A stretch of 64,000 nt of DNA from Streptomyces umbrinus. Its GTDB lineage: Bacteria > Actinomycetota > Actinomycetes > Streptomycetales > Streptomycetaceae. Each line of letters starts with the position of its first letter. Position 1 is the stretch's first letter. Shown here in pieces: positions 1 through 64,000 of this stretch. The notes beneath the pieces were generated by a model that was not told the DNA's origin, did no database searches, and worked only from the letters and a program-made list of their open reading frames with translations. A program made the translations under genes and the position numbers. The DNA lies in assembly GCF_030817415.1 (NCBI RefSeq), contig NZ_JAUSZI010000002.1:3224001-3288000 (forward strand), written 5' to 3'.

Positions 1-1
1 C

Positions 2-1414
2 GGCGCCCGCATCCTGCACGTCGACACGGCCTACGCGGAGAACCACCCCGACAGCGACCTCGGCATCCCCGTCTCCGCGGACCAACTCGCCTACATCTAC
101 TTCACCTCCGGCTCCACCGGCGAGCCCAAGGGCGCGATGTGCGAGCACGCCGGCTTCCTCAACCACGTCCACGCCAAGCTCGACGACCTGGGCGTCGGCG
201 AGGGCCAGGTGGTCGCCCAGACCGCACCCCAGTGCTTCGACATCTCGCTGTGGCAGCTGGTCTCCGCACTCCTGGTCGGCGGCCGGACCCTGCTGGTCGC
301 GCAGGAGGTGATCCTGGACGTCCCGCGGTTCGTGGACACGATCACCGGAGGCCGGGTCAACGTCCTCCAGGTGGTCCCGTCCTATCTGGAGGCCGTGCTC
401 GCCGAGTTGGAGCAGCGCCCGCGCGAACTGCCGGACCTGCACTGCGTGTCGGTCACCGGGGAGGCGGTGAAGAAGGAGCTCGTCGAGCGCTGGTTCGCGG
501 CCGAGCCCGGCATCCGGCTGGCCAACGCGTACGGGCTGACCGAGACCTCGGACGACACCAACCACGAGGTCATGTCCCGGGTGCCTGACCAGGACAGGGT
601 CCCGCTCGGGCGGCCGGTCGCCAACGTGCGCGTGTACGTAGTCGACGAGGACCTGTCTCCCGTACCTCTCGGCGCACCCGGCGAGATCGTCTTCTCCGGA
701 GTCTGTGTCGGCCGCGGGTACGTCAACGACCCCGAGCGGACCAGGGCGGCGTTCACCATCGACCCGTACCGCCCGGGTGAGCGGCTCTACCGCAGCGGCG
801 ACCACGGCCGCTGGCTGCCCGACGGCAAGCTGGAGTTCCTGGGCCGCCGGGACAGCCAGGTGAAGATCCGCGGTTTCCGTATCGAGATCGGCGAGATCGA
901 GAACGCGCTGCTGCGGGTGCCCGGGGTCCGGGACGGCGCCGTGGTGGTCGTGGGCGGCACGCGGCTTGTGGCTTTCTGCGCCGGGTCCGCCCGGTTCGAC
1001 TCCGGGGCCGTGCGGGAGCGGCTGGCCGTGTCGCTGCCCGCGTACATGGTCCCCTCGGCCGTCCACTGGCGGGAGAGCCTGCCGCTGACCGCCAACGGCA
1101 AGACCGACCGGAAGACGCTGACCGGACTCGCCGGTGAGCTCGACTCCGCCGGGAACGGCTCGCCCGCGGGGGAGGGCACGCACGCGCCCGGCACCGCGAG
1201 CGAGCGCCGGGTGGCGGCGGCCTGGGCCCAGGTGCTCGGCATCCCCGGCGACCGGATCGGCCGCCGGGACCACTTCTTCGACCGCGGCGGCACCTCGCTC
1301 GCGGCGGTGAAGCTCGCGATCGCCCTGGACCGGGCGATCACCCTCAAGGACGTCACACGTCATCCGGTCCTCGCGGACCTGGCGGGGCTCCTGGACACCC
1401 CCACTGCCTCCTGA
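2..1414 (+). CDS. NRPS adenylation-carrier protein (A-PCP), 5' end outside the window
   Basis: The frame is open from the window edge, so the N-terminus is missing. It activates an amino acid with ATP and loads it on its own carrier domain. Adenylation motifs run in order: A3 (YFTSGSTGEPKG, about base 95), A4 (FDIS), A5 (NAYGLTE), A7 (YRSGDHGRW), A8 (KIRGFRIEIGEIE) and A10 (NGKTDRK). The carrier domain follows, with its phosphopantetheine serine in GGTSL (codon at 1295). No condensation or thioesterase domain follows, so it is probably a free-standing loading module. It leads a tight group with an oxygenase and two diaminopropionate genes. My hand alignment to the GrsA pocket gives D-I-W-Q-S-T-A-D-D. 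Two acidic residues near the pocket end would suit a basic substrate such as 2,3-diaminopropionate, but that is inference. Confidence 0.93.
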   Translation, partial: GARILHVDTAYAENHPDSDLGIPVSADQLAYIYFTSGSTGEPKGAMCEHAGFLNHVHAKLDDLGVGEGQVVAQTAPQCFDISLWQLVSALLVGGRTLLVAQEVILDVPRFVDTITGGRVNVLQVVPSYLEAVLAELEQRPRELPDLHCVSVTGEAVKKELVERWFAAEPGIRLANAYGLTETSDDTNHEVMSRVPDQDRVPLGRPVANVRVYVVDEDLSPVPLGAPGEIVFSGVCVGRGYVNDPERTRAAFTIDPYRPGERLYRSGDHGRWLPDGKLEFLGRRDSQVKIRGFRIEIGEIENALLRVPGVRDGAVVVVGGTRLVAFCAGSARFDSGAVRERLAVSLPAYMVPSAVHWRESLPLTANGKTDRKTLTGLAGELDSAGNGSPAGEGTHAPGTASERRVAAAWAQVLGIPGDRIGRRDHFFDRGGTSLAAVKLAIALDRAITLKDVTRHPVLADLAGLLDTPTAS

Positions 1415-1533
1415 CCACGGCCGACCACGCCGACGACACGAAAGAGACGGAACCGAAGGCACCGACGACACCCATGACCGGAACACCGCACACCCGCACG
1501 ACCGAACACCGCAAGGCCGAAAGGAAGCACCTG

Positions 1534-2538
1534 ATGTCGTCTTCATCTCCGACGTTGCTACCGGACGTCGACCTGCGCCCCGGCAGCCCTCCGATCCTGC
1601 GCGCCGACGCCGCGGGCGACACGGCGGGCTGGGCGGCCGAACACCGCGACGCGCTGCGGGCCTTCGTCGCCGAGCACGGCAGCCTGCTGGTCCGCGGCCT
1701 GGGGCTGCGCGACCCGGACACGACCGCGGCCGTCTTCCGCCGGCTGGCCACGACCCTGATGCCCGACCGGGAGTCCTTCGCGCCCCGGCGGACCTACGAG
1801 GACGGTGTGTACTCCTCGTCCAAGTGGCCGCCGAACCAGCAGATGTGCATGCACCACGAGCTGAGCTACGCGCTGGAGTTCCCCGGCCTGATGCTGTACG
1901 CCTGCCTCGACGCACCCGACCAGGGCGGGGCCACCGCGGTCGCCGACGCGCCTGCCGTGCTCGACGCGCTGCCCGCCTCCCTCACCGCACGGTTCGAGCG
2001 GGAGGGCTGGCTGCTCACCAGGACGTACAACGACGAGATCGGGGCGAGCCTCGCCGAGGCCTTCGGCACCGAGGACCGCGTGGCCGTCGAGCACTACTGC
2101 CGGGCGCAGGCCATCGAGTTCGACTGGCAGAGCGACGGCTCCCTGCGCACCCGGCAGCGCCGCAGCGCCGTGGTCCGCCATCCGGTCACCGGGCGGCGCT
2201 GCTGGTTCAACCAGATCGCGTTCCTCAACGAGTGGACCATGGACCCCGAGGTGCGCGAGTACCTGGTGGACGTCTACGGCTCCGACGGGCTCCCCTTCAA
2301 CACCCGCTACGGCAACGGCGATCCGATCGACGAGGACGTCGTACTGATCATCAACGAGGTGTACGGGGCCCACACCGCACGCGAGCCGTGGCACTCCGGT
2401 GACCTGCTGCTCGTCGACAACATCCGCACCGCGCACAGCAGGGAGCCCTTCGAGGGGCCCCGTGAGGTGCTCGCCGCCCTGGGCGACCCGGTCCGGCTGA
2501 CCGACTGCGCACCGACCATCGAAGTGAGGGCCGCATGA
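1534..2538 (+). CDS. TauD/TfdA-superfamily Fe(II)/2-oxoglutarate oxygenase, SyrP/DdaC-like
   Basis: This 334-residue non-heme iron enzyme has the facial triad HxE in MHHELSY and a distal His in TAHSREPFEGPREV. The distal segment with its Arg is characteristic of the SyrP subgroup. Members hydroxylate or epoxidise substrates while they are bound to a carrier protein, for example aspartyl hydroxylation by SyrP and fumaramoyl epoxidation by DdaC. The ATG at 1534 is preceded by AAAGGAAG. An in-frame ATG at 1474 has a weaker site and would add a charged tail unlike the family. The stop overlaps the next start (ATGA). With the A-PCP gene just upstream, the natural substrate is likely an aminoacyl group on that carrier domain; this is inferred. 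Confidence 0.85.
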   Translation: MSSSSPTLLPDVDLRPGSPPILRADAAGDTAGWAAEHRDALRAFVAEHGSLLVRGLGLRDPDTTAAVFRRLATTLMPDRESFAPRRTYEDGVYSSSKWPPNQQMCMHHELSYALEFPGLMLYACLDAPDQGGATAVADAPAVLDALPASLTARFEREGWLLTRTYNDEIGASLAEAFGTEDRVAVEHYCRAQAIEFDWQSDGSLRTRQRRSAVVRHPVTGRRCWFNQIAFLNEWTMDPEVREYLVDVYGSDGLPFNTRYGNGDPIDEDVVLIINEVYGAHTAREPWHSGDLLLVDNIRTAHSREPFEGPREVLAALGDPVRLTDCAPTIEVRAA

Positions 2539-3605
2539 CCACCACGGACGAGAACGGCACGACCACCACGGAACCGGGGACGCCGACGGCTCCCCCCTTC
2601 ACCGTCATCTCCGGCACCCAGGTCCACGAGGCCCTGCACGGGCGGGAGTCCGAGATCGTCGACCTGGTCGAGTCGGTGTACCGCCTGCACGGCGCGGGCG
2701 ACTCGGTGAACCCTCCGTCGTACTTCCTGCGTTTCCCGGACCGTCCGTCGTCCCGGATCATCGCGCTGCCCGCCTCGATCGGCGGGCCGGTGGGGGTGGA
2801 CGGCCTGAAATGGGTCTCCAGCTTCCCCGGGAACACGGCGAGCGGTCTGCCGCGCGCCTCGGCCGTGCTGATCCTCAACGACCACGACACGGGCTATCCG
2901 TTCGCGTGCCTGGAGAGCTCGATCATCAGCGCCACCCGGACGGCGGCCTCGGCGGCGCTCGCGGCCGACCGGCTCAGCCGCGACCGCGACCGGCCCACCC
3001 GGGTCGGGTTCGTCGGGACGGGTCTGATCGCCCGCTACATCCACACCCATCTGGCCGCCACCGGCTGGTCGTTCGAGGAGACCGGGGTGTACGACCTGTC
3101 CGCGGACAGCGCGGCCGGCTTCAGCGGCTATCTGGAACGGTCGGGCGCCAAGGGCCGGATCACCGTGCACGACAGTGCCGAGTCGCTGATCCGCTCCAGC
3201 GACCTGCTGGTCTTCGCCACCGTCGCGGCCGAGCCGCACATCCACGACCCGGCGTGGTTCTCGCACGCCCCGCTCGTGCTGCATGTGTCGCTGCGCGACC
3301 TGGCGCCGGAGATCCTGCTCGACTCGGCCAACTTCGTGGACGACGTCGAGCACTGCCTCAAGGCGGACACGTCACCGCATCTGGCCGAACAGCTCACCGG
3401 TGGCCGCGACTTCCTCGACGGCACGCTGGACGACGTGCTCTGCGGGCGGGTGACCGTACCTGCGGACCGGACGGTGGTGTTCTCGCCCTTCGGCCTCGGG
3501 GTCCTCGACCTCGCGGTCGGCAAGTTCGTCCACGACGAGGTGGCCCGAAGGGGCGAGCCGCACGTCGTCGACGGCTTCTTCCACGAACTGCGCCGGTACG
3601 GCTGA
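2535..3605 (+). CDS. sbnB: SbnB-like N-(2-amino-2-carboxyethyl)-L-glutamate dehydrogenase (ornithine cyclodeaminase/mu-crystallin family)
   Basis: The protein has 356 residues and a Rossmann nucleotide site GFVGTGLIARY in the middle. The family features KWVSSFPGN and SRATRTAAxSALA-like stretches are visible (here SATRTAASAALAADRL). In siderophore and peptide pathways SbnB oxidises the SbnA product with NAD+, releasing L-2,3-diaminopropionate and 2-oxoglutarate. It is translationally coupled to the oxygenase by an ATGA overlap, and the SbnA partner starts 62 bases downstream. The Thr/Gly-rich first 20 residues look like a disordered tail. Ornithine cyclodeaminase is the alternative, but the SbnA neighbour makes the diaminopropionate role much more likely. 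Confidence 0.88.
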   Translation: MTTTDENGTTTTEPGTPTAPPFTVISGTQVHEALHGRESEIVDLVESVYRLHGAGDSVNPPSYFLRFPDRPSSRIIALPASIGGPVGVDGLKWVSSFPGNTASGLPRASAVLILNDHDTGYPFACLESSIISATRTAASAALAADRLSRDRDRPTRVGFVGTGLIARYIHTHLAATGWSFEETGVYDLSADSAAGFSGYLERSGAKGRITVHDSAESLIRSSDLLVFATVAAEPHIHDPAWFSHAPLVLHVSLRDLAPEILLDSANFVDDVEHCLKADTSPHLAEQLTGGRDFLDGTLDDVLCGRVTVPADRTVVFSPFGLGVLDLAVGKFVHDEVARRGEPHVVDGFFHELRRYG

Positions 3606-3667
3606 CCGGCGGGCACCGCGCCACGCGGGGAGCGCAGCGCCGTGCCGCATGAAAGAGGGGGGACATC

Positions 3668-4657
3668 ATGCCCGTCATATCCGAGCCCACACAGTTCAAC
3701 GAGGACGACCTCTACGTCGACCTGCGGGCGGCACTGGGGCTGCCGCTCTTCCTGAAGTGCGAGGGGTTCAACTTCGCGGGGTCGGTCAAACTGAAGGCCG
3801 CGACCGAGATGGTCAACGCGGCCGAGCGCGAGGGCGTCCTGCGACCGGGGTCCGTCATGGTCGAGTCGTCGTCCGGGAACCTCGGCGTGGCGCTGAGCAT
3901 GATCGCGGCGAGCCGGGGTTACGGGTTCCTGTGCGTGACCGACTCGCGCTGCAATCCGGCGACCCGGCGGATGATGGAGGCGCTGGGGAGCGTCGTCCAT
4001 GTGATCGACGAACCCGATCTGCACGGCGGCTTCCTGGGCGCGCGGATCGCGTACGTGAGCGCGGTGTGCGCCTCGGACGACCGGTACGTCTGGCTCAACC
4101 AGTACGCCAACGAGGGCAACTGGCGCGCGCACTACCGCACCACGGCACCGGCCATCGCCCGTCGTTTCCCGCACCTGGACGTGCTGTTCGTCGGGGCCGG
4201 CACCACCGGCACCCTGATGGGCTGCGCGCGCTGGTTCTGGCAGCAGCGGCGCCGGGTGCGGATCGTGGCCGTGGACACCGTCGGCTCGGTGACCTTCGGG
4301 GGGCCGCCCGCTCCCCGGATGATCCCCGGCCTGGGCATGGCCGTCCGTCCGCCGCTGCTCGACGAGTCCTACGTGGACGACGTCGTGCACGTCCCGGAGC
4401 CGGACACGCTGCGTGCCTGCCGCCGGCTGGCCGCCCGGGGCTTTCTGTTCGGCGGCTCCACCGGCACGGTGGTCAGCGGCGCGACCGACTGGCTGGCCCG
4501 CTACGGGCGGCGCAACCTCACGGCGGTGGCGATCGCCCCGGACCTCGGCGAGCGCTACCTCGACACGGTCCACAGCCCGGGCTGGGGGGTGAACGTGCAC
4601 GGCGAGGACACGCTCGGCGGCTCCGGCGAACTGGCCGCCCTGTCGCACCCCGCCTGA
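3668..4657 (+). CDS. sbnA: SbnA-like PLP-dependent synthase for L-2,3-diaminopropionate precursor
   Basis: This is a 329-residue fold-type II PLP enzyme of the cysteine synthase family. The Schiff-base lysine lies in NFAGSVKLKAA, the substrate-binding loop is ESSSGNLGVALSM, and the phosphate loop resembles GAGTTGTLMG. SbnA condenses O-phosphoserine with glutamate to give N-(2-amino-2-carboxyethyl)-glutamate, which SbnB then cleaves. The ATG at 3668 follows a GAAAGAGGGGGGA ribosome site. It is the last gene of the visible biosynthetic group; the next gene (AidB-like) belongs to general metabolism, so the cluster boundary is probably here. A true cysteine synthase is less likely because of the SbnB neighbour. 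Confidence 0.88.
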   Translation: MPVISEPTQFNEDDLYVDLRAALGLPLFLKCEGFNFAGSVKLKAATEMVNAAEREGVLRPGSVMVESSSGNLGVALSMIAASRGYGFLCVTDSRCNPATRRMMEALGSVVHVIDEPDLHGGFLGARIAYVSAVCASDDRYVWLNQYANEGNWRAHYRTTAPAIARRFPHLDVLFVGAGTTGTLMGCARWFWQQRRRVRIVAVDTVGSVTFGGPPAPRMIPGLGMAVRPPLLDESYVDDVVHVPEPDTLRACRRLAARGFLFGGSTGTVVSGATDWLARYGRRNLTAVAIAPDLGERYLDTVHSPGWGVNVHGEDTLGGSGELAALSHPA

Positions 4658-4741
4658 CCGGTACGGCGGGGCGAAAGGGGCGCGGCCCGGTGCGGCGGGA
4701 GTTTGGTGACGACCGCCGTACCGAGGGGTAGGTTCCCAGAC

Positions 4742-6376
4742 ATGGCAGCCAGCACCCACACCGTGACCAACCAGGCTCCGCCACTGGTCTCGTACGACGT
4801 CTTCAACGCCGACCATGCCCTCGTCGAGGCGGTCGAGCGGCACCTCGACCCACAGCTGCTCGACGAGGCGTACGGCGATCTGTCGGCCCTCGGGCGGACC
4901 TCCGGATCGGCGCAGGTCCAGGCGTGGGGGACGCTGGCGAACGAGAACCCGCCGAAGCTGCGCACCCACGACCGCTACGGCAACCGGATCGACGAGGTCG
5001 AGTTCCATCCGTCCTGGCACCGGCTGCTCGGCAAGGGTGTCTCGGCGGGCCTGACCGCTGCGTGGTCACGGCCCGGCGGGCATGTGCGGCGCGCGGCCGC
5101 CTTCGTGGTCTGGGCGCAGGTCGAGGCGGGGAACGGCTGCCCGCTGTCGATGACGCACGCGGCCGTGCCCGCGCTGCGCACCGACCCGGCACTCGCCGCC
5201 GAGTGGGAACCCCGCCTCACGTCCATGGTCTACGACCAGGATCTGCGGCCCGCCGGGCAGAAGGCCGGCGTGCTCTTCGGGATGGGCATGACGGAGAAGC
5301 AGGGCGGCAGCGACGTACGCGCGAACACGACGACCGCGCGAGCGCTGGCCGAGGACGGGACGTACGAGCTGACGGGCCACAAGTGGTTCTGCTCGGCGCC
5401 GATGTCGGACGGCTTCCTGGTGCTGGCGCAGGCTCCCGGCGGGCTGACGTGCTTCCTGGTGCCGCGGGTCCTCGCGGACGGCACACGGAACGTGTTCCGC
5501 ATCCAGCGGCTCAAGGACAAGCTGGGCAACTGGTCGAACGCGTCGGCCGAGGTCGAGTTCGACGGCACGTGGGCGCGCCGGGTCGGCGACGAGGGCCGCG
5601 GGGTGCGCACCATCATCGGAATGGTCGCGGCGACCCGGCTGGACTGTGTGCTCGGCTCGGCGGGGCTGATGCGGCAGGCCGTCTCCCAGGCGGTCCACCA
5701 CTCGACGTACCGCGAGGCGTTCGGCGGCAGGCTGATCGACAAGCCGCTGATGCGGAACGTCCTCGCGGACCTGGCCCTGGAGTCGGAGGCCGCGACGACG
5801 CTCGGGCTGCGCCTGGCCGCCGCGTACGACGACGGGGGCGAGCAGGAGCGGGCGTTCCTGCGGATCGCGGTACCGGCCGCGAAGTACTGGGTGACGAAGC
5901 GGTGCACGCCGGTCGCGGTGGAGGCCCTGGAGTGCCTCGGCGGCAATGGTTACGTGGAGGAGTCGGGCATGCCCCGGCTGCTGCGCGAGTCGCCGCTCAA
6001 CTCCGTCTGGGAGGGCGCGGGCAACATCCAGGCGCTGGATGTCCTGCGCGCCCTGCAGCGCGAACCGGCGGCGCTCAACGCCTACTTGCAGGAGGTCGGC
6101 AAGGCCCGCGGCGCCGACCACCGGCTGGACGGCGCGATCAAGAACCTGCTGACCGAACTCGCCGACCTGGACGGCATCGAGGGACGCGCCCGGCGCCTCG
6201 TCGAGCGGATCGCGGTGGTGCTCCAGGGCTCGCTGCTGGTCCGGTTCGCGCCACCGGAGGTCGCCGACGCGTTCTGCGCCTCACGCCTCGGCGGGGACTG
6301 GGGAGCGTCGTTCGGGACCCTGCCGCACACCCTGGACCTCGGTTCGGTGGTGGAGCGCGCGCGGCCCGTTTCCTGA
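4742..6376 (+). CDS. AidB-like acyl-CoA dehydrogenase
   Basis: The 544-residue protein matches AidB in length and in its long N-terminal domain (NPPKLRTHDRYGNRIDEVEFHPSWH). The acyl-CoA dehydrogenase signature follows: GMGMTEKQGGSDVRANTT in the flavin domain, then LECLGGNGYVEESGMPRL and NSVWEGAGNIQALDVLRA near the C-terminus. AidB proteins bind FAD and DNA and protect against alkylation in enterobacteria; actinobacterial homologues are often annotated as isovaleryl-CoA dehydrogenases. The ATG at 4742 lies just after a GGGGTAGG stretch. A more upstream in-frame GTG at 4703 has no family support. The gene stands alone and ends at a strong hairpin. Which reaction it runs here cannot be told from sequence. 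Confidence 0.88.
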   Translation: MAASTHTVTNQAPPLVSYDVFNADHALVEAVERHLDPQLLDEAYGDLSALGRTSGSAQVQAWGTLANENPPKLRTHDRYGNRIDEVEFHPSWHRLLGKGVSAGLTAAWSRPGGHVRRAAAFVVWAQVEAGNGCPLSMTHAAVPALRTDPALAAEWEPRLTSMVYDQDLRPAGQKAGVLFGMGMTEKQGGSDVRANTTTARALAEDGTYELTGHKWFCSAPMSDGFLVLAQAPGGLTCFLVPRVLADGTRNVFRIQRLKDKLGNWSNASAEVEFDGTWARRVGDEGRGVRTIIGMVAATRLDCVLGSAGLMRQAVSQAVHHSTYREAFGGRLIDKPLMRNVLADLALESEAATTLGLRLAAAYDDGGEQERAFLRIAVPAAKYWVTKRCTPVAVEALECLGGNGYVEESGMPRLLRESPLNSVWEGAGNIQALDVLRALQREPAALNAYLQEVGKARGADHRLDGAIKNLLTELADLDGIEGRARRLVERIAVVLQGSLLVRFAPPEVADAFCASRLGGDWGASFGTLPHTLDLGSVVERARPVS

Positions 6377-6401
6377 GCCGCCGTCAACTCGCGTACGGGG
6401 C

Positions 6402-6439
6402 ACGGGGGTGGTGCTGCGCCGACACGGCACCACCCCCGT
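6402..6439 (+). terminator. Intrinsic-type terminator after the aidB-like gene
   Basis: A perfect 13-bp inverted repeat lies 25 bases after the stop: ACGGGGGTGGTGC (6402-6414) and GCACCACCCCCGT (6427-6439), with a 12-base loop. There is no U-tract, as is usual for Streptomyces terminators. Confidence 0.75.
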
Positions 6440-6514
6440 TCCATGGCCCCGTTGAGCGGAGCACGCACGCCGCGCGAGGCGGCGTTGCGCCAATTTTTGG
6501 ACACGCGGGGGAAG

Positions 6515-6561
6515 TTCACCAGGGTTGCAGGGGGTTGCAACCTCTCCGCACCCTGCGTGAA
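6515..6561. promoter_or_regulatory. Nested co-centred dyad, candidate operator before the GAF regulator
   Basis: A perfect 10-bp palindrome GGTTGCAACC (6533-6542) sits at the centre of a wider imperfect dyad, TTCACCAGGGT (6515-6525) and ACCCTGCGTGAA (6550-6561). Both are centred near 6538. An extra half site GGTTGCA lies at 6523-6529. The element ends about 140 bases before the regulator start codon. Operator function is inferred from symmetry and position only. Confidence 0.4.
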
Positions 6562-6701
6562 ATCTCCGCTTCGCGTCCGGAGTGTCGCCCTCCGCGACGG
6601 ACAGACGGCACTATGAGACATGCAGTCAGTACGGGTTGCGGGTCCCATGGCCGGGCGGCCGGGGCCGGTTGCCCGCTCAGGCTCTCCGGGAGGACCCAGT
6701 G

Positions 6702-7988
6702 GTGTACTCGCCGATGGACGTGACGCGGCTCGCCGCGGTGGACGCAGCGCAGGCGGCACGGGTGCTCGACGAGGTGCGCAACGCGACTCTGGCCGGAGAG
6801 CGCGCCCGGCTCGGTCCGCGGCCGGTCATCGGGGAGTCCTGGGGGCGGATGCTGCGCTCCGGCGTCGACCCCGACCACGACTTCCGGGCCGGAGTGCTCG
6901 GTCCCGACGAGATCGAGCGGCGCCGGCGCGACTCCCCGCTGCGGCACGTCCTTCCGGTACTGCGGCAGGGACTGCTGTCGGTCGGGGACATCACCCAGCA
7001 CATCATGGTCGTGGCGGACGCGCAGAGCCGGGTGTTGTGGCGCGAGGGCAGCCGGTCCGTGCTGCGCAAGGCCGACGGGTTCGGCTTCGAGATCGGCGCG
7101 GACTGGCGCGAGGAGGTCGTCGGCACGAACGGTGTCGGCACGCCCGCCGTCGCCCGCCGCCCCGTCCAGGTCTTCGCCGCCGAGCACTTCGTACGCACGC
7201 ACTCCGCCTGGACCTGCACGGGCGCGCCCATCACCGACCCGTGCGACGGCCGAATGATCGGGGTCGTGGACATCAGCGGCCCCTGGGAGACCATGCACCC
7301 GGCGACGCTCGCCTGGGTCGACTCGGTGGCCAAACTCGCCGAGGCGCAACTGCGGGAGCGGCACCTGACCGCCCTCGACCGGCTGCGCGCGGTGGCCGCG
7401 CCGGTCCTCGCCCGGGTCACCGGCCGCGCGCTCGCCGTCGACAAGGACGGCTGGACCGCCGCGATCACCGGCATGCCGTACGTGGACAGGCTCGCGCTGC
7501 CCAGCACGATCGGCGCCGACCGGATCTGGCTGCCCACGCTCGGCCGGTGCTCGGTGGAACCGCTGCCCGGCGGCTGGCTGGTGCGTGTCTCGGACGAGGA
7601 GCCCGCGCCCCGCGGTGCCACCCGCATCGCCCTCGACCTGTCGCAGCCGCGCCGCTGGTCGGTGACCGTGACGGGCGTCACCGGCACCTGGACCCACGAA
7701 CTGAGCCCGCGGCACGCCGAGTTGCTCTACCTCCTGGCCCTGCACCGCACCGGCCTCAGCGCCGCCGCACTGGCCGACGACCTGTTCGGCGATCCCACCC
7801 GCACGGTGACCGTACGCGCCGAGATGTCTCGCGTACGCCGATATCTGGGCGCGGCCCTGGACCACCGGCCGTATCGTTTCTGCGAAGCAGCAGAGGTCCA
7901 GACAGCCTTGCCGGACGACCCCCTGCACCTCCTCCCCCACTCAACGGCACCGGGAGTACTGAGGACAAGGCAAACCGCCCCTTCGTAG
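6702..7988 (+). CDS. GAF-domain transcriptional regulator (AcoR-like sensory part with a C-terminal winged-helix-like region)
   Basis: This is a protein of about 428 residues. The N-terminal two thirds match the sensor part of AcoR/EutR-type regulators: SWGRMLRSGVDP, a GAF core with EEVVGTNGVGTPAV, and CTGAPITDP..MIGVVDISG. There is no AAA+ or sigma-54 interaction module, in keeping with the absence of sigma-54 in Streptomyces. The last ~70 residues (ELSPRHAELLYLLALH..VRAEMSRVRRYLG) look like a small winged-helix output domain. GTG at 6702 is chosen because GGGAGGA ends 7 bases upstream; GTG at 6699 is possible. In relatives such genes sit beside aldehyde or alcohol dehydrogenase genes; none is adjacent here, so the target is unknown. 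Confidence 0.8.
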   Translation: MYSPMDVTRLAAVDAAQAARVLDEVRNATLAGERARLGPRPVIGESWGRMLRSGVDPDHDFRAGVLGPDEIERRRRDSPLRHVLPVLRQGLLSVGDITQHIMVVADAQSRVLWREGSRSVLRKADGFGFEIGADWREEVVGTNGVGTPAVARRPVQVFAAEHFVRTHSAWTCTGAPITDPCDGRMIGVVDISGPWETMHPATLAWVDSVAKLAEAQLRERHLTALDRLRAVAAPVLARVTGRALAVDKDGWTAAITGMPYVDRLALPSTIGADRIWLPTLGRCSVEPLPGGWLVRVSDEEPAPRGATRIALDLSQPRRWSVTVTGVTGTWTHELSPRHAELLYLLALHRTGLSAAALADDLFGDPTRTVTVRAEMSRVRRYLGAALDHRPYRFCEAAEVQTALPDDPLHLLPHSTAPGVLRTRQTAPS

Positions 7989-8035
7989 GGGGCGATAGCC
8001 CTTGCCTTTTCTTAGGGGGCGGTAGCCCTTGCCTT

Positions 8036-8085
8036 TGAGGGGCGCGAGGAACTGCGCGACAAGCCCCCACCAACCCGCACCCAAC
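8036..8085 (+). repeat. Dispersed intergenic repeat, family A copy 1
   Basis: The stretch GGGGCGCGAGGAACTGCGCG is followed by ACAAGCCCCCACCAACCCGC. The same element recurs at seven other places in the window. Just before it, AGCCCTTGCCTTT occurs twice in tandem (8000-8035). Confidence 0.8.
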
Positions 8086-8257
8086 ACACAACGCCCCCGC
8101 CCAACCCGCAGAGCGAATGCTCCCGACCTATTCCGGGGTATTCGACCGGACTCGCCACACCCTGACGTACCATCCTTCCCACGGCCCCCCACATCTGTCC
8201 CCTCCAGCACTCAACCGCCGGATCGCAGGAGGCAGTTGGCCGACGACGGGAGGACCT

Positions 8258-9661
8258 ATGACATCTCGAGGCAGACATCGCCGCCGGAAGAAGGGGCGTG
8301 TCCTGCGGGCCACGCTGTCCGGGACCGCCCTCGCCCTCACCGCCGCCGCCACCATCATCAGCACCTCGCAGGCCGCGGGGAGCGACAACCCGGGCCCGCT
8401 GACGTCGATCACCTCGTCCTCCGAGGTCAACAAGCTCCAGCTGCACGAGAACCTGGTCAGCGGCACGACTCTCGACACGCTCCAGAGCGGAATGGGCGGG
8501 AACGTCGGGGTCGGCGGCGTCCTCAACAGCGCCAACCACCCGATGCGGAACAAGGCCGACTGCGACGCCACCGAGTCGGCCGCCCTGCCCGTCGAACCGA
8601 CCGCCACCCGCGCCTACTGCTGGGACAGCGGGGACGCGACGACACAGAAGTGGCTGCCGCAGTCCGTCACCACCTCCGGGGACGCCGACAACGACGGCAA
8701 GTGGGGCAACGACCGGGTCATCCTCGCGGGCTGGACGCACAACGACCACAAGGCGGGCGAGCCGGCCGACGACAAGGGCCTCGCCCGGATCGCGTTCATC
8801 GACGCGAACGACCCGAACGACCTCAAGTACCGCTGGGTCCTGCTGGTCGCCCCGCTCTCCGGCGGCCAGGACTTCGGAGCGGTCCGCTCCCACGTCGGCG
8901 GCATGGTCTGGTATCAGGACAAGCTGATCGTCACCGCGAAGAACGGCGCCGACCACAACAACGCGCTGTTCGTCTTCGACATGAACCGCATCCTGCAGGC
9001 CGACGTCAACAGCACCGAGATCGGCAAGGTGAGTGGCGGCTGGTCGGCACGCGGCTACCAGTACGTGATGCCGGCCATCGGCTCGTACAACCTCACCGGC
9101 GGCGCCTGTTCCGCGAGCAACAACAACGCGGTCCCCTGCTTCGGCTCGATCTCCCTGGACCGTACGTCGACACCGGACAGCCTGGTCGCGAACGAGTGGT
9201 TCAGCTCGGGCGGCAGCGAGCCTGCCCGCGTCTGGCGCTACTACTACAGCACCGCGAGCGACCGCACGGGCCTGCTCGGCAGCAACGCCAGTGACAACGT
9301 GAACGCCGACGAGGCGTACGAGACCAAGGCCGTCGGGCTGCAGGGCGTCCTCTCCCACAAACCGAGCGGCGCGAGCAAGGCCGACTGGTACACGGGGTAC
9401 GCGCCGGGCACCCGCGACCGGCACGGCACGCTCTGGCGGCAGAACGAGAGCACCGCCAAGGCCGCGAAGTGCGGGGGCGGCGGGTCGTACGCCTGCTGGG
9501 GGCAGCACACCGAGTCCCTGTCGTACTGGCAGGAGACCGGCGAGCTGTGGACCCTCACCGAGTGGGCGGCGAACAAGGACAACGAATGGGAACTGCCCGC
9601 CATCCCTGAGCGCGTCCTGTACGCGGTCCCGCTGTCGGAGGTCGACGGCTCGGTGGAGTGA
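8258..9661 (+). CDS. Secreted protein of unknown function
   Basis: The 467-residue protein starts with a long basic n-region (RGRHRRRKKGR), a hydrophobic core (TLSGTALALTAAATII) and a likely cleavage site after SQA. The mature protein is rich in Asp, Gly, Ser and Asn. It has acidic stretches (SGDADNDGKWGNDR) and paired cysteines, but no catalytic motif I recognise. Repeated references to a fixed frame such as WYQDKLIVTAKNG and GMVWYQD suggest a beta-propeller-like secreted domain, though this is weak. ATG at 8258 follows GGGAGGA; the frame is open upstream but would destroy the signal peptide. It is monocistronic and closed by a terminator at 9691-9718. Confidence 0.75.
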   Translation: MTSRGRHRRRKKGRVLRATLSGTALALTAAATIISTSQAAGSDNPGPLTSITSSSEVNKLQLHENLVSGTTLDTLQSGMGGNVGVGGVLNSANHPMRNKADCDATESAALPVEPTATRAYCWDSGDATTQKWLPQSVTTSGDADNDGKWGNDRVILAGWTHNDHKAGEPADDKGLARIAFIDANDPNDLKYRWVLLVAPLSGGQDFGAVRSHVGGMVWYQDKLIVTAKNGADHNNALFVFDMNRILQADVNSTEIGKVSGGWSARGYQYVMPAIGSYNLTGGACSASNNNAVPCFGSISLDRTSTPDSLVANEWFSSGGSEPARVWRYYYSTASDRTGLLGSNASDNVNADEAYETKAVGLQGVLSHKPSGASKADWYTGYAPGTRDRHGTLWRQNESTAKAAKCGGGGSYACWGQHTESLSYWQETGELWTLTEWAANKDNEWELPAIPERVLYAVPLSEVDGSVE

Positions 9662-9690
9662 TCCGAACGTCAACGTGAGCACCCGTGGAG

Positions 9691-9718
9691 GCGGGCCCCG
9701 CTTTGGAGCGGGGCCCGC
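9691..9718 (+). terminator. Terminator after the secreted protein gene
   Basis: The arms GCGGGCCCCGCT (9691-9702) and AGCGGGGCCCGC (9707-9718) form a perfect 12-bp stem with a 4-base loop, 29 bases after the stop codon. Confidence 0.85.
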
Positions 9719-9739
9719 CTTCGTGGTTCTCTGGCCCGC

Positions 9740-10309
9740 ATGAGCATCGCTGTGACCACTTGGTCCCTGGAGCAGGTCTCCCCGGCCGACCAGCTGCCCG
9801 CCGCCGCCCCCGACGGCGACGTCCGGATCGTCCGCGCCGAGGTGCCCTCCCCCGAGTTCAGCCGCTACCTGTACGCGGCGGTCGGCGGCGACATCCGCTG
9901 GACGGACCGGCTCGGCTGGACGTACGCGCAGTGGCAGGAGGACCTGGACCGGCCGGGCGCGGAGACCTGGGTCGCGTACGACCGCGGGACTCCCGCCGGA
10001 TACGTACAGCTGGACCCGCAGGACGACGGCGTCGTGGAGATCGTCTACTTCGGGCTGATCCCCGCCTTCCGGGGCCGGCGCATCGGCGGGCACCTCCTCT
10101 CCCACGGCGTGGCACGGGCCTGGGACCTGGCCGACCGCTGGCCGGGGCGGGCGCAGACCAAGCGCGTCTGGTTGCATACATGCAGCAAGGACGGCGAGCA
10201 CGCGATGGACAACTACCTGCGCCGCGGCTTCAAGCTCTTCGACACCAAGGTCGAGGAGGAGCCGGACGTGACGGCACCCGGGCCCTGGCCAGGGGCGCAC
10301 AGCAACTGA
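9740..10309 (+). CDS. GNAT-family N-acetyltransferase
   Basis: The 189-residue protein has the GNAT acetyl-CoA fold. Beta-4 is VEIVYFGLIPAFRG, followed by the pyrophosphate loop RGRRIGGHLLSHGVARAW. The conserved C-terminal strand reads HAMDNYLRRGFKLFDTK, the usual N-Y-x-x-x-G-F pattern. The substrate is not evident; family members acetylate amines, antibiotics or protein N-termini. It lies between a terminator and the leader region of the sulfur block and shares direction with both. The 10-bp inverted repeat at 10364-10392 may be its own terminator or an operator of the next operon. Confidence 0.8.
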   Translation: MSIAVTTWSLEQVSPADQLPAAAPDGDVRIVRAEVPSPEFSRYLYAAVGGDIRWTDRLGWTYAQWQEDLDRPGAETWVAYDRGTPAGYVQLDPQDDGVVEIVYFGLIPAFRGRRIGGHLLSHGVARAWDLADRWPGRAQTKRVWLHTCSKDGEHAMDNYLRRGFKLFDTKVEEEPDVTAPGPWPGAHSN

Positions 10310-10363
10310 CCTGGCACGACGTGGCCGGATCCGGGCCACACGACCGGCCGTGTGACCGACACC

Positions 10364-10392
10364 ACCCTTGTCTTGCATAGCGAGACAAGGGT
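10364..10392. promoter_or_regulatory. Inverted repeat at the head of the sulfur operon
   Basis: A perfect 10-bp inverted repeat ACCCTTGTCT / AGACAAGGGT has a 9-base spacer. Its GCGAGACAA half (10380-10388) recurs in reverse as TTGTCTCGC at 10585-10593, between the leader peptide and the sulfite reductase. The paired sites suggest a regulator binding on both sides of the leader. A terminator for the upstream acetyltransferase gene is the other reading. Confidence 0.4.
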
Positions 10393-10448
10393 GTCCGCAT
10401 CATGGACGAAGCTGGACTGTGTCCAGATCGCCGTGACACGCTTCCGTC

Positions 10449-10532
10449 ATGTCTGGAACTGGAATTGCCTTGGTGAGTCGGCGGCACGTCGACCTCGGCC
10501 GCATGTCCAGCGCCATCTGTCCGGCCTGCTGA
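10449..10532 (+). CDS. Cysteine-containing leader peptide of the sulfur assimilation operon
   Basis: This 27-codon reading frame starts ATG TCT GGA. It contains LVSRRHVDLGR and ends SSAICPAC followed by TGA. The RRHVDL...SAxCxxC pattern is that of the short leader peptides seen upstream of sulfur genes in actinobacteria. In mycobacteria, cysteine-rich leaders have been shown to act as cysteine-responsive attenuators: slow translation of terminal Cys codons under cysteine limitation opens the downstream gene. Cys codons are at positions 24 and 27, next to the stop. The sulfite reductase starts 147 bases later. The spacer contains short complementary segments, but I could not define competing hairpins with certainty. 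Confidence 0.82.
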   Translation: MSGTGIALVSRRHVDLGRMSSAICPAC

Positions 10533-10679
10533 CACAAGGCACCGGGGGCCTTTGACTCCGAGCCCAGCACTGCCGACATCCCCTTTGTCTCGCCTTGCGC
10601 AAAGACGCGCACGTATGCCCCTATGCGCGCATACACGCAGGTCGAAGCCGCATCCGCCTGTCCCGAAGGACGTAGAACC

Positions 10680-12377
10680 ATGGCCGCCACCCCACAGAAT
10701 CCCGCTGCCGCAACGCCCCGCCGCAAGGTGAGCCGTCACCGCGGCGAGGGTCAGTGGGCCGTGGGTCACTACACCCCGCTCAACGGCAACGAACAGTTCA
10801 AGAAGGACGACGACGGTCTCAACGTGCGGACACGCATTGAGACGATCTACTCCAAGCGGGGCTTCGACTCGATCGACCCCAACGACCTGCGCGGACGCAT
10901 GCGCTGGTGGGGCCTCTACACCCAGCGCAAGCCCGGGATCGACGGTGGCAAGACCGCGATCCTGGAGCCGGAGGAGCTGGACGACAAGTACTTCATGCTG
11001 CGGGTGCGGATCGACGGCGGACGCCTCACCACCCAGCAGCTGCGGGTCATCGGCGAGATCTCGCAGGAGTTCGCGCGGGGCACCGCGGACCTCACCGACC
11101 GGCAGAACGTCCAGTACCACTGGATCCGCATCGAGGACGTCCCGGAGATCTGGGAGCGTCTGGAGGCCGTCGGGCTGTCCACGACCGAGGCCTGCGGTGA
11201 CACGCCCCGTGTGATCCTCGGCTCGCCCGTCGCCGGGATCGCCGAGGACGAGATCATCGACGGCACCCCGGCCATCGAGGAGATCCACCGCCGGGTCATC
11301 GGCAACAAGGACTTCTCGAACCTGCCCCGCAAGTTCAAGACCGCGATCTCCGGCTCGCCGCTGCTCGACGTGGCGCACGAGATCAACGACGTCGCGTTCG
11401 TCGGCGTGAACCACCCGGAGCACGGCCCCGGCTTCGACCTCTGGGTCGGCGGCGGCCTCTCCACCAACCCGAAGATCGGCCAGCGCCTCGGCGCCTGGGT
11501 CCCGCTCGACGAGGTCGCGGACGTCCACATCGGCGTCCTCTCGATCTTCCGCGACTACGGCTACCGGCGCCTGCGTACGCGCGCCCGCCTGAAGTTCCTG
11601 GTCGCCGACTGGGGCGTCGAGAAGTTCCGCCAGATCCTCGAGGACGAGTACCTGCAGCGCAAGCTCGTCGACGGCCCCGCCCCCGACCAGCCGGTGGCCC
11701 GCTGGCGCGACCACGTCGGTGTGCACCGTCAGCAGGACGGCCGCTACTACGTGGGCTTCGCCCCGCGCGTGGGCCGCGTGGACGGCGCGACCCTCACCAA
11801 GATCGCCGAACTGGCCGAGGCGCACGGCTCCGGCCGGCTGCGCACCACCGTCGAGCAGAAGATGATCGTGCTCGACGTGGAGCAGGACCGGATCGACTCG
11901 CTGGTCGAGGGCCTGGAGTCGCTCGACCTGACCGCCAAGCCCTCGCCCTTCCGGCGCGGCACGATGGCCTGCACCGGCATCGAGTACTGCAAGCTCGCCA
12001 TCGTCGAGACCAAGGCCCGCGGCGCCTCGCTGATCGACGAACTGGAGCGCCGCATCCCCGAGTTCGACGAGCCCATCACCATCAACATCAACGGCTGCCC
12101 GAACGCCTGCGCCCGTATCCAGGTCGCGGACATCGGTCTCAAGGGCCAGTTGATGCTGAACGACCAGGGCGAGCAGGTCGAGGGCTACCAGGTGCACCTC
12201 GGCGGCGCGCTCGGCCTGGAGGCCGGGTTCGGCCGCAAGGTCCGCGGCCTGAAGGTCACTTCGGACGACCTGCCCGACTACGTCGAGCGCGTGCTGAAGC
12301 GTTTCGAGGAGGAGCGCGAGGACGGCGAGCGCTTCGCCACCTGGGCCACGCGAGCTTCTGAGGAGGCGTTGTCGTGA
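10680..12377 (+). CDS. sir: Assimilatory sulfite reductase, ferredoxin type (nitrite/sulfite reductase family)
   Basis: The 565-residue enzyme reduces sulfite to sulfide with six electrons using siroheme and a [4Fe-4S] cluster. Two ferredoxin-like half domains (TDRQNVQYHWIRIEDVPEIW and the paralogous TVEQKMIVLDVEQDRIDSL) flank siroheme-binding segments. The cluster cysteines lie in CTGIEYCKLAIVETK and NGCPNACARIQVADIG. It resembles mycobacterial SirA/NirA. The genes that follow for APS reductase and ATP sulfurylase indicate sulfite rather than nitrite as substrate. ATG at 10680 is preceded by GAAGGA. An upstream in-frame ATG at 10623 lies inside the presumed leader region and is rejected. Confidence 0.93.
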   Translation: MAATPQNPAAATPRRKVSRHRGEGQWAVGHYTPLNGNEQFKKDDDGLNVRTRIETIYSKRGFDSIDPNDLRGRMRWWGLYTQRKPGIDGGKTAILEPEELDDKYFMLRVRIDGGRLTTQQLRVIGEISQEFARGTADLTDRQNVQYHWIRIEDVPEIWERLEAVGLSTTEACGDTPRVILGSPVAGIAEDEIIDGTPAIEEIHRRVIGNKDFSNLPRKFKTAISGSPLLDVAHEINDVAFVGVNHPEHGPGFDLWVGGGLSTNPKIGQRLGAWVPLDEVADVHIGVLSIFRDYGYRRLRTRARLKFLVADWGVEKFRQILEDEYLQRKLVDGPAPDQPVARWRDHVGVHRQQDGRYYVGFAPRVGRVDGATLTKIAELAEAHGSGRLRTTVEQKMIVLDVEQDRIDSLVEGLESLDLTAKPSPFRRGTMACTGIEYCKLAIVETKARGASLIDELERRIPEFDEPITININGCPNACARIQVADIGLKGQLMLNDQGEQVEGYQVHLGGALGLEAGFGRKVRGLKVTSDDLPDYVERVLKRFEEEREDGERFATWATRASEEALS

Positions 12378-12384
12378 TTTGGGC

Positions 12385-12532
12385 GAGTGAGCCGAAGGGG
12401 CGCGCCTCCGTCGAAAGGGCGTGGGGGTCCCCCCGGACGGAGTCTGGGGGAGCGCGGAGGCCGCGAGGAACGAGTGGTCGAGCACGGTCGACCGTCGACG
12501 GAGACTTCAGCGCCCCGGAGGCGAACCGAGCC
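12385..12532 (+). repeat. Dispersed repeat, family C copy 1, inside the sulfur operon
   Basis: The block opens with GAGTGAGCCGAAGGGGCGCG and closes with GGAGGCGAACCGAGCC, the same borders as the shorter copy at 38719-38757. The middle holds GGGGGTCCCCCCGGACGGAG, a common Streptomyces intergenic motif. It accounts for almost all of the 178-base gap between sulfite reductase and the zinc ribbon gene, which is otherwise unusual in this tightly packed operon. Confidence 0.7.
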
Positions 12533-12555
12533 TTGAAAAAAGGGGAGTCGCTGTC

Positions 12556-12735
12556 ATGAGTGAGCGCGCGGCGCCCTTCTACTGCCCCTACTGCGGCGAC
12601 GAGGACCTGCGTCCCAGCGAGCAGGGGCACGGCGCGTGGGAATGCGCGGCATGCAATCGAGCCTTCCAACTGAAGTTCCTCGGGCTGTTGTCCCGAGGGG
12701 TTCAGCGCAACGACGGTGGAGGGGACGAGATATGA
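12556..12735 (+). CDS. Small zinc ribbon protein within the sulfate reduction operon
   Basis: This 59-residue protein has two CxxC knuckles (CPYCGDED and CAACNRAF) separated by about 18 residues, a typical zinc ribbon. The Trp and Phe pattern between them (GHGAWECAAC) fits. It lies between sulfite reductase and cysH and overlaps the cysH start by four bases, so it is translated with the operon. Position and tight coupling suggest a role as a redox or metallocofactor helper for the reductases, but no function is known to me. ATG at 12556 follows AAAAAAGGGGAG; the frame stays open upstream through the repeat but the repeat-derived residues are not plausible protein. Confidence 0.8.
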   Translation: MSERAAPFYCPYCGDEDLRPSEQGHGAWECAACNRAFQLKFLGLLSRGVQRNDGGGDEI

Positions 12736-13481
12736 CGACCGTTCAGACCGATACCGATACCGACAGCAAGAATCAGACCGACCTTGAACGCGGCCGGGAC
12801 GCCGAGCTCAAGGCTCTCGCCGAGCAGGCCGGCCGCGACCTGGAGGACGCCTCCGCCCTGGAGATCCTCCAGTGGGCGGTGGACGCCTTCGGCAAGCAGT
12901 TCTGCGTGACCTCCTCGATGGAGGACGCGGTGGTCGCCCACCTCGCCTCCCGGGCGAGGCCCGGCGTGGACGTCGTCTTCCTCGACACCGGCTACCACTT
13001 CGAGGAGACCATCGGCACCCGGGACGCGGTCGAGGCCGTGATGGACGTCAACGTCATCACGCTCACCCCGCGCCAGACCGTGGCCGAGCAGGACGCCGAG
13101 TACGGGCCGAAGCTGCACGACCGCAACCCCGACCTGTGCTGCGCGCTGCGGAAGGTCAAGCCCCTCGAAGCAGGGCTCACCAAGTACAGCGCCTGGGCGA
13201 CGGGCCTGCGCCGCGACGAGTCCCCGACCCGGGCGAACACCCCGGTCGTCGGCTGGGACGAGAAGCGCCGCAAGGTCAAGATCTCGCCGATCGCCCGCTG
13301 GACGCAGGACGACGTCGACGCGTACGTCACCGAGCACGGCGTACTCACCAACCCCCTGCTGATGGACGGCTACGCGTCCGTCGGCTGCGCCCCCTGCACC
13401 CGCCGGGTGCTGGAGGGCGAGGACGCGCGCGCCGGCCGCTGGGCGGGCCGTGCGAAGACCGAGTGCGGGCTGCACGGCTGA
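12732..13481 (+). CDS. cysH: Phosphoadenylyl/adenylyl-sulfate reductase CysH (APS reductase type)
   Basis: The 249-residue thioredoxin-dependent reductase converts adenylyl sulfate to sulfite and AMP. The nucleotide loop is FCVTSSMEDAVVAHL, followed by VFLDTGYHFEET. The four cluster cysteines are in CCALRK and CAPCTRR, which mark the [4Fe-4S] APS-reducing subclass. The catalytic cysteine is in the C-terminal ECGLHG. The first 30 residues, rich in Thr and Asp, are a variable tail. It overlaps the zinc ribbon stop and is followed two bases later by cysC. Confidence 0.93.
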   Translation: MTTVQTDTDTDSKNQTDLERGRDAELKALAEQAGRDLEDASALEILQWAVDAFGKQFCVTSSMEDAVVAHLASRARPGVDVVFLDTGYHFEETIGTRDAVEAVMDVNVITLTPRQTVAEQDAEYGPKLHDRNPDLCCALRKVKPLEAGLTKYSAWATGLRRDESPTRANTPVVGWDEKRRKVKISPIARWTQDDVDAYVTEHGVLTNPLLMDGYASVGCAPCTRRVLEGEDARAGRWAGRAKTECGLHG

Positions 13482-13483
13482 CC

Positions 13484-14059
13484 ATGACTGCGACGACCGC
13501 GACTTCGATGAACCAGGAGATTCAAGTGACCGGAGCCACCATCTGGCTCACGGGTCTGCCGAGCGCCGGCAAGACCACCATCGCGTACGAACTGGCCGGA
13601 CGGCTGCGCGAGGAGGGCCACCGCGTCGAGGTGCTCGACGGCGACGAGATCCGTACGTTCCTGACGGCGGGCCTCGGCTTCAGCCGCGAGGACCGGCACA
13701 CGAACGTACAGCGCATCGGCTTCCTCGCCGACCTGCTGGCCCGCAACGGCGTCAAGACGCTGGTGCCGGTCATCGCGCCGTACGCGGACAGCCGCGAGGC
13801 GGTGCGCAAGCGCCACCAGGCGAGCGGGGCCGCGTACATCGAGGTGCATGTCGCCACTCCGGTCGAGGTGTGCAGCGAGCGGGACGTGAAGGGGCTGTAC
13901 GCCAAGCAGGCGGCGGGCGAGATCTCGGGTCTGACCGGGGTCGACGACCCGTACGAGGAGCCCGAGTCGCCCGATCTGCGCATCGAGTCGCACACCCAGT
14001 CCGTGCAGGAGTCCGCGGCGGCGCTCCACGCGCTGCTCGCCGAGAGGGGTCTCGCATGA
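13484..14059 (+). CDS. cysC: Adenylyl-sulfate kinase CysC
   Basis: This 191-residue P-loop kinase phosphorylates APS to PAPS. The Walker A motif is GLPSAGKTT. The APS kinase signature includes DGDEIRTFL, LGFSREDRHTNVQRIGFLA and the lid segment DVKGLYAKQAAGE. Because CysH here is of the APS type, PAPS is probably for sulfotransferases rather than the main reductive route. ATG at 13484 lies just after the cysH stop; the stop overlaps cysD by ATGA. Confidence 0.93.
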   Translation: MTATTATSMNQEIQVTGATIWLTGLPSAGKTTIAYELAGRLREEGHRVEVLDGDEIRTFLTAGLGFSREDRHTNVQRIGFLADLLARNGVKTLVPVIAPYADSREAVRKRHQASGAAYIEVHVATPVEVCSERDVKGLYAKQAAGEISGLTGVDDPYEEPESPDLRIESHTQSVQESAAALHALLAERGLA

Positions 14060-14997
14060 CGACGACCGTTGCCGACGTCTCCGAGGAGGGGACCGACAGC
14101 CCGTACGCCCTGAGCCACCTGGACGCTCTGGAGTCCGAGGCGGTGCACATCTTCCGCGAGGTGGCGGGTGAGTTCGAGCGGCCGGTGATCCTGTTCTCCG
14201 GCGGCAAGGACTCCATCGTCATGCTGCATCTGGCGCTGAAGGCGTTCGCGCCGGCCGCGGTGCCGTTCTCGCTGCTGCACGTGGACACCGGGCACAACTT
14301 CCCGGAGGTCCTGGAGTACCGCGACCGCACGGTGAAGAAGCACGGGCTGCGGCTGCACGTGGCCTCCGTGCAGGACTACATCGACCGCGGCGCCCTCAAG
14401 GAGCGCCCGGACGGGACGCGCAACCCGCTGCAGACGGTGCCGCTGACGGAGAAGATCCAGGCCGAGCGGTTCGACGCGGTGTTCGGCGGCGGGCGCCGGG
14501 ACGAGGAGAAGGCCCGCGCCAAGGAGCGGGTGTTCTCGCTGCGGGACGAGTTCTCGCAGTGGGACCCGCGCCGCCAGCGCCCCGAGCTGTGGAACCTCTA
14601 CAACGGACGGCACGCCGCCGGCGAGCACGTCCGCGTCTTCCCGCTGTCCAACTGGACCGAGCTGGACGTCTGGCAGTACATCGCCCGCGAGGGCATCGAA
14701 CTGCCGGAGATCTACTTCGCGCACGAGCGCGAGGTGTTCCAGCGGGCCGGCATGTGGCTGACCGCCGGCGAGTGGGGCGGCCCGAAGGACGGCGAGACGG
14801 TCGAGACCCGTCTCGTCCGCTACCGGACCGTCGGCGACATGTCCTGCACGGGTGCCGTCGACTCGGACGCCACCACACTGGACGCCGTGATCACCGAGAT
14901 CGCCGCCTCCCGGCTCACCGAGCGGGGCGCCACCCGCGCCGACGACAAGATGTCCGAGGCCGCGATGGAAGACCGCAAGCGCGAGGGGTACTTCTAA
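14056..14997 (+). CDS. cysD: Sulfate adenylyltransferase subunit 2 CysD
   Basis: The 313-residue catalytic subunit of ATP sulfurylase makes APS from sulfate and ATP with the GTPase CysN. The PP-loop is FSGGKDSIVMLHLA, with HVDTGHNFPEVLEYRD and FGGGRRDEEKARAKER downstream, all CysD hallmarks. The C-terminal RKREGYF is the usual family ending. It is coupled to cysC by an ATGA overlap and is followed two bases later by cysN, giving equal translation of the two subunits. Confidence 0.95.
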   Translation: MTTTVADVSEEGTDSPYALSHLDALESEAVHIFREVAGEFERPVILFSGGKDSIVMLHLALKAFAPAAVPFSLLHVDTGHNFPEVLEYRDRTVKKHGLRLHVASVQDYIDRGALKERPDGTRNPLQTVPLTEKIQAERFDAVFGGGRRDEEKARAKERVFSLRDEFSQWDPRRQRPELWNLYNGRHAAGEHVRVFPLSNWTELDVWQYIAREGIELPEIYFAHEREVFQRAGMWLTAGEWGGPKDGETVETRLVRYRTVGDMSCTGAVDSDATTLDAVITEIAASRLTERGATRADDKMSEAAMEDRKREGYF

Positions 14998-14999
14998 CC

Positions 15000-16355
15000 A
15001 TGACGAGCACCACCGAACCCACCGTGCCGCTGTCGGTCGAGCAGCTGTCCGCGACGACCCTGCTGCGCTTCGCCACCGCGGGATCCGTCGACGACGGCAA
15101 GTCCACCCTCGTCGGCCGCCTGCTGCACGACTCCAAGTCGGTCCTCACCGACCAGTTGGAGGCCGTGGAGCACGCCTCGCGCAACCGCGGTCAGGACACG
15201 CCCGACCTCGCGCTGCTCACCGACGGTCTTCGGGCCGAGCGGGAGCAGGGCATCACCATCGACGTGGCGTACCGCTACTTCGCCACGGCCCGGCGCCGGT
15301 TCATCCTCGCCGACACGCCCGGACACGTGCAGTACACCCGCAACATGGTGACGGGTGCCTCCACGGCCGAGCTGACGGTGGTCCTCGTGGACGCCCGCAA
15401 CGGCGTCGTCGAGCAGACCCGCCGCCACGCGGCGATCGCCGCGCTGCTGCGCGTCCCGCACGTCGTGCTGGCGGTCAACAAGATGGACCTCGTCGAGTAC
15501 AAGGAGTCCGTCTTCGCGGCGATCGCCGAGGAGTTCACGGCGTACGCCTCCGAGCTGGGCGTCCCCGAGATCACCGCGATCCCGATCTCCGCGCTCGCCG
15601 GTGACAACGTGGTGGACCCGTCCGCGAACATGGACTGGTACGGCGGCCCGACCTTCCTGGAGCACCTGGAGACGGTCCCGGTCAGCCACGACCTCACGAC
15701 CTGCCACGCGCGTCTGCCCGTGCAGTACGTGATCCGTCCGCAGACCGCCGAGCACCCGGACTACCGGGGGTACGCGGGCCAGATCGCGGCCGGCGCCTTC
15801 CGTGTCGGCGAGTCGGTCACCGTACTGCCCTCCGGCCGTACGTCGCGGATCTCAGCGATCGACCTGCTCGGCGCACCGGTCGACGTGGCCTGGACGACGC
15901 AGTCGGTGACCGTCCTCCTGGAGGACGACGTCGACATCTCGCGCGGCGACCTGCTCGTGCCGACCAAGGACGCGCCCGCGACGACGCAGGACATCGAGGC
16001 GACCGTCTGCCACGTGGCCGACGCGCCGCTGACCATCGGCCACCGCGTGCTGCTCAAGCACGGCACCCGTACGGTCAAGGCGCTCGTCAAGGACATCCCG
16101 TCCCGGCTGACGCTCGACGACCTGTCGCTGCACCCGCACCCGGGCCACCTGGACGCCAACGACATCGGCCGCGTCAAGATCCGTACGGCCGAGCCACTGC
16201 CCGTCGACTCGTACGCCGACTCCCGGCGCACCGGTTCGTTCATCCTGATCGACCCGTCCGACGGCACCACGCTCACCGCGGGCATGGTCGGCGAGTCCTT
16301 CGCCTCCCCGGAGCCGGTCAAGGCCGAGGCGGACGACGACGGTTGGGACTTCTGA
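15000..16355 (+). CDS. cysN: Sulfate adenylyltransferase subunit 1 CysN
   Basis: The 451-residue translation-factor-like GTPase stimulates APS formation by CysD. G motifs are visible: GSVDDGKSTL (G1), the GITIDVAYRYF region (G2), DTPGH (G3) and NKMD (G4), followed by the beta-barrel domains. Length fits a single-function CysN with no fused APS kinase, in keeping with the separate cysC. It closes the reductive half of the block; 260 bases with a leader peptide separate it from the transporter genes. Confidence 0.95.
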   Translation: MTSTTEPTVPLSVEQLSATTLLRFATAGSVDDGKSTLVGRLLHDSKSVLTDQLEAVEHASRNRGQDTPDLALLTDGLRAEREQGITIDVAYRYFATARRRFILADTPGHVQYTRNMVTGASTAELTVVLVDARNGVVEQTRRHAAIAALLRVPHVVLAVNKMDLVEYKESVFAAIAEEFTAYASELGVPEITAIPISALAGDNVVDPSANMDWYGGPTFLEHLETVPVSHDLTTCHARLPVQYVIRPQTAEHPDYRGYAGQIAAGAFRVGESVTVLPSGRTSRISAIDLLGAPVDVAWTTQSVTVLLEDDVDISRGDLLVPTKDAPATTQDIEATVCHVADAPLTIGHRVLLKHGTRTVKALVKDIPSRLTLDDLSLHPHPGHLDANDIGRVKIRTAEPLPVDSYADSRRTGSFILIDPSDGTTLTAGMVGESFASPEPVKAEADDDGWDF

Positions 16356-16463
16356 CATGACTTCCCACGACTTCCAATCCACCGACTTCTACTCCACGTT
16401 CGCGAAGGAGGGCGGCCGCGTCGGCAGCGGCGCGCTTGGTAGCGGGCAGGGCGGGGTGGCGCG

Positions 16464-16577
16464 ATGTGCGGAGAGGTGACGGCCCCGGTGGGGCCTGAGC
16501 ACGCGCACTGTCTGTGCGTCATCGCTCCCCACCGCCTGCGAAAGCGAAGACCAGCCGACCTCCCGGCCACGACCTGA
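16464..16577 (+). CDS. Second Cys-containing leader peptide, before the sulfonate/sulfate ABC importer
   Basis: A 37-codon frame starts ATG TGC GGA and ends before the lipoprotein GTG. Its core HCLCVIAPHRLRKRRPADLP matches, from memory, the pattern of the Ms4533A type Cys-rich leader peptides, which precede sulfate transport genes in mycobacteria. Cysteines are at positions 2, 16 and 18. The stop lies 38 bases before the next start codon. The ribosome site is weak, so a shorter start is possible. It differs in sequence from the leader at 10449, so the two halves of the sulfur block may be sensed separately. Confidence 0.7.
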   Translation: MCGEVTAPVGPEHAHCLCVIAPHRLRKRRPADLPATT

Positions 16578-16615
16578 GAGACGTGACCGCCGGGCCGACG
16601 AGAGGAACACCTCCC

Positions 16616-17728
16616 GTGCCTGCCACCCGAAGGAAGCTGCGCCGCGGCCTCGCCGCCGTAGCCGCTCTGCCCCTTCTCGCGCTCGCCGCCACCGCTTGTG
16701 GGTACGGGTCCGAGGCCAAGGACGGTGACACGTCGAAGGTCGCCGCCGCGGGCAAGAAGGTCGACGGGCTCGACTCCGTGCGGATCGGCTACTTCCCGAA
16801 CCTGACGCACGCCACCGCCCTGGTCGGGGACCAGGAAGGCCTGCTGCAGAAGGAACTGGGCGGTACAAAGGCCACCTACTCCCAGTTCAACGCGGGGCCT
16901 GCGGAGATCGAGGCGCTCAACTCGGGTTCGATCGACATCGGCTGGATCGGCCCCTCGCCCGCGATCAACGGCTACAGCACCACCGACGGCAAGGGCCTGC
17001 GGATCATCGGCGGCTCCGCCTCCGGCGGTGTGAAGCTCGTCGTCAACCCGGACAAGGTCACGTCCCTCAAGGACGTCAAGGGCAAGAAGATCGCCACCCC
17101 GCAGCTGGGCAACACCCAGGACGTGGCATTCCTGAACTGGATCGCCGAGCAGGGCTGGAAGGTCGACGCGCAGAGCGGCAAGGGGGATGTGTCGGTGGTC
17201 CGCACCGACAACAAGATCACCCCGGACGCCTACAAGTCGGGGTCCATCGACGGCGCGTGGGTGCCCGAGCCGACCGCGTCCAAGCTGGTCGCCGAGGGCG
17301 GCAAGGTCCTCCTGGACGAGGCCGACCTGTGGCCCGACAAGAAGTTCGTCATCACCAACATCATCGTCTCCCAGAAGTTCCTCACGGAGCACCCGGATGT
17401 GGTGCAGGCGGTGCTGCGCGGCTCGGTGAAGACCAACACGTGGATCAACGCCAACCCGGACAAGGCGAAGGCGGCCGCGAACGCCAAGCTGCAGGAGCTG
17501 TCCGGCAAGCCGCTGCCCGCCAATGTGCTGGACCCGGCGTGGAAGTCGATCCAGTTCACCGACGACCCGCTGGCCTCCACCCTGAACACCGAGGCCGACC
17601 ACGCGGTCAAGGCGGGCCTGCTCAAGCAGCCGAAGCTGGACGGCATCTACGACCTGGCCCCGTTGAACAAGGTCCTCAAGGCCGAGGGCAAGAGCCCGGT
17701 CGACGACGCCGGACTCGGCGTCAAGTAA
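16616..17728 (+). CDS. ABC transporter substrate-binding lipoprotein, SsuA/sulfonate type
   Basis: This is a 370-residue extracytoplasmic binding protein. The lipobox is ALAATAC at about residues 24-30, so Cys is lipidated at the membrane. The fold matches NitT/TauA/SsuA binding proteins: VRIGYFPNLTHATALVG, the STGAPAEIEALNSG-like stretch FNAGPAEIEALNSGSID, and KIATPQLGNTQDVAFL. GTG at 16616 follows AGAGGAA. Together with the next two genes it forms an importer for sulfonates or sulfate to feed the reductive operon; the exact ligand cannot be read from sequence. Confidence 0.9.
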   Translation: MPATRRKLRRGLAAVAALPLLALAATACGYGSEAKDGDTSKVAAAGKKVDGLDSVRIGYFPNLTHATALVGDQEGLLQKELGGTKATYSQFNAGPAEIEALNSGSIDIGWIGPSPAINGYSTTDGKGLRIIGGSASGGVKLVVNPDKVTSLKDVKGKKIATPQLGNTQDVAFLNWIAEQGWKVDAQSGKGDVSVVRTDNKITPDAYKSGSIDGAWVPEPTASKLVAEGGKVLLDEADLWPDKKFVITNIIVSQKFLTEHPDVVQAVLRGSVKTNTWINANPDKAKAAANAKLQELSGKPLPANVLDPAWKSIQFTDDPLASTLNTEADHAVKAGLLKQPKLDGIYDLAPLNKVLKAEGKSPVDDAGLGVK

Positions 17729-17776
17729 CCCCCGCACACCCCCGTTGTCCGCATGAGTTCCCAGGAGGTGACGACC

Positions 17777-18565
17777 ATGGCAACCGCCCTCGCCAAGGCC
17801 GCCGACGCCACTACGTCGGTGGCATACGCCGCGCGGATCGAGCACGTCTCGAAGTCCTTCACCACACCCGCCGGCCGCCAGCTCGTCCTGGACGACATCA
17901 CCCTCGATGTCGCACCCGGCGAGTTCGTCACCCTCCTGGGAGCCTCCGGCTGCGGCAAGTCCACCCTCCTCAACCTCGTCGCCGGCCTCGACAAACCGAC
18001 GGCGGGGGGCATCAGTACCGACGGCCGCCCCGCCCTGATGTTCCAGGAACACGCCCTGTTCCCGTGGCTGACCGCGGGCAAGAACATCGAACTCGCCCTG
18101 AAACTGCGCGGCGTGGCCAAGGCGGAGCGGCGCACCAAGGCGGAGGAGCTGCTGGCCCTCGTCCGGCTGACGGGCGCCTACGGCAAGCGGGTGCACGAGC
18201 TGTCCGGCGGGATGCGCCAGCGCGTCGCGCTGGCCCGCGCGCTCGCCCAGGACAGCAAACTGCTGCTGATGGACGAGCCGTTCGCCGCCCTGGACGCCAT
18301 CACCCGGGACGTGCTGCACGACGAACTGACCCGCATCTGGCGCGAGACCAGCGTCTCGGTGCTGTTCGTCACCCACAACGTCCGCGAGGCCGTCCGCCTC
18401 GCCGAACGCGTCGTGCTGCTCTCCTCCCGCCCGGGACGGATCGCGCACGAGTGGACGGTCGACATCCCGCAGCCACGCCGCATCGAGGACTCCGCCGTCG
18501 CGGAACTGTCCGTCGAGATCACCGAACAACTGCGTGGGGAGATCCGCCGCCATGGCCAGCACTGA
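17777..18565 (+). CDS. ABC transporter ATP-binding protein, SsuB/TauB type
   Basis: The 262-residue ATPase has Walker A GASGCGKST, Q-loop MFQEHALFPWLT, signature LSGGMRQRVALARAL, Walker B LLLMDEPFAALD and switch His FVTHNVREA. AGGAGGTG at 17763-17770 is a near-perfect ribosome site fixing ATG 17777. It ends by overlapping the permease gene by 14 bases. It energises the importer formed with the flanking genes. Confidence 0.92.
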   Translation: MATALAKAADATTSVAYAARIEHVSKSFTTPAGRQLVLDDITLDVAPGEFVTLLGASGCGKSTLLNLVAGLDKPTAGGISTDGRPALMFQEHALFPWLTAGKNIELALKLRGVAKAERRTKAEELLALVRLTGAYGKRVHELSGGMRQRVALARALAQDSKLLLMDEPFAALDAITRDVLHDELTRIWRETSVSVLFVTHNVREAVRLAERVVLLSSRPGRIAHEWTVDIPQPRRIEDSAVAELSVEITEQLRGEIRRHGQH

Positions 18566-19442
18566 GACGAAAGCCGTCAAGGACGGCAACGATCTCGCCG
18601 GACTCGAAGCGGGCCTGGACGCGCTGGAGACCGTCCAGACCGGGCGGGCCCCGTTCCGCAGGACCTTCGTGGAGAAGATCTTCCCCCCGATCGTCGCCGT
18701 GGCGCTGGTACTGGTGGTCTGGCAGGTCCTGGTCTGGGCGAAGGTCACCGACAGCTACAAGCTGCCCGCGCCGTCCGCGGTCTGGGACGAGGTCAGCGAG
18801 GCCTGGCTCCAGGGCACGCTCCTGGAGTACATCTGGACCAGCGTCTCGCGCGGCCTGCTCGGCTTCCTCATGGCCCTCGTGATCGGCACGCCGCTGGGTC
18901 TGCTGGTCGCCCGGGTGAAGTTCGTCCGCGCGGCCATCGGCCCGATCCTCTCCGGACTGCAGTCACTGCCGTCGGTGGCGTGGGTGCCGCCGGCCGTCCT
19001 GTGGCTCGGGCTGAACGACTCGATGATGTACGCGGTGATCCTCCTCGGCGCGGTCCCCTCGATCGCCAACGGACTGGTCTCCGGCGTCGACCAGGTACCC
19101 CCGCTCTACCTGCGGGCCGGCCGCACCCTGGGCGCCACGGGACTGCGCGGCACCTGGCACATCGTGATCCCCGCCGCACTGCCCGGCTACCTCGCCGGCC
19201 TCAAGCAGGGCTGGGCCTTCTCCTGGCGCTCACTGATGGCCGCCGAGATCATCGCCTCCTCACCCGACCTGGGCATCGGCCTCGGCCAGCTCCTTGAAAA
19301 CGGCCGCACCGCCAACAGCATGTCCATGGTCTTCCTCGCCATCCTCCTCATCCTGATCGTCGGAATCGCCATCGACCTGCTCATCTTCAGCCCGCTGGAG
19401 CGGCGGGTACTGCGCAGCCGCGGTCTCCTCGTGAAGAGCTGA
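18552..19442 (+). CDS. ABC transporter permease, SsuC/TauC type
   Basis: The 296-residue membrane protein has a long cytoplasmic N-terminus, about six hydrophobic segments and the EAA loop in LGATGLRGTWHIVIPAALPGY. It forms the channel of the sulfonate-type importer with the upstream ATPase and lipoprotein. The start overlaps the ATPase gene. Only six bases separate it from the chelatase gene that follows. Confidence 0.92.
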   Translation: MASTETKAVKDGNDLAGLEAGLDALETVQTGRAPFRRTFVEKIFPPIVAVALVLVVWQVLVWAKVTDSYKLPAPSAVWDEVSEAWLQGTLLEYIWTSVSRGLLGFLMALVIGTPLGLLVARVKFVRAAIGPILSGLQSLPSVAWVPPAVLWLGLNDSMMYAVILLGAVPSIANGLVSGVDQVPPLYLRAGRTLGATGLRGTWHIVIPAALPGYLAGLKQGWAFSWRSLMAAEIIASSPDLGIGLGQLLENGRTANSMSMVFLAILLILIVGIAIDLLIFSPLERRVLRSRGLLVKS

Positions 19443-19448
19443 ACTCCC

Positions 19449-20186
19449 ATGCCCCGACCGGTACTTCTCGTCATCGCCCACGGCAGCCGCGACCCGCGCC
19501 ATGCCGCGACCGTGCACGCCCTGGTGCGACGCGTACGGGCCCTGCGCCCGGGCGTGCGCGTGGAGACCGGCTTTCTGGACTTCAACATCCCCTCGGTCTC
19601 GGGGGTGTTGGAGTCGCTGGCGGCGGAGGGCGTACGTGACGTGGTGGCGCTCCCGCTCCTCCTGACCCGCGCCTTCCACGCGAAGTCGGACATCCCGGCG
19701 GTGCTGAGCGAGGCTCCGGCACGGCTGAGGATCCGGCAGGCCGAGGTGCTCGGCCCGTCGCCACTGTTGACCGCCGCGCTCGAACGGCGGTTGTACGAGG
19801 CGGGGTTGTCCCCCGCCGACAAGTCCTCGACCGGGGTCGTACTGGCCTCGGCGGGGTCCACGGACCCGGAGGCGATCGCAGTGATCGCAGAAATCGCGCG
19901 GGAGTGGCGGCGTACCGGTTGGTGCGCCGTGCGGCCTGCGTTCGCCTCCGCGTCGTTGCCTCGTACGGGGGATGCGGTGCGGGAGTTGCGCGCCCTCGGG
20001 TGCGCGCGGGTGGCTGTCGCGCCGTACGTCCTGGCTCCCGGCTTCCTCCCGGACCGGATCGCCCGGGGCGCAGCCGAGGCGGACGTCCTGGCCGACGTCC
20101 TGGGCGCGTCCCCGGAGGTGGCCCGCGTACTCCTGCAGCGCTACGACGCCGCCCGAACCCCGGCGCTGACGGCGGTGGGCGCCTGA
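19449..20186 (+). CDS. CbiX-like sirohydrochlorin chelatase
   Basis: The 245-residue protein has two CbiX-type half domains. The first carries LLVIAHGSRDPRH and VVALPLLLTRAFHAKSDIP; the second has VVLASAGSTDPEA and VAPYVLAPGFLPDRIARGA. The metal-binding His residues are in AHGSR and in RAFHAKSD. At the end of a sulfite reductase operon the likely reaction is iron insertion into sirohydrochlorin, the last step to siroheme, which sulfite reductase needs. Cobalt chelation is the alternative. Confidence 0.88.
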   Translation: MPRPVLLVIAHGSRDPRHAATVHALVRRVRALRPGVRVETGFLDFNIPSVSGVLESLAAEGVRDVVALPLLLTRAFHAKSDIPAVLSEAPARLRIRQAEVLGPSPLLTAALERRLYEAGLSPADKSSTGVVLASAGSTDPEAIAVIAEIAREWRRTGWCAVRPAFASASLPRTGDAVRELRALGCARVAVAPYVLAPGFLPDRIARGAAEADVLADVLGASPEVARVLLQRYDAARTPALTAVGA

Positions 20187-20227
20187 CCGGGGCGTTTGCT
20201 CGCCCCCGCCGCCCCTACCCGTCCCAT

Positions 20228-20315
20228 CCTTCTGGGGCTCCGCCCCAGACCCCGCCGGGTGAGTCCTCGGGTGCAGGCCGAGTGTGGCTGGTCGCGCAGT
20301 TCCCCGCGCCCCTGA
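20228..20315 (-). repeat. Dispersed intergenic repeats after the sulfur block (families A and B)
   Basis: TTCTGGGGCTCCGCCCCAGA forms a hairpin-like family B tail at 20228-20250. A reversed family A copy (TGGCTGGTCGCGCAGTTCCC) ends near 20315. Together they fill most of the 241-base gap; no gene is seen in it. Confidence 0.75.
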
Positions 20316-20427
20316 GCTTGTGCTTGTCCCTCAACCCTCGTGCGGCTCTGGCAGGGTGCCGGCGGGCCCGAGCGTGAGCAGTCGAATCGGGATGCGCTGA
20401 TCTGTGGGGCAGTCGCATACTCGGCGC

Positions 20428-20928
20428 ATGGCCTTGTTCTCCGGTCGGTTCCGGGATCCGCTCAGCACCGAGTACGACTTCATCAGCTCGATCATTGTGC
20501 GATGCCCCGGTTGTACGAAGGCCGCTCGTGTCGTTCCAGCGCCCGACGACTCCGATCCCGGAGGCCGGATGCTGTTCAGGCCGCGACGTCTGGTCTGTCG
20601 TGGCTGCGGACTGTCACGGGAGTGGAGCGGCCGTGTTGTCGCGCTCTCCCGTGGCACAGCTCAACCCGCGACGGATCCGTACTTCGGTATGCCGCTCTGG
20701 CTCCAGGTCGAGAGTCGGCATGGGTGGTTGTGGGCGTACAACCTCGAGCATCTCGACCTGATCCGCCGTTTCGCCCAAGCGTCACTGCGAGAACGAGCGC
20801 CCTGGTACGACACCGGACAAAATATGACCTTGGTGGCCCGTCTTCCGGCATGGATCAAGCGGGCGAAGAACCGGGACGAGGTCCTGCGCGCCATCAGTCG
20901 GATCCACGCCTCACTGGTTGCCGCCTGA
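20428..20928 (+). CDS. Hypothetical protein with two CxxC pairs
   Basis: The 166-residue protein carries CPGCTKAARV and CRGCGLSREWSG, about 40 residues apart, which could form a TFIIB-like zinc ribbon. The second half is helical and basic (RRFAQASLRERAPWYDTG, ARLPAWIKRAKNRDEVL). Later lines of this gene are only about 60-62% GC against about 70% or more in neighbours, and it opens a patch with LanC-like and SUKH genes, so it may have been acquired. ATG at 20428 is preferred to GTG at 20404. I do not recognise a function. Confidence 0.65.
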   Translation: MALFSGRFRDPLSTEYDFISSIIVRCPGCTKAARVVPAPDDSDPGGRMLFRPRRLVCRGCGLSREWSGRVVALSRGTAQPATDPYFGMPLWLQVESRHGWLWAYNLEHLDLIRRFAQASLRERAPWYDTGQNMTLVARLPAWIKRAKNRDEVLRAISRIHASLVAA

Positions 20929-20980
20929 GCTACTTACCGGCGCCCGAGGCCCACTGCGCCCCTGGTTATAAGGGACGAGT

Positions 20981-22222
20981 TCAGTCGGTGGGCGGGTGGT
21001 CCGGGAAGGGGACGGTGTACCTCGGTTCGCGGTTCGCGGTGATGCGGGCGTGGCGAAGGAGTTCACGGATGATGCCCGCGCTGCCCATGGCCCAACCGGT
21101 GGCTGGGGCAAGATCGCTGGGCGTCTCACGGTGTTCAATGTTGGACCAGCTGACGCCGTCGCCATCGGTCCTCGCGCGGGCTGCGAGGTCGGCGACGAGG
21201 ACGTCGGCGAAGTCACTGCTGTCACCGCGTTCGACCTGACGGTCGCAGGCGAGGGCGAGGACCCCCGCAGTGCCGCAGCAGCGGCCGTTGCTGTCCCAGA
21301 AGCCGGGACGAAGTCGTCGCGGAAGGCCGGAGTTGACGACGGTGTGCCAGCAGCGGTCGGCGAGGGAGGCCCAGCCGGGGTCGTCGGGCAGAACTTGGCT
21401 CAGCAGGCGGAACACCTGGGCGTCGCCGGCCGGGCCGTGACACCAGCCGTAGCTGTGGCGTTCGATCTTTTCGTGCTGCTGTTGCGGGTCGGAGTGCGCG
21501 ACGAGGAAGCCTTCCGGACCGGCTTCGTCGCGGGAGACGACATCGGCGGCACCGGCCAGTGCAAGGTCGACGAGATCCGGGCGGTCGGCGGCCCGGCCCA
21601 CGGCGGCGAGCGCGTAGACGATGCCAAGGGTGCCGTGCGACATGTGGTGCAAGCGCGGTACTGCGCCGGCCCGGATCTCCCACTGAACGCCACAGGCGCT
21701 GGGTTCGGCAGTGCGCGGGTAGCGGTCGACGGCCAGCTGGGCGAGGTCGAGGTCGCCGCACTCCAGCGCGGCGATGGCGATGCCGGCGTTTCCGACGATG
21801 AGTTCGTAGTAGTCGTTCCACCCTGCGCCGTCGTAGCGGGACCGCAAGACGTCCAGGGCTCGTTCGGCGGACACCCCCGCCGCGGTGTCGCCAAGCACTC
21901 GGTGCACGCCCTGTAACGCGACAGCCATCCCGGCCACTCCCGTGTACAGGCCGTTGTCCTCCCAGTCGTCGACTGCGTCAGCGACACTGCGGGCACCACG
22001 CAGGGCCGCGTCCGCGTAACGGTCATCGGCGAAGTACCGCCATGCGTCCAGGAGGGCCGTCAGCACTCCCGAAGTCCCGTTGTACAGCGTCGGGTTGAAC
22101 TCGCCATTGGCGAGAATGTCCGGCCAGGTCAAGCCGTCGTCGACGTCCCCGGCAGCCTTCAGCAGCCACTCAAGGGCCCCGACTGCAAGGGACTCCGCGT
22201 CATCCGGTGCGCTAGTGATCAT
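20981..22222 (-). CDS. Orphan LanC-like lanthionine cyclase with a Cys-Cys-Cys zinc site
   Basis: The 413-residue protein has the LanC alpha-toroid repeats: YNGTSGVLTAL, YTGVAGMAVAL, VGNAGIAIAALE, HMSHGTLGIVYAL, WCHGPAGDAQVF, CCGTAGVLALA and WAMGSAGIIREL. Zinc ligands in LanC are normally Cys, Cys and His; here they read C (GWCHG), C and C (RCCGTAG), the three-cysteine site known in promiscuous ProcM-type cyclases. No lantibiotic precursor, dehydratase or transporter is nearby. It may act on peptides encoded elsewhere or on other thiol acceptors such as eukaryotic LanC-like proteins do. The SUKH gene lies 104 bases upstream on the same strand. Confidence 0.87.
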   Translation of the reverse strand: MITSAPDDAESLAVGALEWLLKAAGDVDDGLTWPDILANGEFNPTLYNGTSGVLTALLDAWRYFADDRYADAALRGARSVADAVDDWEDNGLYTGVAGMAVALQGVHRVLGDTAAGVSAERALDVLRSRYDGAGWNDYYELIVGNAGIAIAALECGDLDLAQLAVDRYPRTAEPSACGVQWEIRAGAVPRLHHMSHGTLGIVYALAAVGRAADRPDLVDLALAGAADVVSRDEAGPEGFLVAHSDPQQQHEKIERHSYGWCHGPAGDAQVFRLLSQVLPDDPGWASLADRCWHTVVNSGLPRRLRPGFWDSNGRCCGTAGVLALACDRQVERGDSSDFADVLVADLAARARTDGDGVSWSNIEHRETPSDLAPATGWAMGSAGIIRELLRHARITANREPRYTVPFPDHPPTD

Positions 22223-22326
22223 CGCCCCAGCGTTCCACAGCCGTTGGGCCGTCTCAGACTCACGTTCGGGGCGTCGTGCAGCTCAGTAGCTGCTGCCCTG
22301 CGAGTGCCGCCAGGCTGCGCAACGGG

Positions 22327-22959
22327 CTACCGCTCGTCGCGGAAGTTCCTGTACTCGTCGTTCATCAGGTCCCAGAAAGACCGGTAGCGCACCGCGCCGG
22401 GCAGCCAGTGGGCGAGATACCAGGCCTCCCACTCACCGTCCGGGGTGACCACGCCTGGGTTGAGGAGGTAGACGTCCGTGGCGTTCGGGGTATGGCTGAT
22501 CTTCAAGGTGTACGGCAGGTACTCGGGCCGGATCGAGACCGGGTCCTGGGCTTCGCCGTAGACGAAGTACTGATCGTCATCGACCCGAGAGTCGGCATCG
22601 CCGTATCCGCTGGTCCAGTCGGTGACGAGGTCGGAATCGAGGTCCCGGGTCCATCCCACCTCTTGGGCCGCCAGGATCCTGTCTATGCCGTGGGTGGTGT
22701 TGAGCCAGCCGTTGCTCGTCAGCAGGAACTGGCGGTAGCCCATCGGCAGCGTGACGCCAAGGCGGTCCTCCAGCGCGCCGACTTCCTCGCAGGTGGCCCC
22801 GGCGGCACCCAGCCAACGGGCCCTGCGTACCCCGTCGGGGAACGGTTCAGTGCGTTCCTGCTCATGCAGCACCGGATCGAGCCACTCATCGCTCCAGCGC
22901 TGCAGCAGATCCCGCCACGCAAAGGACGGCCCATCGTCCTGGCCTTGTATCTCGCCCAC
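22327..22959 (-). CDS. SMI1/KNR4 (SUKH) family protein
   Basis: The 210-residue protein has the SUKH signature region GATCEEVGALEDRLGVTLPMGYRQFLLTSNGW, here spread over residues about 53-84, with the LPxxYxxFLLTSNG core. SUKH proteins are often immunity factors against polymorphic toxins, or appear alone as cytosolic proteins of unknown role in Streptomyces. No toxin gene is adjacent. It precedes the LanC-like gene in the same direction. Function in this setting is not known. Confidence 0.82.
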   Translation of the reverse strand: MGEIQGQDDGPSFAWRDLLQRWSDEWLDPVLHEQERTEPFPDGVRRARWLGAAGATCEEVGALEDRLGVTLPMGYRQFLLTSNGWLNTTHGIDRILAAQEVGWTRDLDSDLVTDWTSGYGDADSRVDDDQYFVYGEAQDPVSIRPEYLPYTLKISHTPNATDVYLLNPGVVTPDGEWEAWYLAHWLPGAVRYRSFWDLMNDEYRNFRDER

Positions 22960-23161
22960 AGCGGGAGACTAACGGCCGACACTGACACACCGTCGCCCGG
23001 CGTCGTGCACGCCATGGAATCCCGCCAACTGAGGTCCAAACTCAAGCCGAAACGGGGCTGCCCCCCACGTTCAGCCCTTCCGGCGGCTGAGGACAAGGCC
23101 GTCCAGACCGATCTCCCCACCCACGGTCGACCCTCCCACCCCCGCCAACCCCCACCCACCC

Positions 23162-23228
23162 AGCCCGTCCGGCGTTTGAGGACGAGCGCGTTCAGCGCGA
23201 TGCGGGGGCCTGGGGGCGGATCCCCCGG
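23162..23228 (+). repeat. Dispersed intergenic repeat, family B
   Basis: CCCGTCCGGCGTTTGAGGAC followed by CCTGGGGGCGGATCCCCC is a repeat commonly seen between Streptomyces genes. It lies in the 315-base gap 22960-23274, which otherwise holds only the promoter side of the SUKH gene and no gene that I can support. Confidence 0.7.
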
Positions 23229-23274
23229 AAAGGGACGGGAATGGGTAGGGGCGGCGGGGCGAGGAAAGGTTCGT

Positions 23275-23931
23275 TCAGGAGGCCGTGTGGGACAGGCGGG
23301 GATCGCGGCCGCTCAAGGCGATGGCTCGGGCGAAGACGGGGGCGTCGGAAGGCACCCGGACCGCGGGGGCGAAGCCGTCGTACTGGCGGTAGAGGTCGCC
23401 GTGGGTGACGACGACGTTCAGGATGACGCGGGCCGCCGAGTCGGAGATGCGGTATTCCTGGCCGGTCGCCGCAGCGACGTCCCAGCCGTGCACCGCCATC
23501 TCCTTCACGATCATCGAGGCGAGTTCGGGAGCGGCCATGGACCCCATGCCCAGGTCCACCTCCCCCTCCCACACCACCGGATCCGCCCACACGGCAACCG
23601 CCCGGTCCAGCTGGGCGGCATACGCCGACGCCCACCCGGGCTCGGCGGCGAAGTCCCGCTCGGTCAGTGACTCGGGCAGCGGCTTGCGCAGCGCCCGATG
23701 CTCCAGACCGTGAGAGGTGTAGAGCACCCAGTGGTTGACCAGAGCCCGGACGTCCCAGCCCGGACAGTGGGTGGTCCCGGCGAGCCGCTCCGCGGTGACC
23801 CCGCGCGCGACCCGTGCGGCCTCGGCGGCGCATTCGACCATGGACGGGTAGAGGCTCTCCATCGTGTAGGGCGCGTTCGCGCTCTCCTGGTCCGGGCTCT
23901 TGCCCGCCTTCGTGTTCGCGTTCTTGTCCAT
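23275..23931 (-). CDS. Mycothiol-dependent maleylpyruvate isomerase-like metal-binding protein (TIGR03086/DinB fold)
   Basis: The 218-residue protein has a four-helix DinB-type fold. The metal ligands are the usual His residues in LVNHWVLYTSHG and KEMAVHGWDVAAATG, with the lead motif HCPGWDVRALVNHW. Members bind a divalent metal and are thought to use mycothiol as thiol cofactor. ATG 23931 is chosen; an upstream in-frame extension would run into the neighbouring gene. It lies 10 bases after the reductase gene on the same strand, so the two form an operon. Confidence 0.78.
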   Translation of the reverse strand: MDKNANTKAGKSPDQESANAPYTMESLYPSMVECAAEAARVARGVTAERLAGTTHCPGWDVRALVNHWVLYTSHGLEHRALRKPLPESLTERDFAAEPGWASAYAAQLDRAVAVWADPVVWEGEVDLGMGSMAAPELASMIVKEMAVHGWDVAAATGQEYRISDSAARVILNVVVTHGDLYRQYDGFAPAVRVPSDAPVFARAIALSGRDPRLSHTAS

Positions 23932-23941
23932 GCGTCCCACG

Positions 23942-24979
23942 CTAGGGACGCGGCCCCGCACCCTCTTGAACAAACGCGACAGCGTCTCCGGCCAGCCGTA
24001 CGAGCTCGTCCACCGGCATCGAACCGGCCGCCCGCCGCTCACGAGCGAAGTCGTTGGCGAGCCGTTGCAGCAGGTCGTTGAGCGGCGTCGGTACGCCGTG
24101 CAACCGCCCCAGCAGGGCGATCTCCCCGTTGAGATAGTCCGCCTCGATCGTCCCCGTGCCGCGGTTCAGCGACTGCCACGACGAGCCGGCACCCCGCTCG
24201 GACCCGTCGAAGGGCTCGAAGCGGATCTTGTCGGCGCGGGCCTCCTTCTGCTCCTCCTCGGAGGCGTAGGGGATGCCCGCCGCGGCGAGCACGGCCTCGC
24301 CCTCGGCACGCACGCGGCCGTAGAGGGCGATGCCCTCCTCACTGGTGAGCACGCCGCTGACCGCCTCGATCGAGTTGGCAAGGTTGCCGAGGAGCTTGGC
24401 GTACTGCCAGCGCGTCACATCGGCCACGACCGGCGCCTCGAAGCGGGAGGCGGACAGGTCGGCGGCGATGCTCCGTACCGTCTCGTCCGTGCCGTGCGGA
24501 TAGCGGCCGAGGTGCAGGATCCCGGTGAGCGGCGTACCGGCGGCGGACACCACCCCCGGCTCGACGAACGTGGCGGGCAGCCACACGCACACCCCGTACA
24601 CCCGCCGGAAGCGGCGCAGCGCGAGCCGCTGGCTCTCCACGCCGTTCTGCGCGCAGACCAACGGCAGCCGCTCGGCCGCCGTGCCCCCGCCCGCCACGGG
24701 CACGGGCCCCCACGCCTCCAGCGCCGCCTCGCTGTCCTGCGTCTTGACGGCGAGTACGAGCACGTCGTCGGCGCCCAGTTCGCCGAGCGCGAGCGGCCCG
24801 TCCACGACGGACGGCCGATGGGTGTGCGGCCCGTCCGGGGTCACCAGGCGCAGCCCCCGCTCGCGCAGCGCCTCGTACTGCGCGCCCCGCGCGACCAGCA
24901 CCACGTCGTGTCCCGATTCGGCGAGGCGACCGCCGATGGCCCCACCCACAGCCCCTGCTCCGATGATGATGTAGCGCAT
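23942..24979 (-). CDS. Ketopantoate reductase family protein (PanE/ApbA)
   Basis: The 345-residue NADP-dependent reductase has GAGAVGGAIGGRLAESGHDV at the N-terminus and the catalytic Lys and Asn in the region QYAKLLGNLANS. The length and the C-terminal helical domain fit PanE homologues. ATG 24979 is 39 bases from the divergent aldo/keto reductase ATG. Panthothenate synthesis proper is possible, but actinomycetes have several paralogues, so the substrate is uncertain. Confidence 0.85.
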   Translation of the reverse strand: MRYIIIGAGAVGGAIGGRLAESGHDVVLVARGAQYEALRERGLRLVTPDGPHTHRPSVVDGPLALGELGADDVLVLAVKTQDSEAALEAWGPVPVAGGGTAAERLPLVCAQNGVESQRLALRRFRRVYGVCVWLPATFVEPGVVSAAGTPLTGILHLGRYPHGTDETVRSIAADLSASRFEAPVVADVTRWQYAKLLGNLANSIEAVSGVLTSEEGIALYGRVRAEGEAVLAAAGIPYASEEEQKEARADKIRFEPFDGSERGAGSSWQSLNRGTGTIEADYLNGEIALLGRLHGVPTPLNDLLQRLANDFARERRAAGSMPVDELVRLAGDAVAFVQEGAGPRP

Positions 24980-25017
24980 GTGTCCGAGCCTGCCACAGGC
25001 GTGTGTACGCTCCATCA

Positions 25018-25887
25018 ATGATTCCGGAAATCTTTCAGCTCGCCGGAGAGCTGCCCGCACGCCGCCTCGGTTACGGCACCGCTCAGTTGACCGGGCCGGG
25101 CTACTGGGGGCCGCGTGGTGAGGCCCGGGACGCGGTGGCCGTTCTGCGGCGGGCGGTCGAGCGCGGGGTCACGCTGATCGACACGGCGGACAACTACGGC
25201 CCGTCGGTCGCCGAGGAACTCGTCGCCGAGGCGCTGTACCCGTATCCGGACGGCCTGGTGATCGCCACGAAGGGCGGTGTCGTACGCACCGGTCCGGACG
25301 CCTGGCACATCGAGGGGCGGCCCGAGCGGCTGCGGGCGATGTGCGAGGCGAGTCTGCGACGGCTGCGTCTCGACACGATCGACCTGTACCAGCTGCACCG
25401 GCTGGACCCGGACGTGCCGATGGCCGAACAGCTGGGCGCGCTCGACGAGTTGCGCCGGGAGGGCAAGATCCGGCACCTCGGGCTCGACTCGGTGACGCCC
25501 GGACAGCTCGAAGCCGCACGGGAGTTGACGAACATCGCGTCCGTGCAGAACCGGTACAACCTCACCGACCGCGCCTCGGAGCCGCTGCTGAAGCTGTGCG
25601 AGGCGCACGGCATCGCGTTCCTGCCCTGGTTCCCGCTGGGCAACGGCTCGTTGACCACGGACCGGGCGGGCACGGACATCGCCGCAGCGCACGGAGTGTC
25701 CGCGGACATCGCCGCCGCCCACGGAGTGTCGCCCGGGCAGATCGCCCTGGCCTGGCTGCTGCACCGCTCCCCCGTGCTCTGCCCGACCCCCGGCACGGGC
25801 TCCCTCGCGCATCTGGAGGAGAACCTCGACGCGGCCGCCGTACGGCTCCGCGCGGAGGACATGTCCCGCCTCGACGCCCTGAGTTGA
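25018..25887 (+). CDS. Aldo/keto reductase with an internal tandem duplication
   Basis: The 289-residue NADPH-dependent oxidoreductase has the catalytic tetrad visible as Asp and Tyr in LIDTADNYG, Lys in VIATKGG and His in YQLHRLDP. Near residues 221-241 the sequence DIAAAHGVS occurs twice in a row (bases 25676-25735), so a 30-bp unit has been duplicated in frame before the GQIALAWLL helix. The gene is divergent from the ketopantoate reductase-like gene. Substrate is unknown. Confidence 0.88.
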   Translation: MIPEIFQLAGELPARRLGYGTAQLTGPGYWGPRGEARDAVAVLRRAVERGVTLIDTADNYGPSVAEELVAEALYPYPDGLVIATKGGVVRTGPDAWHIEGRPERLRAMCEASLRRLRLDTIDLYQLHRLDPDVPMAEQLGALDELRREGKIRHLGLDSVTPGQLEAARELTNIASVQNRYNLTDRASEPLLKLCEAHGIAFLPWFPLGNGSLTTDRAGTDIAAAHGVSADIAAAHGVSPGQIALAWLLHRSPVLCPTPGTGSLAHLEENLDAAAVRLRAEDMSRLDALS

Positions 25888-25941
25888 CCTCGCTCGACCG
25901 TGCTTGACCTTGCCCCTGGGGCAGACTCCACGCTCCGGGGC

Positions 25942-26841
25942 ATGGACTCCAACGACTTCCACCTCAAGCAGAGCCCGTACAGCGACCCCGGAGCCGTACC
26001 GGCCGATCTGCCCGCCGACCCACGTGAACTCGGGGCCCTCGTACGGAACTTGCTCATCCACCGGGAGGAGGGCGGTCACTTCGGGTACGCGATGCCCGAG
26101 GAGCGCCGTCACGAGGACGCCGAGGCCCGGTACGTGAGCGAGATCCTGCGGATCCTGCGCGAGCGCTCACAGGCTCCGCTCACCGAACACCGGGAGCTGG
26201 GCGAGCGGTTCGCCGGTACGTGCCGGGACTTCGCGCTGCTGATGTGCGCGTTCCTGAGGGCTACGGGCACCCCCGCGCGGGTCCGGTGCGGCTTCGCCAC
26301 GTACTTCGAGGACGGCTCCTCCCCCGTGACCCACGGGGACCACTGGGTCACCGAGTACCGTCTGTCGGACGGCAGTTGGCGGCTCGCGGACGCCCAGGTC
26401 GCCGACGGGGCGCACGACGTGCCCTTCGATCCGCTGGACGTCCCGCGGGACCAGTTCCTCGTCGCCGGAGCCGCCTGGCGGGCATGCCGGACGGGCGACG
26501 CGGACCCCCACAACTTCGGGGTCCCCCTCCCCACGGGCCCCCTGCAGGGCCTGTGGTTCGTACGCTGCAACGTCGTACGGGATCTCGCGGCGCTCGGCGG
26601 GGTGGAGGTGCTGCCGTGGGACGCGTGGGGGCTCGCGGCGAAGGACGAGCCGGAGGTGACCGCGGACGATCTCGCGCTGCTCGACGCGGTGGCCGCGGCG
26701 ACGGCCACCGAGGCCGTGTCACCCGAGGAGATCCGGCGCCTGTACGCGGACCTTCGCCTCACCGTCCCGGCGGAGATCACCTCGCACACGACCTACCTCG
26801 GCGTCCGGCAGGTCAGGCTCCCCGAGAGCCTTCGGGGCTGA
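25942..26841 (+). CDS. Transglutaminase-like cysteine protease-fold protein
   Basis: The 299-residue protein has the Cys-His-Asp triad of the bacterial transglutaminase-like superfamily: GTCRDFALLMCAFLRATG, DHWVTEYRLSDG and WRLADAQV. Upstream are conserved residues HREEGGHFGYAMPEERRHED. No signal peptide is present, so it acts in the cytoplasm. It may be a peptidase or amidase rather than a crosslinking enzyme. Its 3' end overlaps the convergent DUF4440 gene by 29 bases. Confidence 0.8.
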   Translation: MDSNDFHLKQSPYSDPGAVPADLPADPRELGALVRNLLIHREEGGHFGYAMPEERRHEDAEARYVSEILRILRERSQAPLTEHRELGERFAGTCRDFALLMCAFLRATGTPARVRCGFATYFEDGSSPVTHGDHWVTEYRLSDGSWRLADAQVADGAHDVPFDPLDVPRDQFLVAGAAWRACRTGDADPHNFGVPLPTGPLQGLWFVRCNVVRDLAALGGVEVLPWDAWGLAAKDEPEVTADDLALLDAVAAATATEAVSPEEIRRLYADLRLTVPAEITSHTTYLGVRQVRLPESLRG

Positions 26842-27196
26842 ACGGCGTTCCCTGGTGGAAGTACAGCAGCCATTCCTCCCCCGTCCGCCGCCACAACGAA
26901 CTCCGGTGCGCGTGACGGCCGTTGTGCTCCGTGTCGAAGGTGAGGTGGACCAGGTCGGGGGCGAGCTCGACGCCGGTCACCCGGGAGGTGATGCCCGGGC
27001 CGGTCCCCGGTTCCTTCGCCGCGGCCAGTGCGTCGATGATCGAGGCCCGGTCCCAGTGCCGCCCGGAGACGCCGAACTCGTGGAAGTCGGGGTGCAGCAG
27101 CGCCCCGAGGAGTTCGGGCGAGCGGCGGATCTCCGGGTCGAGGAGGCGCAGTTCGCCCTCGATGGCCGCCTCGACTGCGGGGCCGTGGTCAGCCAC
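26813..27196 (-). CDS. DUF4440 / SnoaL-like protein
   Basis: The 127-residue protein fits a single NTF2-like domain: ELRLLDPEIRRSPELLGALLHPDFHEFG at the start (residues 15-42), then RASIIDALAA and a C-terminal strand set HRSSLWRRTGEEWLLYFHQGT. Such domains act as small ligand-binding or hydrolytic modules. It overlaps the DUF1697 gene by eight bases and probably shares its transcript. No specific role can be given. Confidence 0.75.
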   Translation of the reverse strand: MADHGPAVEAAIEGELRLLDPEIRRSPELLGALLHPDFHEFGVSGRHWDRASIIDALAAAKEPGTGPGITSRVTGVELAPDLVHLTFDTEHNGRHAHRSSLWRRTGEEWLLYFHQGTPFSPEGSRGA

Positions 27197-27734
27197 TGGT
27201 CAGCTCCGCGAGCTTGGTGACGGTGTTCCAGTTCCGGGAGGTGGCGATGATACCCTTCGTCATCCGGGGCTTCGACAGGTTCTCCGCCAGCTTGGAGCGG
27301 CCGAGGCCGTCGGGTGCGTACAGGTAGAGGACGCGGTCGCCGAGGCGGAACTCCTCGGGCAGGAAGGCCTGTTGGTCGATGGACGCGTAGCGCTCGGCGT
27401 CGACCGGCTCGGAGAAGTAGGTGGCGTGCAGTTGCCTGGCCTCCAGGTCCGCGGCCGGGAACGGACAGGCGTCGATGACGGCCCGCAGATAGGCGTGGTC
27501 GCGCACCAGGACGTCGACCGTGAAGCCGAAGCGCTTCTCCAGCGCCCCCGACAGTTCCGCGGCGAGCGCGTCCTCGTCGCCGTGGTCGCTGGAGAAGACG
27601 GCGTTCCCGCTCTGGAGATGCGTACGGACACCGTCGTACCCGAGGCCCTCCATGAGGGTGCGCAGCTCGGCCATCGGCACCTTCCTGCTGCCGCCCACGT
27701 TGATCCCGCGCAGCAGTGCCGCGTACGTCGTCAT
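27189..27734 (-). CDS. DUF1697 family protein
   Basis: The 181-residue protein shows the family opening TTYAALLRGINVGG, the middle GNAVFSS and the C-terminal RNWNTVTKLAEL. The fold is known, but no biochemical role is established. ATG 27734 is preferred; ATGs at 27746 and 27752 are close by. The gene is the first of a two-gene unit with the DUF4440 gene. A 15-bp hairpin lies 26 bases upstream of the start. Confidence 0.8.
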   Translation of the reverse strand: MTTYAALLRGINVGGSRKVPMAELRTLMEGLGYDGVRTHLQSGNAVFSSDHGDEDALAAELSGALEKRFGFTVDVLVRDHAYLRAVIDACPFPAADLEARQLHATYFSEPVDAERYASIDQQAFLPEEFRLGDRVLYLYAPDGLGRSKLAENLSKPRMTKGIIATSRNWNTVTKLAELTSG

Positions 27735-27760
27735 GCCCTGAGTCATCCGCACACCATAAA

Positions 27761-27799
27761 GCGGCCGTCGTGCCCCGTGGGGGTGGGCACGACGGCCGC
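27761..27799. terminator. Perfect 15-bp hairpin upstream of the DUF1697 gene
   Basis: The arms GCGGCCGTCGTGCCC (27761-27775) and GGGCACGACGGCCGC (27785-27799) enclose a 9-base loop. It has terminator strength but no obvious upstream gene on either strand, so it may stop a small RNA, block read-through towards the transporter, or act in the 5' leader of the DUF1697 gene. Confidence 0.5.
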
Positions 27800-27896
27800 G
27801 GCTTCCGGGCGGCCGGACACCCGAAGTTACCGGCCGGTTGGCTCAAAACCCTGGCCGATGGGCGCGCTCAGTTCAACCCCCGCACACAGCTGTGAC

Positions 27897-28031
27897 TTGT
27901 TCAACAAACTTTCGTAACACCAAAGAGGATCTTCCCCGGCAGATCGGACCCGGTCGGGGACGGAGGGGGATGGAGGGAGGGACGGATCGGACACCCTGAT
28001 CACGACCCCCGAGGTGCCGCTTTACATGTAA
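27897..28031. promoter_or_regulatory. Two palindromes before the MMPL transporter gene
   Basis: TTGTTCAACAA (27897-27907) and TTACATGTAA (28022-28031) are short palindromes in the 463-base gap 27735-28197. Both are AT-rich for this genome, and MMPL exporters are often controlled by TetR-type repressors. No regulator gene is adjacent. The remainder of the gap holds the hairpin at 27761 and nothing else that I can support. Confidence 0.35.
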
Positions 28032-28197
28032 GGGGCTTTCATCCTCCTCAGTGCTGAGGGCGCGGGGTCCGAGGGGAGGACTCGGGCTCCCCGCACCTCA
28101 CCGGGCAGCACGACGAGAGGTCCTTATCCGCCCCATACCTTCGAAACAGAAGGTGCGGGCAGGGGGCCGGCACCGAGGACGAGGGGGCAAGCCCGTC

Positions 28198-30480
28198 ATG
28201 GGTAACAGAGACACGCGGGTACGGGGCATAGCTGCCCGGGCCGGCGGCTGGAGTGCCCGGCACCGCTGGGCGGCCGTCGGAATCTGGGTGCTGTTCGTCG
28301 TTCTGGCGATGGGGCTCGGCTCTGCGGCGGGCACGGTCGAACTCAAGGACAGCGACCAGCTCAGCGGCGAGACCGGCCGGGCCGCGGCCATCGCGGAGGA
28401 AGCGGGGATCGACGAGCCGGCCGGGGAGACCGTTCTCGTCCAGGGCAGGGACGCGGGTGTCAAGGCGACGAGCACAGAGTTCCGCGCCGCCGTCGACGCC
28501 GTGATGAAGGCGGTCGAGGGCACCGGCAAGGTGACCAACGTGACCTCGCCATACGACACGGACACCATCTCGAAGGACGGCCGCAGCGCCCTCGTGCAGT
28601 TCGACATGCGCGGTGAGGCGGAGACGGCGGGCGACCGGGTGGAGCCCGTGCTGAAGGCCGTCGAGGAGGTGCAGAAGGACCATGGGTCGGTGCTGATCGA
28701 GGAGATCGGCGGCGCCAGCATGAACAAGACGTTCGACGACGCGTTCGGCAACGACTTCAAGCAGGCCGAGTACTCCGCCGTCCCCGTGGCCCTCGGCATC
28801 CTGCTGGTCGCGTTCGGCGCGCTGGTGGCGGCCCTGGTCCCGGTCCTGCTCGCGATCACCGCGATCGTGGCCACGATGGGCCTGATGATGATCGTCAGCC
28901 ACATCCAGCCGATGGACGACACATCGAGCTCCGTGATGCTGCTCGTGGGCCTGGCGGTCGGCGTCGACTACTGCCTGTTCTATCTGCGGCGTGAGCGCGA
29001 GGAGCGCGCGGCGGGCAGGGACCCCGAGACCGCGCTGCGGATCGCCGCGGCGACCAGCGGCCGCGCCATCATCGTCTCCGGTGTCACTGTGTGCGTGGCG
29101 ATGGCGGGCATGCTGTTCACCGGAATCGCCACCTTCAAGGCGATGGGTCTGGCCTCTCTGATGGTCGTGGCGGTCGCCATGGTCGGCTCGGTGACGGTGC
29201 TGCCCGCGGTCCTCTCGCTGCTCGGTACTCGGGTCGAGAAGGGGCGCATCCCGTTCCTGCACCCGGACAAGCGGCGCAAGACCAACGGCGGTTCCGGCAA
29301 CGGCCGTTCGGGCGACAACGGAAGCCGGTTCTGGACGAGCGTCCTGCGGGTGGTGCTGGCGAAGCCGGCGATCTCGCTGGTGGTCGCGGCCGGTGCGCTG
29401 CTGGCCATCGCGGCCCCTGCCCTCGGCATGAAGACCCAGAACCTCACACTGGACCAGGAGTTCGGCGACTCGCTGCCGATCGTGGCGACGTACGAGCGGG
29501 TCAACGAGGCCTTCCCGGGTGGTTCCGACCCGGCCGAGGTGGTCGTCAAGGCCGCCGACATCAACTCCGCCGAGGTGAAGTCCGCGATCGCCGACTTCCG
29601 TGAGCAGGCGGTCAGTTCGGGTGCCTCGCGCGGTCCGGTCGAGGTCCAGGTGCACGATTCGCAGAACGTCGCCTTCGTGTACGTACCGCTGGTGGGCGGA
29701 TCGAACCTCGACAAGGCCGAGAAGAGCCTGGAGATCATCCGCGACGAGGTCCGTCCGGCGACATTCGGCAAGGTCGACGGGGTCGAGGCGCCGGTGACCG
29801 GTCAGGTGGCGGGTTCGAAGGACTTCAACGACCAGCTCGTCAGCGCGGTGGCACCGGTCTTCGCCTTCGTCGTGATCTTCGCCTTCCTGCTGATGCTCCT
29901 GTCGTTCCGCTCGCTGACGATCGCGATCACCTCGATCGTCCTCAACCTCCTCTCGGTCGGGGCGGCCTACGGCATCCTGGTCGCCGTCTTCCAGCACGGC
30001 TGGGGCGCTTCGCTGGTGGGCGCGGAGGGTGTGGGCGCCATCATCACCTGGCTGCCGCTGTTCCTCTTCGTGATCCTCTTCGGGCTCTCGATGGACTACC
30101 ACGTGTTCGTCGTCTCGCGAATCCGTGAAGCGCGGTTGCGGGGGCTGACGACCCGGGACGCCATCCAGCACGGGGTGGTCACCACGGCCGGTGTCATCAC
30201 CAGCGCCGCCGTCATCATGGTCGCCGTCTTCGCGATCTTCGGCACGCTGTCCATGCAGTCCATGAAGCAGATGGGCGTGGGCCTCGCGGCCGCGGTCCTG
30301 ATCGACGCGACGATCATCCGCGGTGTACTGCTCCCGGCGGTCATGGCACTCCTCGGCGAACGCAACTGGTACTTCCCGAAGTGGCTGAACCGCCTGCCGG
30401 ACCTCAGCCACGACGAGTCCCCCGAGGCCGCGGCCTCGCCGCCGCCTCCGGCGGTCGAAGGGGAGAGGGTCGGGGTCTGA
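28198..30480 (+). CDS. MMPL family RND-type transporter
   Basis: The 760-residue inner-membrane protein has two repeats, each with one N-terminal membrane helix, a large extracytoplasmic loop and five more helices. The first repeat has VGLAVGVDYCLFYLRREREERAAG and the second GLSMDYHVFVVSRIREARLRG, the paired Asp-Tyr motifs that carry proton coupling in MMPL proteins. The family exports lipids, antibiotics or related hydrophobic compounds. ATG 28198 is chosen because the RWAAVGIWVLF helix then starts at about residue 22; upstream frame residues are basic and unlike the family. It ends at a strong terminator. Confidence 0.88.
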   Translation: MGNRDTRVRGIAARAGGWSARHRWAAVGIWVLFVVLAMGLGSAAGTVELKDSDQLSGETGRAAAIAEEAGIDEPAGETVLVQGRDAGVKATSTEFRAAVDAVMKAVEGTGKVTNVTSPYDTDTISKDGRSALVQFDMRGEAETAGDRVEPVLKAVEEVQKDHGSVLIEEIGGASMNKTFDDAFGNDFKQAEYSAVPVALGILLVAFGALVAALVPVLLAITAIVATMGLMMIVSHIQPMDDTSSSVMLLVGLAVGVDYCLFYLRREREERAAGRDPETALRIAAATSGRAIIVSGVTVCVAMAGMLFTGIATFKAMGLASLMVVAVAMVGSVTVLPAVLSLLGTRVEKGRIPFLHPDKRRKTNGGSGNGRSGDNGSRFWTSVLRVVLAKPAISLVVAAGALLAIAAPALGMKTQNLTLDQEFGDSLPIVATYERVNEAFPGGSDPAEVVVKAADINSAEVKSAIADFREQAVSSGASRGPVEVQVHDSQNVAFVYVPLVGGSNLDKAEKSLEIIRDEVRPATFGKVDGVEAPVTGQVAGSKDFNDQLVSAVAPVFAFVVIFAFLLMLLSFRSLTIAITSIVLNLLSVGAAYGILVAVFQHGWGASLVGAEGVGAIITWLPLFLFVILFGLSMDYHVFVVSRIREARLRGLTTRDAIQHGVVTTAGVITSAAVIMVAVFAIFGTLSMQSMKQMGVGLAAAVLIDATIIRGVLLPAVMALLGERNWYFPKWLNRLPDLSHDESPEAAASPPPPAVEGERVGV

Positions 30481-30500
30481 CGAACCGAACCACCGCACAG

Positions 30501-30540
30501 CGACGGCGTGGCCGGGGCACTCGCCCCGGCCACGCCGTCG
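30501..30540. terminator. 18-bp bidirectional terminator between convergent genes
   Basis: CGACGGCGTGGCCGGGGC (30501-30518) and GCCCCGGCCACGCCGTCG (30523-30540) form a perfect 18-bp stem with a 4-base loop. It lies between the stops of the transporter (+) and the phosphatidyltransferase (-) genes. Confidence 0.92.
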
Positions 30541-30556
30541 TGTGCGGCCCGCCGGA

Positions 30557-31612
30557 TCAGGCTGCCGTGGCGACCTCGTCCCGCTCGAAGGAGTCGATGG
30601 TGCGGGTGAAGTCACGCGTGGAGAGCAACAGCTTGTAGATGATGGCGAGTTCGAAGACGAGAAGCAGGGCGCCTGAGACCAGGGTCGCCTCGATGACCGC
30701 GTCGAGGAGCGGGCCGACGATGAAGACGCCCATCTGGAATTCGATACCGCTCACCAGGTGCGTACGAATCCGGTGGCGCAGGAGGAAGGACCGCATCCGA
30801 AGATAGACCGGGAAGCGGTGGCGGAACTCCTGCTGGAGGTCGATGACCTGGCCCTGGGGCTTCTGGGGAACGTCGGTGGCTTCTTCCGAACCGGGTTCGG
30901 AGCGCGGCTCGGATACCGCTTCGGAGCCTGCTTCGGAAACCGGCTCGGAGTTCGCCTCGGAGACCTGCTCAGAGTTCGGCTCGGACAGGGTCGACGTCTT
31001 GCGGATGTCGTGTTCGATGTCCGCCGAGGGATTGTTGCGCAACAGGTCTTCCATGAAGGCGACTTCAGCGGAGTTCTCCGCGCGGCGGGCTTCCCGCACC
31101 CGCGCCTTGATCTGCTTGCGCATGTTGTAGCGGATCTTGAAGATCTCCAGGGAATTGATGTACCGCAGCGTGTCGAGCCCGACGACCGCGAGGGCCAGCC
31201 AGATGTAGACCGTGTCACCGGTGCGGTCGTGCTGCCCGGCCATCAGCGCGACTCCGCACACCGCCACCCGGATGCGGTCGAAGACGAAGTCCAGCCAGGC
31301 CCCGAAGACGGAGCCCTGGCCGGTCAGCCGGGCCACCTTCCCGTCCATGCAGTCGAGGATGAAACTCAGGTGGTAGACGAGGGCACCGGCGATCAGCCAC
31401 CGCCAGTCGCCGAAGGCGAAGCAGGCCGCCGAGACCAGGCCGAGCAGGAACGCCCCCCAGGTGATCTGGTTCGGCGTGATCCTCGTACGCATCGCGGTGA
31501 GCCTCACCAACGGCGTGGCCACCGGGTCGACGAGCAGCACGGTCCACCACGCGTCACGCTTCTTCTCGGTGATGCGACGCACCTCGGCGAGGGGCGGTAT
31601 GTCTCGGCGCAT
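30557..31612 (-). CDS. CDP-alcohol phosphatidyltransferase family membrane protein with a Ser/Glu repeat insert
   Basis: The 351-residue membrane enzyme has the CDP-alcohol signature D-x2-D-G-x2-A-R-x8-G-x3-D-x3-D at about residues 87-109 (DCMDGKVARLTGQG, then GAWLDFVFDR). It transfers a phosphatidyl or phosphoalcohol group from a CDP-activated donor. About six hydrophobic segments are visible. Between the catalytic domain and the last helices, residues about 210-245 carry a run of SE(P/A/Q) repeats such as SEANSEPVSEAGSEAVSEP, predicted to be disordered. ATG 31612 starts RRDIPPLAEVRRI. The acceptor alcohol is not evident. Confidence 0.85.
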   Translation of the reverse strand: MRRDIPPLAEVRRITEKKRDAWWTVLLVDPVATPLVRLTAMRTRITPNQITWGAFLLGLVSAACFAFGDWRWLIAGALVYHLSFILDCMDGKVARLTGQGSVFGAWLDFVFDRIRVAVCGVALMAGQHDRTGDTVYIWLALAVVGLDTLRYINSLEIFKIRYNMRKQIKARVREARRAENSAEVAFMEDLLRNNPSADIEHDIRKTSTLSEPNSEQVSEANSEPVSEAGSEAVSEPRSEPGSEEATDVPQKPQGQVIDLQQEFRHRFPVYLRMRSFLLRHRIRTHLVSGIEFQMGVFIVGPLLDAVIEATLVSGALLLVFELAIIYKLLLSTRDFTRTIDSFERDEVATAA

Positions 31613-31759
31613 TGATCAACTTCCCAGCGTTCGTAGTGAGTTCACCTCAAGCTAGGAAGGTGTTCATACAAGGAACAAGAAGAGACCTGTGCAACCTTTG
31701 GCAGGGGGTAGCCGTCCAACCCAGTAACCCGGTCGATGCCCCGATCGGGCGGATGCGGC

Positions 31760-31907
31760 GTTATCCGAGCGTTATCGAATGACCGTCCCGTTATCCAAAG
31801 GGCGCCATGGCTTCACCGTTGACGTACAACCGTGACCCGTGGGAATTCTGAGTTCGCGCACGGTCACGCCGGTTCGCGGACAGTCACCCGATTTCGCTGA
31901 CGGTGAC
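31760..31907. promoter_or_regulatory. Direct repeat clusters upstream of the phosphatidyltransferase gene
   Basis: The 330-base gap 31613-31942 holds two clusters. GTTATC occurs at 31760, 31771 and 31790. TTCGCNNACNGTSAC occurs at 31853, 31873 and 31893, exactly 20 bases apart. Two helical turns between copies fits several copies of a protein lined up on one face of the DNA. The gap is the promoter side of the minus-strand gene starting at 31612. Confidence 0.45.
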
Positions 31908-31942
31908 GTGATCACACCCTTCAGGGCTGGGTAAAGCTTCGG

Positions 31943-33157
31943 TCATGCACCCCTGGTGGTCTTGGGGATTTCCGCCTCGATCAGATCCGCCGCGCGCGCC
32001 GTGCCGCCCTCGGTCGCCATTCCCGCCTGGATCTCCTTGAGCCGCCGCGCGACGTCCGGGTCGCCGATGAGGGTGAGTACGGCCTCGCGCAGGGCCTCGG
32101 CCGTCGCCTCCTCCATCGGCAGGTGCCGGGCGACACCGAGCGCCTGAAGGATGTCGGCGTTGCCGAACTGGTCGACGGCCTGGGGCACACAGACCATCGG
32201 CGTGGCGGTGGCCAGCCCTTCCTGGCTGCCGCCGGCACCCGCGTGCGTGATGAAGGCGTCGGCCTGCTTGAGGATCGCCAACTGCGGCACCCAGTCCCGC
32301 ACTTCGACGTTCCCCGGCACCTCCCCGAGCTCCGCGGCGGCAACGTGCTTGCCGACCTGCAGCACCACGTGCCAGCCCGGCAGATCACCGAACGCCTTCA
32401 CGCACTCGCGGTAGAACGCCGGCTGCTTGGTGAAGGAGGAGCCCAGGGACACGAGGAGGACACGCTCGGCACCGTCGGGCCTCCGCCACACCCCCTGGGC
32501 GGCTCGGTCGCCCTGACAGGCGCCGACGAAGGTGTACACCGACTCGTCGACCCGGTCGGCGTTCGGCTGGAGGGCCTTCGGGATCAGGACGATGGAACGG
32601 TCGGGGCGGCCGGCGAACGGATCGGGATGCCGGGTGATCCCGTTCCCCTCCAGCCAGGCATGGAAGCGCGCGTAGTAAGCCCTGCCCCGCTCGGTCTGCT
32701 TCGGCTCCGCCCACATGGGCTCGGCGACCTCCTCCTCGTACCCCTCCCAGGCGACGAGGTTCGGCGAGAGCGAGACGGCCGGGACACCCCAGCGGTGCGC
32801 GAGGACACGGGCCGGGTACGAGGTGATGTCGTGCAGCACGAGGTCCGGCTCGTCGCCCTCGTACGCCTCGACGAGCTGCGGAAGCGCCTGGATCGCGTCG
32901 GCCAGGAAGGGCTCCACGTTGTCCAGGAGCGTGGTCCCCCATGCCGAGGGGTCGTCGTCGGGGGACGGCAGCGTCGAGTTCCAGAGCTTCGGCTCCGCCC
33001 CCGTCTCCGCGACCTTCTCGGCGAAGGCGGGCGGAATCGCGTACGTGACCCGGTGCCCGCGGGCGACGAGCTCCCGGATCACCTCAAGGCTCGGGTTCAC
33101 GTGACCGTGGGCGGCGACGGAGAACATGGCGATGTGGGCGGGGTGTGAGGTGGTCAT
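31943..33157 (-). CDS. mgt: Macrolide-inactivating glycosyltransferase Mgt
   Basis: The 404-residue GT1 family enzyme transfers glucose from UDP-glucose to the desosamine hydroxyl of macrolides. It has the N-terminal acceptor motif [16 protein letters not shown] with the catalytic His, and the C-terminal nucleotide-sugar box [26 protein letters not shown] (split here over residues about 295-320), followed by [15 protein letters not shown]. OleD and GimA are close relatives. ATG 33157 is 65 bases after the erm-like gene on the same strand. The lrm-mgt gene pair of Streptomyces lividans has the same order. Confidence 0.9.
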
Positions 33158-33222
33158 GAGCCGACCATAAGCGAGACGAGACGTCTCGTGCAATGCAATT
33201 ACGGCCGCCCGCCGTACGCGCC

Positions 33223-34005
33223 TCACCGCGACGCCAGTACGTCGTGGAGACCCAGCCACTGCTCGGGCGGCACCTCCCCGACGAGCACACGGGGGTCGAG
33301 GCGCGCGGCCCGGAACGCGGCATCCACCCGGCGCCTCGGATGGGCGCGGCGCAACGAGGCGTGCAGCGAGCCGCCGACCCCCGAGAAGCCCAGCTCGACC
33401 AGGTGCCGCCAGTCGTCGTAGGAGGTCCGGTCGAGCAGCGGGGTACGGCGTCGCTCGATGCGTACGATTCCGGCGTCGACCCGGGGCACGGGCCGGAACC
33501 TCGCCCTCGTGACCCGCCCGAGGAACCGCCACTCGTAGCGCGGCCAGGTGCGGACGGTGAGCAGGGTCCAACTCCCGTAGTCACCGGTGCGTTTGCGGGC
33601 GTATTCGAGCTGGGTGAGGAGCGTGGCGTCCGTCAGGCCGGGCGCGTGCAGACACCAGTCGACGACGTCCGCGGTGCGTGAGAAGGGCACGTTGCCGACG
33701 ACGGAGAAGGGGCTGCCCGGTGGCCGCGCGGCAAGGAAGTCGCCGCCGATCACCCGTACTTGAGGGGTTCCGGAGAAGCGGGTGCGCAGGGCGGGTACCA
33801 GTCGTGGGTCGATCTCGTAGGCGAGCAGCTCCCGGCAGCGTGGGGCGAGCACCTCGGTCAACGCGCCTTTGCCCGCGCCCACTTCGAGGACCAGGGGCGG
33901 GTGGTGCGGCCGCGGTACGGCGAGCCGGGCGAAGCGGTCCGCGGTGGCGCGGTCGGTGAGGAAGTTCTGCGAGAGCGCGCGCGAAACGTGGGTGGGGCGG
34001 GCCAT
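33223..34005 (-). CDS. erm(O): 23S rRNA adenine N6-methyltransferase, Erm(O)/Lrm-like
   Basis: The 260-residue rRNA methyltransferase modifies A2058 and gives macrolide-lincosamide resistance. The start [13 protein letters not shown], the SAM motif [17 protein letters not shown], the acidic YEID and the target-base motif NVPF ([12 protein letters not shown]) are typical of Erm. Streptomyces lividans Lrm is the nearest family member by gene order. ATG 34005 starts [10 protein letters not shown]. The promoter and leader peptide upstream (34186-34315) make antibiotic-inducible expression likely. Confidence 0.9.
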
Positions 34006-34185
34006 GGCCTGCGGTCCTTGTCTTCCGTGAGGACGAAAACGGGCAGACGAAGGCCCCGACCGGAAGGCAAGAAAGAAGGACGCGCACAGGCGGGCACGCG
34101 TCAGCCGCGTACCTGCTTCAAGGCGTACGTGAGAGGGGGCGCCCCTGCGGCAAATGCCGTCAGCGAGCGCAGATCCCCGGGCCGG

Positions 34186-34260
34186 TCAGGGCACCGGGGG
34201 CGCAACGCATCCGAACGGAGTACGCACAGCCCCGGCCAAGACCGGAAGAAAAAATCGCAT
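34186..34260 (-). CDS. Leader peptide of the erm-mgt operon
   Basis: A 24-codon frame on the minus strand begins MRFFLPVLAGAV and ends APPVP. It starts about 11 bases after the predicted transcription start; an in-frame GTG at 34272 could even be leaderless. Short leaders before erm genes sense ribosome stalling by macrolides. The following 180 bases contain GC-rich inverted segments (for example GGCATTTGCC at about 34150) that could form the alternative structures. Confidence 0.6.
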   Translation of the reverse strand: MRFFLPVLAGAVRTPFGCVAPPVP

Positions 34261-34277
34261 TGATACCCACACCCGGC

Positions 34278-34315
34278 ACGCTAGGCGTCCGGGCCGGCCC
34301 CGGCCAACCGATTTT
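34278..34315 (-). promoter_or_regulatory. WblC/WhiB7-type promoter for the erm-mgt operon
   Basis: On the minus strand AAAATCGG (34315-34308) is directly followed by the -35 TTGGCC (34307-34302), an 18-base spacer and the -10 TAGCGT (34283-34278). AAAATCGGTTG is an AT-rich box next to the -35, as at WhiB7-dependent promoters of mycobacteria. Streptomyces WblC controls ribosome-targeting antibiotic resistance genes, so the match fits the genes it drives. Confidence 0.65.
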
Positions 34316-34331
34316 CACCCCCGGGGCCTTC

Positions 34332-34484
34332 CAGGGGCGCGAGGAACCGCGCACCTCCCAGTAGCGCCCCGCACGTCCGTCCAGGGGCCAGACGACCCGC
34401 GGGCTTTTAGGGGCGCGGGGAACGGCGCAATCTTTTAGGGGCGCGGGGAACTGCGCGACCAGCCCCCACCAACCGGCACCCAGC
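34332..34484 (+). repeat. Cluster of three family A repeats
   Basis: Copies lie at 34332-34353 (truncated), 34408-34430 (truncated) and 34436-34484 (full: AGGGGCGCGGGGAACTGCGC then GACCAGCCCCCACCAACCGG). The two last copies share a TTTTAGGGGCGCGGGGAAC start and sit 28 bases apart. This is the filler between the erm promoter and the sugar ABC gene (34316-34522); no gene is seen. Confidence 0.8.
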
Positions 34485-34522
34485 AAACCACCCCATCCCC
34501 CAAGCCCAGCGGCAGCGAACCG

Positions 34523-35815
34523 TCACCTCTGATACCGCGCAAGCACCAGATTCCCGTCCCTCACCAACCGCTCCCGCAACTCACCAAGCCCAATCGCCCC
34601 GCTGTAGTACTCCTGAAACGCAGGCGTAGCCACCTTGTCCTTCCACTCCGGATACCCCCGCACGGACTGCGCCGGTGCCGACCGCAGATACCGCGCAAGC
34701 CCCGCCCCGATCGCCCACCCGTCCTCCTCGACACGCAACGCCGGATCCCGGAGTGCCCCCGTACCGGTGGGCAGCATCCAGTCGCCGAGCGCGAGCCGCA
34801 CCATGTTCGAGGGCTGGAGCAGGAAGCCGATGAACGCGGCGGCCTCCTTCTTGTGCGGACTGTCCTCCGCAACGGACAGGGTCTGAGGGCTAACCCCCTG
34901 AGTGAGCCCATCCGCACCGGCCGGCGCGGGCAGCACCTGCCATTCGAAGCCCTTCGGCGCCTGCTGCACGATCTGCTGCCGGTAGGAGAACCCGAGCGGA
35001 ACCATCGCGTACTTGCCGCCGAAGAAGCCGGGGAGAGTGTCGGACCCACCGCTGCCGAGCGTCGAACTCGACGCGCTGCCATCGGTGTTGACCTGGTCGT
35101 GAATAGTCCGGGGCACCACCTCGTCGCCGGCCCCGAACCGAATCCGCACCTTGCCGTCCGCACCCCGGTGGAACAACTGCCCGCCGGTCGCGAGCGACAG
35201 GTTCAGGGTCGCCGAGACGGGCTCCTTGAGCGGCCAGGCCACACCGTACTTACCTTCCTCATCGCCCAGTTCATCAGTGATCTCTCTGAACTCACCCCAG
35301 GTCCAGGGCTTTTCGGGCGTGGGAATCCGTACGCCCGACTCCCGCAGCCACTTGGCGTTGGCGATCAGAACGCGCGGCTCCTGGAGGAACGGCACCCCGT
35401 AGACCCCGTCCCCGAAGGTCACGGTCTCCCAACTCCGCTGCGGAATATCGGACTTGAGCCGCTCCGGCAGCAGGTCACGCAGATCCGCGAGATACCCGCC
35501 GTACGCGAAGTCCGCGAGGTCGTCCGAGGCGTCATGGATGATGTCCGGCGCCTCACCGCCCTCGAAGGAGGTGAGCAGCTGGTCGTGGACGCTGTCCCAA
35601 CTCCCCTGTACGTACTCGACCTTGACGTCCGAGTGGGTGGCGTTCCACTCCTTCACCAGCTCCTTGTTGACGTCGACGGACTCCTCCTGCCAGGCGAGGG
35701 ACTGGAAGCGGAGGGTGATCCTGCCGTCCTCCGCACCGCCGTCACCGCCGGTGCAGGCCGCACTGCCCATGAGCAGCAGCGCCACGCCCATCGCGACGAG
35801 CCGTTTCGTCCGCAT
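34523..35815 (-). CDS. Sugar ABC transporter substrate-binding lipoprotein
   Basis: The 430-residue family 1 solute-binding protein has lipobox LLLMGSAAC at its N-terminus, with CTGGDGG after cleavage. Middle parts DIIHDASDDLADFAYGGYL, GVPFLQEPRVLIANAKWL and WTWGEFREITDELG are typical. It captures a saccharide outside the membrane. It is the last gene of a three-gene unit, one base overlapping the second permease. Carbohydrate specificity cannot be read. Confidence 0.9.
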   Translation of the reverse strand: MRTKRLVAMGVALLLMGSAACTGGDGGAEDGRITLRFQSLAWQEESVDVNKELVKEWNATHSDVKVEYVQGSWDSVHDQLLTSFEGGEAPDIIHDASDDLADFAYGGYLADLRDLLPERLKSDIPQRSWETVTFGDGVYGVPFLQEPRVLIANAKWLRESGVRIPTPEKPWTWGEFREITDELGDEEGKYGVAWPLKEPVSATLNLSLATGGQLFHRGADGKVRIRFGAGDEVVPRTIHDQVNTDGSASSSTLGSGGSDTLPGFFGGKYAMVPLGFSYRQQIVQQAPKGFEWQVLPAPAGADGLTQGVSPQTLSVAEDSPHKKEAAAFIGFLLQPSNMVRLALGDWMLPTGTGALRDPALRVEEDGWAIGAGLARYLRSAPAQSVRGYPEWKDKVATPAFQEYYSGAIGLGELRERLVRDGNLVLARYQR

Positions 35816-36648
35816 CAGCTCTTCACCGCCCCGGCGAGCATCCCGCCCGTGATCCGTTTCTGGATGACCGCGAAGACGACCAGCGAGGGCAGGGTCGCCA
35901 GGAACGCGGCGGCCGCGAGGGGCCCGAGGTCCGCCACGCCCTCCGCGCCGATGAAGTGCGTGAGGACGACCGGAAGGGTCTGTTTCTCCGGGGTCTTGAG
36001 GAGCACCAGCGCGAAGAAGAACTCGTTCCACGCGCTGATGAACGCGAACAGCGCCGTGGCCACGATCCCCGGCGCGAGCAGCGGCGCGGTGATCGAGACC
36101 AGCGTCCGCAGCCTGCCGGCCCCGTCCACGGCCGCGGCCTCCTCCAGCTCGGTCGGCACGGCCCGTACGTACCCCACGAGCATCCACAGTGCGAACGGCA
36201 GCGCCCACACGACGTACACCATGATCAGACCCGGCACGGAGTTGATCAGCCGCAGGTTCTTCAGGACCAGGAACAACGGGATGATCACCAGCACGAACGG
36301 GAACGCCTGGCTGACCACGACCCAGCCGGTCGCCGCCCTCGCGAGCCGTGTGCGGTGCCGGGCCATGACGTACGCCATCGGGGTCGCGATCAGTACGGCG
36401 ATCACCGCCGCGCCGACCGCCGCGATCAGCGAGTTCAACGCGGCGTCCAGCAGCGGCTGTTCGTCGAAGGCCTGCCGGAAGTTGGCGAGGGTCGGGTCCT
36501 TGGGGATCCAGGTCGGATGCAGACTCCCCAGCTCGCGCGGCGGTTTGAAGGCGGTGGAGATCAGCCAGAGGAACGGGAAGGCGAGAAAGACGAGATAGGC
36601 GAGAAGCGCGAGGTACTGTCCCGCGCGAGCCGATTTCCGAGTCCTCAC
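35815..36648 (-). CDS. Sugar ABC transporter permease, MalG type
   Basis: The 277-residue membrane protein has six hydrophobic segments and the EAA loop ELEEAAAVDGAGRLRTLVSI. The start is GTG 36648, overlapping the upstream permease stop by four bases (GTGA). It pairs with the MalF-type permease. Confidence 0.9.
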   Translation of the reverse strand: MRTRKSARAGQYLALLAYLVFLAFPFLWLISTAFKPPRELGSLHPTWIPKDPTLANFRQAFDEQPLLDAALNSLIAAVGAAVIAVLIATPMAYVMARHRTRLARAATGWVVVSQAFPFVLVIIPLFLVLKNLRLINSVPGLIMVYVVWALPFALWMLVGYVRAVPTELEEAAAVDGAGRLRTLVSITAPLLAPGIVATALFAFISAWNEFFFALVLLKTPEKQTLPVVLTHFIGAEGVADLGPLAAAAFLATLPSLVVFAVIQKRITGGMLAGAVKS

Positions 36649-37601
36649 GCGTCGTCGCCTCCCCTCAGCCGGCCGACCAGATGGAGCGCGAGGATCACCG
36701 AGATCACCGCGACCATCACACACCCCATCGCCGCCGCGTACCCGAACTGCCCGTAGCGGAAGGCCTCTTCGTACGCGAACAGCATCGGCAGCCGGGTGCG
36801 CCCGCCGGGACCGCCGTTGGTCAGGACGTACACCAGGGCGAAGGAGTTGAAGTTCCAGATGAAGTTGAGCGCGGTGATGGCGAGCGCGACCGGTTTGAGG
36901 GCGGGCCAGGTCACCGTGCGGAAGCGGCGCCAGGCGTCCGCGCCGTCCATCGCGGCCGCCTCGTGCAGTTCGCGCGGTGTGTTCTGCAGTCCTGCGAGCA
37001 GGGCGACCGTCGTCTGGGGCATGCCCGCCCATACGCCGACCACGATCACCGCGGGCAGGGCGGTGGCGAGGCCGCTCAGCCAGTCACGGCCATCGCCCAG
37101 GCCCAGGTCGCGGATCGTCTCGTTGAGGATGCCCGCGTCCGGGTTGTAGACGAGCCGCCACATGATGCCGACCACCACCTCGGGCATCGCCCACGGGATG
37201 ATCGCGAGCGACCGTGCCAGCCAGCGGAAGCGGAGGTTCTCGTTGAGCAGCAGGGCGAGGCCGAGGGCGAGGAGGAACTGCGGGATCGTCACGCCCACCG
37301 CCCACAGCAGGCCGATCCGGAACGAGTCCCAGAACAGGGTGTCGTGCAGCAGGTCCTGGAAGTTGAGGGTGCCGATCCACTGTGTGGGCTCGGTGCGGCC
37401 CGACTGGGAGTCGGTGAACGCCAGCGCGATGCCGTAGAGGAGCGGTCCGACGCTGAGCACCAGGATCGGGATCAGCGCGGGCAGCACCAGGAACCAGGCG
37501 CCGTGGTCGACGAGACGGTCACCCGCGCCTCCGCCTCCGCCATCCGGCGCACCTCTCGCTGACCGTTTCACTGACCGCTTCCTCACGGTCGCCGATGTCA
37601 C
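36645..37601 (-). CDS. Sugar ABC transporter permease, MalF type
   Basis: The 318-residue membrane protein has EAA loop ELHEAAAMDGADAWRRFRTV and the MalF-type N-terminal helix FLVLPALIPILVLSVGPLLYG (residues about 37-57). A basic Gly-rich tail precedes it. GTG 37601 is the start. The operon has no ATPase gene, as is usual for Streptomyces sugar importers that share the MsiK ATPase encoded elsewhere. Confidence 0.9.
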   Translation of the reverse strand: MTSATVRKRSVKRSARGAPDGGGGGAGDRLVDHGAWFLVLPALIPILVLSVGPLLYGIALAFTDSQSGRTEPTQWIGTLNFQDLLHDTLFWDSFRIGLLWAVGVTIPQFLLALGLALLLNENLRFRWLARSLAIIPWAMPEVVVGIMWRLVYNPDAGILNETIRDLGLGDGRDWLSGLATALPAVIVVGVWAGMPQTTVALLAGLQNTPRELHEAAAMDGADAWRRFRTVTWPALKPVALAITALNFIWNFNSFALVYVLTNGGPGGRTRLPMLFAYEEAFRYGQFGYAAAMGCVMVAVISVILALHLVGRLRGGDDA

Positions 37602-37657
37602 GGAATCAGCTCCTCTGGGCGGCTCGTACGGGTCTGGCCGTCCCGGCGGCCCCCGTC

Positions 37658-37686
37658 ATCGTGCTGACGTACTGACACGCCGTCAA
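37658..37686 (-). promoter_or_regulatory. Candidate promoter of the sugar ABC operon
   Basis: On the minus strand TTGACG (37686-37681) and CACGAT (37663-37658) are 17 bases apart, a fair housekeeping-type promoter, about 57 bases before the GTG. No LacI-type operator was recognised. Confidence 0.4.
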
Positions 37687-37825
37687 GACAGCGCACACAC
37701 CCTCCCGAGGGCTCTCACCAGTGTGAATGCGACACTGGGCGGCGTATGGCGTGATCTCGACCGCCGACGCGACGAGAACCGCAGGACAACCGGACGAGAA
37801 CCAAGGGCTCCACGGGAGGCGAGTG

Positions 37826-38677
37826 ATGGACGAGGCACAGGCGCGGGGCGTGCTCGCCGAGGCGGGGTTCGACCGGGGCTCGGAGCTGCTCGCGCTGGGC
37901 GAGAACGCCGTGTTCGCCGCCGGTGACCTGGTGGTCAAGGTGGGCCGCGACGCCGAGCTGCTCGACCGGGCGCGGCGGGAACTGGCCATCGCCGTCTGGC
38001 TCGCCGGGGCGGGCGTCCCCGCCGTGCGGGCCGCCGAGTCCGAGGCGCGGTCCGTGGCCGGTCACCCGGTGACGGTGTGGCACCGGCTGCCCGCTCCCGT
38101 ACGTCCCGCCGCACCCGGCGATCTCGCCGGGCTGCTGCGTCTGGTGCACGCCCTGCCCTCCCCCGCCTTCGCGCTGCCGCGCCGCGAGCTGCTGGGCGGG
38201 GTCGAGCGGTGGCTGCGGCTGGCGGGCGACGCGATCGACCCGGCGGACGCCGCGTTCCTGAGGGACCGGCGCGACGGTTTCGCCACGGCCGCCGCCGCAC
38301 TCACCCCGCATCTGCCGCGGGGCCCGATCCACGGCGACGCGCTGCCCCGCAACGTCCACATCGGCCCCGACGGGCCGGTCCTGGTCGACCTGGAGACCTT
38401 CTCCACCGACCTTCGCGAACACGACCTCGTGGTCATGGCGCTGTCCCGCGACCGGTACGGGCTGCCCGCCGAGGCGTACGACGCGTTCACCCGGACGTAC
38501 GGCTGGGACGTACGCGAGTGGGACGGCTGCGGGGTACTGCGCGGGGCCCGCGAGACGGCGAGCTGCGCCTGGGTCTCCCAGCACGCACCGAGCAATCCGA
38601 AGGCGCTGGCGGAGTTCGAGCGCCGGGTGGCGTCACTGCGGGACGGCGACGAAACGGTTCGCTGGTACCCCTTCTGA
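37826..38677 (+). CDS. Aminoglycoside phosphotransferase-fold protein
   Basis: The 283-residue protein has the APH kinase-like fold: N-lobe Lys in AAGDLVVKVGRDAEL, catalytic loop GPIHGDALPRNVHI with the HGD motif, and metal loop LVDLETFSTD. The substrate is unknown; homologues phosphorylate small molecules and most are not resistance enzymes. ATG 37826 follows GGGAGG. It ends before a family C repeat. Confidence 0.82.
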   Translation: MDEAQARGVLAEAGFDRGSELLALGENAVFAAGDLVVKVGRDAELLDRARRELAIAVWLAGAGVPAVRAAESEARSVAGHPVTVWHRLPAPVRPAAPGDLAGLLRLVHALPSPAFALPRRELLGGVERWLRLAGDAIDPADAAFLRDRRDGFATAAAALTPHLPRGPIHGDALPRNVHIGPDGPVLVDLETFSTDLREHDLVVMALSRDRYGLPAEAYDAFTRTYGWDVREWDGCGVLRGARETASCAWVSQHAPSNPKALAEFERRVASLRDGDETVRWYPF

Positions 38678-38718
38678 GGCTGCTCTCTTGGACTGCGCCC
38701 TTCGAATGCCCGATAGGC

Positions 38719-38757
38719 GAGTGAGCCGAAGGGGCGCGCCGGAGGCGAACCGAGCCC
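38719..38757 (+). repeat. Dispersed repeat, family C copy 2
   Basis: GAGTGAGCCGAAGGGGCGCG is followed closely by GGAGGCGAACCGAGCC. It is the short form of the element at 12385-12532 and lies between the convergent kinase-like and LysR genes. Confidence 0.75.
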
Positions 38758-38770
38758 AAAATAAGAGGGG

Positions 38771-39673
38771 TCAGCCGCGGTCGCGGATCGTCCCGGCCGC
38801 CCGGTGCAGTTCGGCGAGTACCGTCCGTACGGCCTTGCGGGCCGTGCGTTCGGGGCGGTGGAGCGCGTCGATGTGCCGCCGGGCCTGGACGCCGCTGAGC
38901 GGCTTGAGCACCAGCGCGGGGTGCGGGCGCATCGTCCAGCGGGGCATCAGGGCGAGGCCCCCTCCGGCGGCGACGGCCTCGGCTGCCACCGCGAACTCGT
39001 TGATGCGGTGCGCGAGACGGAGTCGGCGTCCCGCGGCGGTGGCGATGGCGTCGACGGTCGCCACGATCGGGAAGCCGTCGTGTGCCGTGATCCAGGGCTG
39101 CTCGGCCACATCGCGCGGGGTGAGCCGCCGTTTGACGGCCAGCGGGTGGTCGGCGGGCATCGCCACGTCGAGCGGTTCGCGCAGGAGGGTGGTGGCCGTG
39201 ACCGTGCGCGGCCAGCCCGGGGTGTGTTCGAGGCGGTGGGCGAGCACGAGGTCGTACTCCCTGGTCAGCGGCGGGAAGTCGTCCTGTGTCACATCCGCGT
39301 CGGCGAGGGACAGCTGTGGCCCGTCGGGCTCGGCGAGCGCCTGGAGCAGCAGCGGGAAGAACGCCGAAGCCGCACTGTGGAAGGCCGCCACCGACACCTC
39401 GCCGTCCGGCCGGTCGACGAACTCCGCGACGGTGTGCCGGGCCCGCTCCAGTGCCGTCTCCACCTCGATCGCCGCCCCGGCCAGCGCCTGCCCGGCGTCG
39501 GTGAGCGCCAGCCGCCGTCCCTGGCGCTCGGTGAGCGGCACGGGGATCGCGCGCTGAAGCAGCCGCAGTTGCTGGGAGATCGCCGAGGGCGTCACGAGCA
39601 GCGCCTCCGCGACCGCGGTGACGCTGCCGAGTTCGCCCAGCTCACGCAGGATCCTCAGCTGCCGTTCGTCCAT
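38771..39673 (-). CDS. LysR family transcriptional regulator
   Basis: The 300-residue regulator starts with a winged helix-turn-helix (LGSVTAVAEALLVTPSAISQQ, residues about 15-35, continuing to LTDAG) and continues with a periplasmic-binding-like effector domain. It is divergent from the EamA transporter gene, a common pairing in which the regulator controls the exporter. Its start is 39673; the 104-base gap holds the shared promoters. Confidence 0.9.
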   Translation of the reverse strand: MDERQLRILRELGELGSVTAVAEALLVTPSAISQQLRLLQRAIPVPLTERQGRRLALTDAGQALAGAAIEVETALERARHTVAEFVDRPDGEVSVAAFHSAASAFFPLLLQALAEPDGPQLSLADADVTQDDFPPLTREYDLVLAHRLEHTPGWPRTVTATTLLREPLDVAMPADHPLAVKRRLTPRDVAEQPWITAHDGFPIVATVDAIATAAGRRLRLAHRINEFAVAAEAVAAGGGLALMPRWTMRPHPALVLKPLSGVQARRHIDALHRPERTARKAVRTVLAELHRAAGTIRDRG

Positions 39674-39777
39674 GTCCTCGTCCCAGCGATCGCATCGTTC
39701 CCGATGTAGGGATGCTAAAGGATCGTTTAAGAAGTTGGCTCTGGGCTACAGGGACGTGGACGGTGCAGGGTGAGCGC

Positions 39778-40788
39778 GTGCCTGATGCCCGCCGTACCGA
39801 TGCGGTACTTCTCCTCGTCGCCCTCGTCTGGGGTTCCAGTTATCTGTCCGCCCAGACCGCCACCGCCGTACTGCCCGTCCTGGTCGTGCTGTTCGCGCGC
39901 TACGCCCTGTCCGCGCTCGCCTGTCTCGGTCTGGTCGCCACCGACCGGAAGTCCGGCGGGTGGACCCGCGACGAGATCCGGATCGGCGTGCCTCTGGGGG
40001 TCACCCAGGCGGCCGTCCTGGTGGTGGAGACGTACGGTGTCGCCCACACGAGTGCCGCGAACGCGGGGCTGATCATCAGCCTGACCATCGTGATCACTCC
40101 CCTCCTCGACCGCTCGGGCCACCGCGGCGGCCTCCCGCTGTCCTTCTACGCGGCCGCCGGCGTGTGCCTGCTGGCCGTCGGCCTGCTCATGTCGGGCAAC
40201 GGCTTCCACGCTCCCCGTCTCGGCGATCTGCTGATGCTCGCCGCCGCGCTGATCCGGGCGGTGCATGTCGCGCTCGTCGGCCGGCTCACCGTGAACCGTG
40301 CGATCCGCCCGCTGCGGCTGACCACCGTGCAGACCCTCGTCGGCTCGGCGCTGTTCCTGCTGCCCGCGTCCGGCGAACTGTCCACGCTCGCCCACATCGG
40401 CGTCGCGGGCTGGGCCCAACTGCTCTATCTCGCCCTGTTCTGCAGCGTGTTCGCCTTCCTCGCGCAGACCTGGGCAGTCCAGCGCACCTCGGCGAGCCGA
40501 GCCAGCCTCCTCCTCGGCACCGAACCGATCTGGGCCGCAGCCGTGGGAATCACCCTGGCCGGCGACCACTTCACCCCGCTCACGGGTCTCGGCGCGGCGA
40601 TGATGGTCGCCGGAACGTACTGGGGCCAGTCCATCGAACGCGCCCACCGCGCCGCCACCTCCGAGGGGGCTCGGCCGCCGTCGACGGCGTCGGCCCCTTC
40701 AGAGACCCGCACCGTTCAGGGGCGCGGGGCTGTGACATCTGCGGCTCCGCCGCGTGGGCGCGACAAGCCACAACCAACCCGCAGGTGA
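39778..40788 (+). CDS. EamA/DMT family transporter whose C-terminus is encoded by a dispersed repeat
   Basis: The roughly 336-residue membrane protein has ten hydrophobic segments in two EamA repeats (LLLVALVWGSSYLSAQ and the half starting RLGDLLMLAAALIRAVHVA). It probably exports a small metabolite under control of the divergent LysR gene. GTG 39778 (GGGTGAG just upstream) is preferred; GTG 39763 and ATG 39712 are possible. The last ~25 codons (TVQGRGAVTSAAPP..QPTRR) are the family A repeat at 40717-40785, so the natural stop seems to have been lost to the repeat. Confidence 0.85.
   Translation: MPDARRTDAVLLLVALVWGSSYLSAQTATAVLPVLVVLFARYALSALACLGLVATDRKSGGWTRDEIRIGVPLGVTQAAVLVVETYGVAHTSAANAGLIISLTIVITPLLDRSGHRGGLPLSFYAAAGVCLLAVGLLMSGNGFHAPRLGDLLMLAAALIRAVHVALVGRLTVNRAIRPLRLTTVQTLVGSALFLLPASGELSTLAHIGVAGWAQLLYLALFCSVFAFLAQTWAVQRTSASRASLLLGTEPIWAAAVGITLAGDHFTPLTGLGAAMMVAGTYWGQSIERAHRAATSEGARPPSTASAPSETRTVQGRGAVTSAAPPRGRDKPQPTRR
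40717..40785 (+). repeat. Family A repeat, long form, inside the transporter reading frame
   Basis: AGGGGCGCGGGGCTGTGACA opens this copy, with CTGCGGCTCCGCCGCGTGGG in the middle and GCGACAAGCCACAACCAACC at the end. The copy has an extra hairpin-like middle compared with the other copies. It overlaps the end of the EamA gene. Confidence 0.75.
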
Positions 40789-40801
40789 CGAACAACCCCC
40801 G

Positions 40802-41545
40802 TCAACGTCCGCTCCCCGCGGAGCGTTGCCCCGCGTCCGCCAGGTCCCGCAGCGGCCACACCCCGTCCACCACCGCCGTGGCGTCCCCCTTGCGGCGCAG
40901 GAAGGCCTGGAAGTCGGCCGCCCATTCCGCGTACCACTCGATCTGGCGGCGGTGCAGCTCCGCCGGGCCGAGGGCCGCGACCTTGGGATGGCGGGCGGCT
41001 ATCGCGCCTGCGAGGCGGGCCGCCGCCAGGGCGTCCGCCGAGGCGTCGTGGGCGGAGTCGAGCGCGATCCCGTACTCCGCGCAGACCGCTTCGAGATTCC
41101 GCTTGCCGCGGCGGTAGCGGTCCACGGAGCGGTCGATCGTGTACGGATCGATGACCGGCGCCGGATCGACTCCGCCGAGCCGGTCACGCAGTGACGGCAG
41201 TCCGTACCGCCGCAGTTCGGCGGAGAGCAGGGTCAGGTCGAAGGCCGCGTTGTACGCCACGACCGGGACGCCCGACTGCCAGTACGAGACGAGGACCGAG
41301 GCGATCGCGTCGGCCACCTGGTCGGCGGGCCTGCCGTCGGCCGTCGCCCTTTCGTTGCTGATCCCGTGCACCGCCACCGCGTCCGCCGGGATCTCGACTC
41401 CCGGGTCGGCGAGCCATTCGCGGTGCCCGACCGGCTCTGTTCCCCTGACCTCGATCACGGCCCCGGTGACGATGCGCGCCTCGCGCGGATCCGTCCCGGT
41501 CGTCTCCAGGTCGAAGCCGACCAGCAATTCCCCGTGCCAACCCAT
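40802..41545 (-). CDS. DnaQ-like 3'-5' exonuclease
   Basis: The 247-residue DEDDh-type nuclease shows Exo I VGFDLETTGTDP, Exo II VAYNAAFDLTLL and Exo III HDASADALAAARL, with the catalytic His in SAHDASAD. It may proofread or trim DNA or RNA ends; it is a free protein, not the polymerase III epsilon subunit itself. ATG 41545 gives MGWHGELLVGFDLET. The gene is monocistronic. Confidence 0.9.
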   Translation of the reverse strand: MGWHGELLVGFDLETTGTDPREARIVTGAVIEVRGTEPVGHREWLADPGVEIPADAVAVHGISNERATADGRPADQVADAIASVLVSYWQSGVPVVAYNAAFDLTLLSAELRRYGLPSLRDRLGGVDPAPVIDPYTIDRSVDRYRRGKRNLEAVCAEYGIALDSAHDASADALAAARLAGAIAARHPKVAALGPAELHRRQIEWYAEWAADFQAFLRRKGDATAVVDGVWPLRDLADAGQRSAGSGR

Positions 41546-41695
41546 GCCGGCCCCCTTCTTCGTGGTGCGATCCCCCAATGACCTCCACGATCCCATGGGC
41601 CACTGACAATCCGACGACCGCATTCCGCTTGACGCTCATCAGGCCCCGCCACCGGGCCGGCCGCGAGGCCGGACACAAGCCCGCCACGGGAGCCG

Positions 41696-42928
41696 TCAGG
41701 ACACAGGCCGCGAATCGGCCCAAGCCACCTCGAACTCCTCGCGATACGTCCCGAAAAGCCCTTCTTCGCCGACCTCGTCCGGCTTCAACACCCGCCCCCC
41801 GCCGCGCAGCACGAGCACCGGTGCCTCCATCCCGCGCGTCCGCCGCAGATACGACTGCACGACCGCTATGCCGTCCGAGCCGTCCCCGTCGACGAGGTAC
41901 GCCGTGAAACGGGGCGTCTCGTCGTAGACCTGGATCTCGAAAGCGCCGGGATCGCGCAGCCGGGCCCTGACCCGGCGCATGTGCAGGATGTTCATCTCGA
42001 CGGAGCGGCTCAACTCGCCCCGCTTGATGCCGAGTTCACGCTCGCGGCGCTTGACCGCGCTTGAGGCCGGGTTCAGGAACAGCAGCCGCACCCGGCAGCC
42101 GGACTCGGCCAGCCTGACGAGCCGCCGTCCGGAGAAGTTCTGCACGAGGAGGTTGAGGCCGATGCCGATGGCGTCGAGGCGGCGCGCTCCGCCGAAGATG
42201 TCCTCGGCGGGGAACTGCCGCATCAGCCGCACCCGGTCCGAGTGCACGCCCACCACGTCCGCATACCGGTCGCCGACCAGGTTCTCGACCGCGTCGACCG
42301 GAAGCCGCCGCGCGGACGGTACGTCGCTGCCCGCGCCGAGTATCTCCAGGAGCTTCGCGGAGGCGCGCTCGGCCTGGGCGAGGACGGCCTCGGACAGCGC
42401 CCTGTTGCGCGAGACGACGTTGCGGGTGACTTCCAGTTCGTCCAGGGCGAGTTCGACGTCCCGGCGCTCGTCGAAGTACGGCTCGAAGCACGGCCAGTGC
42501 TGCACCATCAGCTCGCGCAGCTGGGGCAACGTGAGGAAGCTCAGGACGTTGTCGTCGGCGGGGTCGAGCAAGTAGCCCTTGCGGCGGCTGACTTCGCGTA
42601 CGGCGACGGCCCGCTGCACCCACTCCTGCCCCGCGGGTCCGGCGGCGGCGACCACCCAGTCGTCCTCGCCGTGGACGGGTTCGTAGATCGGGCGCAGAAC
42701 AGCGGCCACGACCGCGCGCAGCCGCTGTTCGACGAGGTTCAGCCAGATGTAGGCCCGGCCGGCCCGCTGGGCGCGCGTACGCACCTCGCGCCAGGCGTCG
42801 GCGCCCCAGTCCAGCTCCGCTCCGATTTCCATCGGTCGTGCCAGGGACACCGCGCCCGGTGGGGCATCCGTGGAGCTCCCCTCGTGACCGCCGTCACCAG
42901 GGGGCAACTCCAGCCCTCCGGACCCCAC
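41696..42928 (-). CDS. SAV2148 family HEPN-domain protein
   Basis: The 410-residue protein is strongly reminiscent of the SAV2148 family conserved across Streptomyces. The middle GADAWREVRTRAQRAGRAYIWLN leads into a helical region that the family description assigns to HEPN. A C-terminal half with LLFLNPASSAVKRRERELG and LRDPGAFEIQVYDETPRFTAYLVDG looks like a phospholipase D-like or nucleotide-binding fold. GTG 42928 is chosen from the conserved start GSGGLELPPGDGGHEG. HEPN domains are often RNases; no R-x4-6-H motif is certain here. Confidence 0.78.
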   Translation of the reverse strand: MGSGGLELPPGDGGHEGSSTDAPPGAVSLARPMEIGAELDWGADAWREVRTRAQRAGRAYIWLNLVEQRLRAVVAAVLRPIYEPVHGEDDWVVAAAGPAGQEWVQRAVAVREVSRRKGYLLDPADDNVLSFLTLPQLRELMVQHWPCFEPYFDERRDVELALDELEVTRNVVSRNRALSEAVLAQAERASAKLLEILGAGSDVPSARRLPVDAVENLVGDRYADVVGVHSDRVRLMRQFPAEDIFGGARRLDAIGIGLNLLVQNFSGRRLVRLAESGCRVRLLFLNPASSAVKRRERELGIKRGELSRSVEMNILHMRRVRARLRDPGAFEIQVYDETPRFTAYLVDGDGSDGIAVVQSYLRRTRGMEAPVLVLRGGGRVLKPDEVGEEGLFGTYREEFEVAWADSRPVS

Positions 42929-43031
42929 CCGCGCACCGCCTTCCGCTCCCCCGAGCACTCCCCCAGCCAACGATCAAGGAAGGGTACTCCCGGGAGCAGC
43001 CGGCGGTGCAGCCGGATGGACAGGTCGTTTC

Positions 43032-44378
43032 TCAACTACCGTTGTCCGGCCTGCCGTTCTGATCGGCCAGCTCCGGCGGAGTGAGCGGATTCATAGCGGT
43101 GACATCGCGCGGGGCGATGGAGAAGCCCTGCCAGTGGACCGGCATGGGCTGCTGGTCCTCGTCCCGGGCGACGTGGTGGAAGCCGATGTTCACCCAGGCC
43201 ACGGGGTGCGTGAGGTTCTGTCCGTTGACCCACTTGTCGACGGACTTACCGGCTCCGGTACCGCAGTTGCGCAGGTTGTTGCTGGCGAACTGCTCGCACT
43301 TCTTGTACTGGGTGAAATAGACGTCGCGCTTGGTGTAGCTGCGGCCCGGGTACTTGGAGGTGGCGCCCGGGACGAGTTCGTACGAGCGGGCGTGGTCGTC
43401 CTTGTTCTTGCCGGTCGTGCTGACCACGCGCCACCAGCGCATGTTCTTGGCGTCGCCCGCGAGTTCCTTGGTGATCGGCGTGCGGGTGGTCTTGTTGCGC
43501 GGCGCCTCGCCGTTGGCGGCGGGCGGGCTGACCACGGAGTCGTACTGCTCGACCTTGTTCTTGGAGTTGCCGTCGAGGCCGAAGTTGAGCCGCCAGAAGA
43601 CGTTGTGGCTGTGGCTGGTGGCGTACGCCCTGGCGCCCTTGCCGATCGGCCAGCCGCGGCCGTCACCGGCGTCGTAGTCACCGGGCGAGAGGCTGCCGGT
43701 GGCGCCGACGTTCATGTTGATCGCGCCGTCGTCCGAGAAGCGCCACTCGGTGATGTACTCGTACCAGCCGACCTGGTTGACGGTGTAGACGAGCAGGTCC
43801 TTGCCCTGCTGCTGGAAGACCTTGCTCGCCGAGTCGCCCTGCATGCGGTAGGCGTGGCCGCGCGAACGGGTCGTGGTGCACAGGCCCTTGACGTCCGGGT
43901 GCTCCGGGTCCCAGGAGTCCGGGACCTTGACCGTCTTGATGGTGCCGCCGGGACACTCCCCGGGGGCCATGTTCATCAGGCCCTGGCCGAATCCGGCGCC
44001 GGTGAGGTCGTCGTACTCGACCGAGCCGTCGTCGTAGGGCACGTGGATCTGGGCGAGCTTCGCACTCGTCAGGACACGTATGGGGGCCGCTTCGCCCTTG
44101 GGCTGGTACGAGATGTTCTCCAGGACGAGCCCGGCCTCGCTCTCGTAGTGCCAGCACATCGACCACTTGGTGCCGGTGGTGAGTGTCTGCTCGATCTTGT
44201 ACGCCGCGCTGCAGTCGGCGGCCGCCGCGGGGGCGGCCTTGGGCTGGGCGACGGCCGGCCCCGCGGCCGTGGTGGCGCCGACGGTCAGGGCGGCCACCGA
44301 GAGGCCCACCGCCGTCCGCCTGCGGGCGCGGTTGACTCCCCGCGGCCGGAGGCCGCTGAGCAGATGCTGTACGCGCAT
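43032..44378 (-). CDS. Secreted copper amine oxidase catalytic domain (split form)
   Basis: The 448-residue protein has a signal peptide and only the beta-sandwich catalytic domain of copper amine oxidases. Visible are the copper ligands HxH (ATSHSHNVFWRLNF), the distal segment WVNIGFHHVARDEDQQPMPV then HWQGFSIAPRDV, and a likely catalytic Asp in VEYDDLTG. The quinone cofactor site aligns as VGWYEYITEW, where the usual Asn before the Tyr is Trp. Such enzymes are normally about 640 residues with N2 and N3 domains. These are absent here, and a secreted protein with N2/N3-like sequence is encoded immediately upstream. ATG 44378 follows GGGAG. Confidence 0.82.
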   Translation of the reverse strand: MRVQHLLSGLRPRGVNRARRRTAVGLSVAALTVGATTAAGPAVAQPKAAPAAAADCSAAYKIEQTLTTGTKWSMCWHYESEAGLVLENISYQPKGEAAPIRVLTSAKLAQIHVPYDDGSVEYDDLTGAGFGQGLMNMAPGECPGGTIKTVKVPDSWDPEHPDVKGLCTTTRSRGHAYRMQGDSASKVFQQQGKDLLVYTVNQVGWYEYITEWRFSDDGAINMNVGATGSLSPGDYDAGDGRGWPIGKGARAYATSHSHNVFWRLNFGLDGNSKNKVEQYDSVVSPPAANGEAPRNKTTRTPITKELAGDAKNMRWWRVVSTTGKNKDDHARSYELVPGATSKYPGRSYTKRDVYFTQYKKCEQFASNNLRNCGTGAGKSVDKWVNGQNLTHPVAWVNIGFHHVARDEDQQPMPVHWQGFSIAPRDVTAMNPLTPPELADQNGRPDNGS

Positions 44379-44478
44379 GAAGAAATGACTCCCTTGCACA
44401 AGCAGGAAAGTTGGAAAGGTGAACCGGCCCCTGGTGCTCCGAGGCCGGCGAACGCAGGAGGCTGAACGGAACGGAAGG

Positions 44479-45294
44479 TCAGCCGACCTTGGCGATCTTC
44501 CGGGCGCTCAGATCGACCACCAGGTCACGGCTGTCGATCCAGGGACCGTCCTTGGCCTTCACGAAGAGCCGCAGGCAGCGGTGCTTGCCGCAGTCGGCGA
44601 GGGCCGCGGGCGTACCGGCGTTCGCCCGGTAGACCATGCTGTTGAGCAGCAGTTGGTCGGGAGTGGTCAGCTCCTTGCCGGTGGCGTCCTTGAAGTCGGC
44701 CTTCAGACCGGCGCCGAGCCGGTCCGCGATCAGGAGCTGCGCGGCCTCGACGGTCTCGGCACGGCTGAGCGGCGGCTGGACGCCGTGCTGGGTGTCGGTC
44801 CCCTCGACCTTGCCGGTGTCGAGGTTCACGGTCTTGGTGACGAGCGAGTCGTCCTTGTAGTCGTAGAACGACACCTCGGCGCGGCGCGGCGCGTTCGGGT
44901 CGTCCAGTTCGCTCTCGTCGGGCTCGGCGAGGTCGACGGTGATCCGCTGGGGACCCTTGTCGCCCTCGACGTTCTCGCTGGAGCGGAAGAGCTGCCGGTC
45001 GAGGGCGAGCTTCTCGACACGCTCGGTCTCGTCGTCGGTGAGCGGGTCGCGCCCCTTGCCCTTGTCGCCCTCGGCCGGAGCGTCTTCGACGACGCCGGGC
45101 TGCACGGCACCCTGAGCCTGGTCCTGGCTCTGCCCTGCCTGCTGTGAGGTCTGGCCCGCCCCGTTGCCGCCACCGGAGTCGTCGGCACCCGCCGAGCCCG
45201 GCAGGGTGATCCCGACCATGACGGCGGTCCCGGCGACCGCGATGGCCGCACCCGCCACCACCTTGCCCAGATGGCGGTGCACTATCGTGCGCAC
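44479..45294 (-). CDS. Secreted protein resembling the N2/N3 domains of copper amine oxidase
   Basis: The 271-residue protein has one membrane or signal segment (VVAGAAIAVAGTAVMVGITL), a low-complexity Gly/Gln/Ser linker and then an alpha/beta region. The stretch AEVSFYDYKDD...TKTVNLDTGKVEG and GVQPPLSRAETVEAAQLLIAD looks like the amine oxidase N-domain pattern (AEV-x-x-Y-D...V-D-L..G-V...PPL...E..A). Two Cys (DCGKHRC) may pair. It lies 100 bases upstream of the catalytic-domain gene on the same strand, so the two could assemble outside the cell. GTG 45294 follows GGGGGAA. Confidence 0.6.
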   Translation of the reverse strand: MRTIVHRHLGKVVAGAAIAVAGTAVMVGITLPGSAGADDSGGGNGAGQTSQQAGQSQDQAQGAVQPGVVEDAPAEGDKGKGRDPLTDDETERVEKLALDRQLFRSSENVEGDKGPQRITVDLAEPDESELDDPNAPRRAEVSFYDYKDDSLVTKTVNLDTGKVEGTDTQHGVQPPLSRAETVEAAQLLIADRLGAGLKADFKDATGKELTTPDQLLLNSMVYRANAGTPAALADCGKHRCLRLFVKAKDGPWIDSRDLVVDLSARKIAKVG

Positions 45295-45473
45295 ATTTCC
45301 CCCTACTCCCCCTGGATCTCTAGGAGTCGCTCGAGTCCCACTGGTTCGGCATACCGCGTATGCACTGGTCGCTCGGTAAGAGGGACGTAAGTCATAGGTG
45401 GTTCCATCACTTTCGGGGAGACTCGGGCGGGAGTCGCCCCCGGCGACGTCGCACAACTGGAAGAGTTGCATCC

Positions 45474-47603
<2,130 letters not shown>

Positions 47604-47642
47604 GCGCTCCTCACGACGGCGGTCGACCAGCTGCGGGCCGTC

Positions 47643-47690
47643 CGTGGCTGGTCGCGCAGTTCCCCGCGCCCCTTCGGGGGCGCGGGTTCG
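47643..47690 (-). repeat. Family A repeat, reversed copy
   Basis: GTGGCTGGTCGCGCAGTTCC then CCGCGCCCCTTCGGGGGCGC; the reverse complement is the common core. It lies between glgX and treY in a 165-base gap. Confidence 0.8.
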
Positions 47691-47768
47691 CGGGGCGCCG
47701 ACACATGGGAGTCGTCTCCGCGCGTGTCTGATGACACGAAAGGCCACCGGGCGGGTACGTAGGTTCCC

Positions 47769-50174
47769 ATGACACCTGAGCGTCCCGACCCGGTCGCCCC
47801 CGTCGCGCCGACCGCCACCTACCGGCTCCAGCTGCAACCGGAGTTCCCCTTCGGGGCGGCCGAGGCGGCCGTCCCGTATCTGGCCTCGCTCGGCGTCTCG
47901 CATCTGCATCTGTCGCCGGTCCTGGAGTCGGTTCCGGGTTCGGGGCACGGCTACGACGTCGTGGACCACGCGCGCGTGCGGGACGAACTGGGCGGCGAGG
48001 CGGGGCTGCGGTCCCTGTCGCGCACCGCGCGGGAGCACGGTCTGGGGCTCGTGGTGGACATCGTGCCGAACCACATGGCGATGGCCCCGCGCCACAACCA
48101 CGCCCTGTGGGAGGTGCTGCGCGAGGGCCCCGACTCGCCGTACGCGCGCTGGTTCGACATCGACTGGCGGGCCCACGAGGGGCGGATGCTGCTGCCGGTC
48201 CTGGGGCAGCCGCTCAGCGCGGAGACCGGGGCCCTGGAGGTCGACGGGGACGTCCTGCGCTACTACGACCACGTGTTCCCGCTGCGGGCCGGCACGGAGA
48301 AGCTGCCGCTGCCCCGGCTGCTGGACGCGCAGTGGTACCGGCTGGGGTGGTGGCGGCTGGCCCGCACCGAGCTCAACTACCGGCGGTTCTTCAGCATCTC
48401 GGAGCTCATCGGGGTGCGTGTCGAGGACCCGGAGGTGTTCGCGGCCACGCACGGGAAGATCCTTCAGCTGCTGGACGAGGGCGTGGTCGACGGTCTGCGG
48501 ATCGACCACCCGGACGGCCTCGCCGACCCCGACGCCTACCTCCGCCGTCTGAACGAGGCGACGGGCGGGCGCTGGACGGTCGTCGAGAAGATCCTCGCGG
48601 ACGGCGAGCCGCTGCCCGCCGCCTGGCCGGTCGCGGGCACCACCGGGTACGACGCGCTGCGGCACGTGGACGGCCTTCTCACGGACCCGGCGGGCGCGGG
48701 GGAACTCCTCGGCCAGTACCGGCGTTTCGCGGCTCCCCAGGCCGACCGTGGAGGCGTCTGGGAGGCGACCGTGCGGCGTGCCGCGTACAAGGTGGTCCAT
48801 CACGAGCTGGCCGCCGAGGTCGACCGGCTGACGCGCGAGGCGGACCGCCTGTGCCGCACCTCGCCCGACCCCGCGCTGCGCGACCGCGCCCCCTGGGCCC
48901 TGCGCACGGCGCTGCGGGAGCTCCTGGTCCGCATGGAGGTCTACCGGCCGTACACCTCCGGGGACGCCGCGTCGGTCGTCACCGAGGAGGCCGCGGACGA
49001 GGCCCGCCTGGCCTTCAAGGTGCCCGAGGAGGCCCAGGCGGTCGATCTCGTACGGGATCTGGTGCTCGGCCGGGCCGGTGAAGGGCCCGAGTACGAGGCG
49101 TTCCGGGCGCGGTTCGCGCAGACCGCGTCGGCGCTGCGGGCCAAGTCCGTGGAGGACACCGCGTTCTACCGGTACGTTCCGCTGCTGTCGGCGACCGAGG
49201 TGGGCGGCGAACCGGGGTCCCCGGCCGTGTCCCCGGAGGTCTTCCACGCGTACTGCGCGCGCGTGCAGCGCGACTGGCCCGCCACCGGCACCGTCCTGTC
49301 CACGCATGACACCAAGCGCAGCGCCGACGTACGGGCGGCGATCTCGGTCCTCACGCAGGTGCCGGAGCGCTGGGCCGACCTGCTGGCCGAGGTGACCGGG
49401 TGGACGGCGGCCGAAGGGGTCGGCGCGCCGGATCCGCAGGTGGCCTGGGCCGCGTGGCAGACCGCGGTCGGGCTCGGCCCTGCGGCCGGGGAGCGGCTCC
49501 AGGGCGCGCTGCTGAAGCACGTCCGCGAGGCGGGCCTCGGCACCTCGTGGACCGAGCAGGATCCCGCGTACGAGGCCGCCGTGGCGGAGTTCCTCAAGGC
49601 GGGGCCGTGCGGGACGCCCGGGCAGCTGGTGGCCGGGTTCAGGAGCTCCGTCGAGCCGCATGTGCGCGCGAACGTCCTGGGGGCCGCGCTGGTCCATCTG
49701 ACGATGCCGGGGGTGCCGGACCTCTACCAGGGCACGGAGGTCGAGTACCGGGCCTTGGTGGACCCGGACAACCGGCGGCCCGCGGACTTCCCGCCGGCCG
49801 ACCCGGACGGCCTGTCCGCCGAGAAGGCGGCGCTCACCGTGGGCGCGCTGCGGCTGCGCGGGCGGCGGCCCACCGTCTTCGGCGAGTCGGCGACCTACGC
49901 TCCGCTTCCCGCGGAGGGGCCGGGCGCCGCGCACTGTGTGGCGTTCGTGCGCTCCGGGGAGGTGGTCACGGCCGTGACCCGGTTGTCGCTGCGTCTGGAG
50001 GAGGCGGGCGGCTGGCGCGACACGGTGCTGGCGCTGCCCGCGGGGCGGTGGGCGGACCTGCTCGCTCCGGGGCGGGAGTTCACGGGGCACGCGCGCGTGG
50101 AGGAGCTTTTCGGACCGTTGCCCGTGGTGCTGCTGGAGCGGGTCGGCGACGACTCGGGCGCCGGCTCCGGGTGA
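47769..50174 (+). CDS. treY: Maltooligosyl trehalose synthase TreY
   Basis: The 801-residue GH13_26 enzyme turns the reducing end of maltodextrin into an alpha,alpha-1,1 linkage. The start TATYRLQLQPEFPFG, the VDIVPNHMA box, the catalytic Asp in VDGLRIDHPDGLADP, the Glu in WTVVEKIL and ST-HDTKRS near 440-450 are typical. It acts between GlgX and TreZ. Translation starts at ATG 47769. The gene is free of frameshifts and ends 182 bases before the M14 gene. Confidence 0.95.
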   Translation: MTPERPDPVAPVAPTATYRLQLQPEFPFGAAEAAVPYLASLGVSHLHLSPVLESVPGSGHGYDVVDHARVRDELGGEAGLRSLSRTAREHGLGLVVDIVPNHMAMAPRHNHALWEVLREGPDSPYARWFDIDWRAHEGRMLLPVLGQPLSAETGALEVDGDVLRYYDHVFPLRAGTEKLPLPRLLDAQWYRLGWWRLARTELNYRRFFSISELIGVRVEDPEVFAATHGKILQLLDEGVVDGLRIDHPDGLADPDAYLRRLNEATGGRWTVVEKILADGEPLPAAWPVAGTTGYDALRHVDGLLTDPAGAGELLGQYRRFAAPQADRGGVWEATVRRAAYKVVHHELAAEVDRLTREADRLCRTSPDPALRDRAPWALRTALRELLVRMEVYRPYTSGDAASVVTEEAADEARLAFKVPEEAQAVDLVRDLVLGRAGEGPEYEAFRARFAQTASALRAKSVEDTAFYRYVPLLSATEVGGEPGSPAVSPEVFHAYCARVQRDWPATGTVLSTHDTKRSADVRAAISVLTQVPERWADLLAEVTGWTAAEGVGAPDPQVAWAAWQTAVGLGPAAGERLQGALLKHVREAGLGTSWTEQDPAYEAAVAEFLKAGPCGTPGQLVAGFRSSVEPHVRANVLGAALVHLTMPGVPDLYQGTEVEYRALVDPDNRRPADFPPADPDGLSAEKAALTVGALRLRGRRPTVFGESATYAPLPAEGPGAAHCVAFVRSGEVVTAVTRLSLRLEEAGGWRDTVLALPAGRWADLLAPGREFTGHARVEELFGPLPVVLLERVGDDSGAGSG

Positions 50175-50292
50175 GCGGACCTCCGGCGGCGCCCGGCGGA
50201 GGGCACGGGCCACGCCCGCCGTCCGGGGGTGAAATGCCCCCGGCTACCGGTAAATGCTGCTGGGCGCTCCCCGGTGGCGCCCCTTCACGTCC

Positions 50293-50323
50293 TTGACAGT
50301 TCATCCGGTCCGTGGAGTACTGC
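50293..50323 (+). promoter_or_regulatory. Weak candidate promoter before the first M14 gene
   Basis: TTGACA (50293-50298) is followed after 19 bases by TACTGC (50318-50323). The spacer is long for a housekeeping promoter. The GTG start is at 50356. Confidence 0.3.
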
Positions 50324-50355
50324 GGATTGCGACGCCGGAGCGGACCTAGTCGGGG

Positions 50356-51606
50356 GTGAGTCTCCTGCCGGAGCTGCGCTACCCCAGTGTGACCGAAATC
50401 GTTTCCTCGGCCCGGGCGTTGACGGCCCACCGGCCGGGCCTGTGTTCGCTCAGACAGGTCGGCTCCTCGCGCGCCGGCCGGCCGCTGCAGCTGCTCTCGG
50501 TCGGCCATGCCGCGCGCTCGGTGCTGGTCGTCGCGGGCGCCCACGCCAACGAGCCCACGGGCGGCTCCACCCTCCTGTCGCTGGCCGAACGGGTGCTGCG
50601 CGAACGGGAGTTGCGGTCCGACACCTCCTGGCACTTCCTGCTCTGCGCGGACCCGGACGGCGCCAGCCTCCATGTGACGCCGGCGCCGCGCACCCTGCTC
50701 GACTACCATCTCGGCTTCTTCCGTCCCGCGGGGCCCGAGCAGCCCGAGTGGTCGCCGTCCGTGCTGCCGCCCGACCGGCTGCCGCCCGAGACGCGGGCCC
50801 TGACCCGGGTCATCGACGAACTGCGCCCCTACCTCCAGGTCACCCTCCACGGAACGGATCTCGGCGGCAGCTGGGTGCAGTTGACCAAGGACATCCCGGG
50901 GCTCGCCGAACCGTTCGCCAAGTCCGCGGCGGAGCTGAACATCCCGGTGGAGACGGGCGCCTCGGACGCCGCCGGCTGGCCCGCGTCCGGGCCGGGTGTG
51001 CATGTGATGCCCGCCCCGGGCTCCGACCTGGCGTACCCGAGCATGCCGGACGACGCCCGGCACAGCACCTGGTACCACGCCCACCGGTACGGCGGTCTGA
51101 CCGCGGTCGTCGAGGTGCCGATGTGGGCGAGCGACCTGGTCGACGATCCCGCGCCGCATCCCGCGCCGGCGGCGGCCATGCGACGTCTGGCGCGTCGCCT
51201 CCTGAAGGACGCGGTCCAGGTCGAGAGCGTCCTCGCCGAGGTGCTGCCGCGCCTTCCCGGGCCGGACGGTCCGCTGCTGCGCGCCGCCAAGTGGGCGCTG
51301 GAGCTGGTGCCGGGGCTGGCGGGCGACTGGGCGCAGGCGCCGCCCGCGGACTCGACGATGGCGTACGTCGGCAGCGTGGACGCGTTCGGACGACGGCTGC
51401 CGCTGCGGGCCGCGGCGATGCTCCTGCGGGTCCTCCAGGAGGCCGACGACCGCGCCGCGCCCCCTCTGGAGCGCCTGGTCGCGTCCTGGAGCGAGGCGTT
51501 CGCGGAACGCTTCCGGGCGCGCTGGGTGCCGCTGGAGCACCAGGTCGAACACCAGAGCCGCACGGTGGTGGCGGCGGCGCGGCACGCCCGGGACCGGGCG
51601 GCTTGA
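50356..51606 (+). CDS. M14-family zinc carboxypeptidase, copy 1
   Basis: The 416-residue peptidase has the zinc site HxxE in AGAHANEPTGG, the second His in TLHGTDLGG and the catalytic Glu in VVEVPMW. Preceding GSSRAGRPLQLLSVG is common in M14 proteins. There is no signal peptide, so it may work on cytoplasmic peptides or be a glutamyl-type peptidase. GTG 50356 is the start. The copy at 52368-53771 is a paralogue in the opposite direction. A tandem repeat region begins one base after its stop codon. Confidence 0.87.
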   Translation: MSLLPELRYPSVTEIVSSARALTAHRPGLCSLRQVGSSRAGRPLQLLSVGHAARSVLVVAGAHANEPTGGSTLLSLAERVLRERELRSDTSWHFLLCADPDGASLHVTPAPRTLLDYHLGFFRPAGPEQPEWSPSVLPPDRLPPETRALTRVIDELRPYLQVTLHGTDLGGSWVQLTKDIPGLAEPFAKSAAELNIPVETGASDAAGWPASGPGVHVMPAPGSDLAYPSMPDDARHSTWYHAHRYGGLTAVVEVPMWASDLVDDPAPHPAPAAAMRRLARRLLKDAVQVESVLAEVLPRLPGPDGPLLRAAKWALELVPGLAGDWAQAPPADSTMAYVGSVDAFGRRLPLRAAAMLLRVLQEADDRAAPPLERLVASWSEAFAERFRARWVPLEHQVEHQSRTVVAAARHARDRAA

Positions 51607-51886
51607 GGCACACGCGCGTGGGGCCTTTTTCCGCGGCACGCGCGCGTGGATCGCCCCCAGCGGCGCGCGTGGGCCTTGTCGTGCGGCACGCACGTGCGGG
51701 GGCTCTTCATCTCGGCACGCGCGCGTGGGGGCTTTTCCCGCGGCGCGCGCGTAGGGCTCGCCTTGCGGCACGCGCGCGTGCCTCGCGGTCGGCTTGCGCG
51801 CGTGCCTGGCGGTCGGCTTGCGCGCGTGCCTGGCGGTCGGCCTGTGCGCGTGCCGCGCGGTCGGCCTGCGCGCGTGCCCGGCGGTT
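51607..51886. repeat. Minisatellite of CACGCGCGCGTG-centred units
   Basis: Eleven units of 23-29 bases follow directly after the M14 stop. The last five (51767-51886) are exactly 24 bases: GGCTTGCGCGCGTGCCTGGC plus GGTC, twice identical at 51791 and 51815 and once slightly changed on either side. The first six are more degenerate, starting GGCACGCGCGCGTGGGG. Every unit contains GCGCGCGTG. There is no gene; translation gives only eight-residue periodic peptides. The array lies between convergent genes. Confidence 0.9.
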
Positions 51887-51899
51887 CGCTGCGAGCAGC

Positions 51900-52325
51900 T
51901 CAGTCCGACAGGGCGAACACCGATCCCGTCCGTGCCGCCATCACACAGGAGTTGGAGTGCGTCTCCTTGTACCTGACCGCGCGGCCGCCCCACTCGCCGC
52001 GCGCGGAGGTGGTCACCGGGGCGTAGATCATCGGGCAGTAGACCTCCTTGGGCGGGATGCGGCCGATGTCGCCGCCCGCGGCGCGGAGTTCCTCGCAGGC
52101 GCGTACCGCGTGCGCGTGGCCCTGGGGCGGGTCGCACAGCAGCAGCGTGCCGCGCGTGTCGCTGGAGCGGGCGTCGCCGCGGGTGACGGTGACGTAGAGC
52201 CAGTTGCCCGCGAGGGACTCCGGGGGTGCCGCGGCCCGGGCCGGCACCGAACCCGCCACGATGAGGGCGCAGACGGTCAGCAGACAGGCCCGTACCGCCG
52301 CCGTCGCTTTGTGAGTGTTCGTCAT
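51900..52325 (-). CDS. Streptomyces subtilisin inhibitor (SSI) family protease inhibitor
   Basis: The 141-residue secreted protein has a signal peptide ending VPARA-AA and the SSI fold pattern: WLYVTVTRGD, LLLCDPPQGHAHAVRACEEL, the reactive loop VYCPMIYAPVT and SNSCVMAARTGSVFAL. The four cysteines pair as in SSI. The P1 residue aligns as Met (C-P-M-I), as in SSI itself, suggesting inhibition of subtilisin-type proteases. It starts 42 bases after the M14 gene on the same strand. Confidence 0.92.
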   Translation of the reverse strand: MTNTHKATAAVRACLLTVCALIVAGSVPARAAAPPESLAGNWLYVTVTRGDARSSDTRGTLLLCDPPQGHAHAVRACEELRAAGGDIGRIPPKEVYCPMIYAPVTTSARGEWGGRAVRYKETHSNSCVMAARTGSVFALSD

Positions 52326-52367
52326 TGCCTGTGCATCGGCACACGAGGCCCCGATGCCCACCCCGAC

Positions 52368-53771
52368 TCACTCGAACGGCACTTCGGCCCTCCTCGGGGG
52401 CGTACCGAGCGGACTCGCGCCGGCCGGCGGGACGGGCGCCCGGTGCCGCGCCAGGTCGAACGCGGCGAGCACCACGCGCGCGTGGTACTCGACCTGCCGC
52501 GCCACCGGGATCCAGCGAGCCCCGTGGCCGTCGTGGTAGTCCGCGCACCACGCGTCGATGAGCCGGTCGAGGTCCGCCGTCGCGCCGGACGGGTCCTGCC
52601 CGGCGGCGGTCACCAACTGGCGCAGCAGCCCCGCCGTGCGCAGCGCTATCCGCCGCCCGGAGATGCGCAGCGCGGTCAGCCGGGCCGTGTCGAGCGGCGG
52701 CAGCGGGCGCGCGCCGCCGTCCGCGTCGGGGTCCGGACCGGTGTCGGGGTCCCAGGAGTCGGCGAGACCGGGGCAGACCAGTAAATAGTCGTCGACCGGT
52801 GCGAGGAGACGGTCCGCGTCCGGAGCCGTGTCCAGGGAAGGGCGGATACGGGCCAGCAGTGCCTCCAGAAGGGCCGTGTCGCGCCGCAGCGTGCGGCTGA
52901 CGGCCCGCAGGGCCCCGTCGGCGTCCGCGGGCGCCGAGGCGTCCCCCACGGCCGCCACGCCCCACATGGGCGCCTCGACGACGGCGGTCACCGTGCCGTA
53001 CGGGTGCGGGTGGAACCAGGTGGACTCGACCGCCGCCTCCGTGATGGCCGCGGCCAGGTCACCGCGCCGCGGCGGCGGGATCCGGTAGACCGCGGGCCCC
53101 AGGGTGGGCCAGTACAGCGTGTCGTACGACCCGAGTTCCAGCGGGATGCCCAGGCGCCCCGCGATGTGCGCGAGGCGCGGCGCGAGTCCGGGCAGGTCGC
53201 GGGTCAGCTCGACGAAGCCGCCGCCCACGTCGACGCCGTGCAGGGAGCACTGGAAGAAGGGCCGCAGTTCGTCCTGGAGGGCGAGCAGGGCGCGGGTCTC
53301 CGGCAGGGCGGCCGCCGCCGCGCCGTCGGGCAGCCACTCGGGCTGTTCGAGAAAGCCGGGTCGGAAGAAGTGCCGGAAGTAGTGGCCGAGCGTGTACGGG
53401 CCCGACAGCCAGCCCTCGTTGCGGCGGGCGCCGTCGGGGTCGAGGCACAGCAGCAGGTTCCAGGTCACGTCGGCGCCGTCGCACAACCGGGGGTCGGCGA
53501 GGGCCCGTTCGGCGAGCCTCAGCGCGGTGGCGCCGCCGACCGGCTCGTTGGCGTGGGGTCCCGCGACGATCAGGGCCTGCCGGCTGCCGTGCCCGACGGA
53601 CAGCAGCAACAGGGGCAGTCCGGCCCGTGACGTGCCCACTTGGCGCAGCCGGGCGTCCCGCGGGCGGCGGTCGACGAGCGCGGCCGCCCGCACGCCAAGC
53701 TCGTCGACGGACAGATAGCGGAGGAGTGGCGGCAGCGTCTTGACCTCCGCTGTGAAGAGCCATCGGTTCAC
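52368..53771 (-). CDS. M14-family zinc carboxypeptidase, copy 2
   Basis: The 467-residue paralogue of the gene at 50356 has AGPHANEPVGG (zinc HxxE), SLHGVDVGG (second His) and VVEAPMWGV (catalytic Glu), and the matching regions LLSVGHGSRQALIVAG, FRHFFRPGFLEQPEWL and RWIPVARQVEYHARVVLAAF. It differs by an inserted Pro/Asp-rich loop (DTGPDPDADGGARPLPP). GTG 53771 is taken as start. With the SSI gene it forms a two-gene unit convergent with the first M14 gene. Confidence 0.85.
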   Translation of the reverse strand: MNRWLFTAEVKTLPPLLRYLSVDELGVRAAALVDRRPRDARLRQVGTSRAGLPLLLLSVGHGSRQALIVAGPHANEPVGGATALRLAERALADPRLCDGADVTWNLLLCLDPDGARRNEGWLSGPYTLGHYFRHFFRPGFLEQPEWLPDGAAAAALPETRALLALQDELRPFFQCSLHGVDVGGGFVELTRDLPGLAPRLAHIAGRLGIPLELGSYDTLYWPTLGPAVYRIPPPRRGDLAAAITEAAVESTWFHPHPYGTVTAVVEAPMWGVAAVGDASAPADADGALRAVSRTLRRDTALLEALLARIRPSLDTAPDADRLLAPVDDYLLVCPGLADSWDPDTGPDPDADGGARPLPPLDTARLTALRISGRRIALRTAGLLRQLVTAAGQDPSGATADLDRLIDAWCADYHDGHGARWIPVARQVEYHARVVLAAFDLARHRAPVPPAGASPLGTPPRRAEVPFE

Positions 53772-53924
53772 TTGGCGTGCATGGCGTACGCACAGTGAGT
53801 CACGACTACGGAGGTACGTCAACACCACTGCACACCCGAAACGTTCACGTCAGCGGGGGCCACCCGGCGGAGGCTTCGATTCCGTCCGGGCGGGCCGAGC
53901 AGGCGCGGTACCGGCGCGCCCCTT

Positions 53925-53970
53925 CAGGGGCGCGGGGAACTGCGCGCCCAGCCACAACGAACCCGCGCCC
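53925..53970 (+). repeat. Family A repeat
   Basis: AGGGGCGCGGGGAACTGCGC then GCCCAGCCACAACGAACCCG. It ends 24 bases before the stop of the minus-strand FHA gene. Confidence 0.8.
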
Positions 53971-53993
53971 AAAGACGACCCACCCCGCGGAGC

Positions 53994-54551
53994 TCAGTCC
54001 GCGGCGAGCCGAAACGCCATCCGCCCGAAACTGACCTGGTCCCCGACCTGGACAACGGCCGCCCCGATCACCCGCCGCCCGTTCACGGACGTGCCATTGG
54101 TCGAGCCCAGATCCCGCAGCACCCACATACCGCCCTGGCGGGTGAGCTCGGCGTGCACACGGGACACCGTCTCGTGGCTGAGCCGCAGACCACTGGCCGG
54201 GTCGCGGCCGATACGCAGCGGGTACCGGTTGTCGGGCCGGGGCAGCAGCAGCTTGGGGAGCCGCTCGGCCTGCCACGCCCTGCGCAGCCGCACGGTGAAG
54301 CCGGAGACCGCCTCGACCGCGCCGAACAGCATCCGCGACCAACGGTTCTCCGTCTGCAGGTCGGCGGTGAGCGCGGCGAGTTCGTCCAAGGTGCGGGCGG
54401 CGAAGGCGAGTTCCATCCGCAGTACGAACGTGTCGTGCGAGAGCCTTCCGAGGGCGACGCCCTCCCGCAGCACCCTCAGCGCCCGGTCGCGCTCGGCGTC
54501 CGACAACCGCGCGGGAGCGGGATAGGTGTGGAACTCGGAGGACGACGTCAC
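53994..54551 (-). CDS. DUF1707 and FHA domain protein
   Basis: The 185-residue protein has a short N-terminal DUF1707 module (RLSDAERDRALRVLREG..GRLSHDTFVLRMELAFAAR) and a C-terminal FHA domain (YPLRIGRDPASGLRLS, SRVHAEL, LRDLGSTNGTSVNGRR) that binds phosphothreonine. It is likely a read-out protein of a Ser/Thr kinase. GTG 54551 gives VTSSSEFHTYPAPARL. No kinase is adjacent. It is divergent from treZ. Confidence 0.88.
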   Translation of the reverse strand: MTSSSEFHTYPAPARLSDAERDRALRVLREGVALGRLSHDTFVLRMELAFAARTLDELAALTADLQTENRWSRMLFGAVEAVSGFTVRLRRAWQAERLPKLLLPRPDNRYPLRIGRDPASGLRLSHETVSRVHAELTRQGGMWVLRDLGSTNGTSVNGRRVIGAAVVQVGDQVSFGRMAFRLAAD

Positions 54552-54732
54552 GGAGCCGATTGTCTGGCAGCGCGGCCGGAGTGTCCAGAAAACGCAGCAC
54601 TTCAGAGCAGTACCTACGTCGGATCCGGTCCTTTCAAGTCGTTCGATCCGGAGGATTCGAAGGTGAATTGATCTCGTTTGACGCACCATGGGACCGGTGA
54701 CGTCACGGTGAGCAGACGAGGGAGAACCGTCC

Positions 54733-56478
54733 GTGCAGTTCGAGGTGTGGGCACCACAGGCCGACCGCATGACGCTCCACTGCGCGGACACCACGCGCGC
54801 GCTGGAGCCCGATCCGGAGCGCGTGGGGTGGTGGACGGGAGAGGCCGAGGCGCAGGACGGGACGCGGTACGGGTTCGCGGTCGACGACGGCCCCGTACTG
54901 CCCGATCCGCGCTCGCGCAGGCAGCCGGACGGGCCCGACGGGCTGAGCGCGGTCGTCGAGCACGAGCGGTACGCGTGGCGTACGGAGTGGGCGGGGCGCG
55001 GGCTGCCGGGCGCCGTGCTGTACGAGCTGCACGTGGGCACGTACACGCGCGAGGGAACCCTGGACGCGGCGGCCGAGCGGCTCGGGCATCTGGTGGAACT
55101 GGGCGTGACGCACGTCGAGTTGATGCCGCTGTGCCCGTTCCCGGGGCGGCACGGCTGGGGGTACGAGGGGGTGTCGCTGTGGGCCGTGCACGAGCCGTAC
55201 GGCAGCCCCGAGGCGCTGAAGCGCTTTGTCGACCGGGCGCACGAGCTCGGGCTCGGTGTCGTCCTGGACGTCGTGCACAACCACCTGGGGCCGTCCGGCA
55301 ACTATCTGCCCGCCTTCGGGCCGTACTTCACTCAGACGCACCACACGCCCTGGGGCGCCGCCGTGAACCTGGACGCGCCCGGCTCGGACGAGGTGCGTGC
55401 GTTCCTGCTCGGCAGCGCTCTGGCGTGGCTGCGCGACTACCGGTTCGACGGGCTGCGGCTGGACGCCGTGCACGCGCTGCGCGACACGCGCGCGTGCCAC
55501 TTCCTGGAGGAACTGTCGGCCGCCGTGGACACGTTCGCCGAGGAGCAGGGCCGGCCGCTGTTCCTCATCGCCGAGTCGGACCTGGCGGACCCGCGGATCA
55601 TCACACCCCGCAAGGAGAACGGGCTCGGGCTGCACGCGCAGTGGAACGACGACTTCCACCACGCGCTCCACACCGCGCTGACCGGTGAGACACAGGGCTA
55701 CTACGCGGACTTCGGCCGGTCCCCGCTCGCCTCGGTCGCGAAGACGCTGACCACGGGCTTCTTCCACGACGGTACGTACTCGAGCTTCCGCGGTCGCCGG
55801 CACGGCCGCCCGCTGGACCTCACGAAGGTCTCCGCGCACCGCCTCCTGGGGTACACGCAGACCCACGACCAGATCGGCAACCGCGCCCAGGGCGACCGGC
55901 TCTCGGCCTCCCTCTCCCCCGGCCTGCTGGCCTGCGCGGCCGCGCTGACGCTGACCGGGCCGTTCACGCCGATGCTGTTCATGGGCGAGGAGTGGGCGGC
56001 GGGCACGCCCTGGCAGTTCTTCACGGACCACACGGATCCCGAGCTGGCGGAGGCCGTACGCCGGGGCAGGCGACGGGAGTTCGCTGCGCACGGGTGGGCG
56101 GAGGAGGATGTCCCGGACCCGCAGGACCCCGCCACCCGTGACCGCTCCTGCCTGGACTGGTCCGAACCGGAGAACGGGCTCCACGCGCGCGTGCTCGACT
56201 GGTATCGCGAGCTCATCGCCCTGCGGCACACCCAGCCGGACCTCTCCGACCCCGACCTGGCGGACGTCAAGGTCGCATTCGACGAGCACACCCGCTGGCT
56301 CGCCTTCCGCCGCGGTGACGTCCGGGTGGCCGTGAACCTCGGCAAGGACCCCGCGGCGATCCCCCTCGGCACCCGGCCTGCCCGCGTACTGGCGGCGTGG
56401 GAGCCGGTGGAGGTTCCGGGGGCGGACGGAGTGCTCAGCCTGCCGGGCGAGTCGTGTGTGGTGCTTCTGCAGGGGTGA
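54733..56478 (+). CDS. treZ: Maltooligosyl trehalose trehalohydrolase TreZ
   Basis: The 581-residue GH13_10 enzyme releases trehalose from the chain end made by TreY. A short N-terminal CBM48 (FEVWAPQADRMTLH) is followed by VLYELHVGTYTREGTL, VVHNHLGPSGNYL, catalytic Asp in DGLRLDAVHALRD, acid/base Glu in FLIAESDLADPR and THDQIGNRAQGDR. It completes the TreXYZ set but lies 4.5 kb after treY, separated by peptidase, inhibitor and FHA genes. GTG 54733 is the start. Confidence 0.95.
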   Translation: MQFEVWAPQADRMTLHCADTTRALEPDPERVGWWTGEAEAQDGTRYGFAVDDGPVLPDPRSRRQPDGPDGLSAVVEHERYAWRTEWAGRGLPGAVLYELHVGTYTREGTLDAAAERLGHLVELGVTHVELMPLCPFPGRHGWGYEGVSLWAVHEPYGSPEALKRFVDRAHELGLGVVLDVVHNHLGPSGNYLPAFGPYFTQTHHTPWGAAVNLDAPGSDEVRAFLLGSALAWLRDYRFDGLRLDAVHALRDTRACHFLEELSAAVDTFAEEQGRPLFLIAESDLADPRIITPRKENGLGLHAQWNDDFHHALHTALTGETQGYYADFGRSPLASVAKTLTTGFFHDGTYSSFRGRRHGRPLDLTKVSAHRLLGYTQTHDQIGNRAQGDRLSASLSPGLLACAAALTLTGPFTPMLFMGEEWAAGTPWQFFTDHTDPELAEAVRRGRRREFAAHGWAEEDVPDPQDPATRDRSCLDWSEPENGLHARVLDWYRELIALRHTQPDLSDPDLADVKVAFDEHTRWLAFRRGDVRVAVNLGKDPAAIPLGTRPARVLAAWEPVEVPGADGVLSLPGESCVVLLQG

Positions 56479-56517
56479 CCGGGTGGTGCTTCCGCAGGGG
56501 CGACGGGGGCGCTCCCC

Positions 56518-57447
56518 CTACAGCGTCTCGTCCGTCTCGTCCCGCAGTTCCGTGACCCGTTCCAGCAGGATCGCCTCCCAGGAGCGCCGCAGTTGGGAGC
56601 GGAGGAGCGGCACGGGGCCCTTGTCGTGGTTCCGGAGGCGGTCGGCGAGGCGGGTGAGGGTGTCGCAGCGGGCGAGCCACAGGCCGCGCAGACAGGGGCG
56701 GGCGCCGTAACCGGCGAGGGTGGCCGCGCGGACGGCGGCGGGGGCGCCGACGGCGAGGGCGAGGCCGGCGATGTCCTCGGCCGGGTCGCCGACCACCGCG
56801 TCGGTCCAGTCGAGGACGCCGCGTACGCGGCCGTCGGCGCTGACCACGAGGTGCTCGCCCTTGAGGTCGTGGTGGACGAGGAAGGCGGCACCGGGCTGCG
56901 CGGCGAGCTGGCCGGCCGCGGGCGCGGTCAGCTGCTGGAGCCGGGCGGGGTCGAACTCGTCGGCCGCGGCGAGCTGTTCGGCGGCCCGCTCGGCGGCGGT
57001 CCGGAGCACTTCGAGGGACCGGGGCGCGGCCCGGGGCACACCGAACGCCTCGGCCTGGCGCACCGGCACCTCGCGCAGTCCCGTGAGCAGTCCCGCCAGG
57101 TCGGCCTCGCCCACGGCGGAGACGTCCTGCCGCTCGCCTGAGCCGCCCGGGATCAGCGTGTCGAGCGTGTACGTCAGACCGCTCGCCCACTCGCCGTGCG
57201 CGATGCTCACCGGCACGGAGACGCCGATGTGGGGGCGCACCAGGTCGCGCAGCCGCAGTTCGCGCCGCTGGCGCAGGGAGGCCTCGCGGTCCGGGGCGAG
57301 CCGCAGCACATGGCGTGCGCCCACGAACCAGGTGGAGTGCTCGCCGCCCTCGGCGACGGGCCGGATCTCGGGCCCGTCGCCATCTGGGAGGAGGGAGCGG
57401 ACGAGGCGTCGCACGGTGTCCGCGGTGGGTGTCGCTGCCTGGGTCAT
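56518..57447 (-). CDS. Phosphotransferase of the aminoglycoside kinase fold
   Basis: The 309-residue protein has an APH fold: N-lobe with VLRLAPDREASLRQ, catalytic HHDLKGEHLVV (HxDxxxxH-like) and metal loop LDWTDAVVGDPAEDIAG. The substrate is unknown. It ends 39 bases after the treZ stop on the opposite strand. It starts 45 bases after the Xaa-Pro peptidase gene, same strand, and may be part of its transcript. Confidence 0.85.
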   Translation of the reverse strand: MTQAATPTADTVRRLVRSLLPDGDGPEIRPVAEGGEHSTWFVGARHVLRLAPDREASLRQRRELRLRDLVRPHIGVSVPVSIAHGEWASGLTYTLDTLIPGGSGERQDVSAVGEADLAGLLTGLREVPVRQAEAFGVPRAAPRSLEVLRTAAERAAEQLAAADEFDPARLQQLTAPAAGQLAAQPGAAFLVHHDLKGEHLVVSADGRVRGVLDWTDAVVGDPAEDIAGLALAVGAPAAVRAATLAGYGARPCLRGLWLARCDTLTRLADRLRNHDKGPVPLLRSQLRRSWEAILLERVTELRDETDETL

Positions 57448-57492
57448 GGTCGCGCCGTCTGCCGTTCGGGGTCCGGTGTCTCCTGGGGGTGG

Positions 57493-58617
57493 TCAGTGCA
57501 CGACGGCCATCTCCCGGGAGGTGTTGTTGAGGCGGTGTCCACCGTCCTCGGTGACCGTCACGATGTCCTCTATGCGTACTCCGAAACGGCCCGGCAGATA
57601 GATTCCGGGCTCTACGGAGAAGCACATCCCGGGCACGAGCGGCTGTTCCTCGCCCTCGATCATGTAGGGCGGTTCGTGGGTGGTGACGCCGATGCCGTGC
57701 CCGGTGCGATGGATGAAGCGGTCGCCGTACCCGGCCTCGGTGATGTGCGCGCGGGCGACCCGGTCGACGTCCTGGCAGGCGATGCCCGGCCGTACGGCCC
57801 GGAACGCCGCCTCCTGGGCCTCTCGGACGACGTCGTGGACTCGTCGCTCCTCGGCGCTCGGTTCGCCGACGTGCACGGTGCGGGAGGTGTCGGAGCCGTA
57901 GCCGTGCTTGAGTCCTCCGAAGTCGAGGACGACCATGTCGCCGTTCTCGATGACGCGTTCGCCCGCCTCGTGGTGCGGGTTGGCGCCGTTCGGTCCCGAC
58001 CCGACGACCGTGAAGTCCACCTGTGAGTGCCCGAACCGCCGCAGCAGATCGGCGAGATCACCGGCGACCTCCGACTCGCGGCGGCCGGCGAAGGAGACCT
58101 TGAGGATCTCCTCGTACGTCGCGTCCGCGGCCGCTCCCGCCGCCGCCAGCCGCTCCAGTTCCGCCGCGTCCTTGACGGCCCGGAGCATCGGCAGGCCCTC
58201 GGTGAGGGAGACGTACGAGGTGCCGGGCAGCGCCTTCTGGAGGCCCAGCAGATGCAGCGCCCAGGCGTTGTCGCTGACGCCGAAGCGGCCCGAGGCGTCG
58301 AGGAGCGGGGCCGTCGTCGCGTACGGGTCCTTGCCGTCGGTCCAGTCGCGCAGGGTCAGCGCGGGCGCGCCCGCCGCCTTCTCGGCGTCCGGTGCCTCCA
58401 GGGTGGGCACGACGAGCACGGGGTCCTGTCCGGCGGCGAGCACCAGCAGGGTGAGCCGCTCGGTGGCCGCGGGCGGCGCGTAGCCGGTGAGCCAGACGAG
58501 GTCGGGGCCGGGCGCGACCAGTACTCCGGCGAGCCCGGCGTCGGCGGCGGCCCGTGCGGCGCGCTCCATCCGTGCCTGGTAGTCGTCGGCGGTGAAGGGC
58601 GCGGGCGTGCCGGTCAT
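57493..58617 (-). CDS. M24-family Xaa-Pro peptidase
   Basis: The 374-residue metallopeptidase has a creatinase-like N-domain and the pita-bread catalytic domain. The five dinuclear metal ligands are visible: Asp in VLDFGG, Asp in GSDTSRT, His in GHGIGVTTHE, Glu in FSVEPGIY and Glu in VRIEDIV. It cleaves dipeptides or N-terminal residues before proline. ATG 58617 is chosen. In relatives a LysE gene is expected next to it; its remnant lies at 58742. Confidence 0.92.
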   Translation of the reverse strand: MTGTPAPFTADDYQARMERAARAAADAGLAGVLVAPGPDLVWLTGYAPPAATERLTLLVLAAGQDPVLVVPTLEAPDAEKAAGAPALTLRDWTDGKDPYATTAPLLDASGRFGVSDNAWALHLLGLQKALPGTSYVSLTEGLPMLRAVKDAAELERLAAAGAAADATYEEILKVSFAGRRESEVAGDLADLLRRFGHSQVDFTVVGSGPNGANPHHEAGERVIENGDMVVLDFGGLKHGYGSDTSRTVHVGEPSAEERRVHDVVREAQEAAFRAVRPGIACQDVDRVARAHITEAGYGDRFIHRTGHGIGVTTHEPPYMIEGEEQPLVPGMCFSVEPGIYLPGRFGVRIEDIVTVTEDGGHRLNNTSREMAVVH

Positions 58618-58741
58618 CCGGGCCTCCGTGGTTCAAAAGGGGCTACGGGCAGCATCCTGCCCGGACAGCGGGGGCGGCGCGAGCCGGTCACCACTACTTT
58701 CGCGACAGCGGCTTCCGTGACAGCGCCTTGTGGTGACGGCA

Positions 58742-58813
58742 TCAGCTCTCCAGGGCGAGGCGGGCGCCGAGGAGCAGCAGCACTCCTCCGGAGACCTGTT
58801 CCAGCGTCTCTGA
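58742..58813 (-). pseudogene. LysE-family exporter remnant (last ~23 codons)
   Basis: The minus-strand sequence ends TLEQVSGGVLLLLGARLALE then Ser and stop, which matches the C-terminal amphipathic helix of LysE translocators. Everything upstream is gone: the coding similarity ends at 58813, next to the RE side of the TnpB element. It is the trace of a gene broken by the insertion. Confidence 0.7.
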
Positions 58814-58814
58814 T

Positions 58815-60920
58815 CAGCTTAGGGAAACATAGTCAGGCCCAGTGCCTGGTATGTGTTCCCACCGGGGAGGGGAGGCGTGGGCGTGCAGGTGGAAACCCGC
58901 ACCCAGGACTGCCCCTCGCGGACGGTGTGTGCTGATCGTCGTCACGCCCTGGTTCCGGAGGGCTGCACGAGGCAGCCGGGTCCGGTCCGTGTGCGCGTGT
59001 CCCTCCGGACGCTGGCCCGCCAGCGGGGGAGGGTGTCCGGCGTCGCCTGGGCGTCGGACATGCTGCTTTCGTCGGGCCGGTCTTGGATCTGTCCCGACTG
59101 GTCTTCGGCGTGATGACCGCCTGGGCTTCGAGTTTGTCGACCACGTTGCGGATCACCATGGCGCCGCTGGTGCGGTCCATGACGGTTTTCGCCTGGTGGG
59201 TGAGTCCGCGTGCGGCGATGCGCCGCCAGGCACCCTGGTCACGGTCGCCCTGCCAGCCGCACGAGCGGCAGACGGCCCATTTCCAGCCCGGCACGGTCGG
59301 CCGGTCGGGGGGCGGTGGCGTAGCAGAACCAGACACTGCGGGCAGTGCTTCGAGGTGTTGCGGGCCACAACCGTCACCACGGCGATGCCCGCCTCGGCGG
59401 ACAGATGCCGCATCCGGTCCACGATCTGCCCACGCACCGCCTGTGACATGCGGGTGTTGTGGCCCTGGCCCATGCCCTGGGCTTCCATCGACCGCAGGTC
59501 CTCGACGTAAATGACGGTGGCCCCGGCGGCGATCGCCTGGTCCACGGCCCAGCGGGCGGCAGACCAGGACAGGGCGTCGTTCAGGTTCGAGCGGCGGGTC
59601 GAGACGCGCCGGATCTCATCGGTGAGAACCTGGCGCTTGTCCGTGAGGGCATGGCGTTCCGCACCGCTGATGAGCCGGTCGTACTGGTCGGCCTTGGTGT
59701 GCAGGGACTCGCCCTGACGGCGCAGCCGGTGCTGCCTGGCGAGGACACCGCAGGAGCGGAACATGCCGCCACTGCCGAGCGTGATGATCCGTCCGTCGTC
59801 GTGGAGCCGGGTGGCACCCGCGCTGAGCAGGGTGTTCAGCCCCCAGTCCACGCCAAGAGCCACTGTGTGGCCGGTGCGCTGGGCCTTCGGGACGGGGTGG
59901 GTGTAGGCGAGATCCGCCCGTACTTCGCCCTGGCGTATGCGGAGGGTGGGCAGGTGCAGGACCGCGTTCGCGGGGATCGTCGGCGGCAGCGCGATCGGGC
60001 CGGCGACCCATGTCCAGTCCGCGTACGACTGCGGGTCGGGGCGGGTGGGCAGCTGCAAGCGCAAGAGCGCCCGGCCCGGCTCGTCGGCGCGTTCGATGGT
60101 GGCCTGCTGCCCGTCGCAGGCGGACAGCAGAAGCATTCGGGCAATGCGAGGCTCCCCTTCCAGCTCGAAGACGTCGGCCGGCATCAGGTCGTTCTTCTGC
60201 CGGAAGGCGGTGATCTGCCGGGTGCGTGAGGTGATGACGGTGGACGGCAGGAACTGTCCGCCCGGCACCGCCTCACGAACGGCATCCCACTCATCGGCGG
60301 TGCGCTTTTTCGGGTCTGCGGGCCACGTCTTGAGAATTCCGGCGGTCAGGTCGGCCCGCCACTTCGCCGCACGCAGGGTACGCCCGGCCTGCTCCTGCGC
60401 CATGCGGACGATCCGGTCATTGACCTTGGCGCCAGGCTTCACGGTCCAGCCGAGGCGACGCAGGGCCATCCATGTGTTCGACGGCAGCTTCCCGGCCTCC
60501 CGCATCCACACCGGAGGCCAGCACATCCACATCAAGGGTGTTCCAGCGCTCGGCCAGCAGGGAGGCGACCATGCCCGACACCAGATCAGCGGCCCAGCCC
60601 ACCCTCCCCCACTCTCGGCTTCGCTCGAGCGGGGGACCCCCATCGCCAGCACCGAGGCGGACAGGAGTTCACCCGTCTTCTCCTCCACACCCCGTCGCAG
60701 CGGGCCACGGGCGCAGGCGGTGCGGGCACTCTTGCCCTCAGCGAGCGGCAACTTCCGGCTCACCCGTGCCCCCTTCCCGCCCGCGATGCTGTCATCCGAT
60801 CAACGACACACCCAGCGGAAGGTCACGCATTCGATCCACGTACTCACATACGACCCCGACCCCGACACCGAGCACACAGCATGACGCCGACGCATGACGA
60901 ATCACTACGGATACCTAAGG
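58815..60920 (-). mobile_element. Decayed IS605-type TnpB element (approximate borders)
   Basis: The tnpB frames lie between two gene remnants that do not belong together. The left border is near 58815-58830. A hairpin CAGGC...GCCTG (about 58834-58850) is placed where the RE/omega-RNA end of such elements sits. The right border is before 60921, where metallophosphoesterase sequence begins. No tnpA is present. Exact target-site sequence cannot be fixed; CTTAGGGAAAC on the left and CCTAAGGAAAT on the right are similar but not proof. Confidence 0.6.
58833..60763 (-). pseudogene. tnpB: TnpB-related RNA-guided nuclease gene with at least three frameshifts
   Basis: From 60763 the frame opens SRKLPLAEGKSAR, then shifts near 60600 (GWAADLVSGMVASLLAERW, residues in another frame), returns near 60495 (REAGKLPSNTWMALRRLGW), and continues with RuvC I GVDWGLNTLLSAG, RuvC II IYVEDLRSMEAQG and zinc pair CPQC. 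At the C6 run 59307-59312 the frame changes again; CRSCGWQGDRDQGA (second zinc pair and RuvC III Asp) follows in the new frame down to a stop at 58833. All three catalytic residues are present across frames. The gene is therefore broken, unless the homopolymer shift is a sequence error. Confidence 0.85.
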
Positions 60921-61259
60921 AAATGCGGGACCCTGCCGGCGCTGCTCGCCTTCCACCACCAGCCGGTGGCGCCGCACCATCCGCTGCCCGACGCACACCA
61001 GCTGCGCCGGCCGTCGACGCCGGCCGCGCTGCTGGAGCGCAGGAGCGAGGTCGCCGGGATCATCACCGGGCACGCCCACACGCCCGCGGCCACGACGTTC
61101 GGCGGGCGGCCGCTGGTCGTCGGGCCCTGAGTGACCTGGACGCTGCGGCTGCCGTGGGAGGGCGAGGGTGCGGCGGACCGGGAGGCACCTCCCGGATTCG
61201 CCTTTCATGTGCTGGCCGACGAGGGCCGGTTGACGAGCCACTTCAGGGTGGCCGTGTGA
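60921..61259 (+). pseudogene. Metallophosphoesterase gene remnant (3' part with an internal stop)
   Basis: From about 60925 the frame reads GTLPALLAFHHQPVAPHHPL and GIITGHAHTPAATTFGGRPL, the C-terminal HHxP and GHxH metal-binding boxes of cyclic-nucleotide-type phosphoesterases. A TGA at 61128-61130 interrupts it right after VVGP. The same frame continues as VTWTLRLPWEGEG...TSHFRVAV to a second TGA at 61257. The 5' half is missing at the TnpB border. It is a double-broken gene; a 25-bp tandem repeat begins inside its last codons. Confidence 0.75.
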
Positions 61260-61345
61260 CGCCGGGTCCGGCGTGACCGTGTGACGCCGGGTCCGGCGTG
61301 ACCGTGTGACGCCGGGTCCGGCGTGGCCGTATGACGCCGGGTCCC
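61250..61345. repeat. 25-bp tandem repeat, 3.8 copies
   Basis: Units GACCGTGTGACGCCGGGTCC plus GGCGT occur at 61250, 61275, 61300 and a partial copy at 61325. Each contains CGCCGG-GT-CCGGCG, so each copy can form a small hairpin. The array lies between the phosphoesterase remnant (+) and the PDZ gene stop (-). Confidence 0.9.
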
Positions 61346-61346
61346 G

Positions 61347-62021
61347 TCAGGTGACTACGCCGGGTGTCACCGACAGCTGCTGGTAGCCGCCGCTCGCGTG
61401 CCGCAGCGTGAGCGTGACCGCGGTGCCGGGGCGCGCGGCGGCGACGGCCCGCGCGAGGTCGGCGGCCGAGTCGACACGGGTCCTGCCGAAGACGAGCAGG
61501 ACGTCACCCCGTACGAGACCCGCGGTGTAGCCGGGTCCGGGGACGTGCACGCCGACGAGGAGCGCGCCCGGGCCCTTGGAGGAGTCGACGACCTCCACGC
61601 CGAGGGTGGGGCGCCCCTCGGGCGAGTCGTTCCGCGGATCCCGGGACGGATTCTTCGGCGAGGCGGAACTCCCGGCGCCTGGGGCCGATTTAGAGCCGCC
61701 CGGCCCCTGCGTCGATCCCTGTGCCGGGCCCTCCACCGACCCTTGCGCCGGGCCGGATGCTCCCTGCGCACCACCCTGTTCGCCCGCCTCCCTCCGCAGG
61801 TCGGCCAGCTTGCTCATCCCGATCACCGTGGCGCCCACGGTGCCGAGGCCGATCCCCGACAGCACGAGGACCGCCCCGACGAACAGGCTGAACAACAAGG
61901 TCATGAGCCGTCGCCCGCGCCGGCGTGCGGCGTGCGGGCGGCGGACCGTGCCGGGAGCCGGGCGGCCGCCGCCCGGCTCCCGGCCCGGCATCGGTTTGGG
62001 ACGCAATGCGGTCTGTTCCAT
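61347..62021 (-). CDS. Membrane-anchored PDZ domain protein
   Basis: The 224-residue protein has a basic N-terminus, one membrane helix (LLFSLFVGAVLVLSGIGLG), a repetitive Gly/Pro/Gln/Ser linker (GPAQGSVEGPAQGSTQGPGG) and a C-terminal PDZ domain (LGVEVVDSSKGPGALLVGV, GLVRGDVLLVFG, VDSAADLARAV). There is no protease domain, so it probably presents or binds exported proteins at the membrane. It shares direction with the geosmin synthase gene but is separated by a terminator. Confidence 0.82.
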   Translation of the reverse strand: MEQTALRPKPMPGREPGGGRPAPGTVRRPHAARRRGRRLMTLLFSLFVGAVLVLSGIGLGTVGATVIGMSKLADLRREAGEQGGAQGASGPAQGSVEGPAQGSTQGPGGSKSAPGAGSSASPKNPSRDPRNDSPEGRPTLGVEVVDSSKGPGALLVGVHVPGPGYTAGLVRGDVLLVFGRTRVDSAADLARAVAAARPGTAVTLTLRHASGGYQQLSVTPGVVT

Positions 62022-62137
62022 GGATCGCCTCCGGCCAGAGCTCTACCCTCCGCAGCGGCCCACCATGGTCCTCGAACGGGTGATGCGATTCGTTCCCGCT
62101 CGACCGGTCCGTCCATCAGCTTTTCCGGCGACGCGAC

Positions 62138-62188
62138 CAGCCGGAGATCGACCCCGTCGACCGGGGCGTCGGGGTCGATCTCCGGCTG
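62138..62188 (-). terminator. 18-bp terminator downstream of geosmin synthase
   Basis: CAGCCGGAGATCGACCCC (62138-62155) and GGGGTCGATCTCCGGCTG (62171-62188) form a perfect stem with a 15-base loop. It lies 18 bases after the minus-strand stop at 62206. Confidence 0.9.
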
Positions 62189-62205
62189 GGAGAGGCCTCG
62201 TACCG

Positions 62206-63999
<1,794 letters not shown>

Positions 64000-64000
64000 G

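Follow-up and report, generated by a model that had tools for sequence, protein, structure and literature searches.

A conserved actinobacterial gene pair that probably encodes a two-polypeptide copper amine oxidase with an altered cofactor motif

The copper amine oxidases (CAOs; Pfam PF01179) typified by Arthrobacter globiformis phenylethylamine oxidase (AGAO) and other bacterial topaquinone (TPQ) enzymes carry their N2, N3 and D4 domains in one polypeptide, with the quinone-forming tyrosine set in a T-x-x-N-Y motif. The periplasmic amine oxidase of Escherichia coli (ECAO) is exported; it too is a single chain, has the usual motif and carries an additional N1 domain. GlxA and galactose oxidase, secreted copper oxidases in which a Trp is stacked on a modified Tyr, have a different fold and a Tyr-Cys cofactor, and serve here as an analogy only. 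In the available part of PMC3382800 the Asn that precedes the quinone Tyr is called strictly conserved in CAOs, and the HPAO N404A mutant is said to form 5-10% quinone; in AGAO N381A (7wir, 7wis), according to the accessible portion of PMC9491219, quinone is made 180 times more slowly, kcat falls to 1/160 and the ring is partly flipped. Of the residues around the quinone ring of ordinary CAOs this Asn is the nearest, and it restrains the ring from turning unproductively. Since both mutants still form some quinone, its role is the positioning of the ring and not oxidation itself. A shortened chain and heterodimers are discussed for the human CAO variant VAP-1 delta-3 (PMC3548902, in the part available), but that is a splice variant of a one-chain enzyme and not a two-gene system. 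A literature search (titles and abstract openings, subscription journals lying mostly outside it) turned up no description of a two-chain CAO or of a W-Y motif, and a word search of a CAO tree paper (PMC12058724) found neither Streptomyces nor Actinomyc*. Co-occurrence of a CAO with a graspetide group is mentioned in the accessible text of PMC13097080.

The window, by which we mean the whole 64,000-nt stretch of Streptomyces umbrinus DNA that was analysed (GCF_030817415.1, contig NZ_JAUSZI010000002.1, positions 3,224,001-3,288,000 of the forward strand), contains an adjacent gene pair that departs from this canonical one-chain N2+N3+D4 plan (Table 1). The N gene lies upstream and the catalytic gene downstream on the same strand, 100 nt apart, and no terminator-like site was found between them; we infer from this arrangement that they share one transcript. 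The gap has no unusual RNA fold (z -0.15), and in 15 of 24 divergent loci a 4-nt overlap of the two genes is possible with a candidate start. For the catalytic gene itself, the ATG at 44378 is more likely to be the start than the GTG at 44399, given the AAGGGAG box 10 nt upstream and the lengths of its relatives (426-448 aa among the best 120 of 732 matches). We take the pair to specify an exported two-polypeptide CAO, (N+catalytic)2, probably quinone-dependent and operating on a rewritten cofactor motif, a reading to which we assign a probability of about 0.7.

Table 1. Positions of the gene pair, its diagnostic residues and its neighbours in the window
Feature	Position	Strand	Remarks
Catalytic subunit gene	43032..44378	-	CAO D4 domain only; 448 aa from ATG; signal-peptide-like N-terminus
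N subunit gene	44479..45294	-	CAO N2+N3; 271 aa; GTG start; signal-peptide-like N-terminus
Intergenic gap, 100 nt	44379..44478	-	RBS-like AAGGGAG box at 44389-44395
Tyr115, equivalent of AGAO Tyr284 / HPAO Tyr305	44034..44036	-	Invariant in 203/203 relatives
Asp124, catalytic base equivalent	44007..44009	-	Invariant in 203/203 relatives
Gln202, in place of consensus Thr of T-x-x-N-Y-D/E	43773..43775	-	Thr in 0/47 split-type rows
Trp205, in place of consensus Asn before precursor Tyr	43764..43766	-	Trp in 203/203 relatives; 46/47 in divergent set
Tyr206, quinone-precursor tyrosine	43761..43763	-	Invariant in 203/203 relatives and 47/47 split-type rows
His256-Ser-His258, first two copper ligands	43605..43613	-	Invariant in 203/203 relatives; align with AGAO HxH
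His402, third copper ligand	43173..43175	-	Invariant in 203/203 relatives
Residue 409, seven residues past third copper ligand	43152..43154	-	Trp in 14/14 ordinary CAOs; Gln in 44/47 split-type rows
CGKHRC, Cys pair 235/240 of N subunit	44575..44592	-	Both Cys conserved in all of the 63 N proteins aligned
HEPN_SAV2148 + DUF5919 gene	41696..42970		Downstream of pair in 75/80 Streptomyces loci
treX, divergent neighbour	45477..47603	+	Pfam CBM_48 + alpha-amylase; treX in 79/80 Streptomyces loci
treY	47769..50174		After treX; treY in 78/80 Streptomyces loci

The downstream protein is recognizably the catalytic domain of a CAO. PF01179 matches residues 65-438 of the catalytic reading frame above the curated cut-off (E 2.4e-41), the predicted structure has the D4 fold, and the sequence aligns with AGAO through the Y-D base motif, VPY, W-Y-E-Y, H-S-H and the distal His. 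Its identity to solved CAOs is 18-22% among the structural matches listed. Where its listed database relatives are named, the name is mostly 'copper amine oxidase'. Some divergent catalytic chains (L153-L157, L160, L162 and L165) continue into long C-terminal tails that are Ig-like (Big_3_5) or Pro/Thr-rich, the Big_3_5 match lying above the Pfam cut-off in L160 and below it in L162; the composition of these tails suggests attachment to the cell envelope.

The upstream protein is far less conspicuous. Pfam assigns it to no family at E<=1, with no match to the N2 or N3 models, and the sole family signal is a weak one to positions 40-121 of the CAO profile PRK11504 (E 2.4e-4). Profile-profile comparison is more telling: against ordinary CAOs the N family matches their N-regions over 171 columns (E 3.4e-10), and the N profile also recovers ordinary-CAO N-regions at 4e-5 to 1e-8. 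The AlphaFold2 model, a low-confidence linker to about residue 74 followed by a folded part (residues 80-270), aligns with HPAO 18-208, AGAO 10-190 and ECAO 84-279, so that homology and fold together, over both domains, place the protein with CAO N2 and N3. That N is unrelated to CAOs is ruled out by the predicted fold and the profile-profile homology. The cysteine pair listed in Table 1 probably forms a C235-C240 disulfide. The original prediction, which proposed a catalytic domain and an N2/N3-like domain as two separate secreted proteins, is supported by the PF01179 match, by the fold and homology of N and by the 79 of 80 loci considered below; an unrelated fold for the upstream protein, or a lack of homology to amine oxidase N-domains, is not what the single-chain model and the profile comparison gave.

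Apparent export signals on both chains are a recurrent feature. Judged by eye and by simple patterns, signal-peptide-like N-termini are present on both proteins in the 11 divergent loci inspected, and an AxA falls at residues 26-60 in 119/119 catalytic and 97/103 N relatives (those starting with Met). As both proteins keep these N-termini in the divergent loci, the site of action is probably outside the membrane, also where the genes lie among those for cytoplasmic sugar metabolism. In its probable export, and in the alignment of its N model, the pair resembles ECAO, from which it differs in having two chains and the altered motif and in the extra N1 domain of ECAO.

How general is the split? 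N lies upstream on the same strand in 79 of 80 loci drawn from GTDB, the 80th beginning at a contig edge, and a full-length orthologue (>=68% identity) is present in 81 of 199 Streptomyces genomes, its own included. Across 296 genomes of the Actinomycetes, PF01179 scores fall into two separated groups: ordinary CAOs at E 5.9e-141 or better (a group that also takes in one contig-end fragment) and the split catalytic type at 1.3e-43 to 4.2e-29. The latter occurs in 30 genomes belonging to six families (f1, f17, f19, f26, f28 and f36). N was found at E <1e-50 in 29 of the 30 (G183 is the one without it), adjoining the catalytic gene on the same strand in 29/29, and at that threshold in none of the 266 other Actinomycetes genomes. 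A phylum-wide draw of 296 genomes gave no strong N match outside Actinomycetes; two genomes there had weak ones (4e-6 and 5e-4), in open frames of ~660 aa. Ordinary CAOs of the Actinomycetes sample are one chain, as had been stated, with open frames of at least 630 aa in all but two rows (G049 and G195). Over all loci compared, 18 of 48 ordinary frames contain a same-frame N match at E<=1e-3. Among 163 split-type frames (loci of a genome fetched twice counting twice) there was no fused N-catalytic form: none has an N match in its own frame, and 158 have a strong one in another. The five without are L080 (contig edge), L180 (a fragment), L145, L149 and L166; G393, the source of L145, also carries the main Streptomyces-type copy. 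Named sources among the listed relatives include Streptomyces, Wenjunlia, Actinacidiphila, Motilibacter, Jiangella, Microbacterium and Mumia.

Could the pair nevertheless be a single-chain CAO broken by gene decay or by an assembly error? There is a precedent in G049, where a stop splits an ordinary N-Y-E-Y CAO (L170) at the same domain boundary and leaves a 4-nt overlap. Against this stand the conservation of the pair in 79/80 loci and 29/30 genomes, signal-peptide-like N-termini belonging to each protein separately, and dN/dS values below 1 (five pairs: 0.26-0.46 for the catalytic gene, 0.18-0.68 for N), and we give the broken-gene reading next to no credence. Strict conservation together with these ratios argues against decay, and the same data rule out a pseudogene or frameshift at the window locus. 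L170 was also considered as a second, independent split and rejected: the stop is isolated, and relatives of the same genus (82-87% identity) are open over 643-775 aa. Separately, L180 (G391) and L181 (G455) have only fragments of the catalytic gene where the pair is expected between treX and HEPN, an indication that some Streptomyces are losing it.

The cofactor motif is where the split type parts company with its relatives. In the 203 database relatives (the best 120 of 732 matches and 83 new ones from the best 120 of 502; those named are mostly Streptomyces) the precursor Tyr, the Trp before it, the second Tyr of the motif, HxH, the distal His, the Asp base and the Tyr284 equivalent are each present in 203/203; the +1 residue after the precursor Tyr is Glu in 201, and the gate residue is Y in 187, W in 10 and F in 6. 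The Trp is therefore no peculiarity of a single strain. (The 80 GTDB loci were found with six peptide patterns, one containing WYEY, so that Trp conservation among them is not independent; the better tests are the class-wide genome sample and the 203 relatives.) More divergent sequences were compared in alignments thinned by identity, with rows of <=300 aa left out of the motif alignment, which covers 20 of the 30 split-type genomes; L150, L180, L181, L112 and L081 were excluded from the thinned alignments. In the motif alignment L150, a frame-broken copy, is misaligned or has gaps at the HxH, at the distal His and at the Asp. Here the residue before the precursor Tyr is Trp in 46 and Tyr in one of 47 split-type rows, against Asn in 13 and Val in one of 14 ordinary CAOs. 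The consensus Thr, present in all 14 ordinary enzymes, occurs in none of the 47, its place being taken by Gln (20), Lys (18) or others (9). Thus two positions of the TPQ consensus, as given in the available part of PMC3382800, are replaced in every split-type row, and the comparison is of T-x-x-N-Y in AGAO and its kind with Q/K-x-x-W-Y here. The +1 Glu or Asp is kept in 42/47 rows. Subclades have their own versions: WYDY in the Streptomyces paralogues L146-L149 and, with the +1 acidic residue changed, WYTY in family f17, WYHY in L145 and YYYY in L142-L144. At residue 409 (Table 1) there is a swap opposite in direction to that of Asn to Trp.

The catalytic proteins of the split type form a single clade: in a tree of 62 rows, a branch supported at 100/100 separates the 47 split rows from the rest. 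Its two, probably exported polypeptides, its low identity and its separate clade set the family apart from AGAO, and the departure, found in many soil actinobacteria, is so strictly conserved as to look like a distinct enzyme type.

A laboratory analogue of the motif change, AGAO N381A, also lacks the Asn, but the mutant has a small Ala and makes quinone slowly (PMC9491219, in the portion available), whereas the natural family, which is maintained by selection, has a bulky, conserved Trp. By analogy with N381A and HPAO N404A, the motif change could abolish the quinone. On that reading the CAO scaffold would hold copper without topaquinone, as a copper-tyrosyl redox enzyme with Trp on Tyr or as a copper-binding pseudoenzyme. 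We regard it as unlikely, though it draws on several observations: the two consensus positions (of four) altered throughout, the crippling effect of Asn-to-Ala in both AGAO and HPAO (accessible parts of PMC9491219 and PMC3382800), the variable +1 residue of some clades, and neighbours of the DUF305 (CopM) type in some. What weighs on the other side is that the Asp base and the Tyr284 equivalent, which quinone chemistry needs and copper binding does not, are kept in 203/203, and that AGAO N381A, in the same portion of PMC9491219, still forms quinone. A family that never has the Asn and retains all of the chemical residues most likely holds its ring in another way, presumably with the bulky Trp on the ring face. 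The original prediction had correctly read Trp for Asn before the quinone-forming Tyr, with the Thr now seen to be gone as well, and had proposed that cofactor formation may differ or be lost. It may differ; loss appears less likely than a cofactor held differently, to judge from the strict conservation of the Tyr, the copper ligands, the base and the Tyr284 equivalent.

On the preferred reading, a two-polypeptide quinone enzyme, the N (N2+N3) and catalytic (D4) subunits would be translated from adjacent genes, exported separately and brought together beyond the membrane in the architecture customary for CAOs, in the simplest case as a dimer of heterodimers. Copper would be bound by the three conserved histidines, the conserved Tyr would most likely be oxidised to a topaquinone-type cofactor, and primary amines would be converted to aldehydes, ammonia and hydrogen peroxide. 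Replacement of Asn by Trp, and of Thr by Gln, Lys or others, would position the ring differently, perhaps by an indole clamp. A more elaborate version is rather doubtful: here the split clade would have a new protein-derived cofactor, a quinone or radical made from the tyrosine and either held in place by the conserved neighbouring Trp (in one subclade Tyr) or cross-linked to it. The two-chain enzyme would mature this cofactor, substrate access would be set by an N subunit able to detach, and the place of use would be the cell envelope.

Must N be part of the finished enzyme at all? The catalytic subunit might be the whole of it and N a dissociable export chaperone or copper-delivery factor made from an old CAO domain, much as MelC1 is a dissociable helper of tyrosinase. 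Separate genes, each with a signal-peptide-like N-terminus (11 loci, by eye), would suit such a helper, as would the three loci (L145, L149 and L166) with enough flank and no detectable N gene, and the N remnant that survives in G509 without a catalytic gene. Against a helper, N keeps the folds of N2 and of N3 alike, with 171-176 residues aligned, and HPAO residues 155 and 156, placed in the amine channel by the available text of PMC3382800, fall inside the stretch (18-208) with which the N model aligns. On that structural correspondence N probably forms part of the amine channel, and we consider the helper role improbable.

The pair keeps different company in different clades. In Streptomyces its divergent neighbour, which we take from its domain make-up to be treX (glycogen-debranching type), is followed by treY, and an RNase_T gene lies downstream of the pair in 74/80 loci. 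In family f17, where 8 of 80 genomes have the complete pair, four pairs (L161 and L167-L169) lie inside a treS-mak-N-cat-glgB row (mak, maltokinase; cat, the catalytic gene), so that genes for an exported amine oxidase are embedded in an alpha-glucan operon; in the short flanks of the other four neither mak nor glgB is seen. Without a catalytic gene, G509 (L191) has an N remnant between mak and glgB, and G504 a partial N. These two alpha-glucan contexts belong to different subclades, and shared ancestral gene order explains the linkage as well as shared function does. Outside Streptomyces and f17, a DUF305 gene directly follows the catalytic gene in 9 of 12 flanked loci (L153, L154, L156-L159 and L162-L164, not L160, L165 or L166); none was found beside Streptomyces or f17 loci. 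DUF305 is a domain of CopM, a copper-binding periplasmic protein of Synechocystis (PMC4335983, in the part available), and its product is a candidate copper-delivery partner. All four of the Streptomyces paralogues L146-L149 (~47% identity) have a beta-lactamase-fold gene alongside; Pfam, applied to L146 and L147, shows NRPS genes on its far side in both, and the split oxidase there possibly tailors a peptide product. L142-L144, in which YYYY replaces WYEY, adjoin a GntR/FCD regulator gene.

Database entries for the N partners bear the label 'Tat pathway signal sequence domain protein' or simply 'hypothetical protein', and under such names this half of the pair goes unnoticed. The natural split lets the N domains be removed or swapped, and so opens their roles in cofactor formation and substrate choice to study. 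Loss of the Asn costs AGAO about two orders of magnitude (PMC9491219, in the portion available). A clade spread over six actinobacterial families that has Trp at that position (Tyr in one subclade) and dispenses with the consensus Thr is a natural test of what the quinone motif requires.
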